Origin: Halomicrobium urmianum
Lineage (GTDB): Archaea > Halobacteriota > Halobacteria > Halobacteriales > Haloarculaceae
Direction of reading: 5' to 3'
DNA length: 64,000 bases
Assembly (NCBI RefSeq): GCF_020217425.1
Contig: NZ_CP084090.1
Coordinates: 2,046,001-2,110,000 of the forward strand
Part shown: piece by piece, positions 1 through 64,000 of the stretch
Position numbering within the stretch: the first letter of the stretch is position 1
Layout of the letters: each line of letters opens with the position of its first letter
The notes under the pieces: generated by a model
Database searches by the model: none
What the model saw: only the letters and a program-made list of their open reading frames with translations
Told to the model about the DNA's origin: nothing
Made by a program: the position numbers and the translations under genes

Positions 1-665
1 GGGACCGTCCGCTCCGGCGCGTCCTGGAGACGTTCAAAGTGGCCCAGCGGCTCTGGGACGGCGAGCGCGTCGACCACGACGGCACCTTCACCGCCCGCGG
101 CGCCGGCCTCAACTACGACGTCGGCGACGTCCCGGTCTACGTCGGCGCGCAGGGCCCGCACATGACGCGGATGGCCGCCAAGCACGCCGACGGCGCCATG
201 TACAACGGCGCCCACCCGCGGGACCTCGCGTGGGCCGCCGAGCGCGCGGCGGAGGGAGCGGAAGACCGGCCCGACGAGCGCGGCGAGTTCGACCTGGCCG
301 CCTACGCCAGCGTCTCGGTCGCCGAGGACGAGGAGCGCGCCCGCGAGGCGGCACGCCGCCCCGTCGCCTTCATCGCCGCCGGCGCTCCGGAGCCGGTCCT
401 GCAGCGCCACGACCTCGATCCCGAACGGGCGGAGAACGTGGGCGAGGCCATCGCTGCCGGCGACTTCCGGGCGGCCGACGAGCGCGTCTCAGAGGCGATG
501 ATCGACGCCTTCTGCGCCGCCGGCACGCCGGAGACCGTCGCCGAGCGGACCGACGAACTGCTCGAACACGCCGACAGCGTCGTCTACGCCTCGCCGCTCG
601 GCCCCGACCCGGAGCGGGCTATCGATCTGCTCGCGGCTGCCCGCGACTCCCGACGTCGGGCGTGA
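1..665 (+). CDS. LLM-class F420-dependent oxidoreductase, C-terminal part (5' end outside window)
   Basis: The reading frame is open from the window edge, so the N-terminus lies outside. The visible part has the VPVYVGAQGPHMTRMAAKHADG segment typical of bacterial-luciferase-like monooxygenases related to methylenetetrahydromethanopterin reductase, and ends with the usual helical tail (GTPETVAERTDELLEHAD, then PLGPDPERAIDLL). Members use coenzyme F420 or FMN; the substrate cannot be read from sequence. Its 3' end overlaps the 3' end of the convergent small membrane gene by about 47 bp. Confidence 0.85.
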   Translation, partial: DRPLRRVLETFKVAQRLWDGERVDHDGTFTARGAGLNYDVGDVPVYVGAQGPHMTRMAAKHADGAMYNGAHPRDLAWAAERAAEGAEDRPDERGEFDLAAYASVSVAEDEERAREAARRPVAFIAAGAPEPVLQRHDLDPERAENVGEAIAAGDFRAADERVSEAMIDAFCAAGTPETVAERTDELLEHADSVVYASPLGPDPERAIDLLAAARDSRRRA

Positions 666-840
666 TCAGGTCGACGGCCGCGCCCAGCGTCAGATAGCCC
701 ATCACCGCGATCGAGGCGCCGATCAGCAGTCCACCCATTACGACCAGAAGTGCCGAGAGGGGGTCGACCGTCATGACCTCCAGGAACTCGCCCGGCATAC
801 TGACGATGCTGTCGATCAGCTCACTCAGCAGCGATTGCAT
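619..840 (-). CDS. Small membrane protein, unknown function
   Basis: A 73-residue protein when started at the ATG at 840; an upstream ATG at 858 would add six residues. It has one clear hydrophobic stretch (LSALLVVMGGLLIGASIAVMG) followed by a second weaker one, so it is probably an integral membrane protein. No family was recognised. It converges on and overlaps the end of the LLM oxidoreductase gene. Sequence character (hydrophobic segments, MQSLLSELIDSIVSM start) supports a real gene, but this remains moderate. Confidence 0.5.
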   Translation of the reverse strand: MQSLLSELIDSIVSMPGEFLEVMTVDPLSALLVVMGGLLIGASIAVMGYLTLGAAVDLITPDVGSRGQPRADR

Positions 841-969
841 GGGGGACCGTTGGCACACCCGCCACTTGGCTCTCCCGGTCCGCTTCTAGGAACGGTGTGT
901 ACCTTCTGTGGGGACAGGTCCGTTATGATTGGGAACAACCAGAAAGCCCCGGCCTGTTCGACTCGGGGG

Positions 970-1035
970 TGGTTCGAGAGACGGCTCTCCCGTCTCTCGT
1001 CATCACGAAAGATGCCTCTGGCATCTTTCGAACGA
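970..1035. repeat. Tandem-hairpin module, copy A1
   Basis: It begins TGGTTCGAGAGAC and ends TCTTTCGAACGA. Two adjacent hairpins are visible: GAGAGACGG paired with CCGTCTCTC, then CGAAAGATGCC paired with GGCATCTTTCG, enclosed by GTTCG/CGAAC. The linker GTCATCACG between the two hairpins is nearly the same in the copy at 58215-58269. Confidence 0.7.
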
Positions 1036-1201
1036 CCTCGCTGTGCGCTTCGCTCACTCCGTTCGCTGCAGTGCTTGCGTCGGCCGCCGTCGTCGAACAG
1101 GCCGCCCCTTTCAGTCCCACCCGTGTCGGCTGGTCAATCAGCCGAAAGGTGGGACTGAAAGGGGCCGACCCGCTCCGGGAACCCCGGCGAAGCAAGCACC
1201 G

Positions 1202-1255
1202 TCGTTCGAGAGAGTCTCGTGATCACGAAAGACGCCGGAGGCGTCTTTCGAACGA
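1202..1255. repeat. Tandem-hairpin module, copy A2
   Basis: It begins TCGTTCGAGAGAG and ends TCTTTCGAACGA. It has a short first hairpin (GAGAG/CTC), linker GTGATCACG, and a second hairpin CGAAAGACGCC-GGA-GGCGTCTTTCG; the whole is enclosed by GTCGTTCG/CGAACGAC, giving a three-way-junction shape. It lies in the same larger palindromic element as copy A1. Confidence 0.65.
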
Positions 1256-1389
1256 CAACACAGTGAGGACCGCAGCGAGCCGCGGGACCGGAGCAGGTCG
1301 GGGGCTTTCTGGTTCTCGTCCTATCCAGTTGCTAGGCTACACGCGACGGTGGCGGGGAACCTAAGGCCCGCGAGCGCACAGCGAGAGGT

Positions 1390-1668
1390 ATGTCGGAGGA
1401 CGCATCGCTGACCGACTTCGCGGCGGGCGACGACGGCGAGAGCGGCGACGAGCCGGTGAGCGACGGCGAGGCGGCCGACGAGAGCGACGGCGCCACGGAC
1501 GGCGACGGGACGGGGACCGACGAGACGACCGCGACGGACGACGTCGAGCCGGCGGAGACGACCTTCGCGTGGTCGCCGGACGGCGTCTGCGAGGCCTGCG
1601 GGGTGGGCGCCGAGCGGCGGTGGCGCGGCGAGGCGGGGCTGGTCTGCGGCGAGTGCAAGGAGTGGTGA
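1390..1668 (+). CDS. Small acidic protein with C-terminal zinc ribbon
   Basis: A 92-residue protein. Residues 1-58 are a low-complexity acidic linker (Asp, Glu, Gly, Thr). The C-terminal 35 residues carry CEACGVG...LVCGECKEW, two CxxC pairs about 19 residues apart, a zinc-ribbon knuckle. The arrangement (acidic N-terminus plus terminal zinc finger) matches a conserved haloarchaeal family (DUF7573-like, from memory). Function is unknown; zinc or nucleic-acid binding is inference. It is monocistronic, 188 bp before the MoxR operon. Confidence 0.7.
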   Translation: MSEDASLTDFAAGDDGESGDEPVSDGEAADESDGATDGDGTGTDETTATDDVEPAETTFAWSPDGVCEACGVGAERRWRGEAGLVCGECKEW

Positions 1669-1856
1669 ACAGCGGCGAATCGTCGACGCGGTCGTGACCG
1701 CTCTGCCGGGACCGCACGGCCGTACGGACGCACTGATTCCCCCAGCAGAGTTACAAGTGTTCGACCCATAGACGGCCGCACGACAGGAGTACGCGCCGCC
1801 GTGGGTCGCCCCCGGGGGAGGGGTGCCCCCGCCGCTGGCGCGAAGCGTCGGAAACC

Positions 1857-2816
<960 letters not shown>

Positions 2817-2817
2817 G

Positions 2818-3798
2818 ATGCGACCCACTCGCCGCGGATACGCCGCCCTCGCCGTCGTCGCCCTCGCCGTCCTGAACGCCTGGCTGTCGGGCCCGCGAGC
2901 GCTGAACGCCGTGGCGGCGCCGCTGCTGGTCGCCGTCGCGGCCGGGGCCGTCCAGGTGCATCGGGTCGGGGAGCCGAGCGTCGAGCGCTCCGAGCCACGG
3001 CACGGGTTTCCCGGGGAGTCCCGCACCGTGGAACTGCGCGTCGACGGCGGCGGCGTCGCGGCCGTCGAGGACCGCGTTGGCGAGGGGCTCTCCGGCGGCG
3101 TCCGGGCCGAGCGGTCCCTCCCGGCGACCGTCAGCTACGAGGTGACTTACGAGCGACGCGGGGTCCACCGGATCGGTCCGGCGACGGTGGCCGTCCGCGA
3201 CGTGCTCGGCCTAGTCGAGACCGAGTACGAGGTCTACGAGCACGACGAGGCGCTGGTCTTCCCGCGGGTCCACTCGCTGGCCGAGGCGGGCGTGTTCCGC
3301 CGGACGCTGGGTCCGGAGAGCGACGAGCGCACCGAGTTCGACCGCCTGCGGGAGTACGTTCCGGGGGACTCGCTGCGCGACGTCGCCTGGAAGGCCAGCG
3401 CCAAGAACGACGACCTGCTCGTGACGGAGTACACCGACCCGGCCGACGAAGAGGCGATCAGCGTCGCTGCCCGCAGTGAGGACAACTGTGCCGACGAGAT
3501 GGCCACCGCGGCCGCGACGCTCGTCGTCGGCGCCGTCCGGGCCGGCCTGGCCTTCGAACTGACCCTGCCCGACGGCGAACTGGCCCAGGGGTTCGGCGAT
3601 ACCCACCGCCAGTACGCGCTGGAGTTGCTCGCGCAGACGACCGGGGGTGACGTCCCGGAGGACGCCTGGAACGAGGCCGACGTCCGCGTCCACGCCGACG
3701 CCGACGGGACGAGGGTGGCCGTCGGCGGGCGCGAGCGCGATCTGGCCGACCTGACAGCGACGCGCGACAATCCGCTGGTCGCGGAGGTGGAGGCGTGA
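2818..3798 (+). CDS. DUF58 domain protein
   Basis: A 326-residue protein with two N-terminal membrane segments (about residues 9-45) followed by a soluble region. The DUF58 signature REYVPGDSLRDVAWKASAK is visible near residues 178-196. DUF58 proteins are encoded next to MoxR ATPases and are probably their membrane-anchored partners. It starts one base after moxR and its stop overlaps the GTG of the transglutaminase gene by 4 bp (GTGA), so the three genes are probably translationally coupled. Confidence 0.92.
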   Translation: MRPTRRGYAALAVVALAVLNAWLSGPRALNAVAAPLLVAVAAGAVQVHRVGEPSVERSEPRHGFPGESRTVELRVDGGGVAAVEDRVGEGLSGGVRAERSLPATVSYEVTYERRGVHRIGPATVAVRDVLGLVETEYEVYEHDEALVFPRVHSLAEAGVFRRTLGPESDERTEFDRLREYVPGDSLRDVAWKASAKNDDLLVTEYTDPADEEAISVAARSEDNCADEMATAAATLVVGAVRAGLAFELTLPDGELAQGFGDTHRQYALELLAQTTGGDVPEDAWNEADVRVHADADGTRVAVGGRERDLADLTATRDNPLVAEVEA

Positions 3799-5996
3799 GC
3801 GCCGGCGTTCGCGATGGCTCGGGGAGCCGCCGGCGTCCGGACATCGACTGGGTACGCGCGCTGGCGCTGCTGGCCGTGGCGGCGATGCTCGGTACCGCCC
3901 TGCAGGTCATGTACCACTTCATCGACGTGACCGGAGTGCCGTCGCAGTTCCTCGTCCTGTTGGCGCTGTCGTTCGTCCTCGCGACCGTCCTCGCGCGGAC
4001 CGTCCGGCCGGCGGTCGCCGTCGCCGTCGGCGCCGCGCTCCTCGCGGCCGGCATCTGGTGGTACCTCTCCCGGCTGAGCGGGCCCGTGCTCTGGGGCGTC
4101 CTGCTGAGCGATACGCTCGGGCTGCTGTCCGGCCGGTCGCTGCTGCAGATCGCGAACATCCGGGCGTGGGTGCTCGGGGTCACGCCCGGTCCCGTGGTCG
4201 TGACCTGGTACTTCGCCGTCCGGCGGCGGTACGCGGTCGCCGTCACCGTCGCCGGTGCGACGCTGGGCTTCTTCGTGCTGACCGGCGACGCGGACGTGGT
4301 GACGACGCTGTCGGGCGTGGTCGCCGGCGCGGTGGCCATCGGCCTCGGCGACTTCGACCGCCGGGGCGAACCGGTCGTCAGCGCCGAGACCATCGCCGTC
4401 GTCGCGGCGGCGATGATCGTCGTCCCCTCGCTGGTGTCGGTGGTGCCGACGACCGCGGCGGACGTCCAGGTGGCCGGCGAGATCGGACCGGACGCGTCGC
4501 TGGAGGCGAGCCTCGTGACCGCCGACGACGACATCTCCGTGCAGGGCCCGATCACGCTCTCGCCGGAGGTGCGGTTCACGGTCGAGGCCGACGAGGGGCG
4601 CTACTGGCGCGTGGCAAGTTACGACCGCTACACCGGCCAGGACTGGGTCCGGACCGGCGGCACCGACCCCTACGAGGGGACCCTCGATCCGCCGCCCGGC
4701 CCGACGCGGCGCGTCGACCAGACCGTCCGGCCCGAGACCGAACTGGGCGTCGCGCCGTCGGCCTGGAAGCCGATCCAGGTCGAGGGGCTGAATGGCGCCC
4801 GCGTCGCCGAGGACGGGAGCCTCGCGACGGGCGAGACGGTCGGCAGCGGCGAGGTCTATCGCGTCCGCAGCGCCGTCCCGGACCCGTCGCCGGCGCAGCT
4901 CCGCGAGGCCGGTACCGACTATCCCGAGGGGATTCAGGAGCGGTACACCCAGCTCCCCGAGAGCACGCCCGACCGCGTGGGCGTCCGCACCGAGCGGCTC
5001 ACCCGGAACGCCGACAACCCCTACGAGACGGCCCTGACGATCGAACAGTGGCTGCGGAACAACCGGGACTACTCGCTTTCCGTCCAGCGGCCGAACGGCG
5101 ACGTCGCCGACGGGTTCCTCTTCGAGATGGACGCCGGTTACTGCACCTACTACGCCACGACGATGACGACGATGCTGCGCAGCCAGGACATCCCGGCGCG
5201 GTTCGTCGTCGGCTACACCTCGGGCCAGCGCGTCGAGGAGGACCGCTGGGTGGTCCGCGGGCTGAACGCCCACGCCTGGGTCGAGGCCTACTTCCCCGAG
5301 TACGGCTGGGTCCGCTTCGATCCCACGCCGAGCGGACCCCGCGAGGCGGCCCGCCAGGAGCGCCTCGATGCGGCCCGCGCGTCCAACGAGTCGAACGTCG
5401 ACACCGGGGGATCCCAGCAGGTGACCGAGCAGTGGACGCCGACGGACGACGGGTCGTCGTCGGGCCAGACGCCGGTCGACGACGGGGATCAGACCAGCCC
5501 CGCATCGGGACGGGACGTCGACCCCTCGACGCCGCCCGGCGGGATCATCACCGCCGACCTCGATCAGGACGGCGTGGCGAGCGACCCCGGAGGACCCGAC
5601 GGCGGCAGTGGCGACGGCGGCGGCGCGTTCCCGTCGCCGACGCGCCAGGAGTTCGCGCTGGCCGCCGTCGCGCTGGTGGGGCTGGCCGTCGGTCTGCGCC
5701 GCAGCGGCGTCGTCGAGAAGACGTACCGCGCGGCCTGGCTGCGCTACCAGCCCCGGACGGACGACCCGGCACGGGACGTCGAGCGGGCCTTCCAGCGGCT
5801 CGTCTACCACCTCGAGCGCGACCACTACCGCTCGCGGCTGGCCACCGAGACCGTCGACGAGTATCTGGACGCCGTCGACGCCGACGAGCGAGCGCGCCGC
5901 GTCGCGGCGATCCGCGAGCGCTGCCGGTACGCCGGGGAGGCCGACCCGGCGGACGCCGACGAGGCGGTTCGCCTGGTGAACGAACTCGTGCGGTAG
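3795..5996 (+). CDS. Membrane transglutaminase-like protein (TgpA type)
   Basis: A 733-residue protein. The N-terminal ~220 residues hold several membrane segments. A transglutaminase-like core follows, with the catalytic triad Cys450 (AGYCTYYAT), His493 (NAHAWVEA) and Asp509 (RFDPTP). After a Ser/Thr/Asp-rich linker there is another membrane helix near residue 615-635 and a cytoplasmic DUF4129-like tail. It overlaps the DUF58 gene by 4 bp. The MoxR/DUF58/transglutaminase set is widespread; a role in envelope protein processing or cross-linking is inference. Confidence 0.92.
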   Translation: MSAGVRDGSGSRRRPDIDWVRALALLAVAAMLGTALQVMYHFIDVTGVPSQFLVLLALSFVLATVLARTVRPAVAVAVGAALLAAGIWWYLSRLSGPVLWGVLLSDTLGLLSGRSLLQIANIRAWVLGVTPGPVVVTWYFAVRRRYAVAVTVAGATLGFFVLTGDADVVTTLSGVVAGAVAIGLGDFDRRGEPVVSAETIAVVAAAMIVVPSLVSVVPTTAADVQVAGEIGPDASLEASLVTADDDISVQGPITLSPEVRFTVEADEGRYWRVASYDRYTGQDWVRTGGTDPYEGTLDPPPGPTRRVDQTVRPETELGVAPSAWKPIQVEGLNGARVAEDGSLATGETVGSGEVYRVRSAVPDPSPAQLREAGTDYPEGIQERYTQLPESTPDRVGVRTERLTRNADNPYETALTIEQWLRNNRDYSLSVQRPNGDVADGFLFEMDAGYCTYYATTMTTMLRSQDIPARFVVGYTSGQRVEEDRWVVRGLNAHAWVEAYFPEYGWVRFDPTPSGPREAARQERLDAARASNESNVDTGGSQQVTEQWTPTDDGSSSGQTPVDDGDQTSPASGRDVDPSTPPGGIITADLDQDGVASDPGGPDGGSGDGGGAFPSPTRQEFALAAVALVGLAVGLRRSGVVEKTYRAAWLRYQPRTDDPARDVERAFQRLVYHLERDHYRSRLATETVDEYLDAVDADERARRVAAIRERCRYAGEADPADADEAVRLVNELVR

Positions 5997-6057
5997 TCGA
6001 CCCCACGGTCGGCCACCTCGCCCGCCCTGTGGCGCGTCGCGTGCGTATACCAGTAAG

Positions 6058-6091
6058 TGTTTAATAGGTAGATTTCGTAAGCCGACCTGTA

Positions 6092-6092
<1 letters not shown>
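6058..6092 (+). promoter_or_regulatory. Promoter for leaderless transcript of eIF1 leader ORF
   Basis: A TATA-like box GTTTAATAG (6058-6066) lies about 28 nt upstream of the ATG at 6092. In haloarchaea this spacing puts the transcription start at or next to the A of that ATG, so the mRNA would begin with the short upstream ORF rather than with eIF1 itself. Confidence 0.55.
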
Positions 6093-6476
<384 letters not shown>

Positions 6477-6710
6477 CTGTTACCTGACTCTCTCCGCTTC
6501 GATATCGCGGCCCCGCTCTCTCGATTCGGCGTACCAGAGTCGCGTCGCGCGCCAGCGCTGCTCTGACCCGATCGAACGCGGTTCCGACGCGTCCGAACCG
6601 ACGGACGAGCGACGCGACCGCGCGCCGCGACTCCCCGCCGACGGTCGCGGTCCCGCGCGCCGCGGCCTGAAGCGGCCCCCTTATTGCTCCTCCCGTTCGT
6701 ACCGGTGGCA

Positions 6711-7466
6711 ATGACCGTTCGACACGACGGTCTGGCCGTCGAGTGGCTGGGCTACGCCACGATCAGGCTGGCCGGCGAGGAGAGCGTCGTCTACACGGAT
6801 CCCGGGCGCTACGGCCTGCTGACGGGCGAGTGGGAACCCGACTCCGACGACCTCGCCCACCCGCCGTCGCGGGACTACCGGGCCGAGGACGGCGACGTGG
6901 TGTGCGTCAGCCACGTCCACCACTACGACCCCGACGGCATCGAGCGCGTCGCGAGCGACGACGCCACCGTCGTCGCCTTCGAGGGAATCGACGACGAGGC
7001 CGAGAAGCGCGGTCTGCCGCCGCTGGCCGACCTGCCCCACGACGTCGAGCGCGTGGGGGCGAAGGACACGCTGACCGTCGGCGACGTCGACATCTGGACC
7101 ACGCCGGCGTACAACGAGCCCGACGGACCCCACACCCGACCGGACGGGACTCCGTACCACCCGGAGGGGTTCGGCTGCGGGTTCGTCGTCGACGTCGAGG
7201 GGACGCGAGCCTTCTGGCCGGGCGACACGGACGTCCTCCCGGGCCACCGGACGATGGGGTCGATGGACGTCTCCCTGTTCTGCCCGCCGATCGGTCAGCG
7301 GTTCACCATGGACCGCTGCGAGGCGGCCGGGCTCGCCGTGCGGATCGACCCCGACCTCGTGCTGCCCGTCCACTACGACACGTTCTCGACGCTGGCCGCC
7401 GACTCCCGTGCGTTCGCCGCCGCAGTCGCCGCTGCAGGCGTGCCGGTCGTGCTGGACGAGAACTGA
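6711..7466 (+). CDS. MBL-fold metal-dependent hydrolase
   Basis: A 251-residue metallo-beta-lactamase fold protein (UlaG/YddR-like subgroup). Visible motifs are the opening strand EWLGYATIRLAGEESVVYTDPG, the metal-binding SHVHHYDPDG segment, and GDTDVLPGHRTMG followed by LPVHYDTF. The ATG at 6711 is preferred over 6684 because the fold's first strand follows directly. The substrate is unknown. It lies just upstream of trpB on the same strand, 54 bp away. Confidence 0.85.
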   Translation: MTVRHDGLAVEWLGYATIRLAGEESVVYTDPGRYGLLTGEWEPDSDDLAHPPSRDYRAEDGDVVCVSHVHHYDPDGIERVASDDATVVAFEGIDDEAEKRGLPPLADLPHDVERVGAKDTLTVGDVDIWTTPAYNEPDGPHTRPDGTPYHPEGFGCGFVVDVEGTRAFWPGDTDVLPGHRTMGSMDVSLFCPPIGQRFTMDRCEAAGLAVRIDPDLVLPVHYDTFSTLAADSRAFAAAVAAAGVPVVLDEN

Positions 7467-7520
7467 GCCGCTCGTCTGTCGCCCGGACCGTTTATACCGC
7501 AGCGCCGCCGACTCGGGGAC

Positions 7521-8675
7521 ATGTCCGACGGAGAGTTCGAGGACTACGGCGGGCGACACGTTCCGGAAGCGCTAGTGGAACCGCTCGAACAGCTAGCGGC
7601 GGCCTACGACGAGGTCGCCGGCACCGACGAGTTCCAGGCCGAACTGCGGGCGCTGCTGGAGGACTTCGCGGGGCGGCCGACGCCGCTGTTCCACGCGGAG
7701 ACGCTCAGCGAGCGCTACGGGGCCAAGATCTACCTCAAGCGCGAGGACCTGCTCCACGGCGGCGCACACAAGATCAACAACACGCTCGGGCAGGCGCTGC
7801 TCGCGAAGCAGTCGGGCCGCGACCGGCTCATCGCCGAGACGGGCGCCGGCCAGCACGGCGTCGCGACGGCGATGGCGGGCGCCCTGCTGGACCTGGACAC
7901 CGAGATCTACATGGGGACGAAAGACGTCGAGCGCCAGGAGATGAACGTCTTCAGGATGCGCCTGCTGGGCGCCGAGGTCAACGAGGTCACCCGCGGCGAC
8001 GAGGGGCTGGCCGACGCCGTCGACGCCGCCCTGGAGGACTTCGCCGCGAACGTCGACGACACCCACTACCTGGTGGGCTCCGTGGTCGGCCCCGACCCCT
8101 TCCCGCGGATGGTCCGGGACTTCCAGGCGGTCATCGGTCGGGAAGCGAAAGAGCAGTTCCGCGAGCGGACGGGCGGGCTCCCGGACGCGGCGGTCGCGGC
8201 CGTCGGCGGCGGCAGTAACGCCATGGGCCTGTTCCACGCCTTCAGGGACGACGACGTGGCGTTCTACGGCGCCGAGGGCGGCGGCGAGGGGACGGACTCG
8301 AACCGCCACGCCGCGCCGCTCTCCGCCGGGCAGACGGGGACCCTCCACGGGATGAAGACCCGCGTCATCGACGACGACGTGGAGGTCCACTCCGTCTCGG
8401 CGGGACTCGACTACCCCGGCGCCGGCCCCGAACACGCCATGTTCCGGGAGGTCGGCCGGGCGGAGTACCGCGGGATCACCGACGACGAGGCGCTGGCCGC
8501 GTTCCGCGAACTGAGCGAGGCGGAGGGGATCATCCCGGCGCTGGAGTCCAGCCACGCCGTCGCGCTGGCGGCGGATCTGGCCGAGTCGGGCGAGCACGAC
8601 GAGATCCTCGTCAACCTCAGCGGCCGCGGCGACAAGGACGTGGCCCGGGCCGCCGAGCTGTTCGACCTGTCCTGA
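7521..8675 (+). CDS. trpB: Tryptophan synthase beta chain
   Basis: A 384-residue PLP enzyme that condenses indole with serine to make tryptophan. The PLP lysine is K84 in [12 protein letters not shown], and the phosphate-binding loop is GGGSNAMG near residue 231. Length and motifs fit TrpB1. The gene stands alone here: no trpA or trpC is adjacent, so either the rest of the operon is elsewhere or this is an isolated paralogue. A TATA-like run (GTTTATACC, about 7490) precedes the ATG by about 30 nt. Confidence 0.93.
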
Positions 8676-8705
8676 CGGGCGGGCTTCCGACTGGGGCGTG
8701 GACGG

Positions 8706-9101
8706 CTACTCGTCGTAGGTCCAGTAGTCGACCGAGCCCACGTCGATCCGGACGGGGGTGTTCTCCGACCAGGCGTCGTCGCCGGCGCCGTACTTGCGGT
8801 TGATCCGCCGCAGGACCGCTTCGGCCTCGTCCTCGTCGTCGATCACCGTCGCCGTCCCGCGGATCGACGCGCCCCACCGCGCGCGGCCGTCCTCGTCCTT
8901 CTGGACCGAAAGCGCGACGCGCGGGTTCTCGCGGATGTTGGCCAGCTTGCGGCCCGTGATCGCGAGCTCGACGACGCCGTCCTCGTAGCGGTACCACAGC
9001 GGGGCGACGTGAGGCTTCCCGTCGCGACAGGTCCCGAGGTGGGCGATGAGGCGTTCGCTCGTGAGCAGTTCCTCGGCCTCGTCGGGGACGTCCGTGGTCA
9101 C
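8706..9101 (-). CDS. Pyridoxamine 5'-phosphate oxidase family (PPOX) protein
   Basis: A 131-residue split-beta-barrel flavin/F420-binding protein. Visible features are LTSERLIAHLGTCRDGKPHVAPLWY, VELAITGRKLANIRENPRVALSV and RWGASIRGTATVIDDEDEAEAVLRRIN, which follow the PPOX-like fold. Members reduce or bind FMN, F420 or haem-derived substrates; which one applies is unknown. It is convergent with trpB (30 bp apart) and monocistronic. Confidence 0.85.
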   Translation of the reverse strand: MTTDVPDEAEELLTSERLIAHLGTCRDGKPHVAPLWYRYEDGVVELAITGRKLANIRENPRVALSVQKDEDGRARWGASIRGTATVIDDEDEAEAVLRRINRKYGAGDDAWSENTPVRIDVGSVDYWTYDE

Positions 9102-9180
9102 GGGACCCGCTACGGGCTCTGGGATGCTTAACCTGTCTCCGAGGTGACCGGACGGGGGACGTAACAGCGGGGTCAGCGAG

Positions 9181-10359
9181 TCAGTACAGCGGCGCGATCT
9201 CCTCTGCGCCCTCGTGGACGAGGCTCTGGAGGTTGTCCTCGCTCTCGGTCCTGATCTCCTCGATGTTGTCCTGGGCCTCGATGGCGACCTTCTGGAGCTC
9301 CTTGACCCGGGGGACCTGGTGGACGCCGGAGAAGAGGACGACGCCGGCGACGGAGTCGGACCCGGGCAGCGGGTAGTCGCCGCCCCGGACCTCCATGGAG
9401 CCGGTCTCCTCCTCGAGCCACTTGCGGCCGCGCTCGATGCCCTTGCGGTCGAGGTGTTCGGGCGGACCGCCGGCGACCAGGAGCGTCTTCTCGGCGCCGT
9501 CGACGTCGCAGGGCAGCGTCAGCCGCCCCAGCGCGGCCTTGCGGACCAGCGACGTGATGCGGTTGGTCGTGTCGACGGCGTCGCAGTCCGACCCGCCGCT
9601 CCCGCCGGCCAGTCGCGACAGGAAGCCGTCGTGGTCCGACCGCTCGACTGGCTCGCTGGCGTATCCCACCGTCGAGATGCCGCCGCCGTCGAGCGTGTTG
9701 ATGATCTCCGAGGAGTCAACGACGCTCTCGGCGACCTCGTCGCCGGTCTCGGCCTCGCCGGCGCCGAAGAGGACGCCGAAGCGCGTGACGATCTCCTCGT
9801 TGATCGCGTCGTACCCCTCGGCCATCGACTCGCCTGCCGACCGCCAGGCGTCGTTGTCGAACACGAGCAGGTTGTCCACCTCGCGGACGAACGTCCGAAA
9901 CGAGCGCGCGGCGTTGAGCGTGTAGATGCCGCCCTCGTCGGCCGCGGGCAGCACGCCCAGTCCGAACACGGGCTCCTCGTAGACGTGCTCGAGGTGCTTG
10001 GCGAGGACGGGCGCGCCGCCGCTGCCGGTCCCGCCGCCCAGCCCGGCGACGACGAGGAACGCGTCCACTTCGTGGACCGGGACGCGGTCGATCGCCGCCT
10101 GTATCTCGTCGAGGTCGGCCTCGGCGACCTCGGCGCCCAGCTCGTTGTCGGCGCCGACGCCGTGGCCCTTCACGCGCGACTGCCCGATGAGGACCCGGTT
10201 CTCCTCCGGGACTCGCTCTAGCCCCTGCAGGTCGACCGTCGCGGAGTTGACCGCGATCGGACACCGGACGACGTCCTGGCCGGTGCGCTGCTCGTACTCG
10301 AGGAACTTGTCGACGATCTTGCCGCCTGCCTGACCGAACCCGATGAGTGCGAGTTTCAT
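9181..10359 (-). CDS. CetZ-type tubulin/FtsZ superfamily protein
   Basis: A 392-residue cytoskeletal GTPase. The T1 glycine loop GFGQAGGKIVDKFL (residues 7-20) and the tubulin signature GLGGGTGSGGAPV (106-118) are visible, as is LGVLPAADEGGIYTLNAARSF. These match CetZ, the haloarchaeal tubulin-like family that controls cell shape and motility, rather than FtsZ (no GGGTGTG). The start ATG at 10359 opens directly into strand S1. Which CetZ paralogue it is cannot be settled by reading. Confidence 0.92.
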   Translation of the reverse strand: MKLALIGFGQAGGKIVDKFLEYEQRTGQDVVRCPIAVNSATVDLQGLERVPEENRVLIGQSRVKGHGVGADNELGAEVAEADLDEIQAAIDRVPVHEVDAFLVVAGLGGGTGSGGAPVLAKHLEHVYEEPVFGLGVLPAADEGGIYTLNAARSFRTFVREVDNLLVFDNDAWRSAGESMAEGYDAINEEIVTRFGVLFGAGEAETGDEVAESVVDSSEIINTLDGGGISTVGYASEPVERSDHDGFLSRLAGGSGGSDCDAVDTTNRITSLVRKAALGRLTLPCDVDGAEKTLLVAGGPPEHLDRKGIERGRKWLEEETGSMEVRGGDYPLPGSDSVAGVVLFSGVHQVPRVKELQKVAIEAQDNIEEIRTESEDNLQSLVHEGAEEIAPLY

Positions 10360-10835
10360 GGTTGGATGGACGCGGGGCGTCCGACCGCCTCAGTTCCCTG
10401 GGAGCGTCGTCCCACCGCCTACCCCGCGCACCTCTTGATCCACACGTCTACGGCATTGTTATGTAGTCTATACTTCACTCTAATCAGTTATATACCAGAC
10501 GATCAGCAGTCGTCTGACGGGCGCGTGACGCGCGGCGTGCGGACGGACGGCGCACACCGCAGCTCCGGAAGCCGGGACGGGGCGGCAGAAACGACCCGTT
10601 TTTCAGAGACGGACGCGTAGCGACGCCCGGTGGCGATGACGACACGTTACCCCCGCTGAGCCCCTTGTGACGATGCCTTTCAACTGAGCCACCAACTCTC
10701 GAAACCGATCAGTAGCGACGCTCTCGCCCCCGTCGTTGCGAAGCGGGGCGTGGAACTGACGTCCGAGTCCGGTGGCTCTGTGGATCGACCGTAGTGGCCG
10801 CCGACAGCAGCCTGTCGCAGACCGCTTCGTTCCAC
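10360..10835. other. Gene-free stretch with AT-rich promoter-like core
   Basis: No convincing gene in 476 bp. An unusually AT-rich run lies at about 10460-10500 (GTCTATACTTCACTC, then GTTATATACCAG), with TATA-like boxes readable on both strands. This could hold the cetZ promoter far upstream or drive a small RNA. Open frames here (for example 10366-10620) look like GC-rich shadows with no acidic bias. Confidence 0.4.
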
Positions 10836-11300
10836 TCAGTTCGCGATTTCCGGAGACCCCTTCCGGACGATCGTGACTCCGAATCCGCTCATCCCCCGGA
10901 CGACGTCGACGAACTCGGCAGGTTCGAGCGGTTTCTGGATGGAGACGTCGACGTCGCTGCCAGACGACTGTGCGATGTCGGCCTCCGCGGTCGACCCCGT
11001 CATTCCGAGGACCGGCACCGACGCCAGTTCCGGCCTGTCGTTCAACGTGGCCAGGACGTCCTCGCTCTTCCGCCCGGGAAGCTCGAGATCCAGAAGGACG
11101 ACGTCCGGGGCCGGAGCGTTCGTGTACTCACCGCGCTGACGAACGTAGTCGAGGGCCGTCTCACCGTCGTAGACGACGTTAATCTCGTTCGTGACACCCG
11201 CTTCGGCGAACAGTTCTCTGACGAGTCGCACGTCGCCGTGGTTCGCCTCGATCAACAGGATCTCTACGGCGTCGGGTTCGGAACGCTTCGAGGGCGTCAC
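10836..11300 (-). CDS. Single-domain response regulator
   Basis: A 154-residue CheY-like receiver. The phospho-acceptor is Asp71 in VVLLDLELPG, with the conserved Thr in VLGMTGST and Lys in SIQKPLEP. The usual first acidic pair is partly changed (LIEANHGD at 17-24). No output domain follows, a common haloarchaeal design in which the partner is encoded nearby. It heads a run of small regulators on the minus strand; the DUF7344 gene lies 36 bp upstream. Confidence 0.9.
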   Translation of the reverse strand: MTPSKRSEPDAVEILLIEANHGDVRLVRELFAEAGVTNEINVVYDGETALDYVRQRGEYTNAPAPDVVLLDLELPGRKSEDVLATLNDRPELASVPVLGMTGSTAEADIAQSSGSDVDVSIQKPLEPAEFVDVVRGMSGFGVTIVRKGSPEIAN

Positions 11301-11336
11301 GGCCCTCGCGACCTCCGCTCCGCGAAGTCGGACGGG

Positions 11337-11675
11337 TCAGTCATTTCCGAGGGAGACGTCGAGATTCCTCGCGGATCCGTCGCCGTCCTCGGAGCGGCCA
11401 GTGAACTCGATCATCTTCGTGCTCGGCTCGTACCTGACGAGCCCCGCTTCGTCGAGTTTGGGAAGATGACAGTGGTGGAGTTCGACGGCGATCTCCTCGG
11501 CTGGGACGTTCACTTCAGCGTCGTGTTCGGCGAGCCGGGCGCTCAGGGCATCGAGGAACGCCCGATCGGTCCGCTCGTACTCTCCGAGAAGTCCGATCAG
11601 GCGACGGCGGCGAGAGTCAGTCCGGACCTCAAATAACATGTCCTGCTGGCGGGTGTCGGGAGTGGGATCGTCCAT
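11337..11675 (-). CDS. DUF7344 winged-helix protein
   Basis: A 112-residue protein starting MDDPTPDTRQQDMLFEVRTDSRRRRLIGLL with a winged-helix pattern (ELHHCHLPKLDEAGLVRYEPSTKMIEF). This matches the haloarchaeal DUF7344 family, putative DNA-binding regulators often next to signal-transduction genes. It is 36 bp upstream of the response regulator on the same strand, so the two are probably co-transcribed. The regulated genes are unknown. Confidence 0.8.
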   Translation of the reverse strand: MDDPTPDTRQQDMLFEVRTDSRRRRLIGLLGEYERTDRAFLDALSARLAEHDAEVNVPAEEIAVELHHCHLPKLDEAGLVRYEPSTKMIEFTGRSEDGDGSARNLDVSLGND

Positions 11676-11758
11676 TCGCGTTCTCGGCAGTGATAGACTA
11701 CTCTCACAGATAAGCCGCTATGTGAGATAGACAGGTGATTTAAACGTTCGACTTTGGA

Positions 11759-12406
11759 TTATCCCGACAGGAGCGTGTTTTCGATGAGCTCGGAAACGCC
11801 CCGGTTCAGTCGTTCGGAGAAGGCCTGTTGAGAGAGGTCGAACCGTTCGGCCAGTTCCGTCGCAGTCGTCTCCCGTGGTTTCTCGTAATACCCGGCGTTG
11901 TAGGCGGCGACGAGCGCGTCGCGCTGTTTCGCCGTCACGTTGAACTCGCCACTGTGGGGCCCGGCGGGGGAGAGGAGTCGCTCCACGTGCACGGTCCCGC
12001 TGGTCTTGAAGTGGGCGTGGAAGAGCCCGAGCTGTTCACGGTCGGCGAACCGGACTTTCAGCTGCCACCTGTCGCCGCTGCCGACAGCTTCGAGAATCGT
12101 CCCTTCGTGATCGAGTACGAGGTCCACGGTGTGGGTCACGTCGCGGTCCCACGTCATCTTGTACAGGCAGGCGTCGGGGAACGAGTCCGTCACTTCGAAT
12201 TCAGTGACCGACGAGTCGTCCGCTACTGCCTCCTCGAACTGCGCGAGCTCGTCCTCTTCGCCAGTAACCCAGAGGAACGGCATGATCCAGTTGCTACTGT
12301 GGGCGACGAGACGGTCGAAATTGGCAGTTATCGAGGGGACTGCTTCGAGCGAATGCGCGAGCGCAAACGCATCCGCTGGAATGGTAAAATCCGCGATGAT
12401 ACTCAT
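11759..12406 (-). CDS. Bat-type helix-turn-helix regulator (HTH_10)
   Basis: A 215-residue regulator. The N-terminal part is a ligand/sensor-like module (SIIADFTIPADAFALAHSLEAVP), and the C-terminal part carries the HTH_10 domain of the bacterio-opsin activator family (VTAKQRDALVAAYNAGYYEKPRETTATELAERFDLSQQAFSERLNRG). Such proteins control light, oxygen or other stress responses in haloarchaea; the target here is unknown. It sits in a cluster of one-domain regulators. Confidence 0.9.
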   Translation of the reverse strand: MSIIADFTIPADAFALAHSLEAVPSITANFDRLVAHSSNWIMPFLWVTGEEDELAQFEEAVADDSSVTEFEVTDSFPDACLYKMTWDRDVTHTVDLVLDHEGTILEAVGSGDRWQLKVRFADREQLGLFHAHFKTSGTVHVERLLSPAGPHSGEFNVTAKQRDALVAAYNAGYYEKPRETTATELAERFDLSQQAFSERLNRGVSELIENTLLSG

Positions 12407-12459
12407 TGCGGCGGATAGCCCAGAGAGAGGGATGAGTGTTCCGGCCTCTCTCGTACCAG

Positions 12460-12720
12460 TTACGGGGCGCTCGGTGTCGCCTCGTCGGCGAGCGTGACCG
12501 TCCCGCTGCTGTCAGCGATCACCGTGTGTCCGTGGTAGGCGAACGCGATTCGACAATCGGACTGTCGACCGTCGTCTGTCTGCGACTGTAGCGCGTCCAG
12601 GGCGTCGGGATCGATCGCTTCGTACAGCGGGTCCAGGTCCAGCGGATCGCTGTTCTCGGCTTCGGCGACTCGGTCGACGACAGAGCGACTGAGCGATCTG
12701 CGCGCTGCTGTTGTTCCCAT
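12460..12720 (-). CDS. HalOD1 output-domain protein
   Basis: An 86-residue protein matching the haloarchaeal HalOD1 output domain: SVVDRVAEAENSDPLDLDPLYEAIDPDALDAL followed by the short beta region FAYHGHTVIADSSGTVTL. HalOD1 domains occur alone or fused to receivers and are thought to be signalling outputs; molecular function is not established. It lies 53 bp upstream of the Bat-type regulator, same strand. Confidence 0.88.
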   Translation of the reverse strand: MGTTAARRSLSRSVVDRVAEAENSDPLDLDPLYEAIDPDALDALQSQTDDGRQSDCRIAFAYHGHTVIADSSGTVTLADEATPSAP

Positions 12721-12855
12721 TGTCGGTCCCAGGGGACGATGGCAGATAAACTTGTTTGGTAGTTGTTAATTACAGGATGGGGTTTAAATGGCGCTGTCTG
12801 GACACAGGTCGCGGGGCAACTATCGTGGAAAACGCAAGGGAGCGACTCAGCTATC

Positions 12856-12885
12856 GTGAACCGCCTCGGGGTCAAGCCCCGAGGC
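12856..12885. repeat. Solitary hairpin, uninterrupted ('empty') site for tandem-hairpin module
   Basis: The sequence GTGAACCGCCTCGGGGTC, AAG, CCCCGAGGC folds into a perfect stem (GCCTCGGGG/CCCCGAGGC). I recall similar hairpins near the ends of haloarchaeal IS200/IS605 (TnpB) elements, so this may be a decayed end of one. The same hairpin occurs at 58194-58278, but there it is split by a 55-nt insertion. Confidence 0.6.
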
Positions 12886-13486
12886 ACTCGGCCTGCTCCG
12901 GCTGTAGACATTGAACGCACTGACGCACTCGAAGGGCCCCCGGAGCGCCCTTCGATGTGTAAATAGTTTCAATTTCTACTATAGTCGTCGACAACGTCCT
13001 CCCGAAATTGTCGGCGGGCTTGTGGAGCTCCCGTTTGAGCAGTTCGTTGCGCACGAGATCGAGCCCCAGCTCCGCTAACGCCTCGATCGACTCTTCGAGT
13101 TCCTGCCGCGTGGACGTCGCTATTTCGAGCTCGAGGTTCCGGTGATGGGTCAACAGCTCTCGGACAGCGACGACCCCGTGAACTTCGAGTGCGTCCTCGG
13201 CGAGTTGGCTGCGACTGTCCATCGGGGCCGTTGCGGTGACGAGCATGTGATGGTCGAGTCCGGCCTTCTCGTAGTTGAGGATCGGTTGATAGGCAGTGAT
13301 GATATCTTTCTCTTCGAGCTTGTTGATGCGGTTCCCGACGGTAGTCGACGAGACGCCCACCCTCTCACCGATCCCCGCCGTCGTGTTGTTGCGAGCGTCT
13401 TGCTGGAGCAGATACAGGATGCCCTGATCAGTCGGATCGAGGTCGACCATCGGAACAGGGACAGGTACGCCCTCCACGACCAACAA
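12872..13486 (-). CDS. Lrp/AsnC-family regulator with repeat-derived C-terminus
   Basis: A 204-residue protein. Residues about 14-60 are an AsnC-type winged helix (LDPTDQGILYLLQQDARNNTTAGIGERVGVSSTTVGNRINKLEEKDII), followed by a ligand-binding-like region. The last ~37 residues (from IVEIETIYTS onward) are read straight through a MITE-like element (12902-12984), and the stop codon lies in an older hairpin remnant (12872-12874). The original C-terminus has probably been replaced. The start could also be the ATG at 13449 (MVDLDPTDQ), which fits Lrp proteins better. Confidence 0.8.
   Translation of the reverse strand: MLVVEGVPVPVPMVDLDPTDQGILYLLQQDARNNTTAGIGERVGVSSTTVGNRINKLEEKDIITAYQPILNYEKAGLDHHMLVTATAPMDSRSQLAEDALEVHGVVAVRELLTHHRNLELEIATSTRQELEESIEALAELGLDLVRNELLKRELHKPADNFGRTLSTTIVEIETIYTSKGAPGALRVRQCVQCLQPEQAECLGA
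12902..12984 (-). mobile_element. MITE-like palindromic element, copy 1
   Basis: One of three related elements (others at 30030-30115 and about 57289-57367). The intact end CAATTTCTACTATAG is at 12970-12984; the opposite end is degraded (CTGTAGACATTGAACG). The central hairpin is CGAAGGGC/GCCCTTCG, whereas copy 2 has CGAGGGGC/GCCCCTCG, a paired A-T for G-C change. No transposase is encoded. The element forms the 3' end of the Lrp gene. Confidence 0.75.
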
Positions 13487-13612
13487 CCCTCGCTTCCGGA
13501 GGTGAGCGCCGGAATCACGGCCAGCGCGCGTATCCTTCGGCGTTCCAGCCCCCTCGATCGTCGTTCCGCCGAACGACGAGGCCGCGCACTGCGCTCTGCC
13601 GCTGGGACTCGC

Positions 13613-13993
13613 TCAGAACGGCGACTCGGGGCCCTCGTCTACCGCACCGTCCGCCCTGACACCGTCCTCTTCCGCCTCGTCTGCGCCCGCCTCGATCGGT
13701 CCGTCCCACTCGCTGAGGCCGGGTTCGTAGCTGACGACCTCGCCCTCGAACCCCTCGTAGGCGGCGATCAGCCGCGCGGCCTTGACGCTCGACTTCCCGT
13801 GGGGACAGAGCGTCACGACGTCCTCGTCGCCGGCGAACCGCTCGACGTCCTGCACCAGTTGTCCGAGCGGGACGTTCTCGCTGCCCGGGACGTGGCCCTG
13901 CCGGTAGGCCCGCGGCGGGCGGATGTCGACCACGCGCGTCTCCTCGTCGTCCAGGCGCTCCCTGAGTTCCTCGGTGCCGATCTCGCCGTCCAT
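13613..13993 (-). CDS. Rhodanese-like domain protein
   Basis: A 126-residue single rhodanese domain. The active-site loop is CPHGKSS with Cys63, preceded by VVDIRPPRAYRQGHVPGSENVPLGQL. Rhodaneses carry sulfur as a persulfide on this Cys; donor and acceptor are unknown. The last ~25 residues are an acidic tail. It is 53 bp downstream of the Nudix pair on the same strand and may be the last gene of that run. Confidence 0.88.
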   Translation of the reverse strand: MDGEIGTEELRERLDDEETRVVDIRPPRAYRQGHVPGSENVPLGQLVQDVERFAGDEDVVTLCPHGKSSVKAARLIAAYEGFEGEVVSYEPGLSEWDGPIEAGADEAEEDGVRADGAVDEGPESPF

Positions 13994-14046
13994 CGGCGTC
14001 CACTGGGCGACCGAGGCTGAAAGCCCTCACGGAACGCGACGGACGG

Positions 14047-14616
14047 CTACAGCAGCCCCTCCTCCCTTGCCAGCAGCAGGGGCGTCAGTGCGCCGCCGTT
14101 GACGGGGCCGTCGCGGCCGCGGACGACGTCGATCACCTCGTCGGCGGGGACCGTGTCGGTCTCGATCCACTCGCCCTCGTTGAGGTCGGGGTCGCCCGGC
14201 GTGAGGTCCTCGGCGACGTAGACGTGCCGGCGGTAGCGGACCCACCCCGACGGGACGTACGACTCGACGTGGGTCACCGTCCCGGCGCGGTAGCCCGTCT
14301 CCTCGCGCAGTTCGCGGCGGGCGGCGGCCGCGGGGTCCTCGCCCTCGTCGACCCCGCCGGCGGGCAGTCCGATCTCGCGCATCCGGTGGCGCGGGCAGTA
14401 CTGCTCGACCGCGACGACCTCGCCGTCGTCGACGGCGAGCACGATGACGGCGTCTGACGGTTCGAGCCAGAAGTAGTTCGCCCGATTCCCGTTCGGCCGC
14501 TCGACGACGTCGTAGCCGGCCTCGAAGAAGGGCGTCTCCCAGGCGACGACGGCGTCGTGGACGAGCCACTCGGAGTCCCCGACGTCATCGCTCCAGGGAG
14601 CGGCCGGCGGAGTCAC
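14047..14616 (-). CDS. Nudix hydrolase (second of tandem pair)
   Basis: A 189-residue Nudix protein if started at the GTG at 14616. The Nudix box is GVDEGEDPAAAARRELREETGY, essentially complete. The protein is clearly a paralogue of its upstream neighbour (shared YFWLEPSDAVIVLA / VAVEQYCPRHRMREIGLPAGG framework). The GTG overlaps the TGA of that neighbour by 4 bp (GTGA), so translation is probably coupled. Substrate is unknown; ADP-ribose or related pyrophosphates are typical of this subgroup. Confidence 0.88.
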   Translation of the reverse strand: MTPPAAPWSDDVGDSEWLVHDAVVAWETPFFEAGYDVVERPNGNRANYFWLEPSDAVIVLAVDDGEVVAVEQYCPRHRMREIGLPAGGVDEGEDPAAAARRELREETGYRAGTVTHVESYVPSGWVRYRRHVYVAEDLTPGDPDLNEGEWIETDTVPADEVIDVVRGRDGPVNGGALTPLLLAREEGLL

Positions 14617-15158
14617 AGGAGGCCGTCCTCCCTCGCCAGCAGGATCCCCTCGATGGTAGCGTCGTTGGCGGGTTCGCGCCGGGCGACGTCCAGCGCGTCC
14701 TCGACGGGGACGGTCCGCACCGAGAGGAACTCGTTGTCGTCGAGGTCCCGCTCGACGGGTTCCAGTCCCTCGGCGAAGGCGATGCCCCGCCTGTGGCGGA
14801 GGACGCCAGTGGAACACCAGAACTCCTCCAGCAGGGAGACGCCGGCGGGGTCGAAGCCGGTCTCCTCGCGCAGCTCGCGGCGGGCCGCCTCGGTGTAGGA
14901 CTCGCCGTCCTCGACGATGCCCGCGGGCAGTTCCAGGCACTGCTCGCGGATGGTCGGGCGGTACTGGTCGACGAAGACGAGTTCGTCGCCGGTCCGAGCC
15001 ACCACGACGACGGCGTCGGGCAGTTCGGCCCAGTAGTACTGCTTCTCGGAGCCGTCCGGTTGCTCGACGCGGTCGTACCCGCCGGTGTACCAGCCGGTCT
15101 CGTACTCGGCCGCGCGCTCGCGGACGGGCCACTCGTGGGTTGACTCGCGGTCGCTCAC
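14613..15158 (-). CDS. Nudix hydrolase (first of tandem pair)
   Basis: A 181-residue Nudix protein. The Nudix box is GIVEDGESYTEAARRELREETGF, preceded by VFVDQYRPTIREQCLELPAG, typical of ADP-ribose pyrophosphatase-like members. It lies in tandem with a diverged paralogue (4-bp overlap), suggesting duplication followed by specialisation. The membrane-anchored hypothetical gene ends 1 bp before its start region, so all three probably form one operon. Confidence 0.9.
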   Translation of the reverse strand: MSDRESTHEWPVRERAAEYETGWYTGGYDRVEQPDGSEKQYYWAELPDAVVVVARTGDELVFVDQYRPTIREQCLELPAGIVEDGESYTEAARRELREETGFDPAGVSLLEEFWCSTGVLRHRRGIAFAEGLEPVERDLDDNEFLSVRTVPVEDALDVARREPANDATIEGILLAREDGLL

Positions 15159-15159
15159 G

Positions 15160-15555
15160 CTAGGGGCGTGCGACTGCGACGCGGTAAAGCGTGCCGTTGT
15201 CGCTGAGGTACACCGCGTCGCCCTCGGCCGCCGCCGGGTTCCGCCCTCGCAGCGACGCCAGTTCGTCGAACGGGGAGTGCGTGAACGCCTCCTTGATCCC
15301 GACGTAGCCGGTTCGGTAGGGCGCCGACCGGCCCGCCTCGCCGTCGGAGGCGTTGGCCAGCGCGGCGGTGGCGTAGGGGTACTGGCGCTCGGAGAGGGTC
15401 CCGGCGTCGACGGCGGCGTGCGTGGCGTTCGACGGCGTCGCGGTCAGGTAGTAGGGGTCGCCGCTGCCCAGCAGCGACGGCAGCGCGCCCAGCGCGATCA
15501 ACAGGACCAGCACCGCCAGGATGCCCAGAATCAGGTTCCGCGTGACGGGGCGCAT
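15160..15555 (-). CDS. Membrane-anchored hypothetical protein
   Basis: A 131-residue protein with one N-terminal hydrophobic helix (LILGILAVLVLLIALGALPSLL, about residues 8-29) and a small extracytoplasmic domain containing possible N-glycosylation sites (NATHA, NASDG, NGTLY). No family was recognised. Its stop is one base from the start of the first Nudix gene, so it is likely the promoter-proximal gene of that operon. Confidence 0.75.
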   Translation of the reverse strand: MRPVTRNLILGILAVLVLLIALGALPSLLGSGDPYYLTATPSNATHAAVDAGTLSERQYPYATAALANASDGEAGRSAPYRTGYVGIKEAFTHSPFDELASLRGRNPAAAEGDAVYLSDNGTLYRVAVARP

Positions 15556-15624
15556 ACCACACGGTCAGGGCCGGCGCCCATAGGCCGTTCGGAACCCGGC
15601 TGGCCGCTCAGACGGACGTCCGTC

Positions 15625-16038
15625 TCAGACGACGTCGCGGTAGAGCCGGCCGAACGCCTGCCGTCGGAGCGTGTCCACCGCCGCGCGCTCCTCGTTCTGG
15701 AACGTGGCCGCGACGGCGGCGTCGGCGAACGGCGGCGCGTGCCAGACAACGTTCTCGACGTTGTCCGATCCCACCTCGATCACCTCGTGGTCGGCGCCGT
15801 CGCGCCACTCCTCGTACTCCGCCCGCGTGCCGACGGTGACTTCGAGCCGGTCGGCGAACAGCGCGTCGCGGGCCGTCTCGACGACCCCGCTCGTCACGCG
15901 CTCCTCGTACTCCTCGGCGTCGAACTCCATGGCCTTCGCGATTTCCTTGACGACCAGCTGGGCCGTCGAGCCGAGCGCCTCGTAGCGCTCGCTGGCCTCG
16001 TCGGCCGTCTCCGGCGAGAACGTCCCCTCGGTGTGCAT
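15625..16038 (-). CDS. DUF5809 family protein
   Basis: A 137-residue soluble protein starting MHTEGTFSPETADEASERYEALGSTAQLVVKEIAKAMEFD. It matches the haloarchaeal DUF5809 family as I recall it, and its partner DUF5810 is encoded immediately upstream, the usual arrangement. Function is unknown. The ATG at 16038 lies 24 bp after the DUF5810 stop, so the two genes are probably co-transcribed. Confidence 0.8.
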   Translation of the reverse strand: MHTEGTFSPETADEASERYEALGSTAQLVVKEIAKAMEFDAEEYEERVTSGVVETARDALFADRLEVTVGTRAEYEEWRDGADHEVIEVGSDNVENVVWHAPPFADAAVAATFQNEERAAVDTLRRQAFGRLYRDVV

Positions 16039-16062
16039 GCCCCGGCGTTCGCCCGTCGGCCA

Positions 16063-16572
16063 CTACTCCGTTTCGCCTTCCCCGCGGCCGTCGGCCGCTT
16101 CGCCGTCGTCGGCCGCCTCGCCGTCGGCCGCTCCGTCGCCGTCCCGGCCCTCGGCGTCGTCGGCGTCCGCAGCCGCCTCGCGCATCTCCTCCGTCAGCCG
16201 CTGGGCCTCGCGGAGGATTGCCTGCGCCTCGTCGTCGATCTCGCCGCCCCCGCGGGCCCGCGCCGCGGCCTCGTCGATACCGCCCGCGCCGCCGTGGCCG
16301 TGCTGGTGGTCGTGGCCGTGCTGGTGATCGCCGCCGTGGTCGTGGTCGCGAACCCCGCTCTCCTCGAACACCTGCGGGAACTCCTCCTCCTCGGCGTACT
16401 CGACGACGGCGTCGGCCAGCTCCGACTCGCCCATCCCGCCCCACTCCGGGACGCGCTCGTCGAGCCACTCCTCGTGGTCGCCACCGCCGGTCATCGCCGT
16501 GAACGCGAGGTGGTTCGCCAGGTGCTCCGCGTCGGCCTGCGGGTCCTCGCAGACGGGACAGGCGTAGCCCAT
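16063..16572 (-). CDS. DUF5810 family zinc-finger, His-rich protein
   Basis: A 169-residue protein. It begins MGYACPVCEDPQADAEHLANHLAF, a CxxC...HxxxH zinc finger, and contains a His/Asp-rich run (DHDHGGDHQHGHDHQHGHGG) near the middle that could bind metals, then an acidic tail. It pairs with DUF5809. The ATG at 16572 is chosen because the zinc finger starts there; a longer frame to 16662 lacks acidic bias. Confidence 0.85.
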   Translation of the reverse strand: MGYACPVCEDPQADAEHLANHLAFTAMTGGGDHEEWLDERVPEWGGMGESELADAVVEYAEEEEFPQVFEESGVRDHDHGGDHQHGHDHQHGHGGAGGIDEAAARARGGGEIDDEAQAILREAQRLTEEMREAAADADDAEGRDGDGAADGEAADDGEAADGRGEGETE

Positions 16573-16671
16573 GGTCGACGCGTGGGGCCACGGACGGATA
16601 TCGCTCACGGCTTCGGGCGACCTACCGCTACAGCGAACACTGCATATTCCTCGTAACACCAACCGCAGTTC

Positions 16672-17142
16672 CTAGTCCAGCCCGCGGACCATCACGAGGG
16701 CGTCCTCGCCGTTGCCGTAGTAGTTGGGGATGGTCCGCTGGTGCTCGAAGTCGAACTCGCGGTACAGCGAGATGGCGACGTCGTTGGAGGCGCGCACTTC
16801 GAGTTTGACCGAGCCGGCACCGCCCTCGCGAAGCGTCTCCAGCGCGCTGTCGAGCAGGCTCCGACCGATGCCCTCGCCCCGGCGGTCCGGGGCCACGGCG
16901 ATGTCCTTGACGTGGCCCAGCGGCGTGCCGTGGTTGGGGATCGCGTCGGCGACGACGTAGCCGACGACGCCGCTGTCGCCCTCGGCCACCAGGAAGCCCG
17001 GTTCCTCCAGGTAGTTCTCGAACGCCGGCATCGGCCAGGGCTGGGGGAAGGCGACCTGCTCGATCCGGTGGACCCGCAGCAGGTCGCCCGGCGTCGCCTG
17101 CCGGACCGAGACGGCGTCGTCGGCTGGTGGGACGGTCGTCAC
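16672..17142 (-). CDS. rimI: GNAT N-acetyltransferase, RimI-like
   Basis: A 156-residue GNAT protein when started at the GTG at 17142; an ATG at 17169 would add nine residues. The acetyl-CoA loop VAPDRRGEGIGRSLL, the RimI-type VEQVAFPQPWPMPAFENYL-like segment (EQVAFPQPWPMPAFENYL) and the C-terminal NNVAISLY-type motif (NDVAISLYREFDFEHQRTIPNYY) are all present. In archaea the orthologue acetylates N-termini of many proteins. Standalone gene. Confidence 0.9.
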   Translation of the reverse strand: MTTVPPADDAVSVRQATPGDLLRVHRIEQVAFPQPWPMPAFENYLEEPGFLVAEGDSGVVGYVVADAIPNHGTPLGHVKDIAVAPDRRGEGIGRSLLDSALETLREGGAGSVKLEVRASNDVAISLYREFDFEHQRTIPNYYGNGEDALVMVRGLD

Positions 17143-17199
17143 TACCGGCAGTTCGGCGGCGGTCCACAAAGGAATGACGCCTGCGCCGGTCGGCGGCGG

Positions 17200-18441
17200 T
17201 CAGAAGAAGTCGGTGAGGTACACCGGCCGCTCGGGAAAGAGCGCGTCGAGGTCGGCGACGGCGTCGTCGGTAGCCGCCAGCAGGCCCCGGTCGGCCGCCG
17301 TCGACGGCGCGAGCGTCCCGACGTACAGCTTCGAGAGCAGGCCGACGCCCAGTTCGACGTCGGGCTCTGCGTCCGTCGGCTCGCAGGTCGGTCCGTCGGG
17401 ACCCGGTTCGATCCGTATCGTCGCGTCGTTGGCGGGCAGCAGCGGGTCGTCGACGTCGACCGTCACGGGACGCTCGGGAGTCCGCTCCGCGGGGAGGCAC
17501 TCGATGGCGGCCTCCAGATCGACGATCCGGCCCATCGCACCCGGCTCGACCGTCGCGGTGACCGCCTTCGGATCGACGGCGTCGTGGACCAGCCGGGTCT
17601 CCTCCGGGGCGGACCAGCGCACCTTGTCGACCTGCGGCGCGTGCCGGCGCACCAGTTCCAGGAGCTGCCGGCGCGCTTCCTCCGTCCGGTAGACCAGTTC
17701 GTCGACGACCATCGTCGCGCCGCTGCCGTCCTCGCTCTCGCCGGGGAGCCTGAACACGACGTACCCCGCCGGCACCTCGGCGTCGGCGGGCGTCCGGCCC
17801 AACTGCGTGAGGCCGGGCTCGACAGACGAGCAACGCGAGTCTGTCGGCGTCCAGCAGTAGATCCAGTCGTCGTCGAGCGTCCGCTCGCGCCACCACCGTG
17901 CCGACCGGTCGAGTGCGAGTTCGTATCCCGCTGCCCACTCCTCGTGGGCCGGAAGCAGCCGCTCGTAGTCGTCGGGCGTCAGCCGCTCGAAGGCGCCCTC
18001 GGCGTTCGCGCTCGGCAGCGCGTCCGCGGGGAAGCGGTACTCGGTCTCCGCGTGGACCAGCCCCCAGCCGGAGCGGCGGTAGTAGGGGATCGAGTTCGGC
18101 CAGAGGGCAGCGTACGGGTAACCCCGGTCGCGGAAGACCCGAAGCGCCTCGCGCTGGAGCCGTTCGCCGTGGTCCGCTGCCCGGTGTTCCGGCGGCGTCG
18201 CGAACGCTGCGAAGCCGCCCACGGGACGCCGCTCCCCGGCCAGCGTCGCGCGCAGGTCGTACAGGGCGCAGGTCGAGACCAGCGCTCCGTCCTCGAACAG
18301 GCCCCATCGCTCGGCGATCCGATCCCTGACGTCCTCGGGCCCGTCGTAGGACGGCGGTCCCGCGCCGGAGCCGAAGGCGTGATCGATGGCGGTGGCCTGC
18401 TGGACGACCTCGTCGCCCTCGAGCCGGCGAAAGGTGGCCAT
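17200..18441 (-). CDS. Eis-like GNAT acetyltransferase
   Basis: A 413-residue protein: an N-terminal GNAT domain with the acetyl-CoA region FATPPEHRAADHGERLQREAL, a second GNAT-like domain, and a C-terminal SCP2-like domain. This three-part layout is that of the Eis/YokD enhanced-intracellular-survival family (about 400 residues). Known members acetylate amines, including aminoglycosides; the archaeal substrate is unknown. The protein ends VYLTDFF, as many Eis relatives do with a C-terminal carboxylate. Confidence 0.88.
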   Translation of the reverse strand: MATFRRLEGDEVVQQATAIDHAFGSGAGPPSYDGPEDVRDRIAERWGLFEDGALVSTCALYDLRATLAGERRPVGGFAAFATPPEHRAADHGERLQREALRVFRDRGYPYAALWPNSIPYYRRSGWGLVHAETEYRFPADALPSANAEGAFERLTPDDYERLLPAHEEWAAGYELALDRSARWWRERTLDDDWIYCWTPTDSRCSSVEPGLTQLGRTPADAEVPAGYVVFRLPGESEDGSGATMVVDELVYRTEEARRQLLELVRRHAPQVDKVRWSAPEETRLVHDAVDPKAVTATVEPGAMGRIVDLEAAIECLPAERTPERPVTVDVDDPLLPANDATIRIEPGPDGPTCEPTDAEPDVELGVGLLSKLYVGTLAPSTAADRGLLAATDDAVADLDALFPERPVYLTDFF

Positions 18442-18597
18442 GCAGGGGTGACCGGTGCCGGGCGCTTGAAGGTTGCTCCCGTGTGTGGCTCACTGGCACG
18501 GTGCCCGATCGGGTAGCCGCGGCTATCGGGCGGACAGCGCTCGAAAAATGGAGCGAATCAGTTGCCGGTCGGACGGGTGACCGACTACGGCGTCCGA

Positions 18598-20574
18598 TCA
18601 GTCGTCGGCGGGCGCGGCGCCGCTGCCGTCTTCGGCCTGCTTCTTCGTGTGCGAGAGCTTGCCGCCGTCCGCGAGGATGCGGCGCTCGCGCTCGGAGGCG
18701 TCGAGGGTGGCGGTAGCCTCCCAGTCGTCGTTCACGCGGATGGTGAACTCCTCCTGGCCGGAGGCGACCGCGTCGGCGACGTCGGTGACGATCTCGACGT
18801 CGTCGCCCTCGTCGATCTTCTCGTAGGTCTCCTCGTCGATCTCCAGGGGCACGATGCCGAAGTTGAAGAGGTTCGCCTTGTGGATGCGGGCGAAGCTCTG
18901 GGCGAGGACGGCCTCGATGCCGAGGTACATCGGGCACAGGGCCGCGTGCTCGCGCGAGGAGCCCTGACCGTAGTTCTCGCCGGCGACCAGCAGGCCGCCG
19001 TCGGCGTCGCGGGCGCGGTCGGCGAAGGTGTCGTCGATCCGCGACAGCGTGAAGTCCGAGAGCTTGTCGATGTTCGAGCGGAACTTGAGGATGTCCGCCG
19101 TCGCCGGGATGATGTGGTCGGTGGTGATGTTGTCCTCCATCTTCAGGAGGGCCTCACCCTCGATGTCCGCTCCCAGCGGGTCCTTCAGCGGGACCTCGCC
19201 GATGTTCGGGCCCTTGATGAGCTCGTCGTCGACGGCCTCGTCGGGCGCGATGAGGTCCGAGGTGGAGCTGCCGATGTACTGGTCGGGCAGCTCGAAGCCG
19301 GGGTCCTCGAGGTCGCCCAGCTCGTCGGCCAGGTCGCGCGGGTCGACGATCTCGCCCTTGATGGCCGCGGCGGTCGCGACCTCGGGCGAGCAGAGGTAGA
19401 CGTTGTCGTCCTCGATGCCGGAGCGACCCTCGAAGTTGCGGTTGAACGTCCGCAGCGAGACGGAGTCGGAGGCGGGCACGTGGCCGATGCCGATGCAGGC
19501 CCCGCAGGTCGCCTCCGAGAAGTTGACGCCGGCGGCCATCAGCTCGGCCGTCCAGCCGTCGCGGGCCAGCATCTCGGAGGCCTGCTTGGAGCCGGGCGCG
19601 ACGATCATCTCGGTCGTCTTCGCCGTGTTCCGGCCCTCCAGCATCTTCGCGGCGGGCAGGATGTCCTCGTAGGCGCCGTTCGTACAGGAGCCGATGATGA
19701 CCTGCTCGACGTCGGTGCCGGCGACCTCGCTGACGGGCACGACGTTGTCGGGCATCGACGGCTCGGCGATGAGCGGCTCGAGCTCCGAGAGGTCGACCGT
19801 GATCTGGTCGGCGTACTCGGCGTCCTCGTCGGGCGAGAGCTCGACGTACTCGTCCTCGCGGCCGAGCCGCGAGAGGTAGTCCTCGGTCTGCTCGTCCGTC
19901 GGGAAGATCGAGGTGGTGGCACCGAGCTCCGTGCCCATGTTGGTGATCGTCGTCCGCTCGGGCACGGTCAGGTTCTCGACGCCGGGGCCGGTGTACTCCA
20001 GCACCTTGCCGACGCCGCCCTTGACGGAGAGCCGCCGGAGGAGCTCGAGGATGACATCCTTCGCGGTGGCCCACTCGGGCAGTTCGCCCTCGAGGCGGAC
20101 GTTGACGACCTCGGGCATCTCGATGTAGTAGGCGCCCCCGCCCATCGCGACGGCGACGTCGAGGCCGCCGGCGCCGATGGCCAGTTCGCCGAGCCCGCCG
20201 GGGGTCGGCGTGTGGGAGTCGGATCCGAGCATCGTCTTGCCCGGCGCCGCGAAGTTCTCCTTGTGGACGTTGTGGCAGATGCCGTTACCCGGCCGCGAGA
20301 AGTGCGCGCCGAACTTGCCGGCGGCGGAGCGGAGGAACCGGTGGTCGTCCGTGTTCTTGAAGTCGAACTGATAGGTCTGGTGGTCGCAGTACTGGGCGGC
20401 CAGTTCCGTCTGGACCTCGTCGAGGTCCAGCGCCTCGAACTGCAGCCACACCAGCGTACCCGTCGTGTCCTGCGTCAGGACCTGGTCGATCTCGATCCCG
20501 ATTTCCTCACCGGGCGTGAGCTCGCCCTCGACGAGGTGATCGTCGAGAATTTTCTCCGTGAGCGTCTGTCCCAT
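18598..20574 (-). CDS. acn: Aconitate hydratase
   Basis: A 658-residue aconitase that interconverts citrate and isocitrate in the TCA cycle. The start MGQTLTEKILDDHLVEGEL (ATG 20574) is the typical haloarchaeal N-terminus; the longer open frame to 21240 runs into the divergent dut gene. Fe-S ligands are visible in VIIGSCTNGAYED and ATCGACIGIG, and the swivel domain contains AGENYGQGSSREHAAL. A TATA-like run (GGGTATAAATCCCG, minus-strand GGGATTTATACCC, about 20598-20610) lies some 28 nt upstream, implying a leaderless mRNA. Confidence 0.95.
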   Translation of the reverse strand: MGQTLTEKILDDHLVEGELTPGEEIGIEIDQVLTQDTTGTLVWLQFEALDLDEVQTELAAQYCDHQTYQFDFKNTDDHRFLRSAAGKFGAHFSRPGNGICHNVHKENFAAPGKTMLGSDSHTPTPGGLGELAIGAGGLDVAVAMGGGAYYIEMPEVVNVRLEGELPEWATAKDVILELLRRLSVKGGVGKVLEYTGPGVENLTVPERTTITNMGTELGATTSIFPTDEQTEDYLSRLGREDEYVELSPDEDAEYADQITVDLSELEPLIAEPSMPDNVVPVSEVAGTDVEQVIIGSCTNGAYEDILPAAKMLEGRNTAKTTEMIVAPGSKQASEMLARDGWTAELMAAGVNFSEATCGACIGIGHVPASDSVSLRTFNRNFEGRSGIEDDNVYLCSPEVATAAAIKGEIVDPRDLADELGDLEDPGFELPDQYIGSSTSDLIAPDEAVDDELIKGPNIGEVPLKDPLGADIEGEALLKMEDNITTDHIIPATADILKFRSNIDKLSDFTLSRIDDTFADRARDADGGLLVAGENYGQGSSREHAALCPMYLGIEAVLAQSFARIHKANLFNFGIVPLEIDEETYEKIDEGDDVEIVTDVADAVASGQEEFTIRVNDDWEATATLDASERERRILADGGKLSHTKKQAEDGSGAAPADD

Positions 20575-20682
20575 AACGTACGTACGTGGACGGTCGCCGG
20601 GTATAAATCCCGCGTATTCGCAAACGTTGTTCGTGCAGGACTTGCGTCCGTTCCGGCGCGGGTCTCTGCGACCGTCCCGGTA

Positions 20683-20732
20683 CGGGTGGTAGCTATGGTG
20701 GTTCTCGATGCGGGTGGTAACGCCTATGGTGG
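20683..20732 (+). repeat. Direct repeats upstream of dut
   Basis: Two imperfect copies of CGGGTGGTAGCTATGGTGG lie at 20683-20701 and 20711-20732 (the second with a 3-nt longer middle), 20 bp before the dut start codon. Placement over the likely promoter suggests a regulator-binding site, but that is inference. Confidence 0.45.
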
Positions 20733-20751
20733 CCCCGTTCCGAGCGCGGGT

Positions 20752-21213
20752 ATGTTCCGAAGCGGTGCGTTCGTCGCGGAGCGACTGGGCGAGTTGCGCA
20801 GCGAGCAGGTCCAGCCCAACGGCGTCGACCTCACGCTGGAGACCGTCTACGAACAGGTCGAACCGGGCCGGATCGAGCGGAGCGACAAGACCGTCGGCGA
20901 CCGGCGAGAGCTGTCGTCGGACGGCGACGCTTACGGCCTGGAGCCCGGCGGCTACGTCGTCGAGTACGGCGAGCGGGTCGCCGTGCCCGAAGGCCACGTC
21001 GGCTTCGTCCTCCCGCGCTCGTCGCTCATGCGCAACTCCTGCATGCTGAACACGGCGGTCTGGGACGCCGGCTACGAGGGCCGCGGCGAGGGCCTGCTGC
21101 AAGTCCACCACCCGATCGAACTCGAACCGGGCGCACGCATCGCGCAGTTCGTCCTCGCCGAGGCCGGCCACGAGGACACCTACGACGGGACGTATCAGGG
21201 CGAGAACCTCTGA
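20752..21213 (+). CDS. dut: dUTP diphosphatase (dCTP deaminase-like family)
   Basis: A 153-residue protein starting MFRSGAFVAERLGELRSEQVQPNGVDLTLE. The family motifs PRSSLMRNSCMLNTAVWDAGYEGRGEGLLQVHH and RIAQFVLAEA are present. Archaeal dUTPases of this type remove diphosphate from dUTP to keep uracil out of DNA; some relatives deaminate dCTP. The short length favours dUTPase over the ~195-residue dCTP deaminase. It is divergent from acn. Confidence 0.85.
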   Translation: MFRSGAFVAERLGELRSEQVQPNGVDLTLETVYEQVEPGRIERSDKTVGDRRELSSDGDAYGLEPGGYVVEYGERVAVPEGHVGFVLPRSSLMRNSCMLNTAVWDAGYEGRGEGLLQVHHPIELEPGARIAQFVLAEAGHEDTYDGTYQGENL

Positions 21214-21251
21214 GCGTTCCCGCTCACGCCGTCCCGTCACCCAGTCAGCAC

Positions 21252-21948
21252 GGTAGTGTTCAGATTAGCTGATTCCATGCGAAGCTGAACGATTTGAGCC
21301 AGTCGTCGGCTATGTCCGCTTCGGCGTTGCTGAAGCAGTTTGAGAACGAAGATGTCCGTCGTTTTATTTCTCGAAAGACACGTTCGACACTGTTTCGATT
21401 TCCATGGCGTTCATATCTGAAATCGAGGCCGTGTCGCTGGCAGGCGTCTTTCAGCGGTGTCGCACCATCGACGAGAAAGACGGCGTCGTCGACATCGTGT
21501 TTCTCGCGGAGCTCGGTGAAGAACGCACGAGCGAGAACGTTTGTTTTCGTCGGTTCAAGCTGTGTATGGAGTAATTCGTTCGTGTCTGGATCGACGGCAG
21601 CGTACAGCCAGTAGTGCTCGTCATCGAGTTGGATCACGGTTTCGTCGACCGCGACGTGATCCGGTTCTCGCCCATCCTGGGGCTGTAGATCGGCTTTGTG
21701 AACCCAGTTGTGAACGGTTGACCGAGCGCGTTGGACACCGAATACCTCAAGAAACGAGACAGTATTCGAAAGCGAGAGTCCAGCCAGATGCAGCTGAATA
21801 CTGAGCTTCATCAGTAGTCGCGGTGTCGCTTCTCGCTCCACAAACTCTAACTCGATCTGGTCCAAACAACCGTTGAGGCGGTCGGTTTTTGGCATAGAGC
21901 ACTAAAAACCCCATCCGCCTCACCTTTCAAGCTTATCTGAACACCGCC
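21252..21948 (-). mobile_element. IS6-family insertion sequence, copy 1 (697 bp)
   Basis: The ends are GGTAGTGTTCAGATTAGCT and AGCTTATCTGAACACCGCC (inverted repeats with few mismatches). A perfect 8-bp target duplication GTCAGCAC flanks it (21244-21251 and 21949-21956). Two more copies of the same 697-bp length lie at 35303-35999 and 42829-43525. It inserted between dut and the 22-kb region. Confidence 0.95.
21260..21895 (-). CDS. IS6-family transposase
   Basis: A 211-residue DDE transposase. The catalytic residues are visible as DETVIQLDDEHYW (first Asp), FLVDGATPL (second Asp) and NSVERVFREIKRRT (Glu). An N-terminal HTH-like region (VSFLEVFGVQRARSTVHNWV) binds the inverted repeats. The frame is intact. 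It differs from copy 2 by only a couple of residues (for example ADIADD versus ADTADD; EPTKTN versus EPTRTN), implying recent transposition. Confidence 0.95.
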   Translation of the reverse strand: MPKTDRLNGCLDQIELEFVEREATPRLLMKLSIQLHLAGLSLSNTVSFLEVFGVQRARSTVHNWVHKADLQPQDGREPDHVAVDETVIQLDDEHYWLYAAVDPDTNELLHTQLEPTKTNVLARAFFTELREKHDVDDAVFLVDGATPLKDACQRHGLDFRYERHGNRNSVERVFREIKRRTSSFSNCFSNAEADIADDWLKSFSFAWNQLI

Positions 21949-21956
21949 GTCAGCAC

Positions 21957-22317
21957 AGGCAAAAGACCTAAGGTTTGTTGTGTCCTACCACACTGTGCAT
22001 CACTTCGGAGGTGATGCCACCCAGGGCAGTTCCCGTCTGAGCGAGCGCGGACGGCACGCTAGCCCGGATTCGTCAGTCTGGTCACCGGGCCGCGGCGCGC
22101 TGCTCGCGCCCGGCCCACTTTCCCGCCCCGTAGCCGGCGGTCTCGCCGCCCTGCCGGCCGGGGCGGTCCATCTGTACGTCGGCTGTAGCCGCGTCCGCGT
22201 TCGCCGCAGCGCCGGCCAGCTGCATCGCGGGCGCCGGCCGGCAGTACGCCGCGGTCTTTTCAGCCTCTGAAACGACCCATCGGTACTTACGGCGGTCGCC
22301 GGCAAACGGGAGAGCGT
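21957..22317. other. 361-bp GC-rich stretch; possible small ORF or structured RNA
   Basis: No recognised gene. A hairpin GCATCAC/GTGATGC with a 7-nt loop lies at about 21998-22014. On the minus strand a 47-codon frame (22082-22225) starting MQLAGAAANADAATADVQ has strong coding-like codon use. GC content is high throughout. I looked for RNase P and SRP RNA core motifs (GAGGAAAGUCC, the SRP helix-8 bulge) and did not find them. Confidence 0.35.
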
Positions 22318-22581
22318 ATGAGTTTCAATCACGGTATCTACGTACTCGACGGCGACGACGGGGACGAGTGGGTCACGCCCCGGCCCGTCGACGAGGTGGT
22401 GGTCGACGCCGTCGCGGCGTCGACCGATCTGGAACGGGGTGACCTCGACGCCATCGACGCCTACGCCGACCTCGACGAGGTCGCGGCGGTCGTCGCCGAC
22501 GGTGACCGCGAGTCCGTCACCTTCCCCGTGGAGGGGCACGAGGTGACGCTCACCCGCGAGGGCGACGTCTCCGTGGCGTGA
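22318..22581 (+). CDS. HalOD1-like small acidic protein
   Basis: An 87-residue acidic protein. After MSFNHGIYVLDGDDGDEWVT, the segment VVVDAVAASTDLERGDLDAIDAYADLDEVAAVV followed by FPVEGHEVTLTREGDVSV resembles the HalOD1 output domain (helix, acidic helix, then a short beta hairpin ending in GHxVTxxxxGxV). The similarity is by eye; compare the clearer HalOD1 at 12460-12720. Upstream of the methylglyoxal synthase gene by 89 bp. Confidence 0.65.
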   Translation: MSFNHGIYVLDGDDGDEWVTPRPVDEVVVDAVAASTDLERGDLDAIDAYADLDEVAAVVADGDRESVTFPVEGHEVTLTREGDVSVA

Positions 22582-22670
22582 GCGGTGGGAGACCCCTCCC
22601 GTCTGCCCGATAGCGTCGCCGCTCTGCCCCGACCGCATCACCTTTGACGGGCGCGCTCCCAGCACGCTCT

Positions 22671-23063
22671 ATGACTCGCGTCGCGCTGATCGCTCACGAC
22701 GAGAAGAAGCCCGACATCATCGACCTCGCCCAGGAGTACGAGGCGGTCCTGTCGACGTTCGACCTCGTCGGCACGGGCACCACGGGCAAGCGCATCACCG
22801 AGGAGACCGACCTGCACGTCAACCGCAAGAAGTCCGGTCCCATCGGCGGCGACACCCAGATCGGTGCCGAGGTGGCCGACGACGCGATCGACGCCATCGT
22901 CTTCCTCCGCGACCCCCTGACGGCCCAGCCCCACGAGCCGGACATCTCCGCCCTGCTGCGCATCTGCGACGTCCACGACGTCCCGCTGGCGACCACCCGC
23001 ACCGCCGCCGAGTACGTGCTCGAGGGGCTGGCGCGCGACACCGGCAACGCCGACCTGCTCTAG
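22671..23063 (+). CDS. mgsA: Methylglyoxal synthase
   Basis: A 130-residue MGS-like protein converting dihydroxyacetone phosphate to methylglyoxal. The phosphate-binding GTGTTGKRI and catalytic [13 protein letters not shown] segments (with the key Asp) are intact, as is [37 protein letters not shown]. The ATG at 22671 gives the normal length. Its stop region overlaps the 3' end of the convergent queC by 4 bp. Confidence 0.93.
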
Positions 23064-23860
23064 TACTCCGGCCGCTCCTCGTACTCGATGGGGTCGCGCT
23101 CGTCGAGCCGCTGGAACGCCTGGAGCCGGTAGGCGCAGGCGTCGCAGGTGCCACAGGCGGGCGCCTCGGCGCGGTAGCAGCTCCATGTGTCCTCGTACGG
23201 GACGCCCAGTTCCAGCCCGCGCTCGGCGATGTCCGTCTTCGACCACTCGACGAACGGCGCTTCGATCGAAACCGCCGTGTCGGGGTGCGTGCCGACGTCG
23301 ACCACGTCCTCGAACGCCTCGAAGAAGGCGGGCCGGCAGTCGGGGTACCCGGAGAAGTCTTCGCTGTGGGCGCCGATGAACACGGCCGCACAGTCGTTGG
23401 CCTCGGCGTAGGCGACGGCCATCGACAGCAGGTTGGCGTTCCGGAAGGGGACGTAGGTGTCCGGCACCGCCTCGGCGTCGAGGTCGGCGTCCTCGACGGC
23501 CTCGTCCTCGTCGGTCAGCGACGACCCGCCGATGGCCCGGAGGTGGTCGGTCTCGACGTGGAGGAACTCCGCCGCGTCGACGTGGCCGGCCAGCGCCTCG
23601 GCGCACGCCCGCTCGCGGTCCTCGGTCCGCTGGCCGTAGCTGGTGTGCAGCAGGTACAGGTCGTCGTACCCCTGCGCCCGCGCCTCGTAGGCCGCCGTCG
23701 CGCTGTCCATCCCGCCGGAGGCCAGCACGACGGCCGCGTCTCCGCTGGAGTGCCCGTCGGTGGTGTCGGCGGCGTCGGTCTCGCCGTCCGCCGGGCCGCC
23801 GGTCGTCTCGTCGTCCGATGCGTCCGCGGTGTCGTCGGTGGTGGTGTCGTCCGTAGTCAT
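23060..23860 (-). CDS. queC: 7-cyano-7-deazaguanine synthase QueC
   Basis: A 266-residue enzyme (start ATG 23860; an ATG at 23878 is also possible). The PP-loop is [16 protein letters not shown], and the zinc site is the C-terminal [15 protein letters not shown]. QueC makes preQ0 from 7-carboxy-7-deazaguanine, on the route to archaeosine in tRNA. The first ~45 residues are an acidic Thr/Asp-rich extension absent from bacterial QueC. It is the last gene of the queD-queE-queC run. Confidence 0.93.
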
Positions 23861-23897
23861 GGTCGTGCGCTCTCGCACGCTCGTCTGGCTCGCCCGC

Positions 23898-24680
23898 TCA
23901 GGTCCCCGGCGCGTCGTTCCACAGGTCCACGTGCAGCCGGGGCGTGTACCGGTAGCCGCGCTCCGCCGCCAGCTCGGCGACGGTGCGGCGCGTCTCGTCC
24001 AGTTCCTCGCGCGTCCGCCCCTCGGGCATCAGGAGGACGTCCGCGTCGCGGACGGGGACGCTCGTCGCCTCCCGGACCCGATCGACCAGGTCCTCGATCT
24101 CCGGCAGGTCGCCCTTACCTGTGACGACGAACTTCAGCTGGAACTCGCAGTCCTCGACCAGTCCGGCGAGCGCGTCGAGGTCGAGCCGCCGCTGTTCGTG
24201 TCTGTCGGCCCACTCGCCGTCGCCCTTCGGGTCGCGCTCGGCGATCGGCGTGCTCGACGCCAGCTTCGGGCTCACGCTGGCCAGGTCGATCGGCGCGTCG
24301 CGGTGGATCGTCCCGTTTGTCTCGACGGTGGTGTGATAGCCTGCGTCGTCCAGCCGCTCCAGCAGCGCGACGCTCTCCTCGTGCACGAGGGGCTCGCCAC
24401 CCGTCAGGACGACGTGGTCCGCGTCGTGGTTCGCCACCTCGTCGACGATCTCGTCGATCCCCATCCAGGCGTGGGTCGGCTCCCAGGAGGTGTGGTAGGA
24501 GTCGCAGAACCAGCACCGGAGGTTGCAGCCGCTCGTGCGGACGAACACGCTGGGCACGCCCGCCAGCTTCCCCTCGCCCTGCAGCGAGTGGAACAGCTCG
24601 TTGATCGGCAGGCCCTCGCCCTCCGGCTCGGTCGCCGCATCGCCGTCGCCCTCCGCCTCGACGTCGCGCTCGACCGGCAT
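23898..24680 (-). CDS. queE: 7-carboxy-7-deazaguanine synthase QueE (radical SAM)
   Basis: A 260-residue radical SAM enzyme. The cluster motif is CNLRCWFCD (CxxxCxxC), preceded by INELFHSLQGEGKLAGVPSVFVRTSG and followed by VVLTGGEPLVHEE. QueE ring-contracts carboxytetrahydropterin to 7-carboxy-7-deazaguanine. The ATG at 24680 shares one base with the queD stop (TGATG), so the genes are translationally coupled; the longer open frame to 25007 is a shadow of queD. Confidence 0.94.
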   Translation of the reverse strand: MPVERDVEAEGDGDAATEPEGEGLPINELFHSLQGEGKLAGVPSVFVRTSGCNLRCWFCDSYHTSWEPTHAWMGIDEIVDEVANHDADHVVLTGGEPLVHEESVALLERLDDAGYHTTVETNGTIHRDAPIDLASVSPKLASSTPIAERDPKGDGEWADRHEQRRLDLDALAGLVEDCEFQLKFVVTGKGDLPEIEDLVDRVREATSVPVRDADVLLMPEGRTREELDETRRTVAELAAERGYRYTPRLHVDLWNDAPGT

Positions 24681-25132
24681 CACTGCCCCGCCGCGAGCTC
24701 GCTGGTCTCCCGGACGGTCACGTCGACCTCGCTGACCGTGTCGGGCAGCGCCTCGGCCAGCCGCTCCTCCAGCAGGACGGACATGACCTCGGCGGTCGGC
24801 GGGGCGTCCAGGACGACGACGGCGTCGCCGTCGCCGCTGTCCTCGAAGGCCTCGATCAGCGGGTCGCCCGCCTCCAGCAGGAAGCGGTGGTCCCAGGCGT
24901 CGATGGCGTCCGTGACCGCGCCCTTGTCGGCGATCCACCCCTCCTCGGTCAGCTCGCCGACCAGGCGCACGGTCACGGCGTAGTTGTGTCCGTGGGGCCT
25001 GCTGCACTTGCCGTCGTGGTGCATGATCCGGTGGCCCGCGCTGATGCGGATCGGCCGGTCGCCCCCGACGACCAGTTCCCGCTCGCCCGCGTCGACGAGC
25101 GACGAGTGTTCTTCGGCGACTCTATCGGTCAT
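24680..25132 (-). CDS. queD: 6-carboxy-5,6,7,8-tetrahydropterin synthase QueD
   Basis: A 150-residue PTPS-fold enzyme. The zinc and active-site residues are visible in SAGHRIMHHDGKCSRPHGHNYAV (Cys and three His) and in WDHRFLLEAGD. It makes the pterin precursor for QueE. First gene of queD-queE-queC. A TATA-like AATAATATCC (minus-strand GGATATTATT) just upstream is close to the ATG. Confidence 0.93.
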   Translation of the reverse strand: MTDRVAEEHSSLVDAGERELVVGGDRPIRISAGHRIMHHDGKCSRPHGHNYAVTVRLVGELTEEGWIADKGAVTDAIDAWDHRFLLEAGDPLIEAFEDSGDGDAVVVLDAPPTAEVMSVLLEERLAEALPDTVSEVDVTVRETSELAAGQ

Positions 25133-25226
25133 ATCTGGATATTATTGAGGGAGTAGTTAAAACGACTGGTCGATCGCCGTCTGGGGATTCCGACGGGCTC
25201 GCCGTTGCCACCGTGGCTGTCGCCGA

Positions 25227-26021
25227 TCACTCGGGCAGGTCGTCCCGCTCCAGCGGCGTCGCGGTCCGCCAGTAGTGGTCGAAGGCGTCGCCCGCCCACG
25301 ACCGGACAGCCCGGTCGTCGGTGTCCACCGAGGCCTGGAGGACGCCGTTCCCGTCGCGCAGCAGCAGGTGGACGACGTCGTCGACGACGGTCACCGCCAC
25401 TGGCACGCCCTCGTCGCGGATGCGGATCGCGGCGTTCTCGGCGTCCAGTAGCGAGGCCAGCCGCTCCCGGAGCCCGGGGTCGTCCGCCAGCGGGTCGATG
25501 GCGCTCCGGGAGAACACGCCCCGGAAGGTCCCCTCGCCGTCGGTGACCAGGTCCTCGACGACTCCGAGGCTCTGGTCGTTGAACGCGTGGGAGAACACCC
25601 GGACGTCCGACGCCGACTCGATCAGGTCGACCACGCGCTGGACCGGCGCGTCGGGCCGCGTCACGGTCGGCGTCGTGACGGTCGCGTTCGCCAGCCGCCC
25701 CAGGTCGAAGTCCATCGCGTGCGTGGGCAGGAACTCGACGACGTCGCGCAGCTCGCGCTCCGTCTCGAGTATGTCGAGCAGGTCCGTGACGCCCGAGGCC
25801 ACCAGCCGCCCGGTGGCCGTCGCCACGTACTCGCTGCCGTCCCGGCGGATCCAGGACCGCTCGTCGAGGTCGCCGAGGATCCGGCCGAGCGTCGCCTGCG
25901 ACGCGCCCGTCGCCGCGGCCAGTTCGTCGCGCGTGTGTCGCCCCTCGGCGAGCAGCTGCAGCACCTCGACCCGGTTGGCCGAGAGCGCGAGGAACTCGAT
26001 CTCCGCCAGTGCCTCGTCCAT
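25227..26021 (-). CDS. Winged-helix transcriptional regulator (haloarchaeal, DUF1724-like)
   Basis: A 264-residue protein. An N-terminal winged helix (SANRVEVLQLLAEGRHTRDELAAATGASQATLGRILGDLDERSWIRR) is followed by a C-terminal effector-like domain (VRVFSHAFNDQSLGVVEDLV...GVFSRSAID). Family resembles haloarchaeal/methanogen repressors with a C-terminal DUF1724-type domain. The ATG at 26021 is preferred over 26060. Divergent from the EamA transporter gene, a possible target. Confidence 0.8.
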   Translation of the reverse strand: MDEALAEIEFLALSANRVEVLQLLAEGRHTRDELAAATGASQATLGRILGDLDERSWIRRDGSEYVATATGRLVASGVTDLLDILETERELRDVVEFLPTHAMDFDLGRLANATVTTPTVTRPDAPVQRVVDLIESASDVRVFSHAFNDQSLGVVEDLVTDGEGTFRGVFSRSAIDPLADDPGLRERLASLLDAENAAIRIRDEGVPVAVTVVDDVVHLLLRDGNGVLQASVDTDDRAVRSWAGDAFDHYWRTATPLERDDLPE

Positions 26022-26168
26022 ACCGCCACTCGCAGCCCTCTCCGGAAACCGCTTTCGCACCGTGAAATCGTTTCACGCCGCGCAACAGCGGTGCAGCGCG
26101 AGCGGCTTGCACGCTATGTAAGAATTTCTGAACGAACTCATAACCATAGCGGCCTAAGTACGGGTAAG

Positions 26169-26243
26169 ATGACGCAACTCCGCTCTACGCCGGTGTTCTC
26201 TCTTCCGGCGTACGATGGTCAGATTAACGAGGTGAGTCCGTAA
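26169..26243 (+). CDS. Leader ORF (24 residues) ending 1 nt before transporter start
   Basis: ATG at 26169 opens MTQLRSTPVFSLPAYDGQ and the frame stops with TAA at 26241-26243, one base before the GTG (26245) of the transporter. A TATA-like ATAACCATAG lies at 26141-26150, about 25 nt upstream, so a leaderless mRNA starting at this ATG is plausible. The tight junction suggests coupled translation. Not proven to be expressed. Confidence 0.4.
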   Translation: MTQLRSTPVFSLPAYDGQINEVSP

Positions 26244-26244
26244 C

Positions 26245-27243
26245 GTGGTCGCGAAGCGCGCGCTCGCGCTGGCCCTGATCACAGCCGTCCTGTTCGGCGG
26301 GACGTTCGTCGCGGCGAAGGCGGGGCTGGAGTACTTCCCGCCGCTTTTGTTCGTCGCGCTGCGGTTCGACGTCGCGACGGTCGGTCTGGTGGCCTTCGCG
26401 GTCGCCACCCACTCCCGGGCGGCCCTCCGGCCGCGGACGTGGGGCGATCTCGCGGGCATCCTCGCGACCGGGATCTTCGCCATCGGGCTGGCCAACGCCC
26501 TGCTGTTCGTCGGCCAGCAGTACGCCACCAGCGCCGTCGGTGCGATCGTCTTCGGGCTCAATCCGATCCTGACGCCGGTGCTCGCCGCCGGCCTCCTCGC
26601 CGACGAGCGGCTCTCCCGGCGCGGCGTCGTCGGCCTCGCCCTCGGGCTGGTCGGGGTCGCGCTCGTGGTCGACCCGGACCCGGCGACGCTGTTCGCCGGC
26701 GGCGTGGGGAAGCTCCTGCTGTTCGGCGGCGCCGCCAGCGGTGCCCTCGGGAGCGTCCTCATCCGCCGGGCCGACAGCACGCTCTCCAGCACCGCCCGGA
26801 CCGCCTGGGGGCTGCCCTTCGGCGCGGCGCTGACGCACCTCCTGAGCCTGTCGGCCGGCGAGTCGGTCGCCGCCGTGACCTGGAGCCAGGAGGCGCTGCT
26901 CGCGCTGGGTTACGTCGGCCTGTTCGCCGGCGCCGTCGCCTACATCACCTACTTCGAGCTGATCGACGTCGCCGGCGCCGTCCGGGCGAACCTGGTGTTC
27001 TACGTCACGCCGGCCGTCGCCACGCTCGGGGGCTGGGCGCTGCTGGGCGAGACTGTCTCCGTGCTGACCTTCGCCGGCTTCCTGACCATCTTCGCCGGCT
27101 TCGCCGTCCTGGGTAGCGAATCGATCGACGTCCGTCGGCTGCTGGAGCGCGTCGCTCCGACCGCCGCCGACGTCCGGCCAGCGGGTGCGGCGCGCTTCGA
27201 TCACGGGTCGGACGCGGTCGGGTTCGACGGTTCCGACGACTAA
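26245..27243 (+). CDS. EamA/DMT-family transporter
   Basis: A 332-residue membrane protein with ten predicted helices in two EamA repeats. The first repeat opens ALALALITAVLFGGTFVAAKAGLEYFPPLLFVALRF; the second contains GLFAGAVAYITYFELIDVAGAVRANLVFYVTPAVATLGGW. Members export or import metabolites; the substrate is unknown. The GTG start at 26245 follows the 24-residue leader ORF by one base. The C-terminal ~40 residues form a hydrophilic tail. Confidence 0.92.
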   Translation: MVAKRALALALITAVLFGGTFVAAKAGLEYFPPLLFVALRFDVATVGLVAFAVATHSRAALRPRTWGDLAGILATGIFAIGLANALLFVGQQYATSAVGAIVFGLNPILTPVLAAGLLADERLSRRGVVGLALGLVGVALVVDPDPATLFAGGVGKLLLFGGAASGALGSVLIRRADSTLSSTARTAWGLPFGAALTHLLSLSAGESVAAVTWSQEALLALGYVGLFAGAVAYITYFELIDVAGAVRANLVFYVTPAVATLGGWALLGETVSVLTFAGFLTIFAGFAVLGSESIDVRRLLERVAPTAADVRPAGAARFDHGSDAVGFDGSDD

Positions 27244-27360
27244 TCCCGTATGGTTACTTCCATGAGTGGCCTGGCTGCGATATCGCACACGCGGCGATAG
27301 GCGTACGGATTCCCCAACTACGTGGTATTTTATCGAAGCAACCCTACAGCTCGGCACGCT

Positions 27361-28278
27361 ATGGGACGCGACACCTCCGGGCTGGCAATCAGTCTGCTCG
27401 GTCTGGCGGTGTTCGTCGTCGGCGTCGGGCTGCTGATCGATCTGACGTACTTCGAAACCGCACCCGCCCTGCAGGCGAGAGAGGGACTGGGGCTGCTGAC
27501 TCCCAACCTCGTCGTCGGTGGCTACGGACTGATGGAAGCGGGCCGGTACCACGGAACTGCGGGAGGGTCTGAGGAGTCGAGGTACTTCGACACCCGCCTC
27601 CCGGTGTTCAGCGGTCGGGACTCGACGGCCGTCGAACTGTCCCCCTCGAACGCCACAGCGCTGTGGTTCCGCGTCCTCTGGATCGGTCTGACCGGACAAG
27701 CCGTCTGGGCGGGGCTGGCGCTGACTGGCCTCGTCGAGGGCGTCTCCGGACGGGTGCTGCGCTACGCGACACTACTGGCGACAGTGCTGGCGGCCTACTA
27801 CGACATGCAGTACGTCGCCGGGCGTGCTCGCTGGTCGGGGCCACAGCGGTGGCTTCTGGGGTTCGCAGTCTTCCCGGTGAACCTCGGTGTCGCCGTCGCC
27901 TACGTCCGACTCCGCCGACGGCGACTGACTGGGGCCGGTTCGTCCTGTGGCGATGGCGACGTCGCTGGACCGACCGGAGGAATCGACCGCTCGTGGGCCG
28001 CTCCCGGATGGCACTACGTCGTCGCGCTCGCCACCGTCAGCTGGCTCCCGATCCTCCTGGTCGGGGACGTCGCCGTCAGTACTGGCCCGCTGGTCGCAGT
28101 GGTCATCGTCGCCGTCTGGTCGGCGCTCCCGGTGGCCATCGCGCTGGACAGCCGACAGTTCGTCGACAGCGACTGGGCGCCGAAGCGGCGCCGCTGGATA
28201 CTCGGGAGTCTGATTCCGGTGTGCAACCTCGTCGTTGGTCCCGCGTACCTCCTTCGGCGATACGAGACGACACGCTGA
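27361..28278 (+). CDS. Polytopic membrane protein, unknown function
   Basis: A 305-residue protein with about six to seven hydrophobic helices: two near the N-terminus (AISLLGLAVFVVGVGLLIDL; LLTPNLVVGGYG) and others including LWFRVLWIGLTGQAVWAGLAL, WLLGFAVFPVNLGVAVAYV and LVAVVIVAVWSALPVAIAL. No family was recognised. The ATG at 27361 is preferred over 27322 because the first membrane helix starts just after it. Confidence 0.75.
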   Translation: MGRDTSGLAISLLGLAVFVVGVGLLIDLTYFETAPALQAREGLGLLTPNLVVGGYGLMEAGRYHGTAGGSEESRYFDTRLPVFSGRDSTAVELSPSNATALWFRVLWIGLTGQAVWAGLALTGLVEGVSGRVLRYATLLATVLAAYYDMQYVAGRARWSGPQRWLLGFAVFPVNLGVAVAYVRLRRRRLTGAGSSCGDGDVAGPTGGIDRSWAAPGWHYVVALATVSWLPILLVGDVAVSTGPLVAVVIVAVWSALPVAIALDSRQFVDSDWAPKRRRWILGSLIPVCNLVVGPAYLLRRYETTR

Positions 28279-28460
28279 GCGATGCGACGGCCCTGGGCGG
28301 AGGCGTCCTGTTCCTGTACGTGCGACCGGAGGACGACAGGGAGCCGTATTCCGTGACGTCTCTACCGGTCACTGAATAGCGGTACTCGACGACTGCCAGC
28401 AGCGAGCGCCGGCCGCCGCTCGCGGCGATCCGTGGCGACCTGCCCCAACGGCGCTCGCTG

Positions 28461-28772
28461 TCAGGCCCCGAGCCAGTCGTTCGTCGAGACCTCGTGGCCG
28501 CGTTTCCGGACGATCTCCGCCCCCTGCTGCCGGACGTTCCGCGCGGACGGGTACTTCTCCCGCGAGCGCATCTCCTCCTGGATCCACTCGGACAGCTCCC
28601 GCGCCGCTTCGTCGTCGTCGTCCGCGATCTCGCGGACCTCCCGCAGCCCCTTCTCGTAGGCGTCCCGCCGCGCCCCGGCCTTCTCCTTCGCCTGCCGCCG
28701 GGCCGCGAGGTCGAACACTTCGACGGCGGTCTTGTCGATCTCCCGTACCATCTGCTCGATCTGATCACTCAT
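28461..28772 (-). CDS. Helical hypothetical protein
   Basis: A 103-residue, charged, almost entirely helical protein (MSDQIEQMVREIDKTAVEVFDLAARRQAKEKAGARRDAYEKGLREVREIADDDDEAARELSEWIQEEMRSREKYP in pattern), with no Cys or membrane segment; likely a coiled coil. No family was identified with confidence. Preserved acidic/charged bias and codon use indicate a real gene. It is divergent to neighbours on the left and upstream of the FAH gene's end. Confidence 0.7.
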   Translation of the reverse strand: MSDQIEQMVREIDKTAVEVFDLAARRQAKEKAGARRDAYEKGLREVREIADDDDEAARELSEWIQEEMRSREKYPSARNVRQQGAEIVRKRGHEVSTNDWLGA

Positions 28773-28890
28773 GAGAATCTCTCCGTCCCACCTTGGGTCG
28801 CTCCTCGCAAAGGGTTATTCTGCGACTCCGTCGCTTTAGATGCCGATTCGCCGCGATCGATAGCCAGATCGTCACGTCGATCGCCGGCCG

Positions 28891-29610
28891 TCACTCCCGC
28901 TCTACGACGGTGTTGCGCAGCGTCCCCACGCCCTCGTACGTTATCTCTACCTCTTCGTCCGGCTCGACCAGTCCGGGGTTCGCCGGGCTCCCGAACGCGA
29001 TCACGTCGCCCGTCCGCAGCGTGAACCGCTCGGAGAGGTAGGCGACGACCTCGTGGGGGCCGAACAGCATCAGCTCCGTGTTCGCCTCCTGGCGGCGCTC
29101 GCCGCCGACGTCGGTGTGCATGTCGATCCCCGTCGGATCCAGGTCCGTTTCGATCCACGGCCCCAGCGGCCCGGAGCCGTCGAAGGCCTTCCGCGCCGTC
29201 CGCCCCTGCTGGTCCAGCGCGTCGACGTCGTTCATGATCGTGTACCCGCGCACGACGCCGGGGACGTCCTCCTCGGCGACGTCCCGGCACCGCTCGCCGA
29301 TCACCGCCGCCAGCTCGCCCGCGTACGTCAGCTCGTCCGTGAACTCCGGATAGGGGATCGGCTGCTCGTGAGCCAGCAGCGATGCCGGCGGCTTGACGAA
29401 GAAGTCCGGCTCCTCCGGCCGCTCGTACTCCATCTGCTCCAGCGTCTCCGCGTAGTTCCGACCCACGCAGTACAGCGCCGTCGGCTCGCAGGGCGGGAGC
29501 AGCCGACCGTCGACGCCCACCTCGTAGGTCCCGTCGTCGGCGTGGATCGTTCCGTCGACGTACTCCCCCGAGACCGGTCCCTCCGGCGTCAGCAGTCGTG
29601 CCAGTCGCAT
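28891..29610 (-). CDS. Fumarylacetoacetate hydrolase family protein
   Basis: A 239-residue FAH-fold protein. Visible are YCVGRNYAETLEQ, the metal-binding ELTYAGELAAVIGERC (two Glu), YTIMNDVDALDQQGR (Asp) and GDVIAFGSPANPGLVEPDEEVEI. Family members hydrolyse or hydrate C-C bonds in acylpyruvates, homoprotocatechuate intermediates and similar compounds; the substrate here is unknown. The ATG at 29610 is preferred over 29637. Confidence 0.92.
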   Translation of the reverse strand: MRLARLLTPEGPVSGEYVDGTIHADDGTYEVGVDGRLLPPCEPTALYCVGRNYAETLEQMEYERPEEPDFFVKPPASLLAHEQPIPYPEFTDELTYAGELAAVIGERCRDVAEEDVPGVVRGYTIMNDVDALDQQGRTARKAFDGSGPLGPWIETDLDPTGIDMHTDVGGERRQEANTELMLFGPHEVVAYLSERFTLRTGDVIAFGSPANPGLVEPDEEVEITYEGVGTLRNTVVERE

Positions 29611-29690
29611 GCCTCCACCTCGCAGCGCTCCCCGCAAAGGGCTAACGGGACTCGATCTCTGGACGGTCTCCTACCCCACTCACACCGTTA

Positions 29691-30334
29691 TCGAAATGAA
29701 ATAGACTAGAAGAGAGAGTCTAGACAGAGTGCCCTCACACACCACCTTCGAAATGAAACGCTGGCGGCGGGAGTCAAATCTAGCTCGCTAATGCGGTAAA
29801 ACGGGTGAAAGCGAGCGATCGTGGCGTACGGTCGACGAACTTCATTTCGATACCGACGTCTCTCGAAGCGGTACATCCGTCGCGGCCGTTCCCCGGTGGC
29901 GGGTCTTCGAATTTCATTTCGAAAAAGGGGTCTGAGGGCTTACGGATCGAATCTCGACTCGGACGACAGATCATTTCGATACCGGTGTCCTCATTTCGAA
30001 GCCGGTCGGAGCGAACTGGCGTCCTCTCTCTATAGTAGAAATTGAACGCACTGACACGCTCGAGGGGCACTCGGGGTGCCCCTCGATGTGTAAATAGTTT
30101 CAATTTCTACTATAGAGCAGGTCCGAGAACTGCGACCGCGCCGCGGCGAAGTTCATTTCGATACCGGTGTCCTCATTTCGAAGTCGGTCCGAGACGTGTT
30201 GATATCTCCCACGGCCACGACCGTGGCCGTTCTCCTCGACAGTCGCACCACGGTGGCGCCACGGGTCATTTCGATATCGGTGTCCTCATTTCGACATTCC
30301 CCCATTCATTCCGACAGACCCTGGATCATATCGA
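29691..30334. repeat. Array of twelve TCATTTCGA boxes, partly 20-bp phased
   Basis: Boxes (9 bp) on the plus strand start at 29842, 29914, 29971, 29991, 30153, 30173, 30266, 30286, 30306 (TCATTCCGA) and 30326 (TCATATCGA); two on the minus strand lie at 29691 and 29748. Spacing within clusters is exactly 20 bp: 29971/29991, 30153/30173, and 30266/30286/30306/30326. Between paired boxes the spacer TACCGGTGTCC is conserved. The last box ends just before the orc1 TATA box (about 30341). Confidence 0.85.
30030..30115 (+). mobile_element. MITE-like palindromic element, copy 2 (most intact)
   Basis: An 86-bp element with terminal inverted repeats CTATAGTAGAAATTGAA and TTCAATTTCTACTATAG and a central hairpin CGAGGGGCAC-TCGGG-GTGCCCCTCG. 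If the real termini are TAGTAGAAATTG, each end is flanked by TA, as in Tc1/mariner-like elements. No ORF. It lies within the box array of the candidate origin. Compare copies at 12902-12984 and 57289-57367. Confidence 0.8.
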
Positions 30335-30340
30335 CAGAGG

Positions 30341-30349
30341 TTATAGGGA
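30341..30349 (+). promoter_or_regulatory. TATA box of orc1/cdc6
   Basis: TTATAGGGA begins about 32 nt upstream of the start codon at 30373. The 20-bp-phased boxes run right up to it, so Orc1 binding there could repress its own gene; this is inference. Confidence 0.5.
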
Positions 30350-30372
30350 CTAGTTTGCAACGGACGATATCA

Positions 30373-31710
30373 ATGGGAAACGGCGCCGAACCAACTCACG
30401 CCGGGGACGACGAGGCGTCGTCGCCGTCGGAGTCGTCCGTCGTCGACAGCATCCTCGACGGGGAGGCACAGACGGTTTTCAAGAACAAGGACCTCGTCGA
30501 TCCGAACACGATCGTCGACCAGGACCGGATCTACGGTCGAGACGAACAGTTAGCCGCCGAAGCCCGCGCGTTCCGCGACACGCTAGAGGGGGAGCGACCG
30601 CCCGATCTCCTGCTGTACGGGCCGAGCGGTACCGGGAAAACGCTGACCGTGAAGGCGGTCGCGAACAAGGTCAAGCAACGGGCCGAACAGGAGGACATCG
30701 TCTTCGACTTCGTGGCGGTGAATTTCAAGACGATGGAGTCGCACACCCTCGATCGTGCCGTCTGGAAACTGGGCTATCAGACGGCGCAAAAGGCCGGTGT
30801 CGTATGGGACATCCCGCGCAAGGGCGTCTCGACGGACGCGAAGTACGTTCGCCTCTACGAGATCGTCGACGAGCACTTCGATTCGCTCGTCTTCATCCTC
30901 GACGAGATCGACGCGCTCACCGGGCACAAGAACGAAGACGAGCCGGCGTACTCCCGGCTGCTGTACAGCCTCAGCCGGGTCATGGCCGAACAGCACGTCG
31001 ACACGCTCATCTCGACGGTCGTCGTCACGAACTACCCCAAGTTCCGCGAGAACCTCGACAGCCGGACCGACAGCTCCTACAACCCCAACGGGATCCACTT
31101 CTCGGACTACGACGCGAACGAACTGATCGAAATCCTCGATCGGCGTCGTGACGCCTTCAAGGAAGACGCGCTCGAAGACGGCGTCATCGAACTCGTCGCC
31201 GCCTACGGCGCGCAGAACGAGGGCGACGCCCGGCGTGCGATCGACCTGCTGCGCGACGCCGGGGAGATCGCGAACCGGGACGGCGATTCGAAGGTGCGGG
31301 AAGACCACGTCCAGTCCGCCAACGACTCGGTCGTCAAAAACCGCGTTCTGGAGATCGTCGGCGGGATGTCCCTCCAGAAGAAGCTCTCCCTGTACGCGGC
31401 CGCGCTGGTTGCCGACGTGAACGACGGAGCCGCACCGAGCCCCGTCGTCTACCGGGCGTACAGGACCATCTGTAAGATGTCCGACCGGGAGATCTACACG
31501 CAGGAGACCGTCAACAGCCACATCAACAAAGCGGGCACCTACGGCGTCCTCGAGAGCGAGCGGACGAGCAGCGGATACAAGTCGGGCGTCCACCTGCTCT
31601 TCGAGTTCAACGAGCCCGTGGATGCCGTCCTCGAGACCATCGAAGACGACAGCGCGTTCGACGACATCGAGGCCGAGGCGGTCCGCTCGATGGCTGCGAA
31701 GGCGCTATAG
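30373..31710 (+). CDS. orc1/cdc6: Orc1/Cdc6 replication initiator
   Basis: A 445-residue AAA+ initiator. Walker A is LLLYGPSGTGKTLTV, Walker B is LVFILDEIDAL, sensor 1 is VVTNYPKFRENLD, and sensor 2 lies in QNEGDARRAIDLLRDAG. The C-terminal winged helix (about residues 335-420) includes LYAAALVADVNDGAAPSPVVYRAYRTIC. It binds origin repeats and loads MCM. The ATG at 30373 fits the family; the open frame upstream to 30196 reads through the repeats. Haloarchaea usually carry many paralogues, each tied to its own origin. Confidence 0.95.
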   Translation: MGNGAEPTHAGDDEASSPSESSVVDSILDGEAQTVFKNKDLVDPNTIVDQDRIYGRDEQLAAEARAFRDTLEGERPPDLLLYGPSGTGKTLTVKAVANKVKQRAEQEDIVFDFVAVNFKTMESHTLDRAVWKLGYQTAQKAGVVWDIPRKGVSTDAKYVRLYEIVDEHFDSLVFILDEIDALTGHKNEDEPAYSRLLYSLSRVMAEQHVDTLISTVVVTNYPKFRENLDSRTDSSYNPNGIHFSDYDANELIEILDRRRDAFKEDALEDGVIELVAAYGAQNEGDARRAIDLLRDAGEIANRDGDSKVREDHVQSANDSVVKNRVLEIVGGMSLQKKLSLYAAALVADVNDGAAPSPVVYRAYRTICKMSDREIYTQETVNSHINKAGTYGVLESERTSSGYKSGVHLLFEFNEPVDAVLETIEDDSAFDDIEAEAVRSMAAKAL

Positions 31711-31757
31711 CAGGCGGCGACGCGCGTCGCTCGCAAGTGAGCGGCGCGAAAACGTGT

Positions 31758-31779
31758 CGGGCGGCGAGGGATTTGAACC
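31758..31779 (-). other. tRNA-Arg 3'-end duplication (att-like scar)
   Basis: The sequence GGGCGGCGAGGGATTTGAAC plus flanking C's (22 bp) is identical to the 3' end and T-arm of the tRNA-Arg gene (31871-31892) 113 bp away. Archaeal integrases recombine at tRNA 3' ends and leave such copies. No integrase gene was seen nearby. The scar lies 48 bp past the orc1 stop. Confidence 0.65.
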
Positions 31780-31870
31780 ACGCCCAGACGTGCTCGCTAC
31801 GCTGCGCGCGACTGGTCTACCTCAAATCCTCGGGCCGCTTTCGCTCGTCACGTCCGTTCCTCGCAGAAAG

Positions 31871-31943
31871 CGGGCGGCGAGGGATTTGAACCCCCGACCA
31901 TCTGGTCCGGAACCAGGCGTTCTGTCCGCTGAACTAGCCGCCC
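31871..31943 (-). tRNA. tRNA-Arg (anticodon CCG)
   Basis: Read on the minus strand: acceptor stem GGGCGGC/GCCGCCC, D-arm GTTC...GAAC, anticodon loop TTCCGGA giving anticodon CCG (reads CGG arginine codons), and T-arm GGGGGTTCAAATCCCTC with the conserved TTCAAAT loop. Length is 73 nt with discriminator G, no intron and no encoded CCA. The first anticodon-stem pair is C-A, one mismatch. Confidence 0.92.
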
Positions 31944-32054
31944 TCACGTGATGATACCGGACACCCACTCTTAACGATTGTGAACCGGACCGCGGGTTGG
32001 TCCGCGTTGACAGTGTCGCGGACGCGGAGACGAAGTGCGGAGAAAGCGAACCGG

Positions 32055-32642
32055 CTAGGGCTGCTCGCCGGTTTCGAGGGTGAAGTCGTCGGTCGGGTAG
32101 GCGACGCAGGTCAGGCAGTAGCCGTCTTCCATGTCGTCCTCGAACAGCGACTCGTTCTGGCTGTGGCGGATGTAGTCAGTGGCGGGCCCGTCCTGAATCT
32201 GGCCGGCGCAGGAGACGCACTGGCCCTGGCGGCAGGCGTAGGGCAGGTCCCAGCCTTCGTCCTCGCCCGCGTCGAGGATGTTCTCGTTGCTGGCGATCTC
32301 GATGGTCTCGCCCTCCTTGGCGAACTCGACCTCGTAGTACTCGACCTCGTCGTCCGGGATGGCGTCGGGGTCGAAGCCTTCGTCGGCTTCCTCTTCGCCC
32401 TCTTCGCCCTCGGCGAGCTCGCCCTCGGCCTCGCCGGCCGGGATGGCGGCCGCGCCGCCACCGCCGATGGAGCGGTTGTACGGCTCCGGGAACTCGGTGT
32501 CCGGCACCGTGGCGGCCCGCTGCTCTAAGACCTCCTGAGAGATGTCCTCGTTGGCCTCCCATCCCGTCCCCGACGAGTAGTGGATGGCCACGAGGACGAG
32601 CGTGAGGGCGGCCCCCGCCGCGACACTCGCTGGTTCGACCAT
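32055..32642 (-). CDS. 2Fe-2S ferredoxin with N-terminal membrane anchor
   Basis: A 195-residue protein. An N-terminal hydrophobic segment (ASVAAGAALTLVLVAIHY) is followed by an acidic, Glu-rich linker and a plant-type ferredoxin domain with cluster ligands in YACRQGQCVSCAGQI and, further on, GYCLTC. It carries low-potential electrons; the partner is unknown. Longer than soluble haloarchaeal ferredoxins (about 130 residues) because of the anchor and linker. Confidence 0.9.
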   Translation of the reverse strand: MVEPASVAAGAALTLVLVAIHYSSGTGWEANEDISQEVLEQRAATVPDTEFPEPYNRSIGGGGAAAIPAGEAEGELAEGEEGEEEADEGFDPDAIPDDEVEYYEVEFAKEGETIEIASNENILDAGEDEGWDLPYACRQGQCVSCAGQIQDGPATDYIRHSQNESLFEDDMEDGYCLTCVAYPTDDFTLETGEQP

Positions 32643-32808
32643 GTGTGCGGCTATGGAGGACTGCTATAACTAAGCTTTGTTCCTCTCCGGCCGCTGGAGG
32701 GCCGCCCTTCCGCGGTTCCGAACTCGTTCGGCGGCGCAGTCGGTGACCGCCGCCCGCTCGTGTCACGATGACTGAACGATTGAAGGGCGTCGGGCGTCAA
32801 CTGGGCCC

Positions 32809-33018
32809 ATGGCGACTATCGAGTGCTGCGTCAACAGCGTCGACGCCGCCAGCCGCTCCCGGCTGGCAGAGTACGGTTCGGTCCGGGGCGACCGCTGCCT
32901 GGAACACTGCGAGACCTGCCGGCACGGTCCCTGCGTCGTCGTCGACGGGGACCTGCTGACGGGCATCGAGGCCCTCGAAATGGCCGTCGCGGCCGCGACG
33001 GGCGGTGATCCGGCGTGA
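32809..33018 (+). CDS. DUF1450 family protein
   Basis: A 69-residue protein starting MATIECCVNSVD with four further Cys (CLEHCETCRHGPC), matching the short DUF1450 (YuzB-like) family, probably metal-binding. Its stop overlaps the GTG of the sulfatase gene by 4 bp (GTGA), so the two genes are coupled. Function is unknown. Confidence 0.85.
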   Translation: MATIECCVNSVDAASRSRLAEYGSVRGDRCLEHCETCRHGPCVVVDGDLLTGIEALEMAVAAATGGDPA

Positions 33019-34547
33019 GCGACAACGTCCTGCTGATCAGCCTGGACAGCCTCCGCAAGGACGTCCTGGGGGCCTACGAGGACTCCGGTACGTTCGACTA
33101 CGAGGTGTCGACGCCGACGCTCGACGCCTTCGCCGAGCGGGCGACCGTCTTCGACTCCCATTACGCCGGGAGCCTCCCCTGCATGCCGGCCCGGCGCGAG
33201 TGGCTGGCGGGCGTCAGGGAGTTCCTCTGGCGGCCGTGGGGGCCGATCGAGTCCTACGACACGACGCTCGCGGAGGCGGCCCGCGACGCCGGCGTCCTCA
33301 CCCAGCTGATCACCGACCACTTCCACTACTTCCAGCACGGCAGCTGGGGCTACTACGAGGACTTCAACGGCTTCGACTTCCTCCGCGGCCACGAGTACGA
33401 CGCCTACGAGACGAAGCCGCGCGACGTCGACCGGGAGTTCCACGGGCGCATCGCCGACGAGGAGACCGATCCGGCCGACGGCATGGGCTTTCTCAACCGC
33501 ACGCAGTACGTGCGCAACGCCGGCGACTTCGAGGGGGAGACCGACTTCTTCGCGCCCCGGCTGTTCGAACGGACCGCGGACTGGCTCGACGGCCTCGACT
33601 GGGACCGGTGGTTCTGCTACCTCGACAGCTTCGATGTCCACGAGCCGTTCCACAACTCAGCGGAGTACGCCTCGATGTACACCGACGAGGACCCCGAGGA
33701 CCCGGACCTGCCGATCTGGCCCTACTACGGCCGCGTCGACGAGGGCCAGAGCGCCCTCTCCGAGCGCGAACTCGACTTCGTGCAGGCCCAGTACGCCGGC
33801 AAGGTGACGATGGTCGACGAGTGGCTCGGCCGCATCTTCGACGTCCTCGACGAGGAGGGCCTGTGGGAGGAGACGACGGTGATCGTCACCTCCGACCACG
33901 GGTTCCTGCTGGGCGAGTACGGCTGGATGGCCAAGAACGACGGCCCCGTCTTCGACGTGCTGGCCAACACGCCGCTGTTCGTCTGGGACCCGGACGGCGA
34001 GCGCAACGGCGAGCGCGTGGACGCGCTGACGACCGCTGTCGACCTCTACCCGACGATCCTGGAGACGCTGGGGGCCGACGTGCCCGCGCCTAACCACGGA
34101 GTGAGCCTGCGCCCGCTGCTCGAGGCGGAGACCGACGACCACCGCGACTACGTCTGCTACGGCTACTGGGGCGCGAGCCTGAACGTCACCGACGGCGAGT
34201 ACACGTACCACCTCCCCGGCGAGGCGGGCGCGCCGGTCGACTGCTACTCGACCCACCAGATGAACGTCACGGGCACGTTCCACCCGATGGTCGAGAAGCC
34301 CGACGCCGAGGCCGACGAACTGCCCTACGCGGCGACGCCCGTCTGGCGGCTGCCCGCGGAGTCGTATCTCCAGCACGAGGAGCCACTGCTGTACGAGCGC
34401 TCCGGCCCGTTCGGCGCGAAGGAGGACCGCGCCGGAGAGGGGCTGGACGCGGAGGAGCGGCTCAGAGTGACCGCCGCGGAGCTACTGGCGGCATACGACG
34501 CGCCGGAGAAGCAGTTCGACCGCCTCGGACTGGAGCGGCCGGGGTGA
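33015..34547 (+). CDS. Sulfatase family hydrolase
   Basis: A 510-residue alkaline-phosphatase-superfamily protein. The first metal-binding Asp is D11 (LLISLDSLRKDVLG), the sulfatase signature is CMPAR (Cys56, Arg60), where the Cys would be converted to formylglycine, and the second metal site is VIVTSDHGFLLGEYGW. It probably cleaves sulfate esters of a polysaccharide or lipid. It has no signal peptide visible, unlike many exported sulfatases. Starts with GTG overlapping DUF1450. Confidence 0.9.
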   Translation: MSDNVLLISLDSLRKDVLGAYEDSGTFDYEVSTPTLDAFAERATVFDSHYAGSLPCMPARREWLAGVREFLWRPWGPIESYDTTLAEAARDAGVLTQLITDHFHYFQHGSWGYYEDFNGFDFLRGHEYDAYETKPRDVDREFHGRIADEETDPADGMGFLNRTQYVRNAGDFEGETDFFAPRLFERTADWLDGLDWDRWFCYLDSFDVHEPFHNSAEYASMYTDEDPEDPDLPIWPYYGRVDEGQSALSERELDFVQAQYAGKVTMVDEWLGRIFDVLDEEGLWEETTVIVTSDHGFLLGEYGWMAKNDGPVFDVLANTPLFVWDPDGERNGERVDALTTAVDLYPTILETLGADVPAPNHGVSLRPLLEAETDDHRDYVCYGYWGASLNVTDGEYTYHLPGEAGAPVDCYSTHQMNVTGTFHPMVEKPDAEADELPYAATPVWRLPAESYLQHEEPLLYERSGPFGAKEDRAGEGLDAEERLRVTAAELLAAYDAPEKQFDRLGLERPG

Positions 34548-34570
34548 AGACTGCGGACGGGGGACGCCGT

Positions 34571-34996
34571 TCAGGGCGAGTAATCGGGCGACTGGGTCTC
34601 GATGGTGTCGGCGACCTCGTCGAGCTGTTCGCCGATCGACGCGACGAGGTCGTCCAGCGTCGCCATCCCGGTCAGCTGACCGCTGTCGTCGACGATGGGA
34701 ATCCGGCGGGCGTTCGTCTCGCCGATCGTCCGGGCCAGTTCCATCGCCTCGGCGTCCTCCTGTATCGTCTCTGGGTCCTCCGTCATCACGGACTCGACCG
34801 ACTCCGCTGCGACGTCGTCGCTCTGCGGGACCGCCAGGGCGACGTCCCGATCGGTGAGGATGCCGGCGGGCTCGCCGTCCTCGACGACGACGACCGAGCC
34901 GACGCCCTCCGACTCCAGTTTCTCGACGGCGTCGCTGACCGTCGCGTTCGCGTCGACCGTTACGACCTCCTCGGGACCGAGATCACCGACAGGCAT
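34571..34996 (-). CDS. Two-CBS-domain protein
   Basis: A 141-residue protein of two CBS motifs: VGDLGPEEVVTVDANATVSDAVEKLESEGVGSVVVVEDGEPAGILTDRDVALA and then SVMTEDPETIQEDAEAMELARTIGETNARRIPIVDDSGQLTGMATLDDLVA. CBS pairs bind adenosyl nucleotides and act as energy or signalling sensors. It is standalone with no fused catalytic domain. Convergent with the sulfatase gene. Confidence 0.92.
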   Translation of the reverse strand: MPVGDLGPEEVVTVDANATVSDAVEKLESEGVGSVVVVEDGEPAGILTDRDVALAVPQSDDVAAESVESVMTEDPETIQEDAEAMELARTIGETNARRIPIVDDSGQLTGMATLDDLVASIGEQLDEVADTIETQSPDYSP

Positions 34997-35092
34997 AGTA
35001 CGTCCTCTCCGTCGCCTGCCGACGGCGTCAGTCTGCCCCTTTCACATACAGGGCTGTTATCTGAGTGCGAAGACGGTCGGAATTCGCCGTCG

Positions 35093-35251
35093 TCAGTGTC
35101 CCACGACGGACTCCACGACTTCGTCGCGGGTCGCCGTGTTCCCGTGCCTGTCGCGCTGGTGCTGCTGTGCCGCCTCGACGACGTCGTCCTGCTCGTTGTT
35201 CTGGGTCGCGAAGTCGCAGTCGGTGACCGGGCACTGGTACTCGTAGGGCAT
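35093..35251 (-). CDS. DUF1059 family small protein
   Basis: A 52-residue protein from the ATG at 35251 (MPYEYQCPVTDCDFATQNNEQDDVVEAAQQHQRDRHG), with a CxxxxC pair and terminal His residues resembling a small zinc finger. It matches the DUF1059 family. Function is unknown. IS6 copy 2 inserted about 50 bp upstream of its start codon (IS start 35303), which could affect its promoter. Confidence 0.8.
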   Translation of the reverse strand: MPYEYQCPVTDCDFATQNNEQDDVVEAAQQHQRDRHGNTATRDEVVESVVGH

Positions 35252-35302
35252 GCCGTTCGACCGTACGGCCCTCACGCGTTTAATGGCCCGGCCGGTGTGG
35301 CG

Positions 35303-35999
35303 GGCGGTGTTCAGATAAGCTTGAAAGGTGAGGCGGATGGGGTTTTTAGTGCTCTATGCCAAAAACCGACCGCCTCAACGGTTGTTTGGACCAGATCGAG
35401 TTAGAGTTTGTGGAGCGAGAAGCGACACCGCGATTGCTGATGAAGCTCAGTATTCAGCTGCATCTGGCTGGACTCTCGCTTTCGAATACTGTCTCGTTTC
35501 TTGAGGTATTCGGTGTCCAACGCGCTCGGTCAACCGTTCACAACTGGGTTCACAAAGCCGATCTACAGCCCCAGGATGGGCGAGAACCGGATCACGTCGC
35601 GGTCGACGAAACCGTGATCCAACTCGATGACGAGCACTACTGGCTGTACGCTGCCGTCGATCCAGACACGAACGAATTACTCCATACACAGCTTGAACCG
35701 ACCAGAACAAACGTTCTCGCTCGTGCGTTCTTCACCGAGCTCCGCGAGAAACACGATGTCGACGACGCCGTCTTTCTCGTCGATGGTGCGACACCGCTGA
35801 AAGACGCCTGCCAGCGACACGGCCTCGATTTCAGATATGAACGCCATGGAAATCGAAACAGTGTCGAACGTGTCTTTCGAGAAATAAAACGACGGACATC
35901 TTCGTTCTCAAACTGCTTCAGCAACGCCGAAGCGGACACAGCCGACGACTGGCTCAAATCGTTCAGCTTCGCATGGAATCAGCTAATCTGAACACTACC
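35303..35999 (+). mobile_element. IS6-family insertion sequence, copy 2 (697 bp)
   Basis: Same length and ends as copy 1, here in the opposite orientation. The perfect 8-bp target duplication GTGTGGCG is at 35295-35302 and 36000-36007. It lies between the DUF1059 gene's promoter region and the 3' end of the 6-phosphogluconate dehydrogenase gene. The different duplication from copies 1 and 3 shows it inserted independently. Confidence 0.95.
35356..35991 (+). CDS. IS6-family transposase
   Basis: A 211-residue intact transposase, almost identical to copy 1, with the same DDE residues (DETVIQLDDE, FLVDGATPL, SVERVFREIKRR). The ATG at 35356 follows the TIR by about 40 bp. Probably active or recently active. 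It could supply transposition functions in trans for the disabled copy 3. Confidence 0.95.
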   Translation: MPKTDRLNGCLDQIELEFVEREATPRLLMKLSIQLHLAGLSLSNTVSFLEVFGVQRARSTVHNWVHKADLQPQDGREPDHVAVDETVIQLDDEHYWLYAAVDPDTNELLHTQLEPTRTNVLARAFFTELREKHDVDDAVFLVDGATPLKDACQRHGLDFRYERHGNRNSVERVFREIKRRTSSFSNCFSNAEADTADDWLKSFSFAWNQLI

Positions 36000-36032
36000 G
36001 TGTGGCGGGGTCGCGGGGGGACCTCCCTGCTC

Positions 36033-36947
36033 TCACTCTTCGCGTCGGGGGACCTCGTGACGCCCGAAGCCGTACCGCAGCCGGCTGGCCAGCCGCCGGG
36101 AGAACCGCCCGGGGTCGTCGCCGTCCGTCGACCGCGAGGCAAAGCGCTCGGCCAGCGCCTGGTAGATCAGCGGCACCGGGACCTCCTGTTCCAGCGCCTC
36201 CTGGACGGTCCAGGTGCCGGTCGAGCCGCCCTCGACGCGGTCGGCGACGGTGCCGAGGTCCGACCCCTCCTCGGCGAAGGCCTCCTCGCACAGCTCCAGC
36301 AGCCACGAGCGGATGACGGCGCCGTTGTTCCACGTGCGCGCGACGGACTCGAGGTCGAGGTCGAAGCGGCCGTTCGCGAGCAGCTCGAACCCCTCGCCGT
36401 AGGTCTGCATCAGCGCGTACTCGACGCCGTTGTGGACCATCTTCACGTAGTGGCCCGAGCCAGCGGGCCCCATCCGATCGTGGCCGTCCGGCCCCGTCGC
36501 CACGGCGTCGAAGACGGGCGTCATGGCCTCGTAGGCCCACTCCGGGCCGCCGATCATCAGCGAGAAGCCCAGTTCCGCACCGGCGGGGCCGCCGGAGGTG
36601 CCGCAGTCGAGGTAGGCCGCGTCGGTCTGCTCGGCGCGGCGCATCGAGTCCCGGAAGTTGGAGTTGCCGCCGTCGACGACCACGTCGTCCCCGTCGACGA
36701 GCCCGTCGAGTTCGTCCAGTGCGGCGTCGACGGGGTCGCCCGCCGGCACCATCAGCCAGATGCGCTTCTCCTCGCCCAGCTGGTCGGCGACGTCCGGGAT
36801 GGAGTCGGCCGGGGCGGCGCCCGCGTCGGCGGCGTCCGCCACGGCCGCTTCGTCGATGTCGAACGCGACCACGTCGTGGCCCGCGTCGAGGCACCTGTCG
36901 ACGACGATGCGTCCCATCCGGCCGAGGCCGATGACGCCGAGTTCCAT
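36033..36947 (-). CDS. gnd: 6-phosphogluconate dehydrogenase, decarboxylating
   Basis: A 304-residue protein with an N-terminal Rossmann fold (ELGVIGLGRMGRIVVDRCL), the 6PGDH signature region GGNSNFRD, GTSGGPAGAELG and the catalytic Lys/Asn in GHYVKMVHNGVEYALMQ. It oxidises 6-phosphogluconate to ribulose 5-phosphate. The ~300-residue length is the short archaeal/GndA-like form. The ATG at 36947 is preferred over 37037. IS6 copy 2 lies 33 bp past its stop without damaging it. Confidence 0.93.
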   Translation of the reverse strand: MELGVIGLGRMGRIVVDRCLDAGHDVVAFDIDEAAVADAADAGAAPADSIPDVADQLGEEKRIWLMVPAGDPVDAALDELDGLVDGDDVVVDGGNSNFRDSMRRAEQTDAAYLDCGTSGGPAGAELGFSLMIGGPEWAYEAMTPVFDAVATGPDGHDRMGPAGSGHYVKMVHNGVEYALMQTYGEGFELLANGRFDLDLESVARTWNNGAVIRSWLLELCEEAFAEEGSDLGTVADRVEGGSTGTWTVQEALEQEVPVPLIYQALAERFASRSTDGDDPGRFSRRLASRLRYGFGRHEVPRREE

Positions 36948-37076
36948 ATCTCGGGGTCGACGAGGGGGCAGGTAGGGGTTGTGGTTTGCCCGGGCCCGCT
37001 CGAACCGCCGTCCGGCGGCGGCCGCAGTTCCCAGCAAGCCACCAGATACCTAAGGCTCGACGCCGCAACGTCGACC

Positions 37077-37454
37077 ATGGGTGTGATTTCGGGGTTGATC
37101 ACGTCAGTCGTGCTGTTCGCAATCAGCCTGGTGATCGGCGCGGCGGCCATCTACGCCGGCGGGTACCTGGTCGCCGGCGAGGACGACGGCCGGACGGCGG
37201 TCTGGACGGCGCTGTTCTGCGCGCTCGGGTGGGGACTGCTCTCCCTGCTGTTCGGATGGATCCCCGTCCTGGGCGGCCTGCTCGTCACGGTGCTGGGATT
37301 CGGCGTCTACGTCGGCGTGATCAACACGCAGTATCCCGGCGACTGGGTCGAGGCGGCCGCGATCGGGTTCGTCGCCTGGATCGCTGCCCGGGTCGTCATG
37401 GTCGTCGTCGGGCCGCTGCTCGGCGTCGGCGCGCTCGGCGTGCCCTGGGTCTGA
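37077..37454 (+). CDS. Small integral membrane protein, unknown function
   Basis: A 125-residue protein from the ATG at 37077, nearly all hydrophobic, with four probable helices (SGLITSVVLFAISLVIGAAAIYAGGYLV; TALFCALGWGLLSLLFGWIPVLG; GLLVTVLGFGVYVGVI; AAIGFVAWIAARVVMVVVG). No family was recognised. It is divergent from gnd and lies 80 bp before the site-2 protease gene. Confidence 0.8.
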   Translation: MGVISGLITSVVLFAISLVIGAAAIYAGGYLVAGEDDGRTAVWTALFCALGWGLLSLLFGWIPVLGGLLVTVLGFGVYVGVINTQYPGDWVEAAAIGFVAWIAARVVMVVVGPLLGVGALGVPWV

Positions 37455-37534
37455 CCCGGTCCGGACCAGCGCGGCGCTGTGGCCTCGAGAGCGTCGAACG
37501 CCAACGGTAACCGTACGGAGTGAGATCAGGGAGC

Positions 37535-38671
37535 ATGCGCTCCTATCAGATCGGGCGGATCTGGGGCATCCCGATCCGCATCCACGTGTCGCTGCTCGTC
37601 GTGTTGCCGATCTTCGCCTGGCTGCTGGGTAGCGGCCAGCAGATCACGCTGTACGCCGGCCTCATCGAGGGGTTCACCGGAGCGCCGCTGGACGTCGACG
37701 CGCTCCAGCGCGGTCAGACGCCCTGGCTGATCGGCTCGCTGGCGGCGCTCGGCCTGTTCTTCAGCGTCGCCGTCCACGAGCTGGGCCACGCCTGGGCGGC
37801 GATGCGCTACGACCTCGAGGTAGAGTCGATCACGCTGTGGATCCTGGGCGGGCTCGCGAACCTGGGATCGATCCCTCGCGAGTGGGACCGGGAGTTCTGG
37901 ATCGCCGTCGCCGGCCCGACCACGAGCGTGCTGACGGGCGCCGTCTTCTACGCCGCGCTGTTCGTGATCCCCTCGTCGCTCCACGTCGCGACGTTCGTCG
38001 TCGGCTGGCTCGCCGTGACGAACCTCGTGCTCGCCGGGTTCAACATGCTGCCCGCGTTCCCGATGGACGGCGGGCGCGTCCTGCGGGCGCTGCTGGCCCG
38101 CTCTCGGCCCTACGGTTCCGCCACGCGCATCGCCGCCCGCGTGGGGTCCGTATTCGCGATCCTCTTCGCCGTCGTCGGCGTCCTCGCCTTCAGCCCCATG
38201 CTCCTGCTGCTGGCGCTGTTCATCTACGGCGCCGCGAGCGGCGAGTCCCGCGCGGTCGCGCTGGCGGACCTGCTGGAGGGGCTGACCGTCGGCGACCTCG
38301 CCAGCGCGCCGGACGCGACCATCGACGCCGACGCCACCGTCGAGGACCTCGTCGGCCGGATGTTCGCCGATCGGCGGACCGAGTACGCCGTCACCCGCGA
38401 CGGCGACGTCGTCGGCGTCGTCACCGTCGAGGACTTCCGGTCGCTCTCCGAGGACGAGCGCGACCGGACGCCCGTCTCCGACCTCATGGCGACCGACCTG
38501 CCCCGCTTCGACGCCGCCACGCCCGCGTTCGACGCGCTGATGACGCTCGACGCCGGCAGGGCCAGCGAGGCGTTCGTCATCGGCAGCGGCCGGACGCGAG
38601 TCGTCTCCCGGGCCGACTACGCCGCCGCCATGGAGACCCGGCGGCTGCTGGGCGACGGCGATCCGTTCTGA
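37535..38671 (+). CDS. Site-2-type membrane metalloprotease (M50) with CBS domains
   Basis: A 378-residue protein. The zinc motif is VHELGHA (HExxH) near residue 82, with the third ligand in NMLPAFPMDGGRVLRALLARS. Six or so membrane helices precede two C-terminal CBS motifs (GLTVGDLASAPDATIDADATVEDLV...; TPVSDLMATDLPRFDAATPAFDALM). Site-2 proteases cut membrane-embedded regulators; the CBS part probably senses nucleotides. Start ATG 37535 chosen over 37520. Confidence 0.92.
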   Translation: MRSYQIGRIWGIPIRIHVSLLVVLPIFAWLLGSGQQITLYAGLIEGFTGAPLDVDALQRGQTPWLIGSLAALGLFFSVAVHELGHAWAAMRYDLEVESITLWILGGLANLGSIPREWDREFWIAVAGPTTSVLTGAVFYAALFVIPSSLHVATFVVGWLAVTNLVLAGFNMLPAFPMDGGRVLRALLARSRPYGSATRIAARVGSVFAILFAVVGVLAFSPMLLLLALFIYGAASGESRAVALADLLEGLTVGDLASAPDATIDADATVEDLVGRMFADRRTEYAVTRDGDVVGVVTVEDFRSLSEDERDRTPVSDLMATDLPRFDAATPAFDALMTLDAGRASEAFVIGSGRTRVVSRADYAAAMETRRLLGDGDPF

Positions 38672-38720
38672 GCGGCGACCGGTTCTGAACGGCGATCCGT
38701 TCGAGAAGGGACTCGACTCT

Positions 38721-40019
38721 CTACGCCCGCCAGCGGTCGATCCCGCCGCCGACGATCAGCACCACGCCCAGCAGCGAGAGCCCGAGGTGCGTCTCGCCGA
38801 ACCAGTACGGCGTCCCCGGAGCGACGGCCCGGAGGACGGTCATGCCCGTCGAGAGGACCGGGACGCCCTCGTCGGGGCCGGTGACGCTGCCGTCGCCATC
38901 GTACGGCTGGGCGCCGGCGCGCTCGCCTTCGGGGAGCCGCTCGGCCTCGTAGGGGATGCGGGGCGTCTCGCGGCTCCAGACGACGGTCCCGTTGGGCGTG
39001 ATCTCGAAGAGCCGCTGGTTGAGCGTGTCGGTCACGAGCGTGTTGCCGTTGTCCAGCCGGTCGGCGTCGCGGGGCCAGTTCAGGTCGAGCCCCTCGGCGC
39101 GGGTCAGCGTCCAGGCCGGCTCCCACTCGCCGGTGGTCTCGTTGCGGTGGAGTTCCACCACGCGGTCGTTGTCGCTGTCGGCGACGAGGACCGCGCCCTC
39201 GCCGAGCCACTGCGGGTTGTGCTGGTGGTCGAGGACCTCGGGGTCGCCGCAGCGCACGTCGCCGTCCTCGTCGGGGACGAGCTGCTCGCCGCGGACCTGA
39301 CAGCGCTCGTCCGTGGAATCGTCGTCGTCCTCGTTGATGACCTCGACGGCGCCCTCGCCGCGCTCGACGATCACGAGCTGGTTCGCGTTGCGGACGCTCA
39401 CCAGGTAGTGGGTCTCGTTGATCGTGTCGACGTCGTTGATGTGCAGCCAGTCGCGGCGGGTCGGATCCTCGGGGGCGGTGTACAGTTCGCTGGCGTTCCA
39501 CTGCCAGGTGACCTCGCCGTCCTGGACGGTGACCAGGCGCTCGCTGTCCATGTCCGTCAGCAGGTACTCGCCCGACTCGAGGCGCTCGACGTCGTGGATC
39601 TCGCTGTTGGACTGGCTCCGAACCGGGAAGGCGAACTCCTCGACCACCTCGGGGCCGCCTGCTCCGGGGTCGATGATCCGGAAGCCGGTCTTGGTACAGG
39701 GCGCCTCGTAGGGGCCGCACGCTTCCTCGTAGCCCGAGTGCATGAAGCCGGCCAGCACCTGGCCGTCCTCGCGCATCGTGACGTCGAAGTAGCTGTCGGC
39801 GCTCCCCTCGCGCCACTCGATCTCGTCGCCGGTCAGCAGGTAGACGCTCCCGTGGTCGTGCCAGCCGGGACCGCCGCCCTGCGAGCCCACCAGCGTCTGC
39901 CGCTGTTCGCCGTCGGTCACCCCGATGTCGGGCGCCGTCGCCGCTCCGGCGACGAACGTCCCGACGAGCAGGAGGGCGCCGATTCCGGCCACTGCGAGGC
40001 CGCGCGTCGCTCGTTCCAT
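38721..40019 (-). CDS. Arylsulfotransferase (ASST)-like beta-propeller protein
   Basis: A 432-residue protein with an N-terminal membrane helix (GLAVAGIGALLLVGTFVAGA), a large repeat domain resembling an ASST/NHL propeller (DWLHINDVDTINETHYLVSVRNANQLVIVERG; HQHNPQWLGEGAVLVADSDNDRVVELHRN; WPRDADRLDNGNTLVTDTLNQRLFEI), and a C-terminal membrane helix (LGLSLLGVVLIVGGGI). ASSTs transfer sulfate groups; the archaeal function is uncertain. The ATG at 40019 fits the signal helix. Confidence 0.85.
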   Translation of the reverse strand: MERATRGLAVAGIGALLLVGTFVAGAATAPDIGVTDGEQRQTLVGSQGGGPGWHDHGSVYLLTGDEIEWREGSADSYFDVTMREDGQVLAGFMHSGYEEACGPYEAPCTKTGFRIIDPGAGGPEVVEEFAFPVRSQSNSEIHDVERLESGEYLLTDMDSERLVTVQDGEVTWQWNASELYTAPEDPTRRDWLHINDVDTINETHYLVSVRNANQLVIVERGEGAVEVINEDDDDSTDERCQVRGEQLVPDEDGDVRCGDPEVLDHQHNPQWLGEGAVLVADSDNDRVVELHRNETTGEWEPAWTLTRAEGLDLNWPRDADRLDNGNTLVTDTLNQRLFEITPNGTVVWSRETPRIPYEAERLPEGERAGAQPYDGDGSVTGPDEGVPVLSTGMTVLRAVAPGTPYWFGETHLGLSLLGVVLIVGGGIDRWRA

Positions 40020-40101
40020 CGGGTTAGCGGTGGCCGCAAGCGCGCAAAAGCCTTCCCCTCGCCCGGTAGCTACAAGCCGGCGGCGCAGCATCCACGAGAC
40101 G

Positions 40102-40941
40102 ATGCTCCAGACTCTTCCGGACGTCTTCGTCCGGATCGCCGGCACGGACCCGCTCGTTCAGGGGCTGGTCGGCGGCGTCTTCATCGCGCTGATGAACCTC
40201 TTCGGCGCCTCGCTGATCCTCGTGTGGCGGGATCCATCGGAGCGAGCGCTGGACGGGGCGCTCGGCTTCGCCGCGGGCGTGATGCTGGCCGCGGCGTTCA
40301 CGAGCCTGATCATTCCCGGCATCGACTACGCCGGCGGCGATCCGATCCCGGTGCTCGCCGGCGTGGCGCTCGGCGCGCTCTTTCTCGACCGGGCGGACGG
40401 GCTGGTGCCCCACGCCCACTACCTGCTGACCGGCGAGCGCCGTCCTGACGCCGCCGATCCGGGGGACGAGATCCCCCGCGTCGATCCGGAGCGGCTGGCC
40501 CCGGTCGTCCTGTTCGTGCTCGCCATCACGCTGCACAACATGCCCGAGGGGCTGGCCGTCGGGGTCGGGTTCGGGTCGGGGAACCTGGCCGACGCCATCC
40601 CGCTGATGCTGGCCATCGGCATCCAGAACGTTCCGGAGGGGCTCGCAGTGTCGGTCGCCGCGGTCAACGCCGGCCTCGACCGGCGGGCCTACGCCGTCTT
40701 CGCCGGCCTCCGCTCGGGCGTCGTCGAGATCCCGCTGGCCGTCTTCGGCGCGGTGGCGGTCACGCTGGCTACACCGCTGCTGCCCTACGCCATGGGCTTC
40801 GCCGCCGGCGCCATGCTGTTCGTCATCAGCGACGAGATCATCCCGGAGACCCACGCCCGCGGCTACGAGCGCGTCGCCACGCTCGGCCTGATGGCCGGCA
40901 CGGTCGTCATGCTGTACCTCGACACGACGCTGGCGGCCTGA
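40102..40941 (+). CDS. ZIP-family metal transporter
   Basis: A 279-residue membrane protein. Helices IV and V carry the metal-binding LHNMPEGLAVGVGFGSG and QNVPEGLAVSVAAV motifs typical of ZIP transporters, which move zinc or other divalent cations into the cytoplasm (GufA-like branch). A hydrophilic loop follows helix III (DAADPGDEIPRVD). The ATG at 40102 gives the normal length. Divergent from the arylsulfotransferase gene. Confidence 0.92.
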   Translation: MLQTLPDVFVRIAGTDPLVQGLVGGVFIALMNLFGASLILVWRDPSERALDGALGFAAGVMLAAAFTSLIIPGIDYAGGDPIPVLAGVALGALFLDRADGLVPHAHYLLTGERRPDAADPGDEIPRVDPERLAPVVLFVLAITLHNMPEGLAVGVGFGSGNLADAIPLMLAIGIQNVPEGLAVSVAAVNAGLDRRAYAVFAGLRSGVVEIPLAVFGAVAVTLATPLLPYAMGFAAGAMLFVISDEIIPETHARGYERVATLGLMAGTVVMLYLDTTLAA

Positions 40942-41065
40942 TCCGTCGGTCGAACCAGATGAACGCGGCTGCCCTCCTGCGGTTAGCTACTGCCTGTCGT
41001 GGAACTCACTCCCGAACGGCTACCGAGCCACGGTGCTTATCCGTCGGCCCGTCGCATCGACACGC

Positions 41066-41230
41066 ATGGGGTTTGGAAGCTACGACGAATCCGAACAGCA
41101 GGACAACGACGCCGAAATCGACGACGACGCCGCGGTCTCCGTTCACGAGAACGACCACGACGGCGAGATCTCCTTCGAGTCCGACGCCGATCAGGACGAA
41201 CTCATCGACCGTCTGGACGAGATGAAATGA
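41066..41230 (+). CDS. DUF5786 family protein
   Basis: A 54-residue, extremely acidic protein, MGFGSYDESEQQDNDAEIDDD...DQDELIDRLDEMK. It matches the small DUF5786 family conserved in haloarchaea. Function is unknown. Start ATG 41066 is family-typical; a longer frame to 41033 is not. Confidence 0.85.
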   Translation: MGFGSYDESEQQDNDAEIDDDAAVSVHENDHDGEISFESDADQDELIDRLDEMK

Positions 41231-41282
41231 CATCCTCCGCACCGTGAACTGCGCGGTTTCCTCCGTGGGAGCCTTAGTCGAT

Positions 41283-42625
41283 TTACGACTCGCCAGAGGC
41301 AATATGCCCGTCACGGTGGACGGTACTCGGGTCTGTGCGCTGTTCTTTGGGACTTTCGTGAGGGTGTGGTTTCCCCGACCAGTCGTGGTCGTCCCACTCG
41401 AACCGCACGGGCCGTGCCATCGGCCTGACCTCTTTGCTCGTGTGCCGCTTCAGGAACGTTGCTGACGCTGTCAGGTCGGCGTGGCCTTCAAACCCACACG
41501 GACAGGTGAGCGTGTCCTGCTGCCGCGTCGTTCGGTCTGTGCCTCCGCACTGCGGGCATTCTTGGCTGGTCCAGGCTTCCGACCGAACTTCGACCGAGAT
41601 ACCGTATTCTTCGGCGGTACAGACGAGTCGCTCGGTGAATTGCTTGAACGCCCAGAAGTTGTGGGTCTTGGCGTTGGTGTCAACCGACCAGTGCGCCTCC
41701 AGTACATCGGTCAACCCACCGATGTACACCGTACCACGCCGACCTCGTACAATCGTTCCAGTAGGTCACGACATAGCGCTTCTTGGGCGTGGTCGCGGCG
41801 ACGGGTACGCTTGCGGTATAGTCGCTTGATACGCTTGCTACTGTACTGATCGTCCTCGAGTTTAGACTGTAACCGGGCAATCTCTCGGGTCGTCTCGCGG
41901 AAGCGATTGAACAACTCGCGGCCCTCGTAGAGATATTGCTGGCCGGTCGTGGTGGTACAGGCGACGAGATTGTTCGCACCAACGTCCAGAGCGGCCGTCT
42001 CGTCGGCCAGTGGAGTCGCCCGTGCATCCTCAGAAACAGTCACGGGCTGTGAAGCTCGGACGGTGCTTTCAGTCTCGTCGTACCATAGGTCTAATCGGCC
42101 CTGCTTCTCGTAGTCGGGCCAATTCGGGCGGCCAGTGATTTCGAGTCGGAGTCGCCCGGTATGGTCGTATCGGTCTTTCAACTCGCTCCCGACCAGTATC
42201 TCAAGCCGAGAGCGATCTCCCCATTCGACGGTGTAGGCGTCGTTGCGAATGACGGTCTTGAGCTGGCGTCCCTCGTCTTCGTTACCACGGAAGCCCGGCG
42301 GTTCGGGGTGTTCCGTGACCGACGTGTTCGAGTCGTCGTGATACTGCTCTTTCAGCCGGAAGAACCCGTGCCACGCTTCACTGTTCTTCCGGATCACTTG
42401 TTGAGCAGTAGATGCGCCGAGAACGCCTTTGTACTGACCTTCGAGCCGGCCTGTATCGGCGTCCCACACGTCCTTGTCCTCGAAGCCGTCTTCGCCGTTA
42501 TACCGCATGAGACGCTGGTAGTTGACTTCGTTCCAGAGCGCGGCGGAAGCGTCCAACAGGTCCCGTAGCAGTTGCTCTCCCGTGGTGGAGAGCGGTCGCA
42601 CGGTGAACGTGTTGGTGCGCTTCAC
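41283..42625 (-). pseudogene. tnpB: TnpB-type RNA-guided nuclease/transposase (IS200/IS605 family), frameshifted
   Basis: Two frames together make one ~447-residue TnpB: the N-terminal 304 residues (42625-41711) contain [15 protein letters not shown] (first RuvC Asp), and the C-terminal part (through 41283) contains the zinc finger CPQCGG...CPCGF and [11 protein letters not shown] (last RuvC Asp). The join is near 41730: one base is missing (GTACGGTGTACATC region), so [10 protein letters not shown] replaces the expected path into [18 protein letters not shown] start 42625 has a TATA box AGTATAAAC 26 nt upstream. Probably inactive unless the shift is bypassed. Confidence 0.88.
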
Positions 42626-42629
42626 GACA

Positions 42630-42645
42630 ACAGATGTTTATACTT
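42630..42645. promoter_or_regulatory. Shared AT-rich promoter between tnpB and small RHH gene
   Basis: GTTTATACTTTTAG read on the plus strand supplies a TATA box about 30 nt before the ATG at 42668; its complement AGTATAAAC supplies one about 26 nt before the tnpB GTG at 42625. The two divergent genes share this overlap. Confidence 0.55.
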
Positions 42646-42667
42646 TTAGTCTTAAAGTCCTTACGTC

Positions 42668-42808
42668 ATGCGCCCCAACATCGACATTTCACACACGCTT
42701 GGCGGCCGAGTCAAAGACTATGCAGAAGCGAACGATCTGGACCTCTCGGAAGCCTATACAGAGGTGTTAGAAGCAGGCCTGAAAGCGTTGGAGACTCAAG
42801 ACCAGTAG
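42668..42808 (+). CDS. Small ribbon-helix-helix-like protein divergent from tnpB
   Basis: A 46-residue protein, MRPNIDISHTLGGRVKDYAE...DLSEAYTEVLEAGLKALE. The pattern (short beta strand NIDISHTL, then two helices ending in EAGLKAL) fits a ribbon-helix-helix DNA-binding protein. Such small genes are often divergent from tnpB in haloarchaea, where they may regulate the element. It appears intact although tnpB is broken. Confidence 0.7.
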   Translation: MRPNIDISHTLGGRVKDYAEANDLDLSEAYTEVLEAGLKALETQDQ

Positions 42809-42828
42809 TAACTCGGCAGTTCCTCAGT

Positions 42829-43525
42829 GGCGGTGTTCAGATAAGCTTGAAAGGTGAGGCGGATGCGGTTTTTAGTGCTCTATACCAAAAACCGACCGCC
42901 TCAGCGGTTGTTTGGACCAGATCGAGTTAGAGTTTGTGGAGCGAGAAGCGACACCGCGACTACTGATGAAGCTCAGTATTCAGCTGCATCTGGCTGGACT
43001 CTCGCTTTCGAATACTGTCTCGTTTCTTGAGGTATTCGGTGTCCAACGCGCTCGGTCAACCGTTCACAACTGGGTTCACAAAGCCGATCTACAGCCCCAG
43101 GATGGGCGAGAACCGGATCACGTCGCGGTCGACGAAACCGTGATCCAACTCGATGACGAGCACTACTGGCTGTACGCTGCCGTCGATCCAGACACGAACG
43201 AATTACTCCATACAAAGCTTGAACCGACGAAAACAAACGTTCTCGCTCGTGCGTTCTTCACCGAGCTCCGCGAGAAACACGATGTCGACGACGCCGTCTT
43301 TCTCGTCGATGGTGCGACACCGCTGAAAGACGCCTGCCAGCGACACGGCCTCGATTTCAAATACGAACGCCATGGAAATCGAAACAGTGTCGAACGTGTC
43401 TTTCGAGAAATAAAACGCCGTACATCTTCGTTCTCAAACTGCTTCAGCAACGCCGAAGCGGACACAGCCGACGACTAGCTCAAGTCGTTCAGCTTCGCAT
43501 GGAATCAGCTAATCTGAACACTACC
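42829..43525 (+). mobile_element. IS6-family insertion sequence, copy 3 (697 bp)
   Basis: Same 697-bp length and ends as the other two, direct orientation to copy 2. The perfect 8-bp target duplication TCCTCAGT lies at 42821-42828 and 43526-43533. It inserted next to the TnpB element, separating the small RHH gene from a hairpin-rich flank (43551-43585: CCCGCCCT...AAGGGCGGG) that may be the element's end. Confidence 0.95.
42882..43516 (+). pseudogene. IS6-family transposase, degenerate (copy 3)
   Basis: The start codon is ATA (42882-42884) where the other copies have ATG, and Trp199 is changed to TAG (43476-43478), removing the last 13 residues (WLKSFSFAWNQLI in the intact copies). The DDE residues remain. 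Translation could start only at a downstream TTG/ATG. Probably inactive, though mobilisable in trans because its ends are complete. Confidence 0.9.
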
Positions 43526-43647
43526 TCCTCAGTGGGGCGTACGTAATTCACGCCCGCCCTACTCGGCCCTCGCTGAAAGGGCGGGGCTCTCGTGCTGTCA
43601 AAAGTACCGTCTGCCGGGCCGGTCCACGACCGATCGCTGCTCCTCTG

Positions 43648-44556
43648 TCAGGTGACGACACCGATGACGACGCCCAGCGTCGCGACGGAGATCAGCGTCG
43701 TCGCGAAGACGGTCGTCGACGCGAACTCCGCGTCCCCGCCCAGTTCGTTCGCGTAGACGAACGTCGAGACGGCCGTCGGCGCGCCGAACATGATCACGCC
43801 GGCGTTGCGCGTCAGGGGGTCGGCGCTCAGCGCCGTGAACGCTACCCACGCGAGCGCTGGCATCAGGACGACCTTCAGGCCGACGACGGCGCCCAGCGTG
43901 TCCAGCGTCTCCGTCGGCAGTGCCAGTTCCAGCGACGCCCCGATCAGCACCAGCGCCAGCGGGAGCGCCCCCTCGCTGGCCAGCGCCAGTCCGGTCGTTG
44001 CGGGCACCGGTGGCGCGACCCCCACGGCGCCGACGACCAGCCCCGAGGCCAGCGCCACGAGTACGGGGTTGGTGGCGACGCTCCGCAGTTCCCCCGTCAC
44101 CGACGCGTCGGCGTCGTTCATCGTGATCAGCAGGAGGACGGTCAGGGGGACCTGCGTGAGCGCGCCGACGCCGAGGATGATGCTCCCCTTGGCGGCCGCC
44201 GCGCCGCCGAGCGTGCTCGCGACCAGCGGGAGCCCGAGGTACCCGAAGTTGGAGTGATACGACTGCACCACGGCGACGCTCCGGGTCGCCCGCGACTCCG
44301 TCCGCGAGTGGACGACCCACGCGATGGCGACGGTGGCGCCCAGCACCAGCCACAGCCCGGCGACCAGTTGCGGCGTGACGATGTCGCCCAGCGATCGCTG
44401 ATACGTCGAGTTGAAGATCAGCGCCGGCAGGGCGACGTAGAAGGCCACCCCGTTGAGCAGGTCCCGCCTGCGCTCGCTCAGCAGCCCCGCCTGCCGCGCC
44501 CCGACGCCGACCGCCAGCAGCGCCAGCATGTATCCCAGCCGCGCGAGCAGGTCCAT
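43648..44556 (-). CDS. AEC-family transporter
   Basis: A 302-residue membrane protein with about ten helices (start MDLLARLGYMLALLAVGVGARQAGLL). The pattern NSTYQRSLGDIVTPQLVAGLWLVLGATVAIAWV, SYHSNFGYLGLPLVAS and GVIMFGAPTAVSTFVYANELGGD fits the auxin-efflux-carrier family, which exports organic anions in prokaryotes. The ATG at 44556 is chosen because the first helix follows it; the open frame to 44718 is not coding-like. Confidence 0.9.
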   Translation of the reverse strand: MDLLARLGYMLALLAVGVGARQAGLLSERRRDLLNGVAFYVALPALIFNSTYQRSLGDIVTPQLVAGLWLVLGATVAIAWVVHSRTESRATRSVAVVQSYHSNFGYLGLPLVASTLGGAAAAKGSIILGVGALTQVPLTVLLLITMNDADASVTGELRSVATNPVLVALASGLVVGAVGVAPPVPATTGLALASEGALPLALVLIGASLELALPTETLDTLGAVVGLKVVLMPALAWVAFTALSADPLTRNAGVIMFGAPTAVSTFVYANELGGDAEFASTTVFATTLISVATLGVVIGVVT

Positions 44557-44716
44557 GTTCCCCCGCAGCGCGCTCTCGCCTTTGCCTCTTACCGTTCGTT
44601 CGTATTGCCGTCGCTCCGTCGACAGGTCGCAGTCGCCGACCGCAGTGAGGCGGAGGCCGACCCAGCGGGACCGGCCGAGCGCAAGAGTGAGGGCCCCCGC
44701 CGCGCACCCGCCGGAC

Positions 44717-45355
44717 ATGGTCGACTGGTCAGTCTACCTCGTCACCCAGGAGAGCCGCTCGCGGGACCGCACCACACTGGAGGTCGTCCGGGCCGCCGTC
44801 GACGGCGGCGTCGGCGTCGTCCAGCTGCGCGAGAAGGACCTCCCCGCCCGCCGGCGCTACGAGCTGGGCACCGAGGTCCGGGAAATCACCCGCGAGGCCG
44901 GCGTCCCCCTGATCGTCAACGACCGCGTCGACCTCGCCCAGGCGCTGTCCGCCGACGGCGTCCACCTCGGCGACGACGACCTGCCCGTCGACGTGGCTCG
45001 CGAGATTCTCGGCGAGGACGCGATCGTCGGCCGCTCCGTCTCGTTCGTCGACGACGCCCGGGCCGCCGAGGCGGCCGGCGCGGACTACCTCGGCGTCGGA
45101 GCCATCTACGCCACCGGCTCGAAGGACGACATCCCCGACGACGAGTACGCCGTCGGTCCCGAGCGCGTCGCAGCGATCGCCGAGGTCGTGTCTGTACCGA
45201 TCGTGGGTATCGGTGGGATCACCCCCGACAACGCCGCGCCCGTCGTCGAAGCCGGTGCCGACGGCGTCGCGGTTATCTCCGCCGTCACCGACGCCGACGA
45301 CCCCGAAGCCACGACTAGGGATCTGCACGAGGCTGTTCAGGATGCGCGCGAGTAG
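44717..45355 (+). CDS. thiE: Thiamine-phosphate synthase
   Basis: A 212-residue TIM-barrel enzyme that joins HMP-PP and THZ-P. Motifs: VYLVTQES, GGVGVVQLREKD, LIVNDRVDLAQALSADGVHLGDDDLPV, YLGVGAIYATGSKDD, and VGIGGITPDNAAPVVEAGADGVAVISAV with the phosphate-binding loop. The ATG at 44717 gives the normal length. No other thiamine gene is adjacent here. Confidence 0.93.
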   Translation: MVDWSVYLVTQESRSRDRTTLEVVRAAVDGGVGVVQLREKDLPARRRYELGTEVREITREAGVPLIVNDRVDLAQALSADGVHLGDDDLPVDVAREILGEDAIVGRSVSFVDDARAAEAAGADYLGVGAIYATGSKDDIPDDEYAVGPERVAAIAEVVSVPIVGIGGITPDNAAPVVEAGADGVAVISAVTDADDPEATTRDLHEAVQDARE

Positions 45356-45431
45356 GCGGTCCTCGCTGTAGCCCGAACACGGACCGAACGCCCTCGGCCC
45401 GCTCGCTGGAACGACCGGAACGACTGCTTAC

Positions 45432-45841
45432 GACCAGAAAGCCCTCGGCCCGCTCGCGGCCGCTCCGTCGGATACCCTCACTCCGTTCGGGTAGTGCCGA
45501 CGGAGCGACTCCCCTCCGGCGCGAGCGGCCCTCGCCCTTTCATCCGCTAGGACCGCAGGTCTGCCCTTCCCCGGGTCGCGCGATAAACGCGCTCCCGGCC
45601 GCGGTGCGGTAGGACGCGTGTCGCGCCGCCAGGCGCGACCGGGGAGGAGTGGTGGTATCCTCCGCTCGCGCCCTCGTGGCGCGAGCAATGCTGTCGTCTG
45701 GTGGATGAAAGGGCGAGGCGCGGTCGACGAAGCCCGACCCCGCAAGCACCGCAGCCGTAGGCGAGGAGCCAGCGTGGGTCGCGCGAGTCGAGCGGGCCGA
45801 GGGTTTTCTGGCCGTTAGTGGTCCGTCCAGTTGTTCCTAGG
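45432..45841. repeat. Palindromic intergenic element, copy 2 (nested inverted repeats)
   Basis: Outer arms CCAGAAAGCCCTCGGCCCG (about 45434) and CGGGCCGAGGGTTTTCTGG (about 45792), inner arms CCTCGCCCTTTCATCC and GGATGAAAGGGCGAGG, plus a hairpin CGCTCCGTCGG/CCGACGGAGCG (45468-45516). It ends TCCAGTTGTTCCTAGG, as copy 1 (937-1336) ends TCCAGTTGCTAGG. A further half-copy of the outer arm (GAGCGGGCCGAGGGCTTTCT) follows at 45841-45860. The remaining intergenic sequence between thiE and the ABC gene holds no gene. Confidence 0.7.
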
Positions 45842-45959
45842 AGCGGGCCGAGGGCTTTCTCGTCGCAGTTTCTGGTTCCAGCGAGCGCAGTTCCGTAGCC
45901 TCGGCATCGAAACTATCCTAATCGTCGATGATCGACTTCGACGGCCTTTAGAGGGGTTA

Positions 45960-45973
45960 ACTGACTAGTCAGT
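45960..45973. promoter_or_regulatory. 14-bp perfect palindrome at ABC-transporter start
   Basis: ACTGACTAGTCAGT lies 4 nt before the ATG at 45978. With a TATA-like TTTAGAGG about 30 nt upstream of the ATG, the palindrome would cover the transcription start, a place where a dimeric repressor would act. No regulator gene is adjacent. Confidence 0.5.
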
Positions 45974-45977
45974 CACC

Positions 45978-47933
45978 ATGTCGACCGACGAGGAGACGCC
46001 GTTCGACAGGTACAGACAGCAGGTCGACAGACCGCTGTCGCGCCTGTTCAGGGAGTACGGGCTGGAGCGCAAGCCGTGGCTGGTGGTCGGTCTCGTCGCC
46101 AACCTCCTGGCCCAGATGGCGTCGCTGTTGCCACCTGTCGTGCTGGGATCGGCGGTCGACGCGCTGTTCAGGGGGGACGCCCAGTACACGCTGCCGCTGG
46201 TGCCCCAGTCGTGGATTCCCCAGGGGACGGTCGAGCAGTTCTGGTTCTCCGTGGCGCTGATCGCGGGCTCGTTCGTCGCGGCGGCGGTGTTCACCTGGAT
46301 CTACGGCGTCGTGGCCAACTTCTTCGCACACGGCGTGATGCACGAGGTACGCTCCGACAGCTTCGAGAAGATGCTGCGGCTGGACGCGGCCTTCTTCGAC
46401 GACAAGCAGACCGGCGAGGTCATGTCGATCCTGTCGAATGACGCCCAGAACCTGGAACTGTTCCTCGACGACGCGCTGATGAACGGGACGCGGCTGGTGG
46501 CGATGGTGCTGGGCATCACCGCGATTCTCTTCGTCCTCAACCCGCAACTGGCCGTCGTCACGCTCGCGGCGGTGCCGGTCATGATCGCGTTCACGTGGTG
46601 GTTCATGCGGGCCATCGAGCCCCGCTACGAGGACCGCCAGAGCGCCGTCGCGGAGTTCAACACGCGCATCGAGAACGGCATCAGCGGCGTCGACCTGGCG
46701 AAGACCACCGCCAGCGAGGGCTACGAGGCCAGCCAGGTCCGCGACGCCTCTCGCGGCGTCTTCGAGAGCATCATGGCGGTCCTGAGGCTCGCGTACTTCT
46801 ACCGCCCCGGGATGGAGCTGCTCGCGGGGCTCTCGTTCGCTGCCACTTTCCTCGTCGGGGGCTACTGGATCCTCTTCGGGGACCTGAGGGTCGGCGTCTT
46901 CGTCACGTTCGTCTTCATGACCCAGCGGTTCGTCGCGCCGCTGGCCGAGGTCTCCAGCATCGTCGACCAGACCCAGAACGCGATGGTCTCGGCCTCGCGC
47001 GTGTTCGGATTGATGGACATCCCCGTCCGCATCGAAGACGACGAGGACGCCGTCGTCCTCGACGACCCCGCGGGCAGCGTCGAGTACGAGGACGTCTGCT
47101 TCGACTACCCGGACCTGCTCGCGGAGATGGCGGCCGAGGCGGAGGCAGAGAGCGACGCCGGCGCCAGCCCGACGGCGGCACAGGCCGACGGCGGGACCGT
47201 GGCCGGCGCGGACGGCGGCGACCCATTCGGCACGGCGGACGACGAGGACGGCTACGTCGTCGAGGACGTCTCCGTCACCGCCGATCCCGGCGACACCGTC
47301 GCCTTCGTCGGCTCGACGGGCGCCGGCAAGTCGACGCTGTGTCGGCTCCTGCTGCGCCTCTACGACGTCGACGAGGGAGCGGTGAAGGTCGACGGCACCG
47401 ACGTCCGCGATATCGAACTCGCCAGCCTGCGGGAACACGTCGGCTACGTCTCCCAGGAGGCGTTCCTGTTCGACGGCACCATCGCCGACAACATCCGCTA
47501 CGGCCGCTTCGACGAGTCCGACGAGGCCGTCGTCGAGGCCGCGAGGGCGGCGGAGGCCCACGAGTTCATCACCGGACTCCCCGACGGATACGAGACCCGC
47601 GTCGGCGAGCGCGGCGTGAAGCTCTCTGGCGGCCAGCGCCAGCGCATCGCCATCGCTCGCGTCGTCCTCCAGGACCCGGAGATCCTCGTGCTGGACGAGG
47701 CCACAAGCGACGTCGACACCGACACCGAGCAGCGCATCCAGTCGTCGCTGGACGCGCTGACCGAGGACCGCACCACCTTCGTCGTCGCCCACCGCCTCTC
47801 GACCGTCGTCGGCGCCGACCGGATCGTCGTCCTCGAGGACGGCCGCGTCGTCGAGCGCGGCACGCACGACGAACTCCGCGAGCGGGACGGCCGCTACGCG
47901 GAACTCTGGAACGCGCAGACCGGCAGCGTCTGA
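45978..47933 (+). CDS. ABC transporter, fused permease-ATPase (exporter type)
   Basis: A 651-residue half-transporter. Six helices span residues about 35-320 (including LVVGLVANLLAQMASLLPPVVLGSAV and FRPGMELLAGLSFAATFLVGGYW-like segments). The ATPase has Walker A FVGSTGAGKST, signature KLSGGQRQR, Walker B EILVLDEATSDVD and H-loop VVAHRL. An unusual acidic Ala/Asp/Gly insertion (about residues 380-420) splits the start of the ATPase domain. Drug or lipid export is typical; substrate unknown. It would act as a homodimer or with a partner elsewhere. Confidence 0.95.
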   Translation: MSTDEETPFDRYRQQVDRPLSRLFREYGLERKPWLVVGLVANLLAQMASLLPPVVLGSAVDALFRGDAQYTLPLVPQSWIPQGTVEQFWFSVALIAGSFVAAAVFTWIYGVVANFFAHGVMHEVRSDSFEKMLRLDAAFFDDKQTGEVMSILSNDAQNLELFLDDALMNGTRLVAMVLGITAILFVLNPQLAVVTLAAVPVMIAFTWWFMRAIEPRYEDRQSAVAEFNTRIENGISGVDLAKTTASEGYEASQVRDASRGVFESIMAVLRLAYFYRPGMELLAGLSFAATFLVGGYWILFGDLRVGVFVTFVFMTQRFVAPLAEVSSIVDQTQNAMVSASRVFGLMDIPVRIEDDEDAVVLDDPAGSVEYEDVCFDYPDLLAEMAAEAEAESDAGASPTAAQADGGTVAGADGGDPFGTADDEDGYVVEDVSVTADPGDTVAFVGSTGAGKSTLCRLLLRLYDVDEGAVKVDGTDVRDIELASLREHVGYVSQEAFLFDGTIADNIRYGRFDESDEAVVEAARAAEAHEFITGLPDGYETRVGERGVKLSGGQRQRIAIARVVLQDPEILVLDEATSDVDTDTEQRIQSSLDALTEDRTTFVVAHRLSTVVGADRIVVLEDGRVVERGTHDELRERDGRYAELWNAQTGSV

Positions 47934-48113
47934 CGGCCGGCCCCGAGGCGTGGCCGCTCCGCTGCGACGACTCTCGGCGCTGGTGTGTCAGACGGCGCCG
48001 GCGAGACTACACGGCTCCCGTAGCCAGCGCTCGACAGTCGGAAAGAGAACAGTGGTACGAGCGGGCTCTCCGGTCAGTACGACCTGCGCCCGGCACGCTA
48101 CGAAACTAGAGAA

Positions 48114-48398
48114 TCAGTCGATGTGACCTTCGTCGCGCAGCTGGTCCGCGTCCTGGCTGGTGTAGCGCCACTCGATGTTGCCCTTCTCGTCCTGCCAGTC
48201 CCACGGCTCGATGACGACGACGTCGTCGACCTCGATCCACGTCCGGAACTTCATGCGGCCGGGGATCCGGCCCATGCGCTCCTTGCCGTCCTCGCACTGC
48301 ACTCGAACGTGATTGCCGCCGTTGTGTTCCGTCACAACGCCGAACATCTCGTCACTGTTGGGCATTCGGAGGTTCCGACGCCCGGAATTTTCGCTCAC
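48114..48398 (-). CDS. eif1A: Translation initiation factor aIF1A
   Basis: A 94-residue OB-fold factor: [70 protein letters not shown] is the conserved core. It binds the A site of the small subunit with aIF1 during start selection. The GTG start at 48398 has a TATA-like TTATAC about 27 nt upstream (minus strand), so the mRNA is probably leaderless with a GTG start. Confidence 0.95.
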
Positions 48399-48578
48399 AA
48401 CATAAAGAGGAGCTACACACGTATAACGCTTCGGCGAGTCGTGGTATCGTTCACCACGACTTTCGGGAGACGATTCGAGGTTCCTCTCTTTGGTCAGAAC
48501 CGCTCTCCCTCGCGTGTCGGTCGCCTCGCTCGCTCCCGCTCGGCCCTTCCGAGGTCGGCCGCTCCGCTTACGACCTCC

Positions 48579-48818
48579 CTACTCCTCGAACTCCACCTCG
48601 CCTTCGACTTCGACGGTGAGGCCTTCGGTCTCCAGTTCGGCCTCGAACTCTGACTCGTCCTCGACCTCCACCTCGAGCTCGCTGGTGTCGACCGCCACCT
48701 CGACCTCTATCTCGACGTTAACGTTCTCGGGGTCGATCGACTGCTCGCTCTCGTCGTGCTGGTGGTTGCTCTCTTCCTCGGGCTGGTCGCTCTCGTCGTG
48801 CTGATCGGAGTCGTCCAT
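48579..48818 (-). CDS. Highly acidic repetitive protein
   Basis: A 79-residue protein almost entirely Asp/Glu with alternating Val (VEIEVEVAVDTSELEVEVEDESEFEAELETEGLTVEVEGEVEFEE), probably a beta-rich or disordered acidic protein. No family was recognised. It is divergent from the Rieske gene, with a TTAGG-N4-CCTAA palindrome between them (48836-48849). Confidence 0.65.
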   Translation of the reverse strand: MDDSDQHDESDQPEEESNHQHDESEQSIDPENVNVEIEVEVAVDTSELEVEVEDESEFEAELETEGLTVEVEGEVEFEE

Positions 48819-48835
48819 CGCGTTCGAAAGGTGCT

Positions 48836-48849
48836 TTAGGCAGTCCTAA
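48836..48849. promoter_or_regulatory. TTAGG-N4-CCTAA palindrome (site C)
   Basis: TTAGGCAGTCCTAA, 13 bp upstream of the Rieske ATG (48863) and 17 bp upstream of the acidic gene's ATG (48818). It has the same form as sites at 52952 and 53190. Resembles DtxR/IdeR-type iron boxes; identity of the binder is inference. Confidence 0.65.
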
Positions 48850-48862
48850 TATCTATCGCCGT

Positions 48863-49408
48863 ATGGGAGATCCGCCGCGAGTGACCGTCAGTTCCGAGGG
48901 CGGTGAAGAGTCCGTCCGGGTCCACGACGACAGCGGGACCGTCGAGACGGACGACGCCGCGTTCAGCTTCAGCGTCGACGGGCTGTCGAGCGCGGACGGG
49001 AGTGACGACGAGAGCGCGGGTGCGGGCGACGGCACGGACGGCGACGCCGATCCCCGCCGCATCTGCGCCGCCGACGCGGTCCCCGCGGACGGGACGCTGC
49101 GCTGCGAGGCGCGATCAGGGCGGCGCGGCGTCGAGTTCATTCTCCATCGGCGGGGCGACGCCGTCGTCGCGTGGCGCAACTCCTGCCCGCACGAGCCCGA
49201 GGTCCCACTGGACACGGGCGGCGGCGCGATCGTCCGGCGGGACTCGATCGTCTGCCACAAGCACGGCGCGCAGTTCGAGCGCGACGACGGCGTCTGCACG
49301 CACGGGCCCTGCGCGGGCGACGCGCTCGACTCGATCCGCGTCGCCGTCGAGGACGATGCCGTCGTGCTGACCGACGAGCGCTTCGAGTCCGCGCGTCGGC
49401 TGGACTGA
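48863..49408 (+). CDS. Rieske 2Fe-2S domain protein
   Basis: A 181-residue protein. The N-terminal half is acidic and variable; the C-terminal half carries the Rieske ligands CPHEPEVPL and CHKHGAQF (two Cys, two His). This is a soluble Rieske protein, not the membrane bc1 type, and has no partner oxygenase nearby. The palindrome just upstream suggests metal-dependent expression, which is inference. Confidence 0.9.
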   Translation: MGDPPRVTVSSEGGEESVRVHDDSGTVETDDAAFSFSVDGLSSADGSDDESAGAGDGTDGDADPRRICAADAVPADGTLRCEARSGRRGVEFILHRRGDAVVAWRNSCPHEPEVPLDTGGGAIVRRDSIVCHKHGAQFERDDGVCTHGPCAGDALDSIRVAVEDDAVVLTDERFESARRLD

Positions 49409-49665
49409 CCGCCGCGGTGGAGACCGGTGCCGCCGCAGCGATCGTCGCGCGTCGAGACGGCGGCTCCTCCAGTCCGCTCGACCCCGCGACCGCGATTTTG
49501 CGGCCGGGATAGCCGCGACAGCGCGTCGCGGCCGTCGACGGCTTTCGTGTCGACTTTCCTAACAGAGGCACCAGTTCGGGAACTCGAATTACGATTGTCG
49601 GAAGTAGAGTTTTAGGTTGCCAGAGGAGTTATTTAAATATTGTAGTGATATAAGATAATCGGGTT

Positions 49666-49677
49666 CCCCCCCCCCCC
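49666..49677 (+). repeat. Poly-C tract (12 C) in dpsA promoter/leader region
   Basis: Twelve consecutive C's end 10 nt before the dpsA start codon (49688). A TATA-like TTATTTAAATATTG lies at about 49628-49641, so the tract lies near the predicted transcription start. Long single-base runs are prone to length change by slippage; no length variation can be seen from one sequence. Confidence 0.75.
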
Positions 49678-49687
49678 TCGAACTGCA

Positions 49688-50125
49688 ATGAGTACCCAAG
49701 AGACCGTCCGCCGGGAAGCCGGGACCGTCGAAGAGAACCCCGTCCGACTGGATCAGGATAAGGCCGAGCAGATCGCCGAGGCCCTGAACACCGGCCTGGC
49801 CGACGCGTACGTCCTCTACCACCAGCTCTACAAGCACCACTGGAACGTCGAGGGCGCCGAGCACCTCCCGATCCACGAGTTCCTGCAGGAGGCCTACGAG
49901 GACGTCGAGGCGGCCGCCGACGAGGTCGCCGAGCGCGCCCAGGCCCTGGGCGGCGTCCCCCACGCCAGCATGCCGGCGCTGTCAGACGCCGCGACTGTCG
50001 AGCCCGAGGACGAGGACGTCTACGACATCCGGACGTCCTTCGAGAACGACCTGGAAATCTACGGCGACGTCATCGACCACTACCTCGAGGACGACACCCT
50101 CGTCCTCGAGTCCGCACTGAAGTAG
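49688..50125 (+). CDS. dpsA: DpsA-type ferritin-like protein, internally deleted
   Basis: A 145-residue protein starting MSTQETVRREAGTVEENPVRLDQDK. Helices A-C include the ferroxidase region HHWNVEGAEHLPIHEFLQEAYEDVEAAADEVAERAQALGGVPHAS. Haloarchaeal DpsA is normally about 180 residues; here IYGDVI runs straight into DHYLEDDTLV, so about 37 residues of the fourth-helix region (in my memory of Halobacterium DpsA, EATREHTELAEN...) are missing, in frame. The shell is therefore probably impaired. Other copies may exist in the genome. Confidence 0.85.
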   Translation: MSTQETVRREAGTVEENPVRLDQDKAEQIAEALNTGLADAYVLYHQLYKHHWNVEGAEHLPIHEFLQEAYEDVEAAADEVAERAQALGGVPHASMPALSDAATVEPEDEDVYDIRTSFENDLEIYGDVIDHYLEDDTLVLESALK

Positions 50126-50586
50126 ATCGCTTCCGTGCTGCAGTTTCTTAGACCGACGGAGCGACCTGACCGGACGGCTGCTCGGTGAGGGCGGTTCCCT
50201 GTTGGCTATGCGATCGGGACCGTCGTCCAGAAGCGTCCGTTCCAACCGGCGGGCGACGACCGGGTCGATTTCTCCGGCGAGTGAGTACCAGGCTGATTTC
50301 TCCGGCGGGCGACGCAACCGTCGGCGATCACCGACTGCGGCTCAGGGCCGCGGGTCGACGGTGTAGTCCGTCGCGGTCCAGCCCTCCGTGTTTCCGTCCT
50401 CGAGGAACACCCACTTCCCGGGACAGGTTTCACACCCTGCGCCTCGCCCCGAATCAGTCCGTCGTCGGGACGGCAGTCGCCACCTCGATGGCGACGCTGT
50501 ATCTGTCAGCGACCGACACCCCGCACGTCTCCCGCTGTACTCCGGTCTGTTCGCCCCCGGAATTAACGCCTGTAAATGTCGGGCGG
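50126..50586. other. Gene-poor stretch with a possible coding remnant
   Basis: No intact gene. On the minus strand a short frame ending at 50342 reads CETCPGKWVFLEDGNTEGW then TATDYTVDPRP before a stop (about 50342-50440). The composition looks coding, with a CxxC pair, but no start codon in frame fits and no family was identified; probably a gene remnant. Confidence 0.35.
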
Positions 50587-51723
50587 TCAGAAGTCACCGA
50601 CGTTGCGGTTGCGACGCATGAGGTAGAGGAAGTACGGACCGCCGAGTAGGCCGGTAACGATCCCGACCGGTAGCTGGAGGGGTGACAGCGCGAGCCGGGC
50701 ACCGACGTCCGCCGCAGTCACAAGGGCCGGTCCGGCGAACACACACCCGACCATGAGCCGCCGGTAATCGCTGCCGACGAGGTTTCGCACCAGGTGCGGG
50801 ACGACGAGACCGACGAACGCGACGAGACCGGCGACGGCGACCGCGATCGACGCAGCGGCGATCGCGACCACCGACAGTCCGAAGCGGGTACGTTCGACGT
50901 TCATACCGAGCGAACTGGCCGTTTGTTCACCGAGCAGGAGCACGTTGAGCTGCCGCGATCCCGCCAGCGCCAGCGTCACCGCTATCGCCGTCCACGGAAG
51001 CGCCAGTCGCACCTGCGCCCAGTCCTTCCCGGTGAGCGAGCCGGTCAGCCACGAGAGCGCCGTCTGAACGACGCCGGTGTTGCCGGCGAAAAAGAACAGG
51101 CCGGTCTGCAGGGAATTGCCGATCATCGCTACGATGACGCCGGCGAGAATGAGCCGGACCGGGCTGGTGCCGCCCTGCCAGGCGATCGCGTACACGAGCA
51201 GGAACGCCGTCGCACCGCCCAGCGCGGCGACGAACGGCAAGTAGTTCGACAGGGCCGGCACCAGAATGAGTACGACCAGCACGGCGAGGCCGGCGCCGGC
51301 GCTCACGCCGAGCACGTACGGGCTGGCGAGTTCGTTCCGGGTGACCGCCTGGAAGATGGCGCCCGACACCGCGAGGTTCGCGCCCACGAACACGCCCACG
51401 ATGATCCGCGGAATGCGGATGTTCCAGACGATGAGCGTCGCCGTCTCGACGTCCGGAAACTCGCCGCCGAGGAGCAGGCCAGCGAGGACGTTCGGATCGC
51501 CGATGACAGCCGGATCGAACACGGCGGCGAACGCCTCACCGATCGACAGCTCGTAGGAGCCGTATCGGATCTGGACGAACGCACTGACAGCGAAGATGAC
51601 GAGGCTACCGACGACGACCGACGCGAGCTGTCGATCGAGGAGAGCACGCCAGCCGCTGATGACGAACCGGTCGCTGGAGTCCGCGTCGTCGGCTTTGGGC
51701 TCGGAATAGGAGTCGCTACTCAT
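50587..51723 (-). CDS. FecCD/BtuC-family ABC permease
   Basis: A 378-residue membrane protein with about ten helices. Family-typical segments include RIPRIIVGVFVGANLAVSGAIFQAVTRNELASPYVLGVSAGAGLAVL and SLGMNVERTRFG and GLVAFVGLVVPHLVRNLVGSDYRRLM, the last being the coupling region contacting the ATPase. It forms the transmembrane part of an iron-siderophore or cobalamin importer. It lies 20 bp downstream of the substrate-binding gene on the same strand. Confidence 0.95.
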   Translation of the reverse strand: MSSDSYSEPKADDADSSDRFVISGWRALLDRQLASVVVGSLVIFAVSAFVQIRYGSYELSIGEAFAAVFDPAVIGDPNVLAGLLLGGEFPDVETATLIVWNIRIPRIIVGVFVGANLAVSGAIFQAVTRNELASPYVLGVSAGAGLAVLVVLILVPALSNYLPFVAALGGATAFLLVYAIAWQGGTSPVRLILAGVIVAMIGNSLQTGLFFFAGNTGVVQTALSWLTGSLTGKDWAQVRLALPWTAIAVTLALAGSRQLNVLLLGEQTASSLGMNVERTRFGLSVVAIAAASIAVAVAGLVAFVGLVVPHLVRNLVGSDYRRLMVGCVFAGPALVTAADVGARLALSPLQLPVGIVTGLLGGPYFLYLMRRNRNVGDF

Positions 51724-51743
51724 TCAATTAGGAGTGGGCGCGG

Positions 51744-52946
51744 TCAGACATCGCCGGCCACGATGTCAGCGATCCGCTGTCGGTCGAACAGTTGCTCGTC
51801 GCCAGACACTTCTCCGAAGGTGTCCGGGAAGAGCTGCTGGGCGGCCCGCTCGGTGAGGAAGAAGTTCTGGATCGGACCCTGGTGGAGGAACCCGCCGCGA
51901 TAGACCCGGCCGTTCTGGACGGCCGTCAGCTCGCCGGCGACCTCGTGGTCCTGCATGTACGCGAGCACGGTGTCCCGGAACTCCTCGGGGGACTTGCGCT
52001 CGTGTCCGCGGACCATGATGACGTCGGGGTCGATGTCGAGCATCGTCTCGTAGTCGATCTTCCCCCGATCGGACGTGCTCAGTCCCTCGATGCCGGTCCC
52101 GGCGAGCGCGTCGCTGACCCCCAAGTCGTGCCACTGCTTCTTGCTCGTGCCCTGATCGTTGAGGCGATAGGGCGAGAACTGGTCCGGCTGATCTGCAGCG
52201 GCGTACACCAGCAGCACGTTCGGTCGCGAGTCCGCGGGCGGGAGCTGGCTCTGAACCTCCGCGATGAACTCGTCGTGGTACTCCTTGAACGCGGCGTAGC
52301 GCTCTTCCTCCTGGAAGACCTGCGCGACCTTCTCGAAGGCCTGGTAGAGGGTGTAGTAGCGGTAGTCGTGCCACTTGTCCTCGCGGCGGAAGATGAGGTT
52401 GCCGAAGAACGGCGCGACGTTCTCGGTGATCTCGTCGACGTCGGACTGCGACCAGCCGAACCAGTTGATCAACATGTTCGGGTCCATGAGGTGGACGTCG
52501 TTGTCCAGCTGGTAGAACGGCTCCTTGGGGATGGTGTCTCCGAGCAGCTCGTTCTCGGTCAGCACCGACCGATCGACGCTGACGCCGTCGATCTCGTCGT
52601 AGACGTACGTGTAGTAGCGGTCGGCGTAGCCGATGCCGGTGATGCCGTCGGACTGGCCGAGCGCGACCGCCATGTCGGCGTAGGCGCCGTCGTAGGCGAT
52701 CCACTTCTCGGGGACCGACTCGAAGGTGACCTCCCCGACCGGCGCCATGGACACCGAATCGGACGTGTCGGTCTCCGTCGCCGTCTCGGTTTCAGTGTCG
52801 GTCGGCGTCCCCTCGTCGGTGTCCTGCGGCGTCGAATCGCCTTCACCGCCGCCGGTACCGTCGCCGGACAACTCGGCACAACCGGCGAGAAGGGAACTTG
52901 CGATACCTGCACCAGCGGTCAGTACACGTCTTCGGCTCGGGTCCAT
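51744..52946 (-). CDS. ABC transporter substrate-binding lipoprotein
   Basis: A 400-residue periplasmic-binding-type protein. The N-terminus SRRRVLTAGAGIASSLLAGCAEL has Tat-like RRR followed by the lipobox LAGC. A Ser/Thr/Glu-rich linker follows, then a FecB/BtuF-like binding domain (EVTFESVPEKWIAYDGAYADMAVALG...; VLLVYAAADQPDQF; VIMVRGHERKSPEEFRD). It captures a ferric-siderophore, cobalamin or similar metal chelate. Operon with the permease; the ATPase is divergent. Confidence 0.93.
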   Translation of the reverse strand: MDPSRRRVLTAGAGIASSLLAGCAELSGDGTGGGEGDSTPQDTDEGTPTDTETETATETDTSDSVSMAPVGEVTFESVPEKWIAYDGAYADMAVALGQSDGITGIGYADRYYTYVYDEIDGVSVDRSVLTENELLGDTIPKEPFYQLDNDVHLMDPNMLINWFGWSQSDVDEITENVAPFFGNLIFRREDKWHDYRYYTLYQAFEKVAQVFQEEERYAAFKEYHDEFIAEVQSQLPPADSRPNVLLVYAAADQPDQFSPYRLNDQGTSKKQWHDLGVSDALAGTGIEGLSTSDRGKIDYETMLDIDPDVIMVRGHERKSPEEFRDTVLAYMQDHEVAGELTAVQNGRVYRGGFLHQGPIQNFFLTERAAQQLFPDTFGEVSGDEQLFDRQRIADIVAGDV

Positions 52947-52951
52947 GCCGA

Positions 52952-52965
52952 TTAGGCCCGCCTAA
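52952..52965. promoter_or_regulatory. TTAGG-N4-CCTAA palindrome (site A)
   Basis: TTAGGCCCGCCTAA lies 5 bp upstream of the substrate-binding protein's ATG (52946), so in a leaderless mRNA it would cover the transcription start. Repression when metal is plentiful is the expected effect if it is a DtxR-family box. Confidence 0.65.
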
Positions 52966-53189
52966 ACTTTGTTAAAGACACCGGTTTTAGGAGAGCCAAA
53001 ACGATTCTTGATGTAGAAAAGGCGGGGTTGAGAGAGCGGAACCCGTCGAGATCTCGACTGAGAAGACGAGGTCCGGAGCCGAGAGGGTGCGACCACCTGC
53101 CACCGACCGAGACTGCGATTGGTTTCCTTCGATACGCCGAGAGCGTGACTCGGCTCACGTCCCGTCGTCGAAAGGGAAACGACTTAATG

Positions 53190-53203
53190 TTAGGTATACC
53201 TAA
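53190..53203. promoter_or_regulatory. TTAGG-N4-CCTAA palindrome (site B)
   Basis: TTAGGTATACCTAA lies 32 bp upstream of the ATG at 53235. An ATG at 53187 immediately precedes it, and starting there would translate the palindrome as LGIPK; this is why the downstream start is preferred. Confidence 0.65.
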
Positions 53204-53234
53204 AATAACGCCGAGAGTTACCCGAGCGAAGATC

Positions 53235-54092
53235 ATGGTAGAACACACCGCAGACGCGTCGACGGCAGAACCGCAACCGGCCGCCAGAGAGGTGCCGTCC
53301 GAGGAGGTGCGGAGCGCTCTCCACGCCGACGCCATCGAAGTCGGGTATCCGACCACTGACGAACCGGTTGTGGATGTCGGCCGGGTCGACCTGCCCGAGG
53401 GGGAGATCACCGCGCTCGTCGGGCCGAACGGCAGCGGCAAGAGCACGCTGCTGCGGACGCTGTCCGGGCAACTCGCTCCCGACTCGGGCGCCGTTGTTCT
53501 GGACGGTAGCGACGTGCAGTCGTACGGTAGCAAGGAGCTCGCCCGGAAGCTCGGCCTGCTCTCCCAGGAGAACGAGTCCCCCGGGAGCATCACCGTGGAA
53601 GAGCTCATCTATCACGGCCGGTATCCCCACCGCGGCGTCTTCGAGGGGCGAACGGAGGCCGACCACGCGGCCGTGGACCGGGCAATCGGTCTCGCCGGCA
53701 TCGATCACCTCCGAGAGACCGCGGTCGGCAACCTCAGCGGCGGGCAGAAGCAACTGGTCTGGATCGCGATGGTCCTCGCACAGGACACCGACGTGCTCCT
53801 GCTCGACGAGCCGACCACGTTCCTCGATCTCCGCCATCAGCTCCGCGTCATGGACGTGATCCAGACGCTCAACGAACAGCGCGACGTCACCGTCGGCGTG
53901 GTCCTCCACGACATCTCGCAGGCCGCCCGCTTCGCCGACTACGTGATTGCGCTCAAGGACGGCGACGTGTACGACTGGGGCCCACCGACGGACGTCTTGA
54001 CCGAGCGGCTCCTCGCGGACGTCTTCTCCGTCGAGGCCGCCGTGTCCTACGACCCCGAAATCCGCATCACGCCGAAACGCGCCCTGGACTGA
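53235..54092 (+). CDS. ABC transporter ATP-binding protein (FepC/BtuD type)
   Basis: A 285-residue ATPase. Walker A LVGPNGSGKSTLLRTLSGQLAPDSG, Q-loop LLSQE, signature NLSGGQKQLVWIAMVLAQ, Walker B VLLLDEPTTFLDLRHQ and H-loop VVLHDISQAARF are all present. Start ATG 53235 is preferred; longer frames to 53187 or 53028 read through the palindrome and promoter. Partner of the permease and binding protein on the other strand; together they make one importer. An N-terminal acidic extension of ~30 residues precedes the ATPase fold. Confidence 0.94.
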   Translation: MVEHTADASTAEPQPAAREVPSEEVRSALHADAIEVGYPTTDEPVVDVGRVDLPEGEITALVGPNGSGKSTLLRTLSGQLAPDSGAVVLDGSDVQSYGSKELARKLGLLSQENESPGSITVEELIYHGRYPHRGVFEGRTEADHAAVDRAIGLAGIDHLRETAVGNLSGGQKQLVWIAMVLAQDTDVLLLDEPTTFLDLRHQLRVMDVIQTLNEQRDVTVGVVLHDISQAARFADYVIALKDGDVYDWGPPTDVLTERLLADVFSVEAAVSYDPEIRITPKRALD

Positions 54093-54212
54093 CGGTCCGT
54101 CGTTCGGTCGCGGAACCGGGCTTCCTCTCGGGGCTGGCGGCGTTCGTCCCCTCGCGACCGCGCCCCGTCCGACTCGACGGGGATTTACCTGCGGCGCGCG
54201 CCCCTCCGTACG

Positions 54213-54974
54213 ATGGTAGACACGTGTGACGCTGAGGCGACCGACGAGGCGAACGAGTACGACGTCGTCGTCGTCGGCGGCGGCGTCGCGGGGCTGACCG
54301 CGGGCGCGTTCACCGCGCGCGCCGACCTGACGACGCTGGTGATCGACGCCAGCGGTTCCATCCTCCGGCGCAACGCCCACCTGGAGAACTTCCCCGGCTT
54401 CCCCGCCGGTGTCAACGCCCGCCAGTTGCTCGACCTGCTCGCCGAGCAGGCCGAGACCGCCGGCTGCGAGCGCTGCGAGGCCGCGGTGACGACCGTCGAG
54501 ACGGGAGACGACGGCTTCGCGGTCGAGACGGAGGGCGGCGACCGCTACGCGGCCGACTACGTCATCGCCGCGACGAAGAACGAGACGGGCTACCTCGACG
54601 ACGTCGACGGCGTCGGCCTGATCGACCGCGGGAAGACCTTCGTCGACGTCGACGAGCGGGGCCGAACGGGCGTCGACGGCCTCTACGCGGCCGGGCGTAT
54701 GGCCGAGAAGCCCCATCAGGCCGCCGTCGCCGCCGGTCACGGAGCGGAGGTCGCGGTGACGCTGCTGGAAGACACCGACGAACCGTTCTACCACGACTGG
54801 GTCGCCCCGGACGGCTACTTCACCGACCGCGGGCGCGACCTCCCGCCGGGCTGCGAGGAGATCGACGCCGAGGAGCGCCAGCGCCGCGAGGCGGACTCGC
54901 TGGAGACGATGCGCGAGCGGTTCGGCGAGCCCCACCCGGACGAGCAGGAGACCCACCCCAGTCTGGAGGAGTAG
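54213..54974 (+). CDS. FAD-dependent oxidoreductase (thioredoxin reductase-like)
   Basis: A 253-residue flavoprotein with the FAD-binding EYDVVVVGGGVAGLTAGAFTARADLTTLVID, and the second FAD contact GVDGLYAAGRMAEKPHQAAVAAGHGAEVA. The redox-active CxxC of thioredoxin reductase is absent, and the protein lacks most of the NADPH domain. It is therefore a related reductase of unknown substrate. A C-terminal acidic extension follows. Monocistronic. Confidence 0.85.
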   Translation: MVDTCDAEATDEANEYDVVVVGGGVAGLTAGAFTARADLTTLVIDASGSILRRNAHLENFPGFPAGVNARQLLDLLAEQAETAGCERCEAAVTTVETGDDGFAVETEGGDRYAADYVIAATKNETGYLDDVDGVGLIDRGKTFVDVDERGRTGVDGLYAAGRMAEKPHQAAVAAGHGAEVAVTLLEDTDEPFYHDWVAPDGYFTDRGRDLPPGCEEIDAEERQRREADSLETMRERFGEPHPDEQETHPSLEE

Positions 54975-55014
54975 CGCCGCCGTCGGTCGGCGCGGTCGCC
55001 CGCGTCGGCCGCCG

Positions 55015-55818
55015 CTATTCGGCGAGCGCGGCCGGCTCGACCGGCGTCGCGTCCGCCCACGCCTCGCGGAAGCGGGCCTCGAACTCGGCGGCGGCGTCTC
55101 CGTCCCGGACGACCACGCCGCCGACGCGCTCGCCGGCGCTGAACGGCGCGGGCACGTCGACGTACACCTCGCGGTCGTCGAGCACCTCATAGGTCAGGTG
55201 GATCGGGGCCGCCGTGCGGACCGCGAAGTCCGCGGTGCTCTCCAGGGCCGCCGCCAGCCGATCGGTCGGCCCCCGCTCGACGAGGGCCGGCGTCGTCAGT
55301 AGCTTCACCTCGAGATTCGCGCCGACGCGCTCCAGGTAGGCGTCGACCTCGGCCTCGTAGTCGGCCGCGGCCGCCGCGTCGTAGGGCGCGGCGACGACGG
55401 ACAGGATCGACTCCGCCGCCCGTTCCAACTGCTCGCCCATGGCCCGCGCGGCCGCCTCGTCGCCGAGGTCCATCGACCAGTACTGGCTCTCCGTCGGCAC
55501 CAGCGGCGCCAGTTCCTCGCCGACGGAGGCGGCGACGTCCTCGTAGCGGTCCAGCCTGTCCCGCAGTTCCCTGCGGCGCTCCGTCAGCAGTCGGTTGGTC
55601 GCGGCGTCGGGGTCGGCCGCGACGTAGCGGGTGGGATCGCCGTCGCGAACGGTGACGAGGTCCCGGCCCGACAGCCCGTTCAGGACGTCGTAGATCCGGC
55701 CCATCGGGACGTCGCCGGCCTCGGCCACCTCGCGCGCCGTCGCCGGACCGAGCGACAGCAGCGTCCGGTAGGCGCGCGCCTCGTAGCTCGAGAGCCCCAG
55801 ATCCGTCAGATCGCTCAT
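55015..55818 (-). CDS. TrmB-family transcriptional regulator
   Basis: A 267-residue regulator: N-terminal winged helix SDLTDLGLSSYEARAYRTLLSLGPATAREVAEAGDVPMGRIYDVLNGLSGRDLVTV, coiled coil TNRLLTERRRELRDRLDRYEDVAA, then a TrmB-type effector domain. TrmB proteins sense sugars and control central carbon or transport genes; some haloarchaeal members sense other signals. The ATG at 55818 starts at the domain edge. Divergent from the SMR transporter gene, a possible target. Confidence 0.9.
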   Translation of the reverse strand: MSDLTDLGLSSYEARAYRTLLSLGPATAREVAEAGDVPMGRIYDVLNGLSGRDLVTVRDGDPTRYVAADPDAATNRLLTERRRELRDRLDRYEDVAASVGEELAPLVPTESQYWSMDLGDEAAARAMGEQLERAAESILSVVAAPYDAAAAADYEAEVDAYLERVGANLEVKLLTTPALVERGPTDRLAAALESTADFAVRTAAPIHLTYEVLDDREVYVDVPAPFSAGERVGGVVVRDGDAAAEFEARFREAWADATPVEPAALAE

Positions 55819-55926
55819 CGGTCGGTGCAGCGTCCGGCACGGACAAAAGCGCTCTCGTCGAGAAACTGATCCCAAGGTGGGGCGCGTTTGGAACCGGTTT
55901 TGCCGCGCCCGCGGCAGCCGTCCCCC

Positions 55927-56265
55927 ATGCGACCGTACCTGCTGCTGGCGCTGGCGATCGCGTCGGAACTGACGGGCACCACCGCGCTGAAGTACGCCGA
56001 CGGCTTCTCGAACCCGCTGCCGAGCGTCGTGGTGGTCGTGACCTACCTGACCGCGTTCTACCTGCTGAGCGCGACCCTCCAGGAGCTCCCGGTCGGACTC
56101 GTGTACGCCACCTGGGCGGCCGCGGGCATCGTCGGCGCCGCGGCGATCGGCGTGGTGGCGTTCGACGAGTCCGTCGACGCGGCCGGACTGGTCGGTATTG
56201 CCCTGATCGTCGCCGGCGTCGCCGTGCTGAACCTCTTCTCGGAGACGTACGCGCCGGCGCACTGA
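55927..56265 (+). CDS. SMR-family small multidrug resistance transporter
   Basis: A 112-residue protein with four helices. The conserved Glu is in AIASELTGTTALKYADG and the family segments LPVGLVYATWAAAGIVGAAAIGVVAFDESVDAAGLVGIALIVAGVAVLNL are present. It exports cationic compounds (quaternary ammonium, guanidinium) as an antiparallel dimer. Standalone, divergent from trmB-like gene. Confidence 0.92.
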   Translation: MRPYLLLALAIASELTGTTALKYADGFSNPLPSVVVVVTYLTAFYLLSATLQELPVGLVYATWAAAGIVGAAAIGVVAFDESVDAAGLVGIALIVAGVAVLNLFSETYAPAH

Positions 56266-56310
56266 CGGGCGATCCGTCGACTGGTGACCGGCGACGCACG
56301 CCGGACCCCC

Positions 56311-56616
56311 TCAGTACTCCGGCGGCACGTAGAGGTTCAGCGTCTCTAGGGGCTCGTCGCCGGCGACGATCTCGTGGGCCTCGCCGGCCTCGATCCGGAG
56401 GAGGTCGCCGGACGCGAGGTCGACCGCCTCGCCGTCGACGGTCGCCGTCCCGGTTCCCGAGGCGACGAACAGCCACTGGTCGCTCTCGCGGTGGCGGTTG
56501 TCCGGTCCCCCTGTGGACTGCCCCGCCGAGAGCGTCATCGCGGCCGCCTGCGCGTCGTCGCTCGTCAGGAGGACGTCGAACCACCGGTCCGCGTCGTCGA
56601 GGCTGGCGCGCTCCAT
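56311..56616 (-). CDS. Cupin-domain protein
   Basis: A 101-residue single cupin barrel. Cupin motif 1 is around NRHRESDQWLFVASGTGTATVDGE and motif 2 LRIEAGEAHEIVAGDEPLETLNLYVPPEY. The metal-binding His/Glu set (H-x-E, E, H) is mostly present. Substrate unknown. Start ATG 56616 chosen over 56715. Confidence 0.88.
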   Translation of the reverse strand: MERASLDDADRWFDVLLTSDDAQAAAMTLSAGQSTGGPDNRHRESDQWLFVASGTGTATVDGEAVDLASGDLLRIEAGEAHEIVAGDEPLETLNLYVPPEY

Positions 56617-56660
56617 ACCGGCCGTTACGTCGCCCGGGACAAATCGCTTGGCCGTTCCGA

Positions 56661-57086
56661 TCAGTCCTCTGCTTCCGTCTCCGGTTCCCGACACCGCTTG
56701 GCCCGTCGACGCCACCGCTGCTGCAGACGCCGCTCGCTAACGTGGACCTGTCCGTCAGCCAGGTCGTCGCGGACCGCCCGCTCCGCCTCGGACACGTCTG
56801 CGAGGAACCCCTGGCGGACGTCGTCGACCACCTCGTAGGTCCACATGTCGTCGACGAACCCCTGCGGGATGACCTCGTCGCGCAGGACCGCGGCGTGGGC
56901 CTCGTGGCCCGACTCCGCGAGGAGTTCGCGGGCCCGCTCGAAGTGATCCACCGCGTGGCCGACGCTGTGGTGACAGGCCAGCAGGTACCCGTAGCCCCGG
57001 TTGGCGTGCTCGACGCCCAGCCGGAGCCGGTGGAGGGCCTCGCGTTCCGCGTCCGACAGCTCGGGCAGGTCGACGCTTCGAGACAT
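56661..57086 (-). CDS. Conserved helical hypothetical protein
   Basis: A 141-residue soluble, helical protein (LSDAEREALHRLRLGVEHANRGYGYLLACHHSVGHAVDHFERARELLAESGHEAHAAVLRDEVIPQGFVDDMWTYEVVDDVRQGFL). It has several His and one Cys that could bind metal, but no family was recognised with confidence. Coding quality is good. The C-terminal tail is basic (QQRWRRRAKRCREPE), unlike the rest. Confidence 0.75.
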   Translation of the reverse strand: MSRSVDLPELSDAEREALHRLRLGVEHANRGYGYLLACHHSVGHAVDHFERARELLAESGHEAHAAVLRDEVIPQGFVDDMWTYEVVDDVRQGFLADVSEAERAVRDDLADGQVHVSERRLQQRWRRRAKRCREPETEAED

Positions 57087-57288
57087 GTGTTACCGTAGGT
57101 CCCGGAAGCTCGAAACCGTTCCGCTCGCGACTGTCCCCAGCAGAAACACGAACGCGAGTGGGTGGCGACCGGAAAGCGACGGATCCGAACCGCGCGGGCC
57201 GTGAGACGCGCTCCGTCCGCTCCGGCACGTATCGACGCCCGTACGATCCGGGGCCGCTACGAGATCCTATCCGGCCCCGCTACCGATG

Positions 57289-57367
57289 CTATAGTAGAAG
57301 TTGAAACTGTTCACACATCGGGGCCCCGGGTTCCCCGCGAGTGTGTCAGCGCGTTCGATTTCTACGG
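57289..57367 (-). mobile_element. MITE-like palindromic element, copy 3 (degraded)
   Basis: Left end CTATAGTAGAAGTTGAAACTGTTCACACATC is clear (read in two parts: CTATAGTAGAAGTTGAAAC, then TGTTCACACATC); the opposite end (TTCGATTTCTACGGCAG) has lost its terminal ATAG. The central hairpin is CGGGG-loop-CCCCG. It is inverted relative to copy 2. It lies in the region upstream of the HTH membrane gene, where a long open frame from 57162 runs through it. Confidence 0.65.
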
Positions 57368-57467
57368 CAGTCTGGCCGGGGTCGCCTGGAGCGAACCGCA
57401 ATTGGTTCACCCTCTCCGTCCGAAAGCACAGTATGAGCAGACGGCACGGACGACCGGGGTGGTTCCC

Positions 57468-58067
57468 GTGACTCGCCGTCGCATCGACGCAGTCGTCGCG
57501 ATCATCGTCACGGCCGTGCTACTGGGCGGCGGAGCGCTCAGCTGGCAGGCCTATCAGCGCCAGCGCGCTCTGGACCAGGCCGGAGGCTCTATGATGGGCG
57601 GATCGATGGGAACGATGCACGGGCCGAACCCCCTCTGGTTTGCCTTCGGGACGCTTCTCGTCGTGGCCGTCGTCGCCGGGGGGTATCTGCTCGTTCGCGA
57701 CGAGGTTTCGGCTGCGGACGGGAGCGCCCAGTCGATGCCTGACGGGGCCAGTACGGAACCCGCCGGTGCGACCGAGTCGCCGGAGGGGGCGTCGCGACCG
57801 GACGAGTCGATCGATCCCGAGGCGCAACCGCGGGACCGCGTGCTCGATCTGCTCCCGGACGACGAACGCCGCGTCCTCGAACCGGTCTGTACCTCCCCCG
57901 GGATCACGCAGATCGAACTGCGGGACCGATCCGGGTTCTCGAAGAGCAAAGTGAGCCAGACCGTGAGCGGTCTCGAAGAGCGCGGGCTGTTGTACCGGGA
58001 GCGACAGGGGCGGACCTACCGGATCTATCCGAGCGACGACCTCCAGCGCCGGACAGCAGAGCAGTAG
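57468..58067 (+). CDS. Membrane-anchored winged-helix regulator
   Basis: A 199-residue protein from the GTG at 57468. Two N-terminal membrane helices (VVAIIVTAVLLGGGALSW; LWFAFGTLLVVAVVAGGYLLV) flank a Met/Gly-rich loop, then an acidic linker and a C-terminal winged helix (DRVLDLLPDDERRVLEPVCTSPGITQIELRDRSGFSKSKVSQTVSGLEERGLLYRERQGRTYRI). It is probably a membrane-tethered MarR/DUF7343-like regulator. Longer starts (to 57162) read through MITE copy 3 and lack coding bias, but cannot be excluded. Confidence 0.8.
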   Translation: MTRRRIDAVVAIIVTAVLLGGGALSWQAYQRQRALDQAGGSMMGGSMGTMHGPNPLWFAFGTLLVVAVVAGGYLLVRDEVSAADGSAQSMPDGASTEPAGATESPEGASRPDESIDPEAQPRDRVLDLLPDDERRVLEPVCTSPGITQIELRDRSGFSKSKVSQTVSGLEERGLLYRERQGRTYRIYPSDDLQRRTAEQ

Positions 58068-58193
58068 CGAACCACCCCGTCTCTCGCAGCCGTCCGAATT
58101 CGGCGGGCACGAACGATCTCAGTTCTCACGAACGATCAGAACGCTCTATGCGCGTTCTCGAACGATCTCCTGGGCGAGTTCGCGCCCTCGGCG

Positions 58194-58278
58194 GTGAATC
58201 GCCTCGGGGTCAAGTGGTTCGAGAGACCTATGGTCTCTCGTCATCCCGGAAGACGAAGTCTTCCGGCGACCCCGAGGC
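58194..58278. repeat. Hairpin interrupted by tandem-hairpin module (filled site)
   Basis: The flanking hairpin (CGCCTCGGGGTCAAG at 58200-58214 and CCCCGAGGC at 58270-58278) is the same as the uninterrupted one at 12856-12885, with one mismatch in the shared upstream part. The 55-nt insert (58215-58269) begins TGGTTCGAGAGACC and ends CTTCCGGCGA, and is a tandem-hairpin module (GAGAGACC-TAT-GGTCTCTC, then CCGGAAGAC-GAA-GTCTTCCGG). Confidence 0.7.
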
Positions 58279-58299
58279 TTCCTGCTTCGATGACGCGAC

Positions 58300-58401
58300 T
58301 TGCAGACACGGACTCAGGTCCTCCGCGAGCGCTACGCCCGCGGAGAGCTTTCCGACGACGAATTCGAACGGCGGCGCAGACAGCTCGAACGCAACGGCTG
58401 A
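58300..58401 (+). pseudogene. SHOCT-domain remnant
   Basis: A frame on the plus strand reads VLRERYARGELSDDEFERRRRQLERNG and then stops (TGA 58399-58401). This is the core of a SHOCT motif (short C-terminal oligomerisation domain), but no start or upstream domain is present; the sequence just upstream is the interrupted hairpin. Probably the surviving 3' end of a gene destroyed by these repeats. Confidence 0.6.
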
Positions 58402-58466
58402 CCGGACCGGACGTGGACTCCCGACCAGGCGACGGATGGGTCGCTCTCCGCTGTGGGCTCCGGTGA

Positions 58467-58943
58467 TCAGTGTCGGCCGCGACGACCCATTCCGCGCCGA
58501 CGGCACCCGTGCCGATCAGGTGGAGCGTGCCCAGTCGGCTCCGGCGACTGTCGGGCCACGTTCGTCGCGTCGGAATCGACGGTTTCGTCCGCCGGCCCGG
58601 CTTCGACGCCGATTCGATCCTCAACGTCGGCGACCGAACCGGTACCCAGCAGGGTCTCCAGCCGCCGCTCGAACTCCGCCTCGTCGATCTCTCCGACCGC
58701 GTACTGGCGCTTGAGCGTTTCCAGCGCAGCGTCCTCGTCCGTCGAACCGGCCTCGATGCCCCCGGAACGGCCGTCTGCGTCCCGTTCGGACAGGAGCCAC
58801 GCCGCACCGACACCGACGAGCGACGCCGGGAGGAGCCAGCTCCAGTGGATCATCGATCCTGCAGCGACGAGACCGACGCCGACGGCCACCAGGCCGGCGA
58901 TCCAGGCCCGTCCCATCGGCAGCTCCAATATTGATAGGTTCAC
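58467..58943 (-). CDS. SHOCT-domain membrane protein
   Basis: A 158-residue protein: two membrane helices (AWIAGLVAVGVGLVAAGSMI; SWLLPASLVGVGAAWLL), then the SHOCT motif (ALETLKRQYAVGEIDEAEFERRLETLLGTG) and a tail. The last ~20 residues become basic (DRHGCRRRGMGRRGRH), quite unlike haloarchaeal proteins, suggesting the original stop was lost by a frameshift. An ATG at 58916 (MGRAWIAG) is an alternative start. It is near a SHOCT remnant on the opposite strand. Confidence 0.7.
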   Translation of the reverse strand: MNLSILELPMGRAWIAGLVAVGVGLVAAGSMIHWSWLLPASLVGVGAAWLLSERDADGRSGGIEAGSTDEDAALETLKRQYAVGEIDEAEFERRLETLLGTGSVADVEDRIGVEAGPADETVDSDATNVARQSPEPTGHAPPDRHGCRRRGMGRRGRH

Positions 58944-59156
58944 ACACTACTATTGGCAACTCTCGATCAAAAACCCTTGGACAGTGGAATCGAAACGCCT
59001 TTTCGAACTCTCATAAGAGACTAATCCGACTTGTGGCTACCTTCAGAAATGCAATTTGGAGACAATACTGTTGGGTAGAATGTGACCGAAATCGTCCGCT
59101 TCAGCGCCGTTCCCCACAGCCGACCTCAGTGGCCACTGATCTATCCGGGAGTGATG

Positions 59157-59619
59157 TCACCCACCGGAGCCGTACTGCTTGACTTCCTCACCCTCTCGTA
59201 TCGACTACTTCGGGGCTTCTCACGCCCGGTTCCTCGTCGCCGATCTCCTTGAGAATCGCGCAGAAGCGCCACTCGTCCCCGTCGTCGTACAGATAGCAGA
59301 TCCGGTCGCGCCCGTCGAGACCCAGCTGCTCGACGGCATCGCTGACCGTCGTCTCACCGGCATCGCACGTATCTCTCCCGGCTCCCAGTATCGACCCGCT
59401 CTGTGAACCGTCGAACTCCTGGGGGCACTGGTACTTGCCGTCGCTGTTCCAGTAGTCTTCCCCGATGCCGACGAACCAGAGGTGTCCCCGGTCGAGCCCC
59501 ACCGCGGCGTTGATCGTCGTCTGGAACTCCTCGAGCGTGCGGTTCGAGCCGACGACGACGTCTCACCACAGCGGCGTCGGATCCGGATCGAACTTGACGC
59601 GGAAGCGGTCGGCTGTCAT
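59157..59619 (-). pseudogene. pRiA4b ORF-3-like protein, broken
   Basis: From the ATG at 59619 the frame reads MTADRFRVKFDPDPTPLW, then TGA at codon 19, then DVVVGSNRTLEEFQTTINAAVGLDRGHLWFVG and on through DRICYLYDDGDEWRFCAILKEIGD, the pRiA4b ORF-3-like fold. A +1 shift near 59188 ends the protein early (DTRG*); the original frame would continue EEVKQYGSGG to 59157. Two lesions make it a pseudogene. An internal start (about 59502) leaves a 104-residue fragment that could still be made. Function of the family is unknown. Confidence 0.75.
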
Positions 59620-59722
59620 CCCCGTTTCGTTCCTTCTCCACCGACGATAGTGAGCGTTCGGCTCCCGACCGAGGCAGCACGATTCGACGTTGTCAAACGG
59701 TACGAGCGACTATCAGTCGCAA

Positions 59723-61003
59723 ATGGATATTCGGTTTCTGGGCGGTGCGGGAGAAGTCGGCCGGAGCGCGATCCTGGTCAACGATCGCCTCCTGCTCGAC
59801 TACGGAATGAAATCGGGAAACCCGCCGCAGTTCCCGGGTGACGCCGATCCCGACGCGGTCGTGGTGAGTCACGGCCACCTCGACCACGTCGGTGCGGTCC
59901 CGTCGTTGCTCAGCGGCGACGCCCGCCCGTCAATTCACTGGACGCCCCCGACGTACGAACTGACGCTGACGCTCGCGCGGGACACGCTGAAGTTACACGG
60001 CGTCTCCGCGAGCGGAGCGAGGGGAGGCTCGAAGCGTCGAAGACGCTTCGGCGGCACCATGCGGTGTCCCTTCACCGAAACGGACGTCCAGCGCGTGACG
60101 CAGGTCTCGAAGACACACGGCTATCGCGAGACGTTCGAGGCCGCGGGCCACGAGGTGACGTTTTTCGACGCGGGCCACATCCCCGGCTCGGCGCACGTCC
60201 TCGTCGACGACGGGGAAACGCGACTATTCTACACCGGAGACTTCCATACAGCAGACCAACAGCTGGTGTCCAAGACTACCGCTCGCCCCGATGCAGACGC
60301 GGTGATCTGCGAGAGTACGTACTCGGACGTCGAACACGACGACCGTTCCGCGGTAGAGGAGCAGTTCGTCGAAAGCGTCGAGCGGACGCTCTGGGAGGGC
60401 GGCACCGTCGTGATCACCGCGTTCGCCATCGGCCGGACGCAGGAGATGATGCTCATCTGTGAGGAATACGACATTCCCTGTTACGTCGATGGGATGGGGA
60501 AGCAGGTAACAGAGATGCTCCAGCAGTATCCCGAGTTCGTTCGCGACGCAGATGCGTTTCGACGAGCGAAATCCCACGCACGGTTCGTCACCGGCCGCGA
60601 CGGCCAGCGCAGGCGCATCGCCGAACAGAACACGGCGGTTATAACGACGAGCGGGATGCTCTCCGGCGGCCCGGCGATGACGTACATCCCGGCGGTCCGC
60701 GCGAACCCGACCAACAAGATCGCGCTCACGGGCTACCAGGTGGAGGGCACGCCCGGGCGCCGTCTGCTCGACACCGGCCGCGCCGAGATAGACGGCCGCG
60801 TGATGCCCGTCAGCGCGGGGGTCGAGTGGTACGACTTCTCCGCGCACGCCGACCGCGACGGCCTGCTCGACCTGCTCTCGGAGTACGGGGACAGCCGGGT
60901 CCTGGTCAACCACGGCGACCGCTGTGCGGCCTTCGCCGGTGAGCTCGCCGACGAGGGCTACGAGGCGTCGGCGCCCGAACCGGGCGACGAGGTCGTCGTC
61001 TGA
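59723..61003 (+). CDS. Beta-CASP metallo-beta-lactamase ribonuclease with in-frame hairpin insertion
   Basis: A 426-residue protein. MBL motifs VVSHGHLDHVG, AGHIPGSAHVLVDDG and FYTGDFH are present, then the beta-CASP region with TAFAIGRTQEMM, TTSGMLSGGPAM and SAHADRDGLLDLL. It is likely an RNA-processing exo/endonuclease of the archaeal aRNase J/CPSF group. A basic stretch (VSASGARGGSKRRRRFGG, residues about 93-110) is encoded by two adjacent DNA hairpins at 60004-60017 and 60030-60050 and is unlike the rest of the protein. The ATG at 59723 fits the fold. Confidence 0.9.
   Translation: MDIRFLGGAGEVGRSAILVNDRLLLDYGMKSGNPPQFPGDADPDAVVVSHGHLDHVGAVPSLLSGDARPSIHWTPPTYELTLTLARDTLKLHGVSASGARGGSKRRRRFGGTMRCPFTETDVQRVTQVSKTHGYRETFEAAGHEVTFFDAGHIPGSAHVLVDDGETRLFYTGDFHTADQQLVSKTTARPDADAVICESTYSDVEHDDRSAVEEQFVESVERTLWEGGTVVITAFAIGRTQEMMLICEEYDIPCYVDGMGKQVTEMLQQYPEFVRDADAFRRAKSHARFVTGRDGQRRRIAEQNTAVITTSGMLSGGPAMTYIPAVRANPTNKIALTGYQVEGTPGRRLLDTGRAEIDGRVMPVSAGVEWYDFSAHADRDGLLDLLSEYGDSRVLVNHGDRCAAFAGELADEGYEASAPEPGDEVVV
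60004..60050. repeat. Two tandem hairpins inside the beta-CASP gene
   Basis: CTCCGC-GA-GCGGAG (60004-60017) and CGAAGCGTC-GAA-GACGCTTCG (60030-60050). The pair lies within the coding frame and keeps it open. Shape resembles the tandem-hairpin modules at 970, 1202 and 58215, but the stem sequences differ. Confidence 0.65.
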
Positions 61004-61056
61004 CAGTTCCGGACGATGCCGAACCCCTCTTTGCGGTCGCACCCCTGAACGGAGAC

Positions 61057-61845
61057 ATGCTCGCTGACCGCTACGAGTCGTTTCTCGTCGACCTGGACGG
61101 GGTCGTCCACCTCGGCGACGACCCCGTTCCCGGCGCCGCCGCGTCCGTGCGGGAACTGCGTGACCGGGGCAAGCGCGTCCGCTTCGTGACGAACAACTCC
61201 CGGTCGGACAGGGAGGCGCTCGCGGACCACCTCGGGGGGTTCGGCATCGACGCCGATCCCGAGGACGTCGTCAGCGCCGGCTGGGCGACCGCCGAGTACG
61301 CCAGCGAGCGGGGCGTCGAGTCGGCCTACGTCGTCGGCGGTCCGGGGCTCGTCGGCATGCTCGAATCGGCGGGCATCGCGGTCCGCGGGGACGACGTCGA
61401 CGTCCGCGAGACCGAGGTGGACGCCGTGGTCGTCGGTCACGACGAGGCGGTCACCTACGACGACCTCGAGCGGGCGACCCGCCTGATCTACCACGGGGGT
61501 GCGGACCTGATCACGGCCAACGCCGACGGCTGGTACCCGACCGAGGGCGGCGTCTCGCCCGGGACGGGCGCCATCGTCGCCGCGATCGAGGCCGCGACCG
61601 AGACGGAGGCGACCGTCGTCGGGAAGCCGGAGCCCCACCTGTTCGAGATGGCCCTCGCAGGACTCCCCGAGGCGGCGGTGATGATCGGCGACAACCCCCG
61701 CTCGGACGTGGTCGGGGCGACGCGGGCCGGCGTCGACGCGGTGCTCGTGGGGGACGAGCGGTCCGTCGAGGCCGACGGGATCGAACCGGTCGCGACCGTC
61801 GACGACCTCACGGACCTGTTCGAGGCGGATCCCCGCGAGTCGTAG
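61057..61845 (+). CDS. HAD-IIA family phosphatase (NagD-like)
   Basis: A 262-residue HAD hydrolase. Motif I is FLVDLDGVVHLGDDP with nucleophile Asp12, motif II FVTNNSRSDRE, and the last motifs VVGKPEPHLFEMAL and VMIGDNPRSDVVGATRAG. Members dephosphorylate nucleotide or sugar phosphates such as glycerol 1-phosphate or 4-nitrophenyl phosphate; substrate unknown. The ATG at 61057 lies 53 bp after the beta-CASP gene on the same strand. Confidence 0.93.
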   Translation: MLADRYESFLVDLDGVVHLGDDPVPGAAASVRELRDRGKRVRFVTNNSRSDREALADHLGGFGIDADPEDVVSAGWATAEYASERGVESAYVVGGPGLVGMLESAGIAVRGDDVDVRETEVDAVVVGHDEAVTYDDLERATRLIYHGGADLITANADGWYPTEGGVSPGTGAIVAAIEAATETEATVVGKPEPHLFEMALAGLPEAAVMIGDNPRSDVVGATRAGVDAVLVGDERSVEADGIEPVATVDDLTDLFEADPRES

Positions 61846-61893
61846 GCGTCGCAGCGTCGACCGGTCGCCACTGGACGACGGCGTCGCCTGCTT

Positions 61894-63228
61894 TCACGGC
61901 CACCCGTCGGCGTCCTCGCGCAGGCGCTCGGCGACGAAGGACGCCGCGTCGGGCACCGTCTGCGCGTACAGTTCGGCCCAGGCGAACTCGGCGACGGCGC
62001 GCTCGGCGCTGCCGTACCCCTCCGCGAGGCGCTCCACGAGCGACCGCTGGGTGAACAGCGCCGGCCGGAGGAGCGCGACGGTCAGCGCCGACCGGCCGTC
62101 CTCCTGCCCGGACCGTTCCTCCAGCGCGGCCTGGATGGCTTCGCGGGCGCGCTCGTCGGCAGCCCGGAGGCGGTCAGCGTCGACTTCGCCACCGTAGGCA
62201 CCGTCCTGCACCGCGTCGACGACGGTCTCGAAGACATCGGTCGCGACCAGCGCCTGCGCCCCGTCCACGATGGCGGTGGCGTGAGCGCCGCGCTCCCGGG
62301 CCTGCCGGGCGTCGTCCTGCCAGCGGTGTACGCGGGCTCCCGCCTCCGAGAACAGCCACCGGGCCGGCGCTCCCTCCATGTCGCGGTCGAACTCGCTCTC
62401 GTCGGCGTCGAGCCACCAGTCGACCCGCTCGTCGGACGTCTCGGCCAGCGAGTGGCGAAGGGCCTCGGCACCGGACACCACGGCGCCCCACTGCGAGGGC
62501 GGGTCGGCCCACTCCCCGAGCGCGGCCTCGCGGAGCCCCGTCGCGTCGGCCACGGCCGCGTCGGCCCGCTCGACGTCGCCGACGGCGTCTCCGGCCCGGA
62601 ACGGCGCGGCCACCGGCTCGTCCGGGTAGGGCCTGCGGGGCTGGAGCCGCCTGCGGCAGTCCTCGACGACCGACTCGACGGGCACGTGCGCGAGCACGGC
62701 CGCGACCGGGTCCGGTGCCTGGTACTCCCAGTCGGACGCGAACTCGCCAAGGGACGCGCGGACCGACCGCCGGCGCTCAGTCAGGTCCCCGTCGTCGTCC
62801 TCGCCGGTGGCAGCGCGGTAGGCGCCGCGGATGGCCGCCGCCTCCCCGCGGCGACGTCGCCAGTCGTCGAGCGCCCGGATCGGCCACTCGTGGACGCCCT
62901 CCTCGGACTCCAGATCGCTGGCGGCGCGTTCGCGCTCGTCGACCAGCCCCGACCGGACGGCCTCGTTGGGAATCGCCGGCGCCCGGGGGACGTCCGAGAG
63001 GAGTTCGCGGGCGCGCTCGCGGTGGGCCTCGGCCAGCGACTGCGGGACCGCCGCCGGGAACGCGCTCTCGGGGAGGGCGACCGGAGAGAGGTCCCCGGCG
63101 ACCGCGCGCACGTCGACGCGCTCGGGCGAGTCCTCGCCCATGCCCGGCAGGTCGGAGACGCCGGAACAGCCCGCCAGCCCGGCCAGCCCGGCAGCGCAGC
63201 CCACCAGCAGGCGACGCCGGCTCGTCAC
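61894..63228 (-). CDS. Tat/lipobox lipoprotein, unknown function
   Basis: A 444-residue protein with MTSRRRLLVGCAAGLAGLAGCSGV, a Tat-type RR pair and lipobox LAGC, so it is probably exported folded and lipid-anchored. The rest is Glu/Arg/Ala-rich and helical with no recognised domain. Its ATG overlaps the stop of the upstream lipoprotein gene by 4 bp (ATGA), so the two are translationally coupled. Confidence 0.8.
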   Translation of the reverse strand: MTSRRRLLVGCAAGLAGLAGCSGVSDLPGMGEDSPERVDVRAVAGDLSPVALPESAFPAAVPQSLAEAHRERARELLSDVPRAPAIPNEAVRSGLVDERERAASDLESEEGVHEWPIRALDDWRRRRGEAAAIRGAYRAATGEDDDGDLTERRRSVRASLGEFASDWEYQAPDPVAAVLAHVPVESVVEDCRRRLQPRRPYPDEPVAAPFRAGDAVGDVERADAAVADATGLREAALGEWADPPSQWGAVVSGAEALRHSLAETSDERVDWWLDADESEFDRDMEGAPARWLFSEAGARVHRWQDDARQARERGAHATAIVDGAQALVATDVFETVVDAVQDGAYGGEVDADRLRAADERAREAIQAALEERSGQEDGRSALTVALLRPALFTQRSLVERLAEGYGSAERAVAEFAWAELYAQTVPDAASFVAERLREDADGWP

Positions 63229-63878
63229 GAGCCGTCACCTCCTCCGGCGGGCGTCACCGTCGCCTCGAAGCCGACGCGTCCCGGCGGCCGGCGGCACGAA
63301 CTACTCGTCCCGGTACTGTGCCCCGAGACCGACTCCTGAGCGACCGGGAGCCGGATCGCGAGGCCGACGGTGTCGAAGTCGTCCGTGCCGCACTCGACGT
63401 CGGCGGGCAGGGTCGCCCGGCAGAAGTCGCCGTCCGGGTCGCCGTCAGGGTCCAGTGCGACCGACTGCACCCGGATCTCGTGGCACGCGGTGACCGGCGT
63501 CGAGAACAGGTACACCGACGCCGACTCGAAGTCGGTCGCGGCGACGAACTCGCGCAACTGGTCGGCCTCGGGGACGTCGCCGAACGTGAGGTCGGCCAGG
63601 TCGTCCGCCGAGACGACGTAGGTGGAGCCGTACGTGCCCGGCGGGCGGCCCGACCGGCGGTCGTCGATCTCGACCGGCGTGGGGAGTTCGTCGGCCTCGG
63701 TGAACAGCACCGCGGCGTCGGCGTTCCTGACCTGCTCCAGCTCGTAGTCCTCGACGGTGCGCTGTCGGTCGCGGTGGTCGGGGCTGGGCGGGCCGTCGTC
63801 GGACCCGGAACAGCCTGCGACGCTCGCCGCGAGGCCCCCGGCGAGGGCGGAGAGGGCACGTCTGCGGGACCAATTCAT
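63225..63878 (-). CDS. Tat/lipobox lipoprotein, unknown function
   Basis: A 217-residue protein starting MNWSRRRALSALAGGLAASVAGCSGSDDG (Tat RR pair, lipobox VAGC). The mature part has several Cys (for example VECGTDDFD, TPVTACHEIRV) and a terminal TSSSCRRPPGRVGFEATVTPAGGG. No family was recognised. First gene of a two-gene operon with the next lipoprotein. A 19-bp inverted repeat (63883-63901) lies immediately upstream. Confidence 0.8.
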   Translation of the reverse strand: MNWSRRRALSALAGGLAASVAGCSGSDDGPPSPDHRDRQRTVEDYELEQVRNADAAVLFTEADELPTPVEIDDRRSGRPPGTYGSTYVVSADDLADLTFGDVPEADQLREFVAATDFESASVYLFSTPVTACHEIRVQSVALDPDGDPDGDFCRATLPADVECGTDDFDTVGLAIRLPVAQESVSGHSTGTSSSCRRPPGRVGFEATVTPAGGGDGS

Positions 63879-63882
63879 GTGC

Positions 63883-63901
63883 GGGGTGTTCCGAACACCC
63901 C
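63883..63901. promoter_or_regulatory. 19-bp inverted repeat upstream of lipoprotein operon
   Basis: GGGGTGTTC-C-GAACACCCC lies 5-23 bp upstream of the ATG at 63878, over the likely promoter or 5' end. A dimeric regulator site or a leader hairpin are both possible. The last ~100 bp of the window beyond it hold no recognisable gene. Confidence 0.5.
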
Positions 63902-64000
63902 GGCATACCTCTTGTGGAGCGTCAGCGGGCGACGCCCCGTTCGTTTTCCCTCGAAGGCGACGAGCGAAACGCGAGCGCGAGCGCCGCTGTCGCCCATCGA

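Follow-up and report, generated by a model that had tools for sequence, protein, structure and literature searches.

A phased box array upstream of an orc1/cdc6 gene of Halomicrobium urmianum: a candidate Orc-specific origin, probably acquired laterally

What is a dense and regularly spaced array of short repeats doing directly upstream of an orc1/cdc6 gene in the haloarchaeon Halomicrobium urmianum: does it serve as a replication origin for that initiator, does it control the initiator's own expression, or does it do both? From the 64,000 nucleotides that were analysed (hereafter, the window) and from related loci in other haloarchaea, we consider it probable, at roughly 0.7, that the locus is a laterally acquired replicator-initiator pair, i.e. 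an Orc-specific candidate origin with built-in autoregulation. This reading builds on the array itself, its conservation with one Orc clade, the presence of two box classes, the position of the array relative to the promoter, and selection on both boxes and gene, from which we predict that Orc binds the boxes, that MCM is loaded, that the origin fires, and in which direction the gene is regulated.

The array and the element that it repeats

The array is intergenic, lies directly upstream of the orc1/cdc6 gene and comprises twelve TCATTTCGA boxes at 29691-30334, ten on the plus strand and two on the minus strand, of which ten are perfect and two carry one mismatch. Eight of the boxes are set in steps of exactly 20 bp (29971/29991, 30153/30173 and 30266/30286/30306/30326). 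The first-pass annotation had reported these boxes, and its count, strands, mismatches and coordinates were all reproduced, with the 20-bp spacing exact at every pair and run that it had named. The features of the locus are as follows.

29691-29699 and 29748-29756, minus strand: cores of two outward-facing ORBs, both perfect, with G-rich tails GGTGTGAGTGGGG and GGTGGTGTGTGAGGG in the minus-strand reading
29757-29841, no strand: spacer of 85 bp separating the inverted boxes, a candidate unwinding element
29842-29850 and 29914-29922, plus strand: perfect cores of two single ORBs, the second with a full G-string (TTTCATTTCGAAAAAGGGGTCTGAGGG)
29968-30011, plus strand: box pair at 20-bp spacing (perfect cores starting at 29971 and 29991)
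30028-30117, no strand: MITE-like palindrome inside the array
30150-30193, plus strand: second box pair (perfect cores starting at 30153 and 30173), 93% identical to 29968-30011
30266-30334, plus strand: promoter-proximal run of four boxes in exact 20-bp steps, perfect at 30266 and 30286 and with one mismatch at 30306 (TCATTCCGA) and 30326 (TCATATCGA); the proximal ones are without a G-string
30338-30346, plus strand: TATA-like element AGGTTATAG, immediately 3' of the last box and about 30 bp before the ATG
30373-31710, plus strand: orc1/cdc6 initiator gene (445 aa, AAA+ and winged-helix)
31759-31778, plus strand: exact 20-bp copy of the 3' end of tRNA-Arg, an att-like scar
31870-31943, minus strand: tRNA-Arg(CCG), 3' end toward the orc gene

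Across the window, 21 matches to the box were found at no more than one mismatch, against 6.7 +/- 2.65 expected, and none of 100 shuffles reached 21. The ten perfect boxes fall within 732 bp, for which a first-order Markov model predicts between 0.001 (background) and 0.014 (the region's own composition) and yielded at most one perfect box in 2000 trials. Boxes equally frequent elsewhere in the genome would have spoken against the origin reading, as the first-pass annotation had pointed out; instead, ten of the 21 perfect copies in the whole 4.25-Mb genome are located in the array, and the other eleven are scattered singles. Within the window, the sequence 3' of the array holds a single one-mismatch box inside the orc gene (31007) and another at 32975.

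Alignment of 68 boxes from seven loci revealed the 9-mer to be the core of a longer ORB of about 20 bp, TTCATTTCGA-N4-GG(G/T)GTG, in which a T precedes the 9-mer and four variable bases separate it from a GG(G/T)GTG tail, found at +13 in the majority of the family's boxes. Many boxes in Halorubrum, Haloquadratum, Haloarcula and Natrialba take the form TTTCATTTCGA-NNNN-GGGGTG; in the window, a full AAGGGGT follows the box at 29914, and a degenerate CCGGTGT tail many of the others. A halophile G-string of this kind is what defines haloarchaeal ORBs (Wu et al. 2012, PMC3528665), and oriC1 of Haloarcula hispanica requires it (PMC3936714). The earlier impression that the usual haloarchaeal ORB motif is missing and that the boxes are unusually short therefore has to be given up: the core is indeed another one, as each Orc family has its own, but most of the family's boxes carry the tail and the element extends to about 20 bp.

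The tail also distinguishes two classes of box. Among related loci, whose counts are not independent, the G-string follows 25 of 33 minus boxes and 71 of 114 other plus boxes, and none of the last two boxes before the gene. After the second-last box comes a C-rich stretch, whereas GG and then a TATA-like TTATTA or TATTA follow the last one.

Also identified within the array was a strongly foldable 90-bp palindrome (30028-30117; CTCTATAGTAGAAATTGAA...TTCAATTTCTACTATAGAG) with 30-bp arms that are 83% complementary. It sits between box clusters, leaves the boxes intact, is absent from the arrays of relatives, and occurs in about 85 genomic copies on chromosome and plasmid contigs; it belongs to a MITE-like or REP-like family and is a mobile insert rather than part of the array. 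Comparison with the Natrialba array suggests that the extra pair at 30153/30173 is probably a duplication.

Conservation with one Orc clade and lateral transfer

The encoded protein scores 354 bits against TIGR02928 (cut-off 181), possesses Walker A (GPSGTGKT) and Walker B (LDEIDA) motifs, and aligns over nearly its full length with the Cdc6/Orc1 chains 2qby_A and 2v1u_A, which we take to be DNA-bound structures of origin-binding proteins. The genome carries about a dozen Orc genes, and the contig on which the locus resides, 3.36 Mb long, is presumably the main chromosome. Phylogenetic reconstruction placed the Orcs that are preceded by these boxes in one clade (support 100/100); the paralogous clade closest to it contains initiators of plasmids, pHmuk01 among them. 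Within the boxed clade, the window's Orc is sister to the Natrialba taiwanensis protein, against the host phylogeny; since the two hosts belong to different families, this points to lateral transfer. A search of same-genus genomes did not find the orc gene.

The orc neighbourhood corresponds to a variable region beside tRNA-Arg(CCG), which was the only Rfam match on the locus and, with the att-like scar, is the likely integration site. Two further observations were made in the vicinity. The tRNA-Arg(CCG) region is also present in a same-genus genome (G002) lacking the orc, marking an integration hotspot, and a reading frame a few kb from the orc locus (35356-35991) resembles, by eye, an IS6-type transposase.

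Orthologues with 75-90% identity were found in Natrialba, Halorubrum, Haloquadratum, Haloferax and Haloarcula, and the array lies upstream of all 18 of those taken from GTDB contigs. In a sample of 392 Halobacteriales genomes, 30 possess an orthologue; the array precedes each of the 29 with at least 75% identity, including one at a contig edge that shows the last four boxes only. The thirtieth, at 62% identity, is preceded by a related CCATTTCGAAAACGGTGTG box; four copies on the minus strand and at least two on the plus strand surround a stretch of 67% A+T, an arrangement of inverted boxes that matches textbook origin anatomy. Perfect boxes paired at 20 bp were found in 34 of these 392 genomes, against none for a reversed-pattern control. 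Upstream of the paralogous orc loci tested the array was absent, with at most one perfect box, and the other orc genes examined in the same genome have their own, different boxes. One of these (L006 1384-1420, contig C2) presents the box GCTCGTGAA head to tail every 9 bp, followed by TTTATAG, and may be another orc promoter into which boxes are packed.

The boxes thereby follow one Orc clade through about 15 genera and have changed along with the Orc in the 62% relative (CCATTTCGA), a linkage-specific pairing of Orc clade with ORB sequence that bears out the earlier proposal of an Orc-specific element. The order of components is constant, with two minus boxes, a spacer, single plus boxes, and exact 20-bp clusters ending at the promoter. 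Members of the minus pair are 54-57 bp apart in nearly all orthologues, the relatives counted hold 7-15 boxes per array, and by far the commonest spacing is exactly 20 bp (69 intervals at 16 loci). Compared with Natrialba, the boxes are 98% identical and the remainder of the array 57%, and differences between the orc genes lie mostly at third positions (dN 0.05, dS 1.7; dN/dS about 0.03). This box identity, together with the low dN of the gene, indicates that the pair is, or until recently was, strongly constrained. An 840-kb contig carrying only this Orc (G208:C3) was considered as a replicon with the family member as its sole initiator, and was discarded as the contig is possibly incomplete.

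Phased boxes lacking an orthologous Orc were identified in nine genomes of the sample. In one (G339; L257, 9820-10210), array and promoter are intact and the orc gene is reduced to its last 38 codons, which reads as a clear deletion that would leave an origin bereft of its initiator. Orphan triplets at 20-bp (or 30/20-bp) spacing were found in L251, L252, L255, L256 and L258, in each case at about 10 kb into the locus, some flanked by GAAGCGAGGTGTG-like repeats or followed by GCTAGCCGGCTAGC, and two with integrase-like genes nearby. Among the neighbourhoods of the orphan arrays no gene recurred beyond three loci, and the orphan boxes may be relics or docking sites. Viral contigs yielded no orthologous Orc, and three of them carry a phased pair of no clear relation.

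Origin, promoter and competing readings

In nearly all orthologues, the start of the last box lies 43-49 bp upstream of the ATG, and the box abuts a TATA-like element (GGTTATTA or GGTATTA) situated in between. Leaderless transcription is established in haloarchaea, and the TATA-to-ATG spacing fits leaderless transcripts. Initiator boxes were found to abut or overlap the promoter at a kept position, as expected of an autoregulated promoter, and the overlap of array and promoter is well supported. Since the BRE/TATA region is abutted or overlapped by the last box, rising occupancy of the array would make Orc a repressor of its own gene; the autoregulation envisaged by the first-pass annotation thus gains backing from the kept position of the last box and the adjoining TATA-like element.

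With respect to replication, several of the marks by which orc-adjacent origins were recognised in Wu et al. 2012 were found here, among them an intergenic, orc-adjacent position, inverted, repeated ORB-like elements, and an ORB sequence paired with its own Orc clade. We propose that the Orc most likely recognises TTCATTTCGA-N4-GG(G/T)GTG, and that the distal inverted G-string boxes would constitute the origin, where Orc would bind, MCM would then be loaded, and the duplex would open. The 20-bp-phased boxes would align Orc molecules on nearly one helix face toward the promoter, and bound Orc, on reaching this leaderless promoter, would cover the BRE/TATA region. Filling of the array may in this way lower orc transcription, a DnaA-like feedback.

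The length of the spacer between the inverted boxes is kept (82-84 bp in many relatives, 85 bp in the window). Its A+T content is slightly raised in the window (42% vs 37% in the orc gene), reaches 60-65% in Natrialba and most Halorubrum, and gives way to a GC-rich spacer in other GC-rich hosts; an AT-rich spacer was accordingly rejected as a general feature, being inconsistent between relatives. Near C1:2.04-2.08 Mb, cumulative GC/AT skew, derived from the chromosome sampled in 20-kb blocks, passes through a weak local maximum instead of a minimum. Its amplitude is low throughout, with no signal at the orc with the canonical ORB (2.37 Mb) either, so skew was set aside as an origin test. The weak skew maximum, the 42% A+T spacer, the inserted palindrome and the CCGGTGT tails were nevertheless counted against the origin reading. 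As a separate observation, the sampled cumulative skew, for GC and AT alike, reaches its lowest values at about 3.16-3.21 Mb (G000:C1; L015, L016), near a divergent Orc-like AAA+ frame (3211766-3212791), a region that possibly marks a main origin or the terminus.

In its present host the origin may be secondary or dormant. Taken further, this becomes the alternative of a dormant or decaying origin, which worked in the donor replicon and here, interrupted by the palindrome, is silent in normal growth. It overlaps our preferred reading, from which it differs only for this host, and we hold it possible, if on the unlikely side. The insert at 30028-30117 and the extra box pair, neither seen in relatives, would suit such decay, as would the GC-rich spacer, the unsupportive skew, and the recently acquired dormant origins documented in Haloferax mediterranei (PMC4595724). 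Decay is harder to reconcile with the box conservation and dN/dS relative to Natrialba, and with inserts that lie between the box clusters and leave the boxes undamaged.

More speculatively, the array might work as a single continuous switch, in which G-string ORBs would nucleate an Orc filament that spreads through the phased G-less boxes into the promoter, coupling licensing to initiator shut-off; the solitary phased triplets in genomes without the Orc would then be docking sites through which other elements respond in trans. We regard this elaboration as doubtful.

We judge it unlikely that the array serves chiefly in regulation or titration, controlling Orc expression and free Orc level like the ORB-rich oriC2D of Haloarcula hispanica, with replication starting elsewhere. 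In that species, 11 ORBs in 722 bp titrate Cdc6E (PMC3936714) and two inverted ORBs suffice for a minimal oriC1, far fewer than the 7-15 boxes of the present family, whose arrays moreover extend into the promoter with proximal boxes devoid of a G-string. However, simple autorepression has no role for a distal inverted G-string pair or a spacer of kept length, and the classical origin anatomy of the 62% relative and the plasmid initiators of the nearest paralogous clade likewise argue for our origin reading over titration.

Repeated, helically phased boxes abutting a TATA element would also suit an unrelated transcription factor that controls orc1, with the Orc itself not binding. We consider this quite improbable, in view of boxes that accompany a single Orc clade from genus to genus and have altered along with it, that are reduced to a stray single copy at most near paralogues, and that bear an ORB-like G-string tail. 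Chance or low-complexity clustering, for which no supporting point was found, is refuted by the expected box counts given above and by conservation across genera.

Comparison with known systems

Among the papers listed by a literature search for the 9-mer, none dealt with a haloarchaeal origin, and the one match with a haloarchaeal cdc6 was a primer only. One family member lies on a contig that we take to be the chromosome of Haloterrigena turkmenica, a genome analysed in 2012. This Orc/ORB family may therefore already be listed in Wu et al. 2012 (PMC3528665), and we do not claim it as a new kind of origin; the array adds a well-preserved member, unusually regular in its layout, to a type that is already established. 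Haloarchaea are known to have orc-adjacent origins whose ORBs are specific to the Orc family, and both the lateral spread of such origins and dense clusters of ORBs have been described in them (PMC3528665, PMC3936714, PMC4441112). The locus resembles the origins of Wu et al. 2012 in its inverted G-string ORBs directly upstream of orc, its Orc-family-specific ORB, and its placement in a variable region, those origins lying in variable regions or plasmids and moving laterally; it differs from them, as they are described there (PMC3528665), in the 7-15 boxes of the relatives counted, its strict 20-bp spacing, and extension of the array into the orc promoter. With the canonical archaeal oriC1 ORB (TTACTGGAAACGNTGGGGTGGGG in the same genome, L001) it shares a conserved core followed by a G-string, although the core is another one and the orc locus of that ORB (C1:2.374 Mb) belongs to another Orc lineage.

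The oriC2-cdc6E/oriC2D region of H. hispanica (PMC3936714) is similar in combining a dense ORB cluster beside cdc6 with control of initiator dosage. Its additional, titrating cluster is however located downstream of cdc6E, whereas here the array is upstream only and reaches the promoter, with no separate ORB cluster downstream of the gene. Like the dormant oriC4-cdc6H of Haloferax mediterranei (PMC4595724), the locus would be a recently acquired Orc/ORB pair on a main chromosome, possibly silent in the wild type; H. mediterranei was absent from the orthologue matches, and nothing places cdc6H in this Orc clade. A link to the double origin at Hwa_HQ2959A was also considered and rejected, the published second ORB being unmatched beside orc in the Haloquadratum-like loci examined.

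Taken together, these analyses delineate a single Orc/ORB family, present in at least 30 haloarchaeal genomes, whose architecture is very regular and whose boxes are 98% conserved in otherwise diverged DNA. Its regular layout, two box classes and promoter overlap make it a good system for investigating initiator-origin pairing, and for asking how a chromosome that already possesses other origins integrates, silences or loses an imported one. The proposed working is also like that of bacterial oriC-dnaA, where initiator boxes occur both in the origin and in the promoter of the initiator gene; initiator and boxes are non-homologous between the two, and the family offers a means of asking whether in archaea, as with DnaA in bacteria, synthesis of the initiator responds to how far its boxes are occupied.

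Follow-up and report, generated by a model that had tools for sequence, protein, structure and literature searches.

A dispersed palindromic MITE of Halomicrobium urmianum, probably linked to IS630 transposases, with one copy in a predicted replication origin

Upstream of an orc1/cdc6-type initiator gene in Halomicrobium urmianum, an 86-bp near-palindrome lies among the boxes of a predicted replication origin. Its position raises the question of whether it forms part of the origin or is a mobile repeat that landed there and, if so, what moved it. A preliminary description of the window, which is the whole 64,000-nucleotide stretch analysed, regarded the repeat as the second of three copies of a non-autonomous, MITE-like element whose folded form is maintained. 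The coordinates of the relevant features are summarized in Table 1.

Table 1. Copies of the repeat and features of the predicted origin, in window coordinates
Feature	Position	Strand	Basis or remark
MITE copy 2 including target bases, C-TA-[element]-TA-G	30030..30115	+	Sequence; empty-site logic from relatives
Left terminal inverted repeat CTATAGTAGAAATTGAA, copy 2	30030..30046	+	TA 30031-30032 is the presumed target duplicate, from empty sites
Right terminal inverted repeat, copy 2	30099..30115	-	TA 30113-30114 is the other presumed target duplicate
Central hairpin left arm TCGAGGGGCAC, copy 2	30060..30070	+	Sequence, fold
Central hairpin right arm GTGCCCCTCGA, copy 2	30076..30086	+	Sequence, fold
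MITE copy 1, of the A-T stem subfamily, with replaced bases at its outer left end	12899..12984	+	
MITE copy 3, decayed, 82 bp	57289..57370	-	
Orc-box pair, left of element	29971..29999 (boxes 29971, 29991)	+	
Orc-box pair, right of element	30153..30181 (boxes 30153, 30173)	+	
Four Orc-type boxes, 20-bp spacing, adjoining orc gene	30266..30334 (30266/30286/30306/30326)	+	
orc1/cdc6-type initiator gene	30373..31710	+	Cdc6 lid, AAA and Cdc6_C domains

The repeat and its copies

Copy 2 combines perfect 17-bp terminal inverted repeats with a central hairpin, which has an 11-bp central stem and an outer stem of 4-5 bp. As DNA it folds far more stably than shuffles do (-30.4 vs -6.5 kcal/mol, z -12), the fold is strong whichever strand is taken, and the copy ranks among the best-preserved of the family. 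All three copies reported in the preliminary description are real, with the limits of copies 1 and 3 revised and copy 3 placed on the minus strand. The inverted ends and hairpin ascribed to all of them are intact in copy 2; it is the only one with both ends undamaged, because the left end of copy 1 reads CGGCTGTAGACATTGAA and copy 3 is damaged in the hairpin and at one end, folding barely above shuffles (z -1.65). The stems of copies 2 and 1 show the paired difference noted earlier (CGAGGGGC/GCCCCTCG vs CGAAGGGC/GCCCTTCG), with G-C in the former and A-T in the latter at element pair 35-53. As also stated before, the copies encode no protein and the window contains no partner IS.

Two further observations concern the surroundings of copy 1. 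The flank CGGGGTCAAGCCCCGAGGCACTCGGCCTGCTCCG at 12867-12898, which abuts its altered end and likewise borders three other copies (L064, L248 and L252), gives the impression that a different mobile repeat, one that has a palindrome close to its terminus, had inserted there. In addition, an AsnC-type HTH ORF on the minus strand (12872-13486) runs in frame through copy 1, which would form the C-terminal tail of its product.

In the complete genome, the 17-nt end occurs 87 + 84 times with up to two mismatches, compared to 0 for the reversed control. The whole-genome search proposed in the preliminary description reveals a dispersed family with at least 106 distinct aligned copies in 4.25 Mb, located on all three large replicons and with a mean identity of 90% to their consensus. 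Covariance-model matches are more numerous as they count both strands of the palindrome, 150 matches representing about 110 places. With a length of 86 bp including target bases, 17-bp inverted repeats, no coding capacity and this copy number, the repeat is classified as a MITE. The A-T stem version of copy 1 is found in 17 of 104 copies; since these have the same stem, it is largely a matter of descent and represents an inherited subfamily.

Some copies in this genome are associated with other elements. An IS5-type IS with a 277-aa transposase ORF is situated inside one of them (L056:11604-12635, corresponding to G000:C1:1088603-1089635) and is accompanied by the 9-bp duplication AACTAGTTT. 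Three copies (L016, L020, L234) adjoin or sit within a different palindromic repeat family with TIR ~GGACTGTTGTAG / CTACAACAGTCC. A TnpB-like ORF of the RNA-guided nuclease type (L056:3932-5149) is encoded in a MITE-rich stretch of C1, at ~1.077-1.107 Mb.

The family is distributed patchily among relatives. A covariance model built from 18 sequences finds it in 36 of 116 Haloarculaceae genomes, representing 12 of 22 genera; five of the seven Halomicrobium genomes contain it and two congeners have 0 copies. In most relatives the hairpin reads otherwise (GATCGCAC..GTGCGATC) yet stays paired, and the ends are the same. Near-identical copies are held by different genera, and the family is present on plasmids of Haloarcula, Halomicrobium and Natrialbaceae, with the relatives' type on those of Haloarcula (including H. 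hispanica), Natrinema, Natronorubrum, Natrialba and Natronococcus. The type of H. urmianum itself was recovered by exact-pattern search from one other assembly only, a Halobacteriales MAG. No match to the MITE was obtained in the phages and viral contigs searched. A plasmid of Natronococcus sp. CG52 (L279) carries a longer variant with about 41 extra palindromic bases in the hairpin loop.

Insertion site and candidate transposase

To locate empty sites, the joined flanks of ten copies were compared with 32 genomes of the genus Haloarcula. When filled, the G011 locus has the sequence CAG-CTATAG..CTATAG-GACTGG; its empty version is CAGCTAGGACTGG in G130, with CTAG intact, and CAGCTAAGAC in G102 and G118. 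A second locus, in G072, has the empty site GGAAGCTAGCGCAGAG in G060. Further compared loci are empty too but have a target altered by point changes (TGAG, CCAG), which leaves two loci as the basis for an empty site with unaltered CTAG. At these sites, which concern a sister type of the MITE, the net insertion at CTAG is 82 bp. This supports the TA duplication that the preliminary description had suggested looking for, as it is consistent with an 80-bp element plus a duplicated TA, though formally the same as an 82-bp insertion without duplication. Among the H. urmianum copies, C and G are retained outside the TA in 62 of 104. Within the window, CTAG is itself about threefold scarcer than expected (24 sites vs 76), and a preference of IS630 for this tetranucleotide is known (Tenzen and Ohtsubo 1991, as cited in PMC2170065).

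The same target is used by an IS630-family IS of the ISNpe3/ISNamo16 group found in relatives, C and G flanking 10 of its 11 well-bounded copies. Its transposase scores 258.5 bits against NCBIfam NF033545 (cut-off 100), contains the Pfam domains DDE_3/HTH_33 and has ISNpe3 and ISNamo16 as annotated kin. An intact version of 342 aa (P0001) is encoded on a plasmid of Halomarina sp. BND7; in several IS copies, the gene is split over two overlapping frames. The tnp-downstream end reads TATAGTAGnC.TT.GAA.T.ATTGCnCA and the tnp-upstream end TATAGTAAC..TT..AAC. We compared MITE and IS ends in register at positions 8-29, past the shared TATAGTA, against shuffles. Mean identity to the IS end is 62% for the Halomicrobium/Haloarcula-type left end, a value reached in 0 of 20000 shuffles, and the H. 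urmianum type yields p 0.0023 for its left end and p 0.0004-0.0008 for its right. The left end of the relatives' types is nearest to the tnp-downstream end, and the right end of the H. urmianum type fits both IS ends about equally well. While the IS is longer (~1059 bp), encodes a transposase and has the inner end motif TTAGAA rather than TTGAAA, it resembles the MITE in its termini, target and subterminal ~29 bp at both ends.

On the basis of the TATAGTA termini, the subterminal similarity, the CTAG target and the IS630 transposase of the relatives' IS, the repeat is very probably an IS630-linked MITE, that is, a short derivative mobilised in trans by an IS630 transposase. A deletion-type derivative may have kept both ends of an IS630/Tc1-mariner-type IS around a palindromic core. 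The transposase would then cut and paste this derivative into the TA of CTAG, producing C-TA-[80 bp]-TA-G, and the MITE would have multiplied to more than 100 copies in H. urmianum, from which the transposase source has presumably since been lost. IS630-type transposases of related species most likely moved the MITE, those of the ISNpe3/ISNamo16 group being the presumed source.

The search for an autonomous transposase with matching ends points to the same family. The earlier reading of a non-autonomous element is supported, with its candidate IS630 partner found in relatives. It counts against the IS630 link, however, that the H. urmianum genome has no match to a DDE_3 transposase and no relative of the IS630 transposase, and that Halomicrobium sp. 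LC1Hm and H. mukohataei gave none at E <= 1e-20 either. One candidate partner within H. urmianum was rejected: matching ends enclose a long interval just once (G000:C1:1088603-1089634), and this proved to be a MITE copy split by an IS5-type element with its 9-bp duplication. Across Haloarculaceae, the transposase is matched in 14 of 36 MITE-bearing genomes vs 43 of 80 others. As this co-occurrence is not above expectation, it counts against recent mobilisation by exactly this IS. On plasmid pNMAG02 of Natrialba magadii (L270), an ISNamo16-family IS630 element is found inside a MITE copy.

It is unlikely that the repeat is instead of the SMR type, bearing ends unlike those of any transposon and moving, without duplicating its target, by an unknown mechanism. 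SMR-A and SMR-B of Haloquadratum walsbyi (PMC3119063), compared here by description, are similar in size (80-110 bp), have prominent inverted ends, reach high copy numbers and insert into other palindromic, mobile repeats. Nested MITE copies are also seen in H. urmianum, and the 82-bp net insertion formally fits no duplication. However, SMRs are defined by transposon-unrelated ends and the lack of a target duplication, whereas the MITE ends are related to those of the ISNpe3/ISNamo16 group of IS630, copies of which insert at the same CTAG target.

The copy in the predicted origin

Boxes of the Orc type (TCATTTCGA) form an array upstream of the orc1/cdc6 gene, those at 30306 and 30326 with one mismatch each. 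Copy 2 was previously said to interrupt this array; it does sit between the first two box pairs, but no box is broken. When 82 bp is subtracted, the spacing of these pairs becomes about 100, close to the 113 measured for the pair that follows. The empty site is predicted to read CTCTCTCTAGAGCAGG. Among 116 Haloarculaceae genomes, the non-coding origin DNA was found in H. urmianum only, with no match in the other 115. In the homologous origin of the Halorubrum plasmid pHrrPV6, the boxes are present and the element is absent.

The preservation of copy 2 and its location within the box array could suggest a functional, fixed part of the origin. We consider this extremely unlikely, given that copy 2 is just one of more than 100 dispersed copies and that the pHrrPV6 origin has its boxes without the element. 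Furthermore, of the 24 CTAG sites in the window, 4 lie in the 800 bp of the AT-richer origin region, which favours landing there. The most sensible view of the origin copy is that it landed by chance where CTAG is more common; as one insertion of an IS630-linked MITE between Orc-box pairs, it would probably be neutral.

Co-variation of the arms and comparison with known repeats

Complementary double changes are more frequent than in shuffles across the 104 H. urmianum copies (51 cells vs ~22.5; 23 kinds vs 12.6). The excess is seen in both parts of the palindrome: the terminal repeats have 19 cells vs 6.5 and 12 kinds vs 5.2 (0 of 1000 shuffles), and the inner stems have 31 cells vs 14 and 10 kinds vs 6.1 (17 of 1000 shuffles). 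Between species, 42 double changes are observed vs 14.7 by shuffles. These shuffles leave shared descent in place; better evidence for paired change is provided by the several double changes in the terminal repeats that are private to one copy. Among single-arm changes, there is no excess of G-U (128) over A-C (161).

Paired changes within the genome and between species, together with a strong fold on both strands, are features that a structured non-coding RNA or single-stranded DNA element under selection for its fold could display. Such an element is nevertheless very unlikely here. A folded RNA is not indicated because co-variation of the arms affects both hairpin and terminal repeats and shows no G-U excess of the kind expected when a structured RNA tolerates such pairs. 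In addition, the element has no match to Rfam families at E up to 1, its distribution is patchy and mobile, and shared descent survives the shuffles. The proposal that a folded form is maintained is also disfavored by the inheritance of the A-T stem and by IS630/Tc1 transposition being a double-stranded cut-and-paste process (PMC2170065). For the IS630-linked MITE, we infer that arm co-variation reflects palindrome-templated correction and/or shared descent. It is possible, though tentative, that the arms are repeatedly edited in place to match, via template switching in a cruciform or hairpin at replication.

Parallels are also known from bacteria. The RUP of Streptococcus pneumoniae, associated with IS630-Spn1 (PMC3049150, PMC2229807), is a 107-bp repeat with about 110 copies, IS630-like inverted ends, a TA target and a palindromic fold, and is found in or near other mobile elements. 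Unlike RUP, the MITE resides in an archaeon, has an unrelated sequence and longer inverted repeats (17 bp), occurs in a CTAG context and lacks a partner IS in its own genome. Correia/NEMIS elements of Neisseria (PMC2229807) likewise have a length of ~107 bp, long terminal inverted repeats, terminal TA and target duplication, but another host and sequence. REP/REPIN elements consist of halves each with its own hairpin and are linked to a Y1 (RAYT) transposase; the MITE forms a single nested palindrome without separate half-hairpins.

A search of the open-access literature found no paper on an IS630-linked haloarchaeal MITE. The repeat apparently represents a large archaeal MITE superfamily, common to Haloarculaceae and Natrialbaceae, that has not been described before. 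Its tie to a specific IS630 transposase group provides a lead on how gene-less haloarchaeal repeats move. With their ends and empty sites known, the hundreds of near-palindromic copies also constitute a natural data set on arm matching in palindromes. If arm editing does occur, the copies would preserve, across a whole archaeal genome, the traces of palindromes correcting themselves.

Follow-up and report, generated by a model that had tools for sequence, protein, structure and literature searches.

In the window (the whole 64,000-nt stretch of Halomicrobium urmianum DNA that was analysed), positions 58194-58306 are a remnant of an IS605-type element: its right end together with a tail of the tnpB coding sequence. 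All of the features of this remnant are read on the minus strand. The tnpB 3' coding tail (58270-58306; end family B5) reads S-A-S-R-V-I-E-A-G-S and overlaps the right-end palindrome, whose 5' arm, GCCTCGGGG, lies at 58270-58278. The rest of the loop and the 3' arm, CTTGACCCCGAGGC, lie at 58201-58214 and are followed by a terminal GATTCAC (58194-58200); GATTTAC or GGTTCAC occupies the equivalent position 3' of intact tnpB genes. Elsewhere in this genome, the identical palindrome is found directly 3' of the tnpB stop codon at five loci (L066, L067, L072, L082, and L084), and a shortened one follows the tnpB stop in L076, so we identify the palindrome as the right end of IS605/IS1341-type elements. 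Another locus (L087; window 41463-41648, minus strand) has a truncated TnpB with a 160-aa open frame and an intact right end, GCGCAGTTCACGGTGCGGAGGATGTCAT.

At 58194-58278, the palindrome is interrupted after GGGG by 55 nt (58215-58269), which sit at a G^C step in the palindrome loop, have empty homologues, and read TCG-(hairpin 1)-GGATGA-(hairpin 2)-AACCA. We will refer to these 55 nt as the unit. Hairpin 1 (58246-58266) is CCGGAAGAC-TTC-GTCTTCCGG and hairpin 2 (58220-58240) is CGAGAGACC-ATA-GGTCTCTCG; both rest on the predicted fold and on covariation. The linker GGATGA (58241-58246) shares its first G with hairpin 1, of which it is the final base. Whether as DNA or as RNA, the split form is predicted to fold into an outer stem that encloses the two hairpins, and the strand from 58190 to 58310 folds about 5 standard deviations below dinucleotide shuffles.

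The uninterrupted ("empty") palindrome is at 12863-12885, within a 53-bp terminal-only PATE (12856-12908, minus strand) in which left-end sequence runs as far as the palindrome and is followed by a right-end tail. On the minus strand, 12856-12885 reads GCCTCGGGG^CTTGACCCCGAGGC-GGTTCAC. This layout fits the 52-bp terminal-only type of PATE described for Haloquadratum (PMC3119063). An earlier note on this DNA, made from the letters alone, had reported a hairpin that is whole at one locus and split by exactly 55 nt at 58215-58269, and we reproduced these coordinates to the base. The note took the two loci for the empty and filled states of one site, which they are not: 12856-12908 and 58194-58306 are different host elements with different backbones. 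The note's two further copies are also where it placed them, at 970-1035 and 1202-1255 (both minus strand; the latter has a TGATCA linker and ends TCG...AACGA), in a separate palindromic element at 937-1314 with 14-nt inverted ends, AACCAGAAAGCCCC.

We also noted several related features of the genomic surroundings. Large palindromic elements like the one at 937-1314 (L021, L054, L097, L125, and L135) share the AACCAGAAAGCCCC inverted ends and an inner palindrome, CTTTCAGTCCCACC, and often carry the unit. A multi-hairpin element, CACCGAAAGACTCGC...GGCATGACGAGAG...CACCTCGCTCCGCTCGGCAGGACG, is repeated in the genome as several near-copies (L010, L013, L016, L017, and L018). Finally, the remnant at 58194-58306 occupies the position at which a paralogous region on contig C2 (window 58095-58406 versus G000:C2:351416-352287, L012) contains about 680 bp with the start of a SHOCT-like gene, and the insertion of the remnant seems to be linked to a deletion. 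When we sought an orthologous empty site, six other genomes of the genus had no long match to the 58194 region.

A dispersed family of two-hairpin units

We built a covariance model (R1) from 15 copies, including the three window sites, which score 71.4, 68.5, and 49.9 bits (E = 1e-22, 1e-21, and 4e-15). The genome-wide search that the earlier note suggested turned up a dispersed family: R1 matches 45 distinct places in the same genome (with overlapping matches on both strands merged) and is present in 53 of 59 related genomes and 38 of 42 genera. A simple pattern agrees with this: with up to one mismatch allowed, the genome contains CGCCTCGGGGTCAAG at 20 places and the reversed control pattern at none. 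We also scanned the genomes of 84,980 species with an exact pattern that fixed the linker and hairpin 2 only, which gave at least 120 matches. All 80 titles among the matches listed were haloarchaeal (counting the MAG "uncultured archaeon A07HR60" as such). At the settings used, no copy was found in viral contigs and phage records. In the window, the sole Rfam match at gathering scores was a tRNA.

The unit can be summarised as G^[TCGTT-hairpin-TGATGA-hairpin-AACCA]^C. Outer tags, GTSGTT, one on each strand, flank the two hairpins and the TGATGA linker. Among 233 copies, the unit starts with TCGTTC, TCGTAC, or TCGTCC in 213 and ends with GAACCA in 216; it is flanked by G on the 5' side in 223 and by C on the 3' side in 225. 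The linker is TGATGA in 212 of the 223 copies that could be parsed. Nearly all copies are 53-66 nt long, and lengths of 54-62 nt are the commonest. Both helices covary, with stems that vary with compensation: in the R1 alignment, 94.9% of cells pair, and there are double changes in 28 cells as compared to 8.3 in shuffles. Because the copy finder demands both stems, stem-pair counts are partly circular. A less biased test comes from the exact-pattern scan, in which hairpin 1 was left free: it was found at 107 of the 117 distinct matches listed, versus 2.4% of random positions.

There is also an extended, four-hairpin form (L308, L309, L328, and L349, and L165 of the same genome, at G000:C1:1276352-1276489), in which a second two-hairpin unit, GCG...CGAACC.TGCGAACGG...CCGTGAGCAGATGA, sits inside the TGATGA linker of the outer one. 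A different four-hairpin stretch, which is distinct from the unit, lies just 5' of the 3' arm of the palindrome in the right-end region L338 (genome G044).

Units are inserted cleanly at G^C

We excised the unit by script from the 233 copies and sought gapless, non-self matches with at least 80% identity over 20 nt on each side. Such an "empty" homologue was found for 115 copies; it belongs to a homologous host element at a different locus or in a different species, and is not an orthologous site. The cut between G and C was the best one, with 115 copies and a junction identity of 0.910; cuts shifted by 1-4 nt gave 76-110 copies and identities of 0.750-0.870. At the junction, 99 of the 115 empty homologues have G^C (the background frequency of GpC is 0.095), and there were 51 distinct empty 16-mers. 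Thus, the alignment of filled and empty forms fixes the ends at G^C and shows that insertion is clean, without target duplication and without loss of bases.

The boundaries of the unit are identical across unrelated hosts, and its orientation varies with the host. In the GGGG^CTTGACCCC palindrome, 57 units run in the direction of tnpB and one runs in reverse (a doubtful case that is probably spurious), while units at GGCTGTG^CCACACAG and at GTCGGG..G^CCCGAC are antiparallel to tnpB. As GC is self-complementary, it fits both orientations of the unit. Clean insertion in RNA-coding loops and in tnpB frames might also be expected of an archaeal intron-like insert that the splicing endonuclease cuts out of RNA at a bulge-helix-bulge. 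Yet the unit occurs in both orientations, and on inspection the predicted fold lacks paired 3-nt bulges around a 4-bp helix at the junctions, so we give this explanation almost no weight.

Filled and empty ends, and the direction of change

A census with a right-end pattern in the 59 genomes identified 118 distinct ends: 77 were empty, 21 were filled with the two-hairpin unit, 4 had the extended four-hairpin form, and 16 were unclassified. Both states were found together in four backbone clusters of IS605/PATE ends. Some filled ends are on elements with an intact tnpB, as on a Salinirubellus plasmid. In trees for three families, the states change at least 10 times, and at least 8 of these changes are forced by starred branches; these are quick, unrooted trees with some long branches. 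(The trees omit L001, L003, L332, and L337, which are remnants or short; L244 and L260 are represented by longer copies, L370 and L406.) The sequence of the unit was independent of the backbone (permutation p = 0.27) and of the genome (p = 0.21) across 30 filled ends with hand-assigned modules.

Filled and empty counterparts can also be paired within tnpB. Relative to L275, L481 (from Natronomonas sp. LN261) is longer by 54 nt and otherwise 96% identical over 275 nt. In L484, L512, and L521, the tnpB hairpin GGCTGTG-TG^G-CACAGCC contains an insertion of 54 nt and is empty in L121, and the insertion in L473 has an empty counterpart in L277. In L424, from Halegenticoccus tardaugens, 60 nt interrupt the zinc-ribbon codons of tnpB and introduce two stop codons; the empty counterpart is L288. 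In L461, 63 nt at the homologous codon add 21 codons in frame. The insertions in L461 and L424 hit two different types of TnpB at one shared codon of the zinc ribbon, after CxxCG.

An interrupted zinc ribbon derives from an uninterrupted one, so the units within tnpB are insertions, which is to say the derived state. This bears on the outcome that the earlier note had said would refute it, namely that the long form is ancestral and the short hairpins arose by clean deletion. Unrooted state trees cannot by themselves separate gain from loss. However, the empty sites lie inside tnpB frames that were intact beforehand (the unit in L424 brings stop codons into a zinc ribbon, so the gene must have been intact earlier), the empty state is in the majority (77 versus 21), and unrelated hosts show the same unit boundaries. 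We consider ancestry of the long form to be very improbable.

A more serious alternative, if still an unlikely one, is that a founder unit was inserted in one IS605/PATE palindrome and that the filled form then spread by gene conversion via the arms, with little or no transposition. This would account for the single position and orientation in the IS605/PATE palindrome (57 versus 1), for palindrome arms that are conserved across families, for modules whose sequence is independent of the backbone, and for the subtype that many filled ends share (TCGTACGG...GACGC). It does not account for the equally clean G^C junctions at several unrelated targets outside of that palindrome, where some units are in the opposite orientation to tnpB, and conversion could not place a unit into the zinc ribbon of tnpB. 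Alongside direct insertion of the unit, gene conversion through the palindrome arms that IS605 ends have in common probably contributes to its spread between them.

We also asked how identical units are distributed. Where a genome contains identical units, their flanks are mostly the same as well (30 identical pairs listed), and no clean case of identical units on unrelated flanks was found within a genome. In plasmid strain pairs, both members were filled wherever they could be compared. Genome G043 (about 49% G+C in 27 loci of 3 kb) has six identical units (L533-L538) in left-end PATE palindromes with different genomic flanks; here the host element and the unit move as a composite.

Finally, host elements could gain or lose the unit for the sake of RNA function, if it served as a domain of the guide RNA of TnpB or of some other structured RNA. 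The right end falls in the guide-RNA region of TnpB, and haloarchaeal omega RNAs are described as containing the right-end hairpin (PMC12558985); the compensatory changes that preserve the helices also favour this reading. Against this, copies far from any IS605 end are found in either strand, some of them in palindromic repeats and others within codons of tnpB, and TnpB-linked ends without the unit are common. We view a guide-RNA domain as quite improbable, and insertion of a mobile unit as the better account of these sites.

Hairpin loops are a preferred target

Among the copies that we collected, the commonest single target is the end palindrome of IS605/PATE elements (the right end, and sometimes the left end). 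Outside of this palindrome, we compared the hairpin context of 130 distinct sites to that of 3,826 random GpC sites. Of the 130 sites, 32 are surrounded by a stem of 6 bp or more, versus 10.6% of random GpC (Fisher exact test, p = 7e-6), and 19 by one of 7 bp or more, versus 4.0% (p = 2e-6). The enrichment in hairpin loops that the earlier note proposed to look for is therefore present. As a whole, the distribution of stem lengths at these sites is not shifted (Mann-Whitney p = 0.10), which makes the targeting of hairpin loops a significant preference rather than a rule. The other 98 sites are not in a tight hairpin; most sites outside of the IS605/PATE palindrome either belong to larger palindromic or repeat-rich stretches, which a measure of tight loops misses, or have no hairpin. 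The earlier note's inference of a very small mobile unit that enters existing hairpins is supported across the genome and across the clade, with the qualification that only about a quarter of the distinct sites outside of the IS605/PATE palindrome lie in a hairpin.

How the unit might move

We infer that the unit would move as single-stranded DNA, with each tagged hairpin as a recognition site. A transposase acting in trans, most likely of the HUH type, would ligate it into a G^C step exposed as single strand within a hairpin loop. Such loops could be those of the lagging strand, for instance, or of an IS605 strand that has been excised. Duplication-free insertion at a dinucleotide, hairpins at the ends, and targets in loops all point to the single-stranded chemistry of HUH enzymes, as judged from general knowledge of the IS200/IS605, REPIN, and Helitron systems.

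The only named candidate for the mobilising enzyme is the TnpA of IS605 (Y1), and it is a weak one. Y1 was the sole HUH transposase found and is encoded in 32 of the 59 genomes. Genomes with Y1 have a median of 10 copies of the unit, versus 3 for genomes without (p = 0.003); among the 43 genomes that are at least 90% complete, the medians are 11 and 7 (p = 0.16), and the Spearman correlation between Y1 and copy number is 0.36 (p = 0.019). Nine genomes without Y1 carry 10-29 copies, and the flanks of 30 Y1 genes were not enriched for units, with one clear match (26 bits). The presence of Y1 explains copy number poorly.

IS110 was rejected as another candidate: it is missing from G000, G005, and G006, the three same-genus genomes that are richest in the unit. 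A search for Y2_Tnp gave no match anywhere, including in the controls, and is therefore uninformative. A hammerhead-like core (UGAUGA) in the unit was also rejected, as the preceding base and the partner strand do not fit.

Overall, we think it likely that the 55-nt piece at 58215-58269 is a copy of a haloarchaea-wide, non-autonomous mobile repeat, and with the proposed mechanism included, this is the best explanation of the data as a whole. If so, another mobile element is reshaping TnpB elements, in their zinc ribbons as well as in their guide-RNA regions.

Comparison to known systems

The earlier note knew of no named haloarchaeal element of this shape. There is a named class that behaves this way: the small mobile repeats SMR-A (HqIRS42/43/55) of Haloquadratum walsbyi, which are described as short and non-coding, with inverted-repeat ends unlike those of known transposons (PMC3119063). 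According to that description, SMR-A are about 110 bp, cause no target duplication, and prefer palindromes near the termini of IS605-type transposons and PATEs; their mobilisation was termed enigmatic (PMC3119063, 2011). The unit shares the absence of target duplication and the preference for near-terminal IS605/PATE palindromes (57 copies in GGGG^CTTGACCCC). It differs in length (53-66 nt versus about 110 bp) and in its ends, as SMR-A has prominent terminal inverted repeats while the GTCGTT/AACCAC repeat of the unit is short and imperfect; the comparison is with the published description of SMR-A. The G^C target, the two-hairpin anatomy, the presence in 53 of 59 genomes, and the hosts other than IS605/PATE all go beyond that description. 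Among the papers on haloarchaea listed in searches of the open literature, which most subscription papers lie outside, no title or abstract opening describes the unit. Our results give a sequence-level definition (ends, linker, and target dinucleotide) for a class of very small mobile DNA whose means of moving was considered enigmatic in 2011, and the question of what moves it can now be tested as G^C-specific, hairpin-preferring, duplication-free insertion.

The unit does not resemble a PATE or another derivative of IS605, as its ends are TCG...CCA without a TTCAC/TTTAC-type terminus and its target is G^C. Nor does it resemble a classical MITE, as there is no target site duplication. Helitron and IS91-type elements have a dinucleotide or other short target, no duplication, and a hairpin near one end, and the unit is like them in its short target, in the lack of a duplication, and in having a hairpin near the end.

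Another close parallel, in anatomy, is with the REPINs or BIMEs of bacteria, which are doublets of REP sequences that are moved by RAYT and reach high copy number (PMC3116915, PMC2817692, PMC3733652). Both are inverted pairs of tagged hairpins with the tags on the outside (GTSG in the unit, GTAG or GTGG in REPINs), and some REP dimers are reported to lie within palindromes, as copies of the unit do (PMC3116915, PMC2817692, PMC3733652). Unlike a REPIN, the unit has no conserved stem (REP); only the tags and the linker are fixed. IS200-type subclass 1.1 is given as the only Y1 subclass reported in Archaea (PMC6006769), so no RAYT is expected; we saw none next to the units, and at the 30 Y1 loci (one clear match) we found no cognate RAYT flanked by units. 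We tentatively suggest that the unit could be an archaeal counterpart of the REPIN that does without RAYT: a single-stranded DNA cloverleaf of about 55-60 nt that is ligated by an enzyme into loop-exposed G^C steps, that colonises and sometimes disables TnpB transposons across the haloarchaea, and whose nested copies build fractal palindromes.
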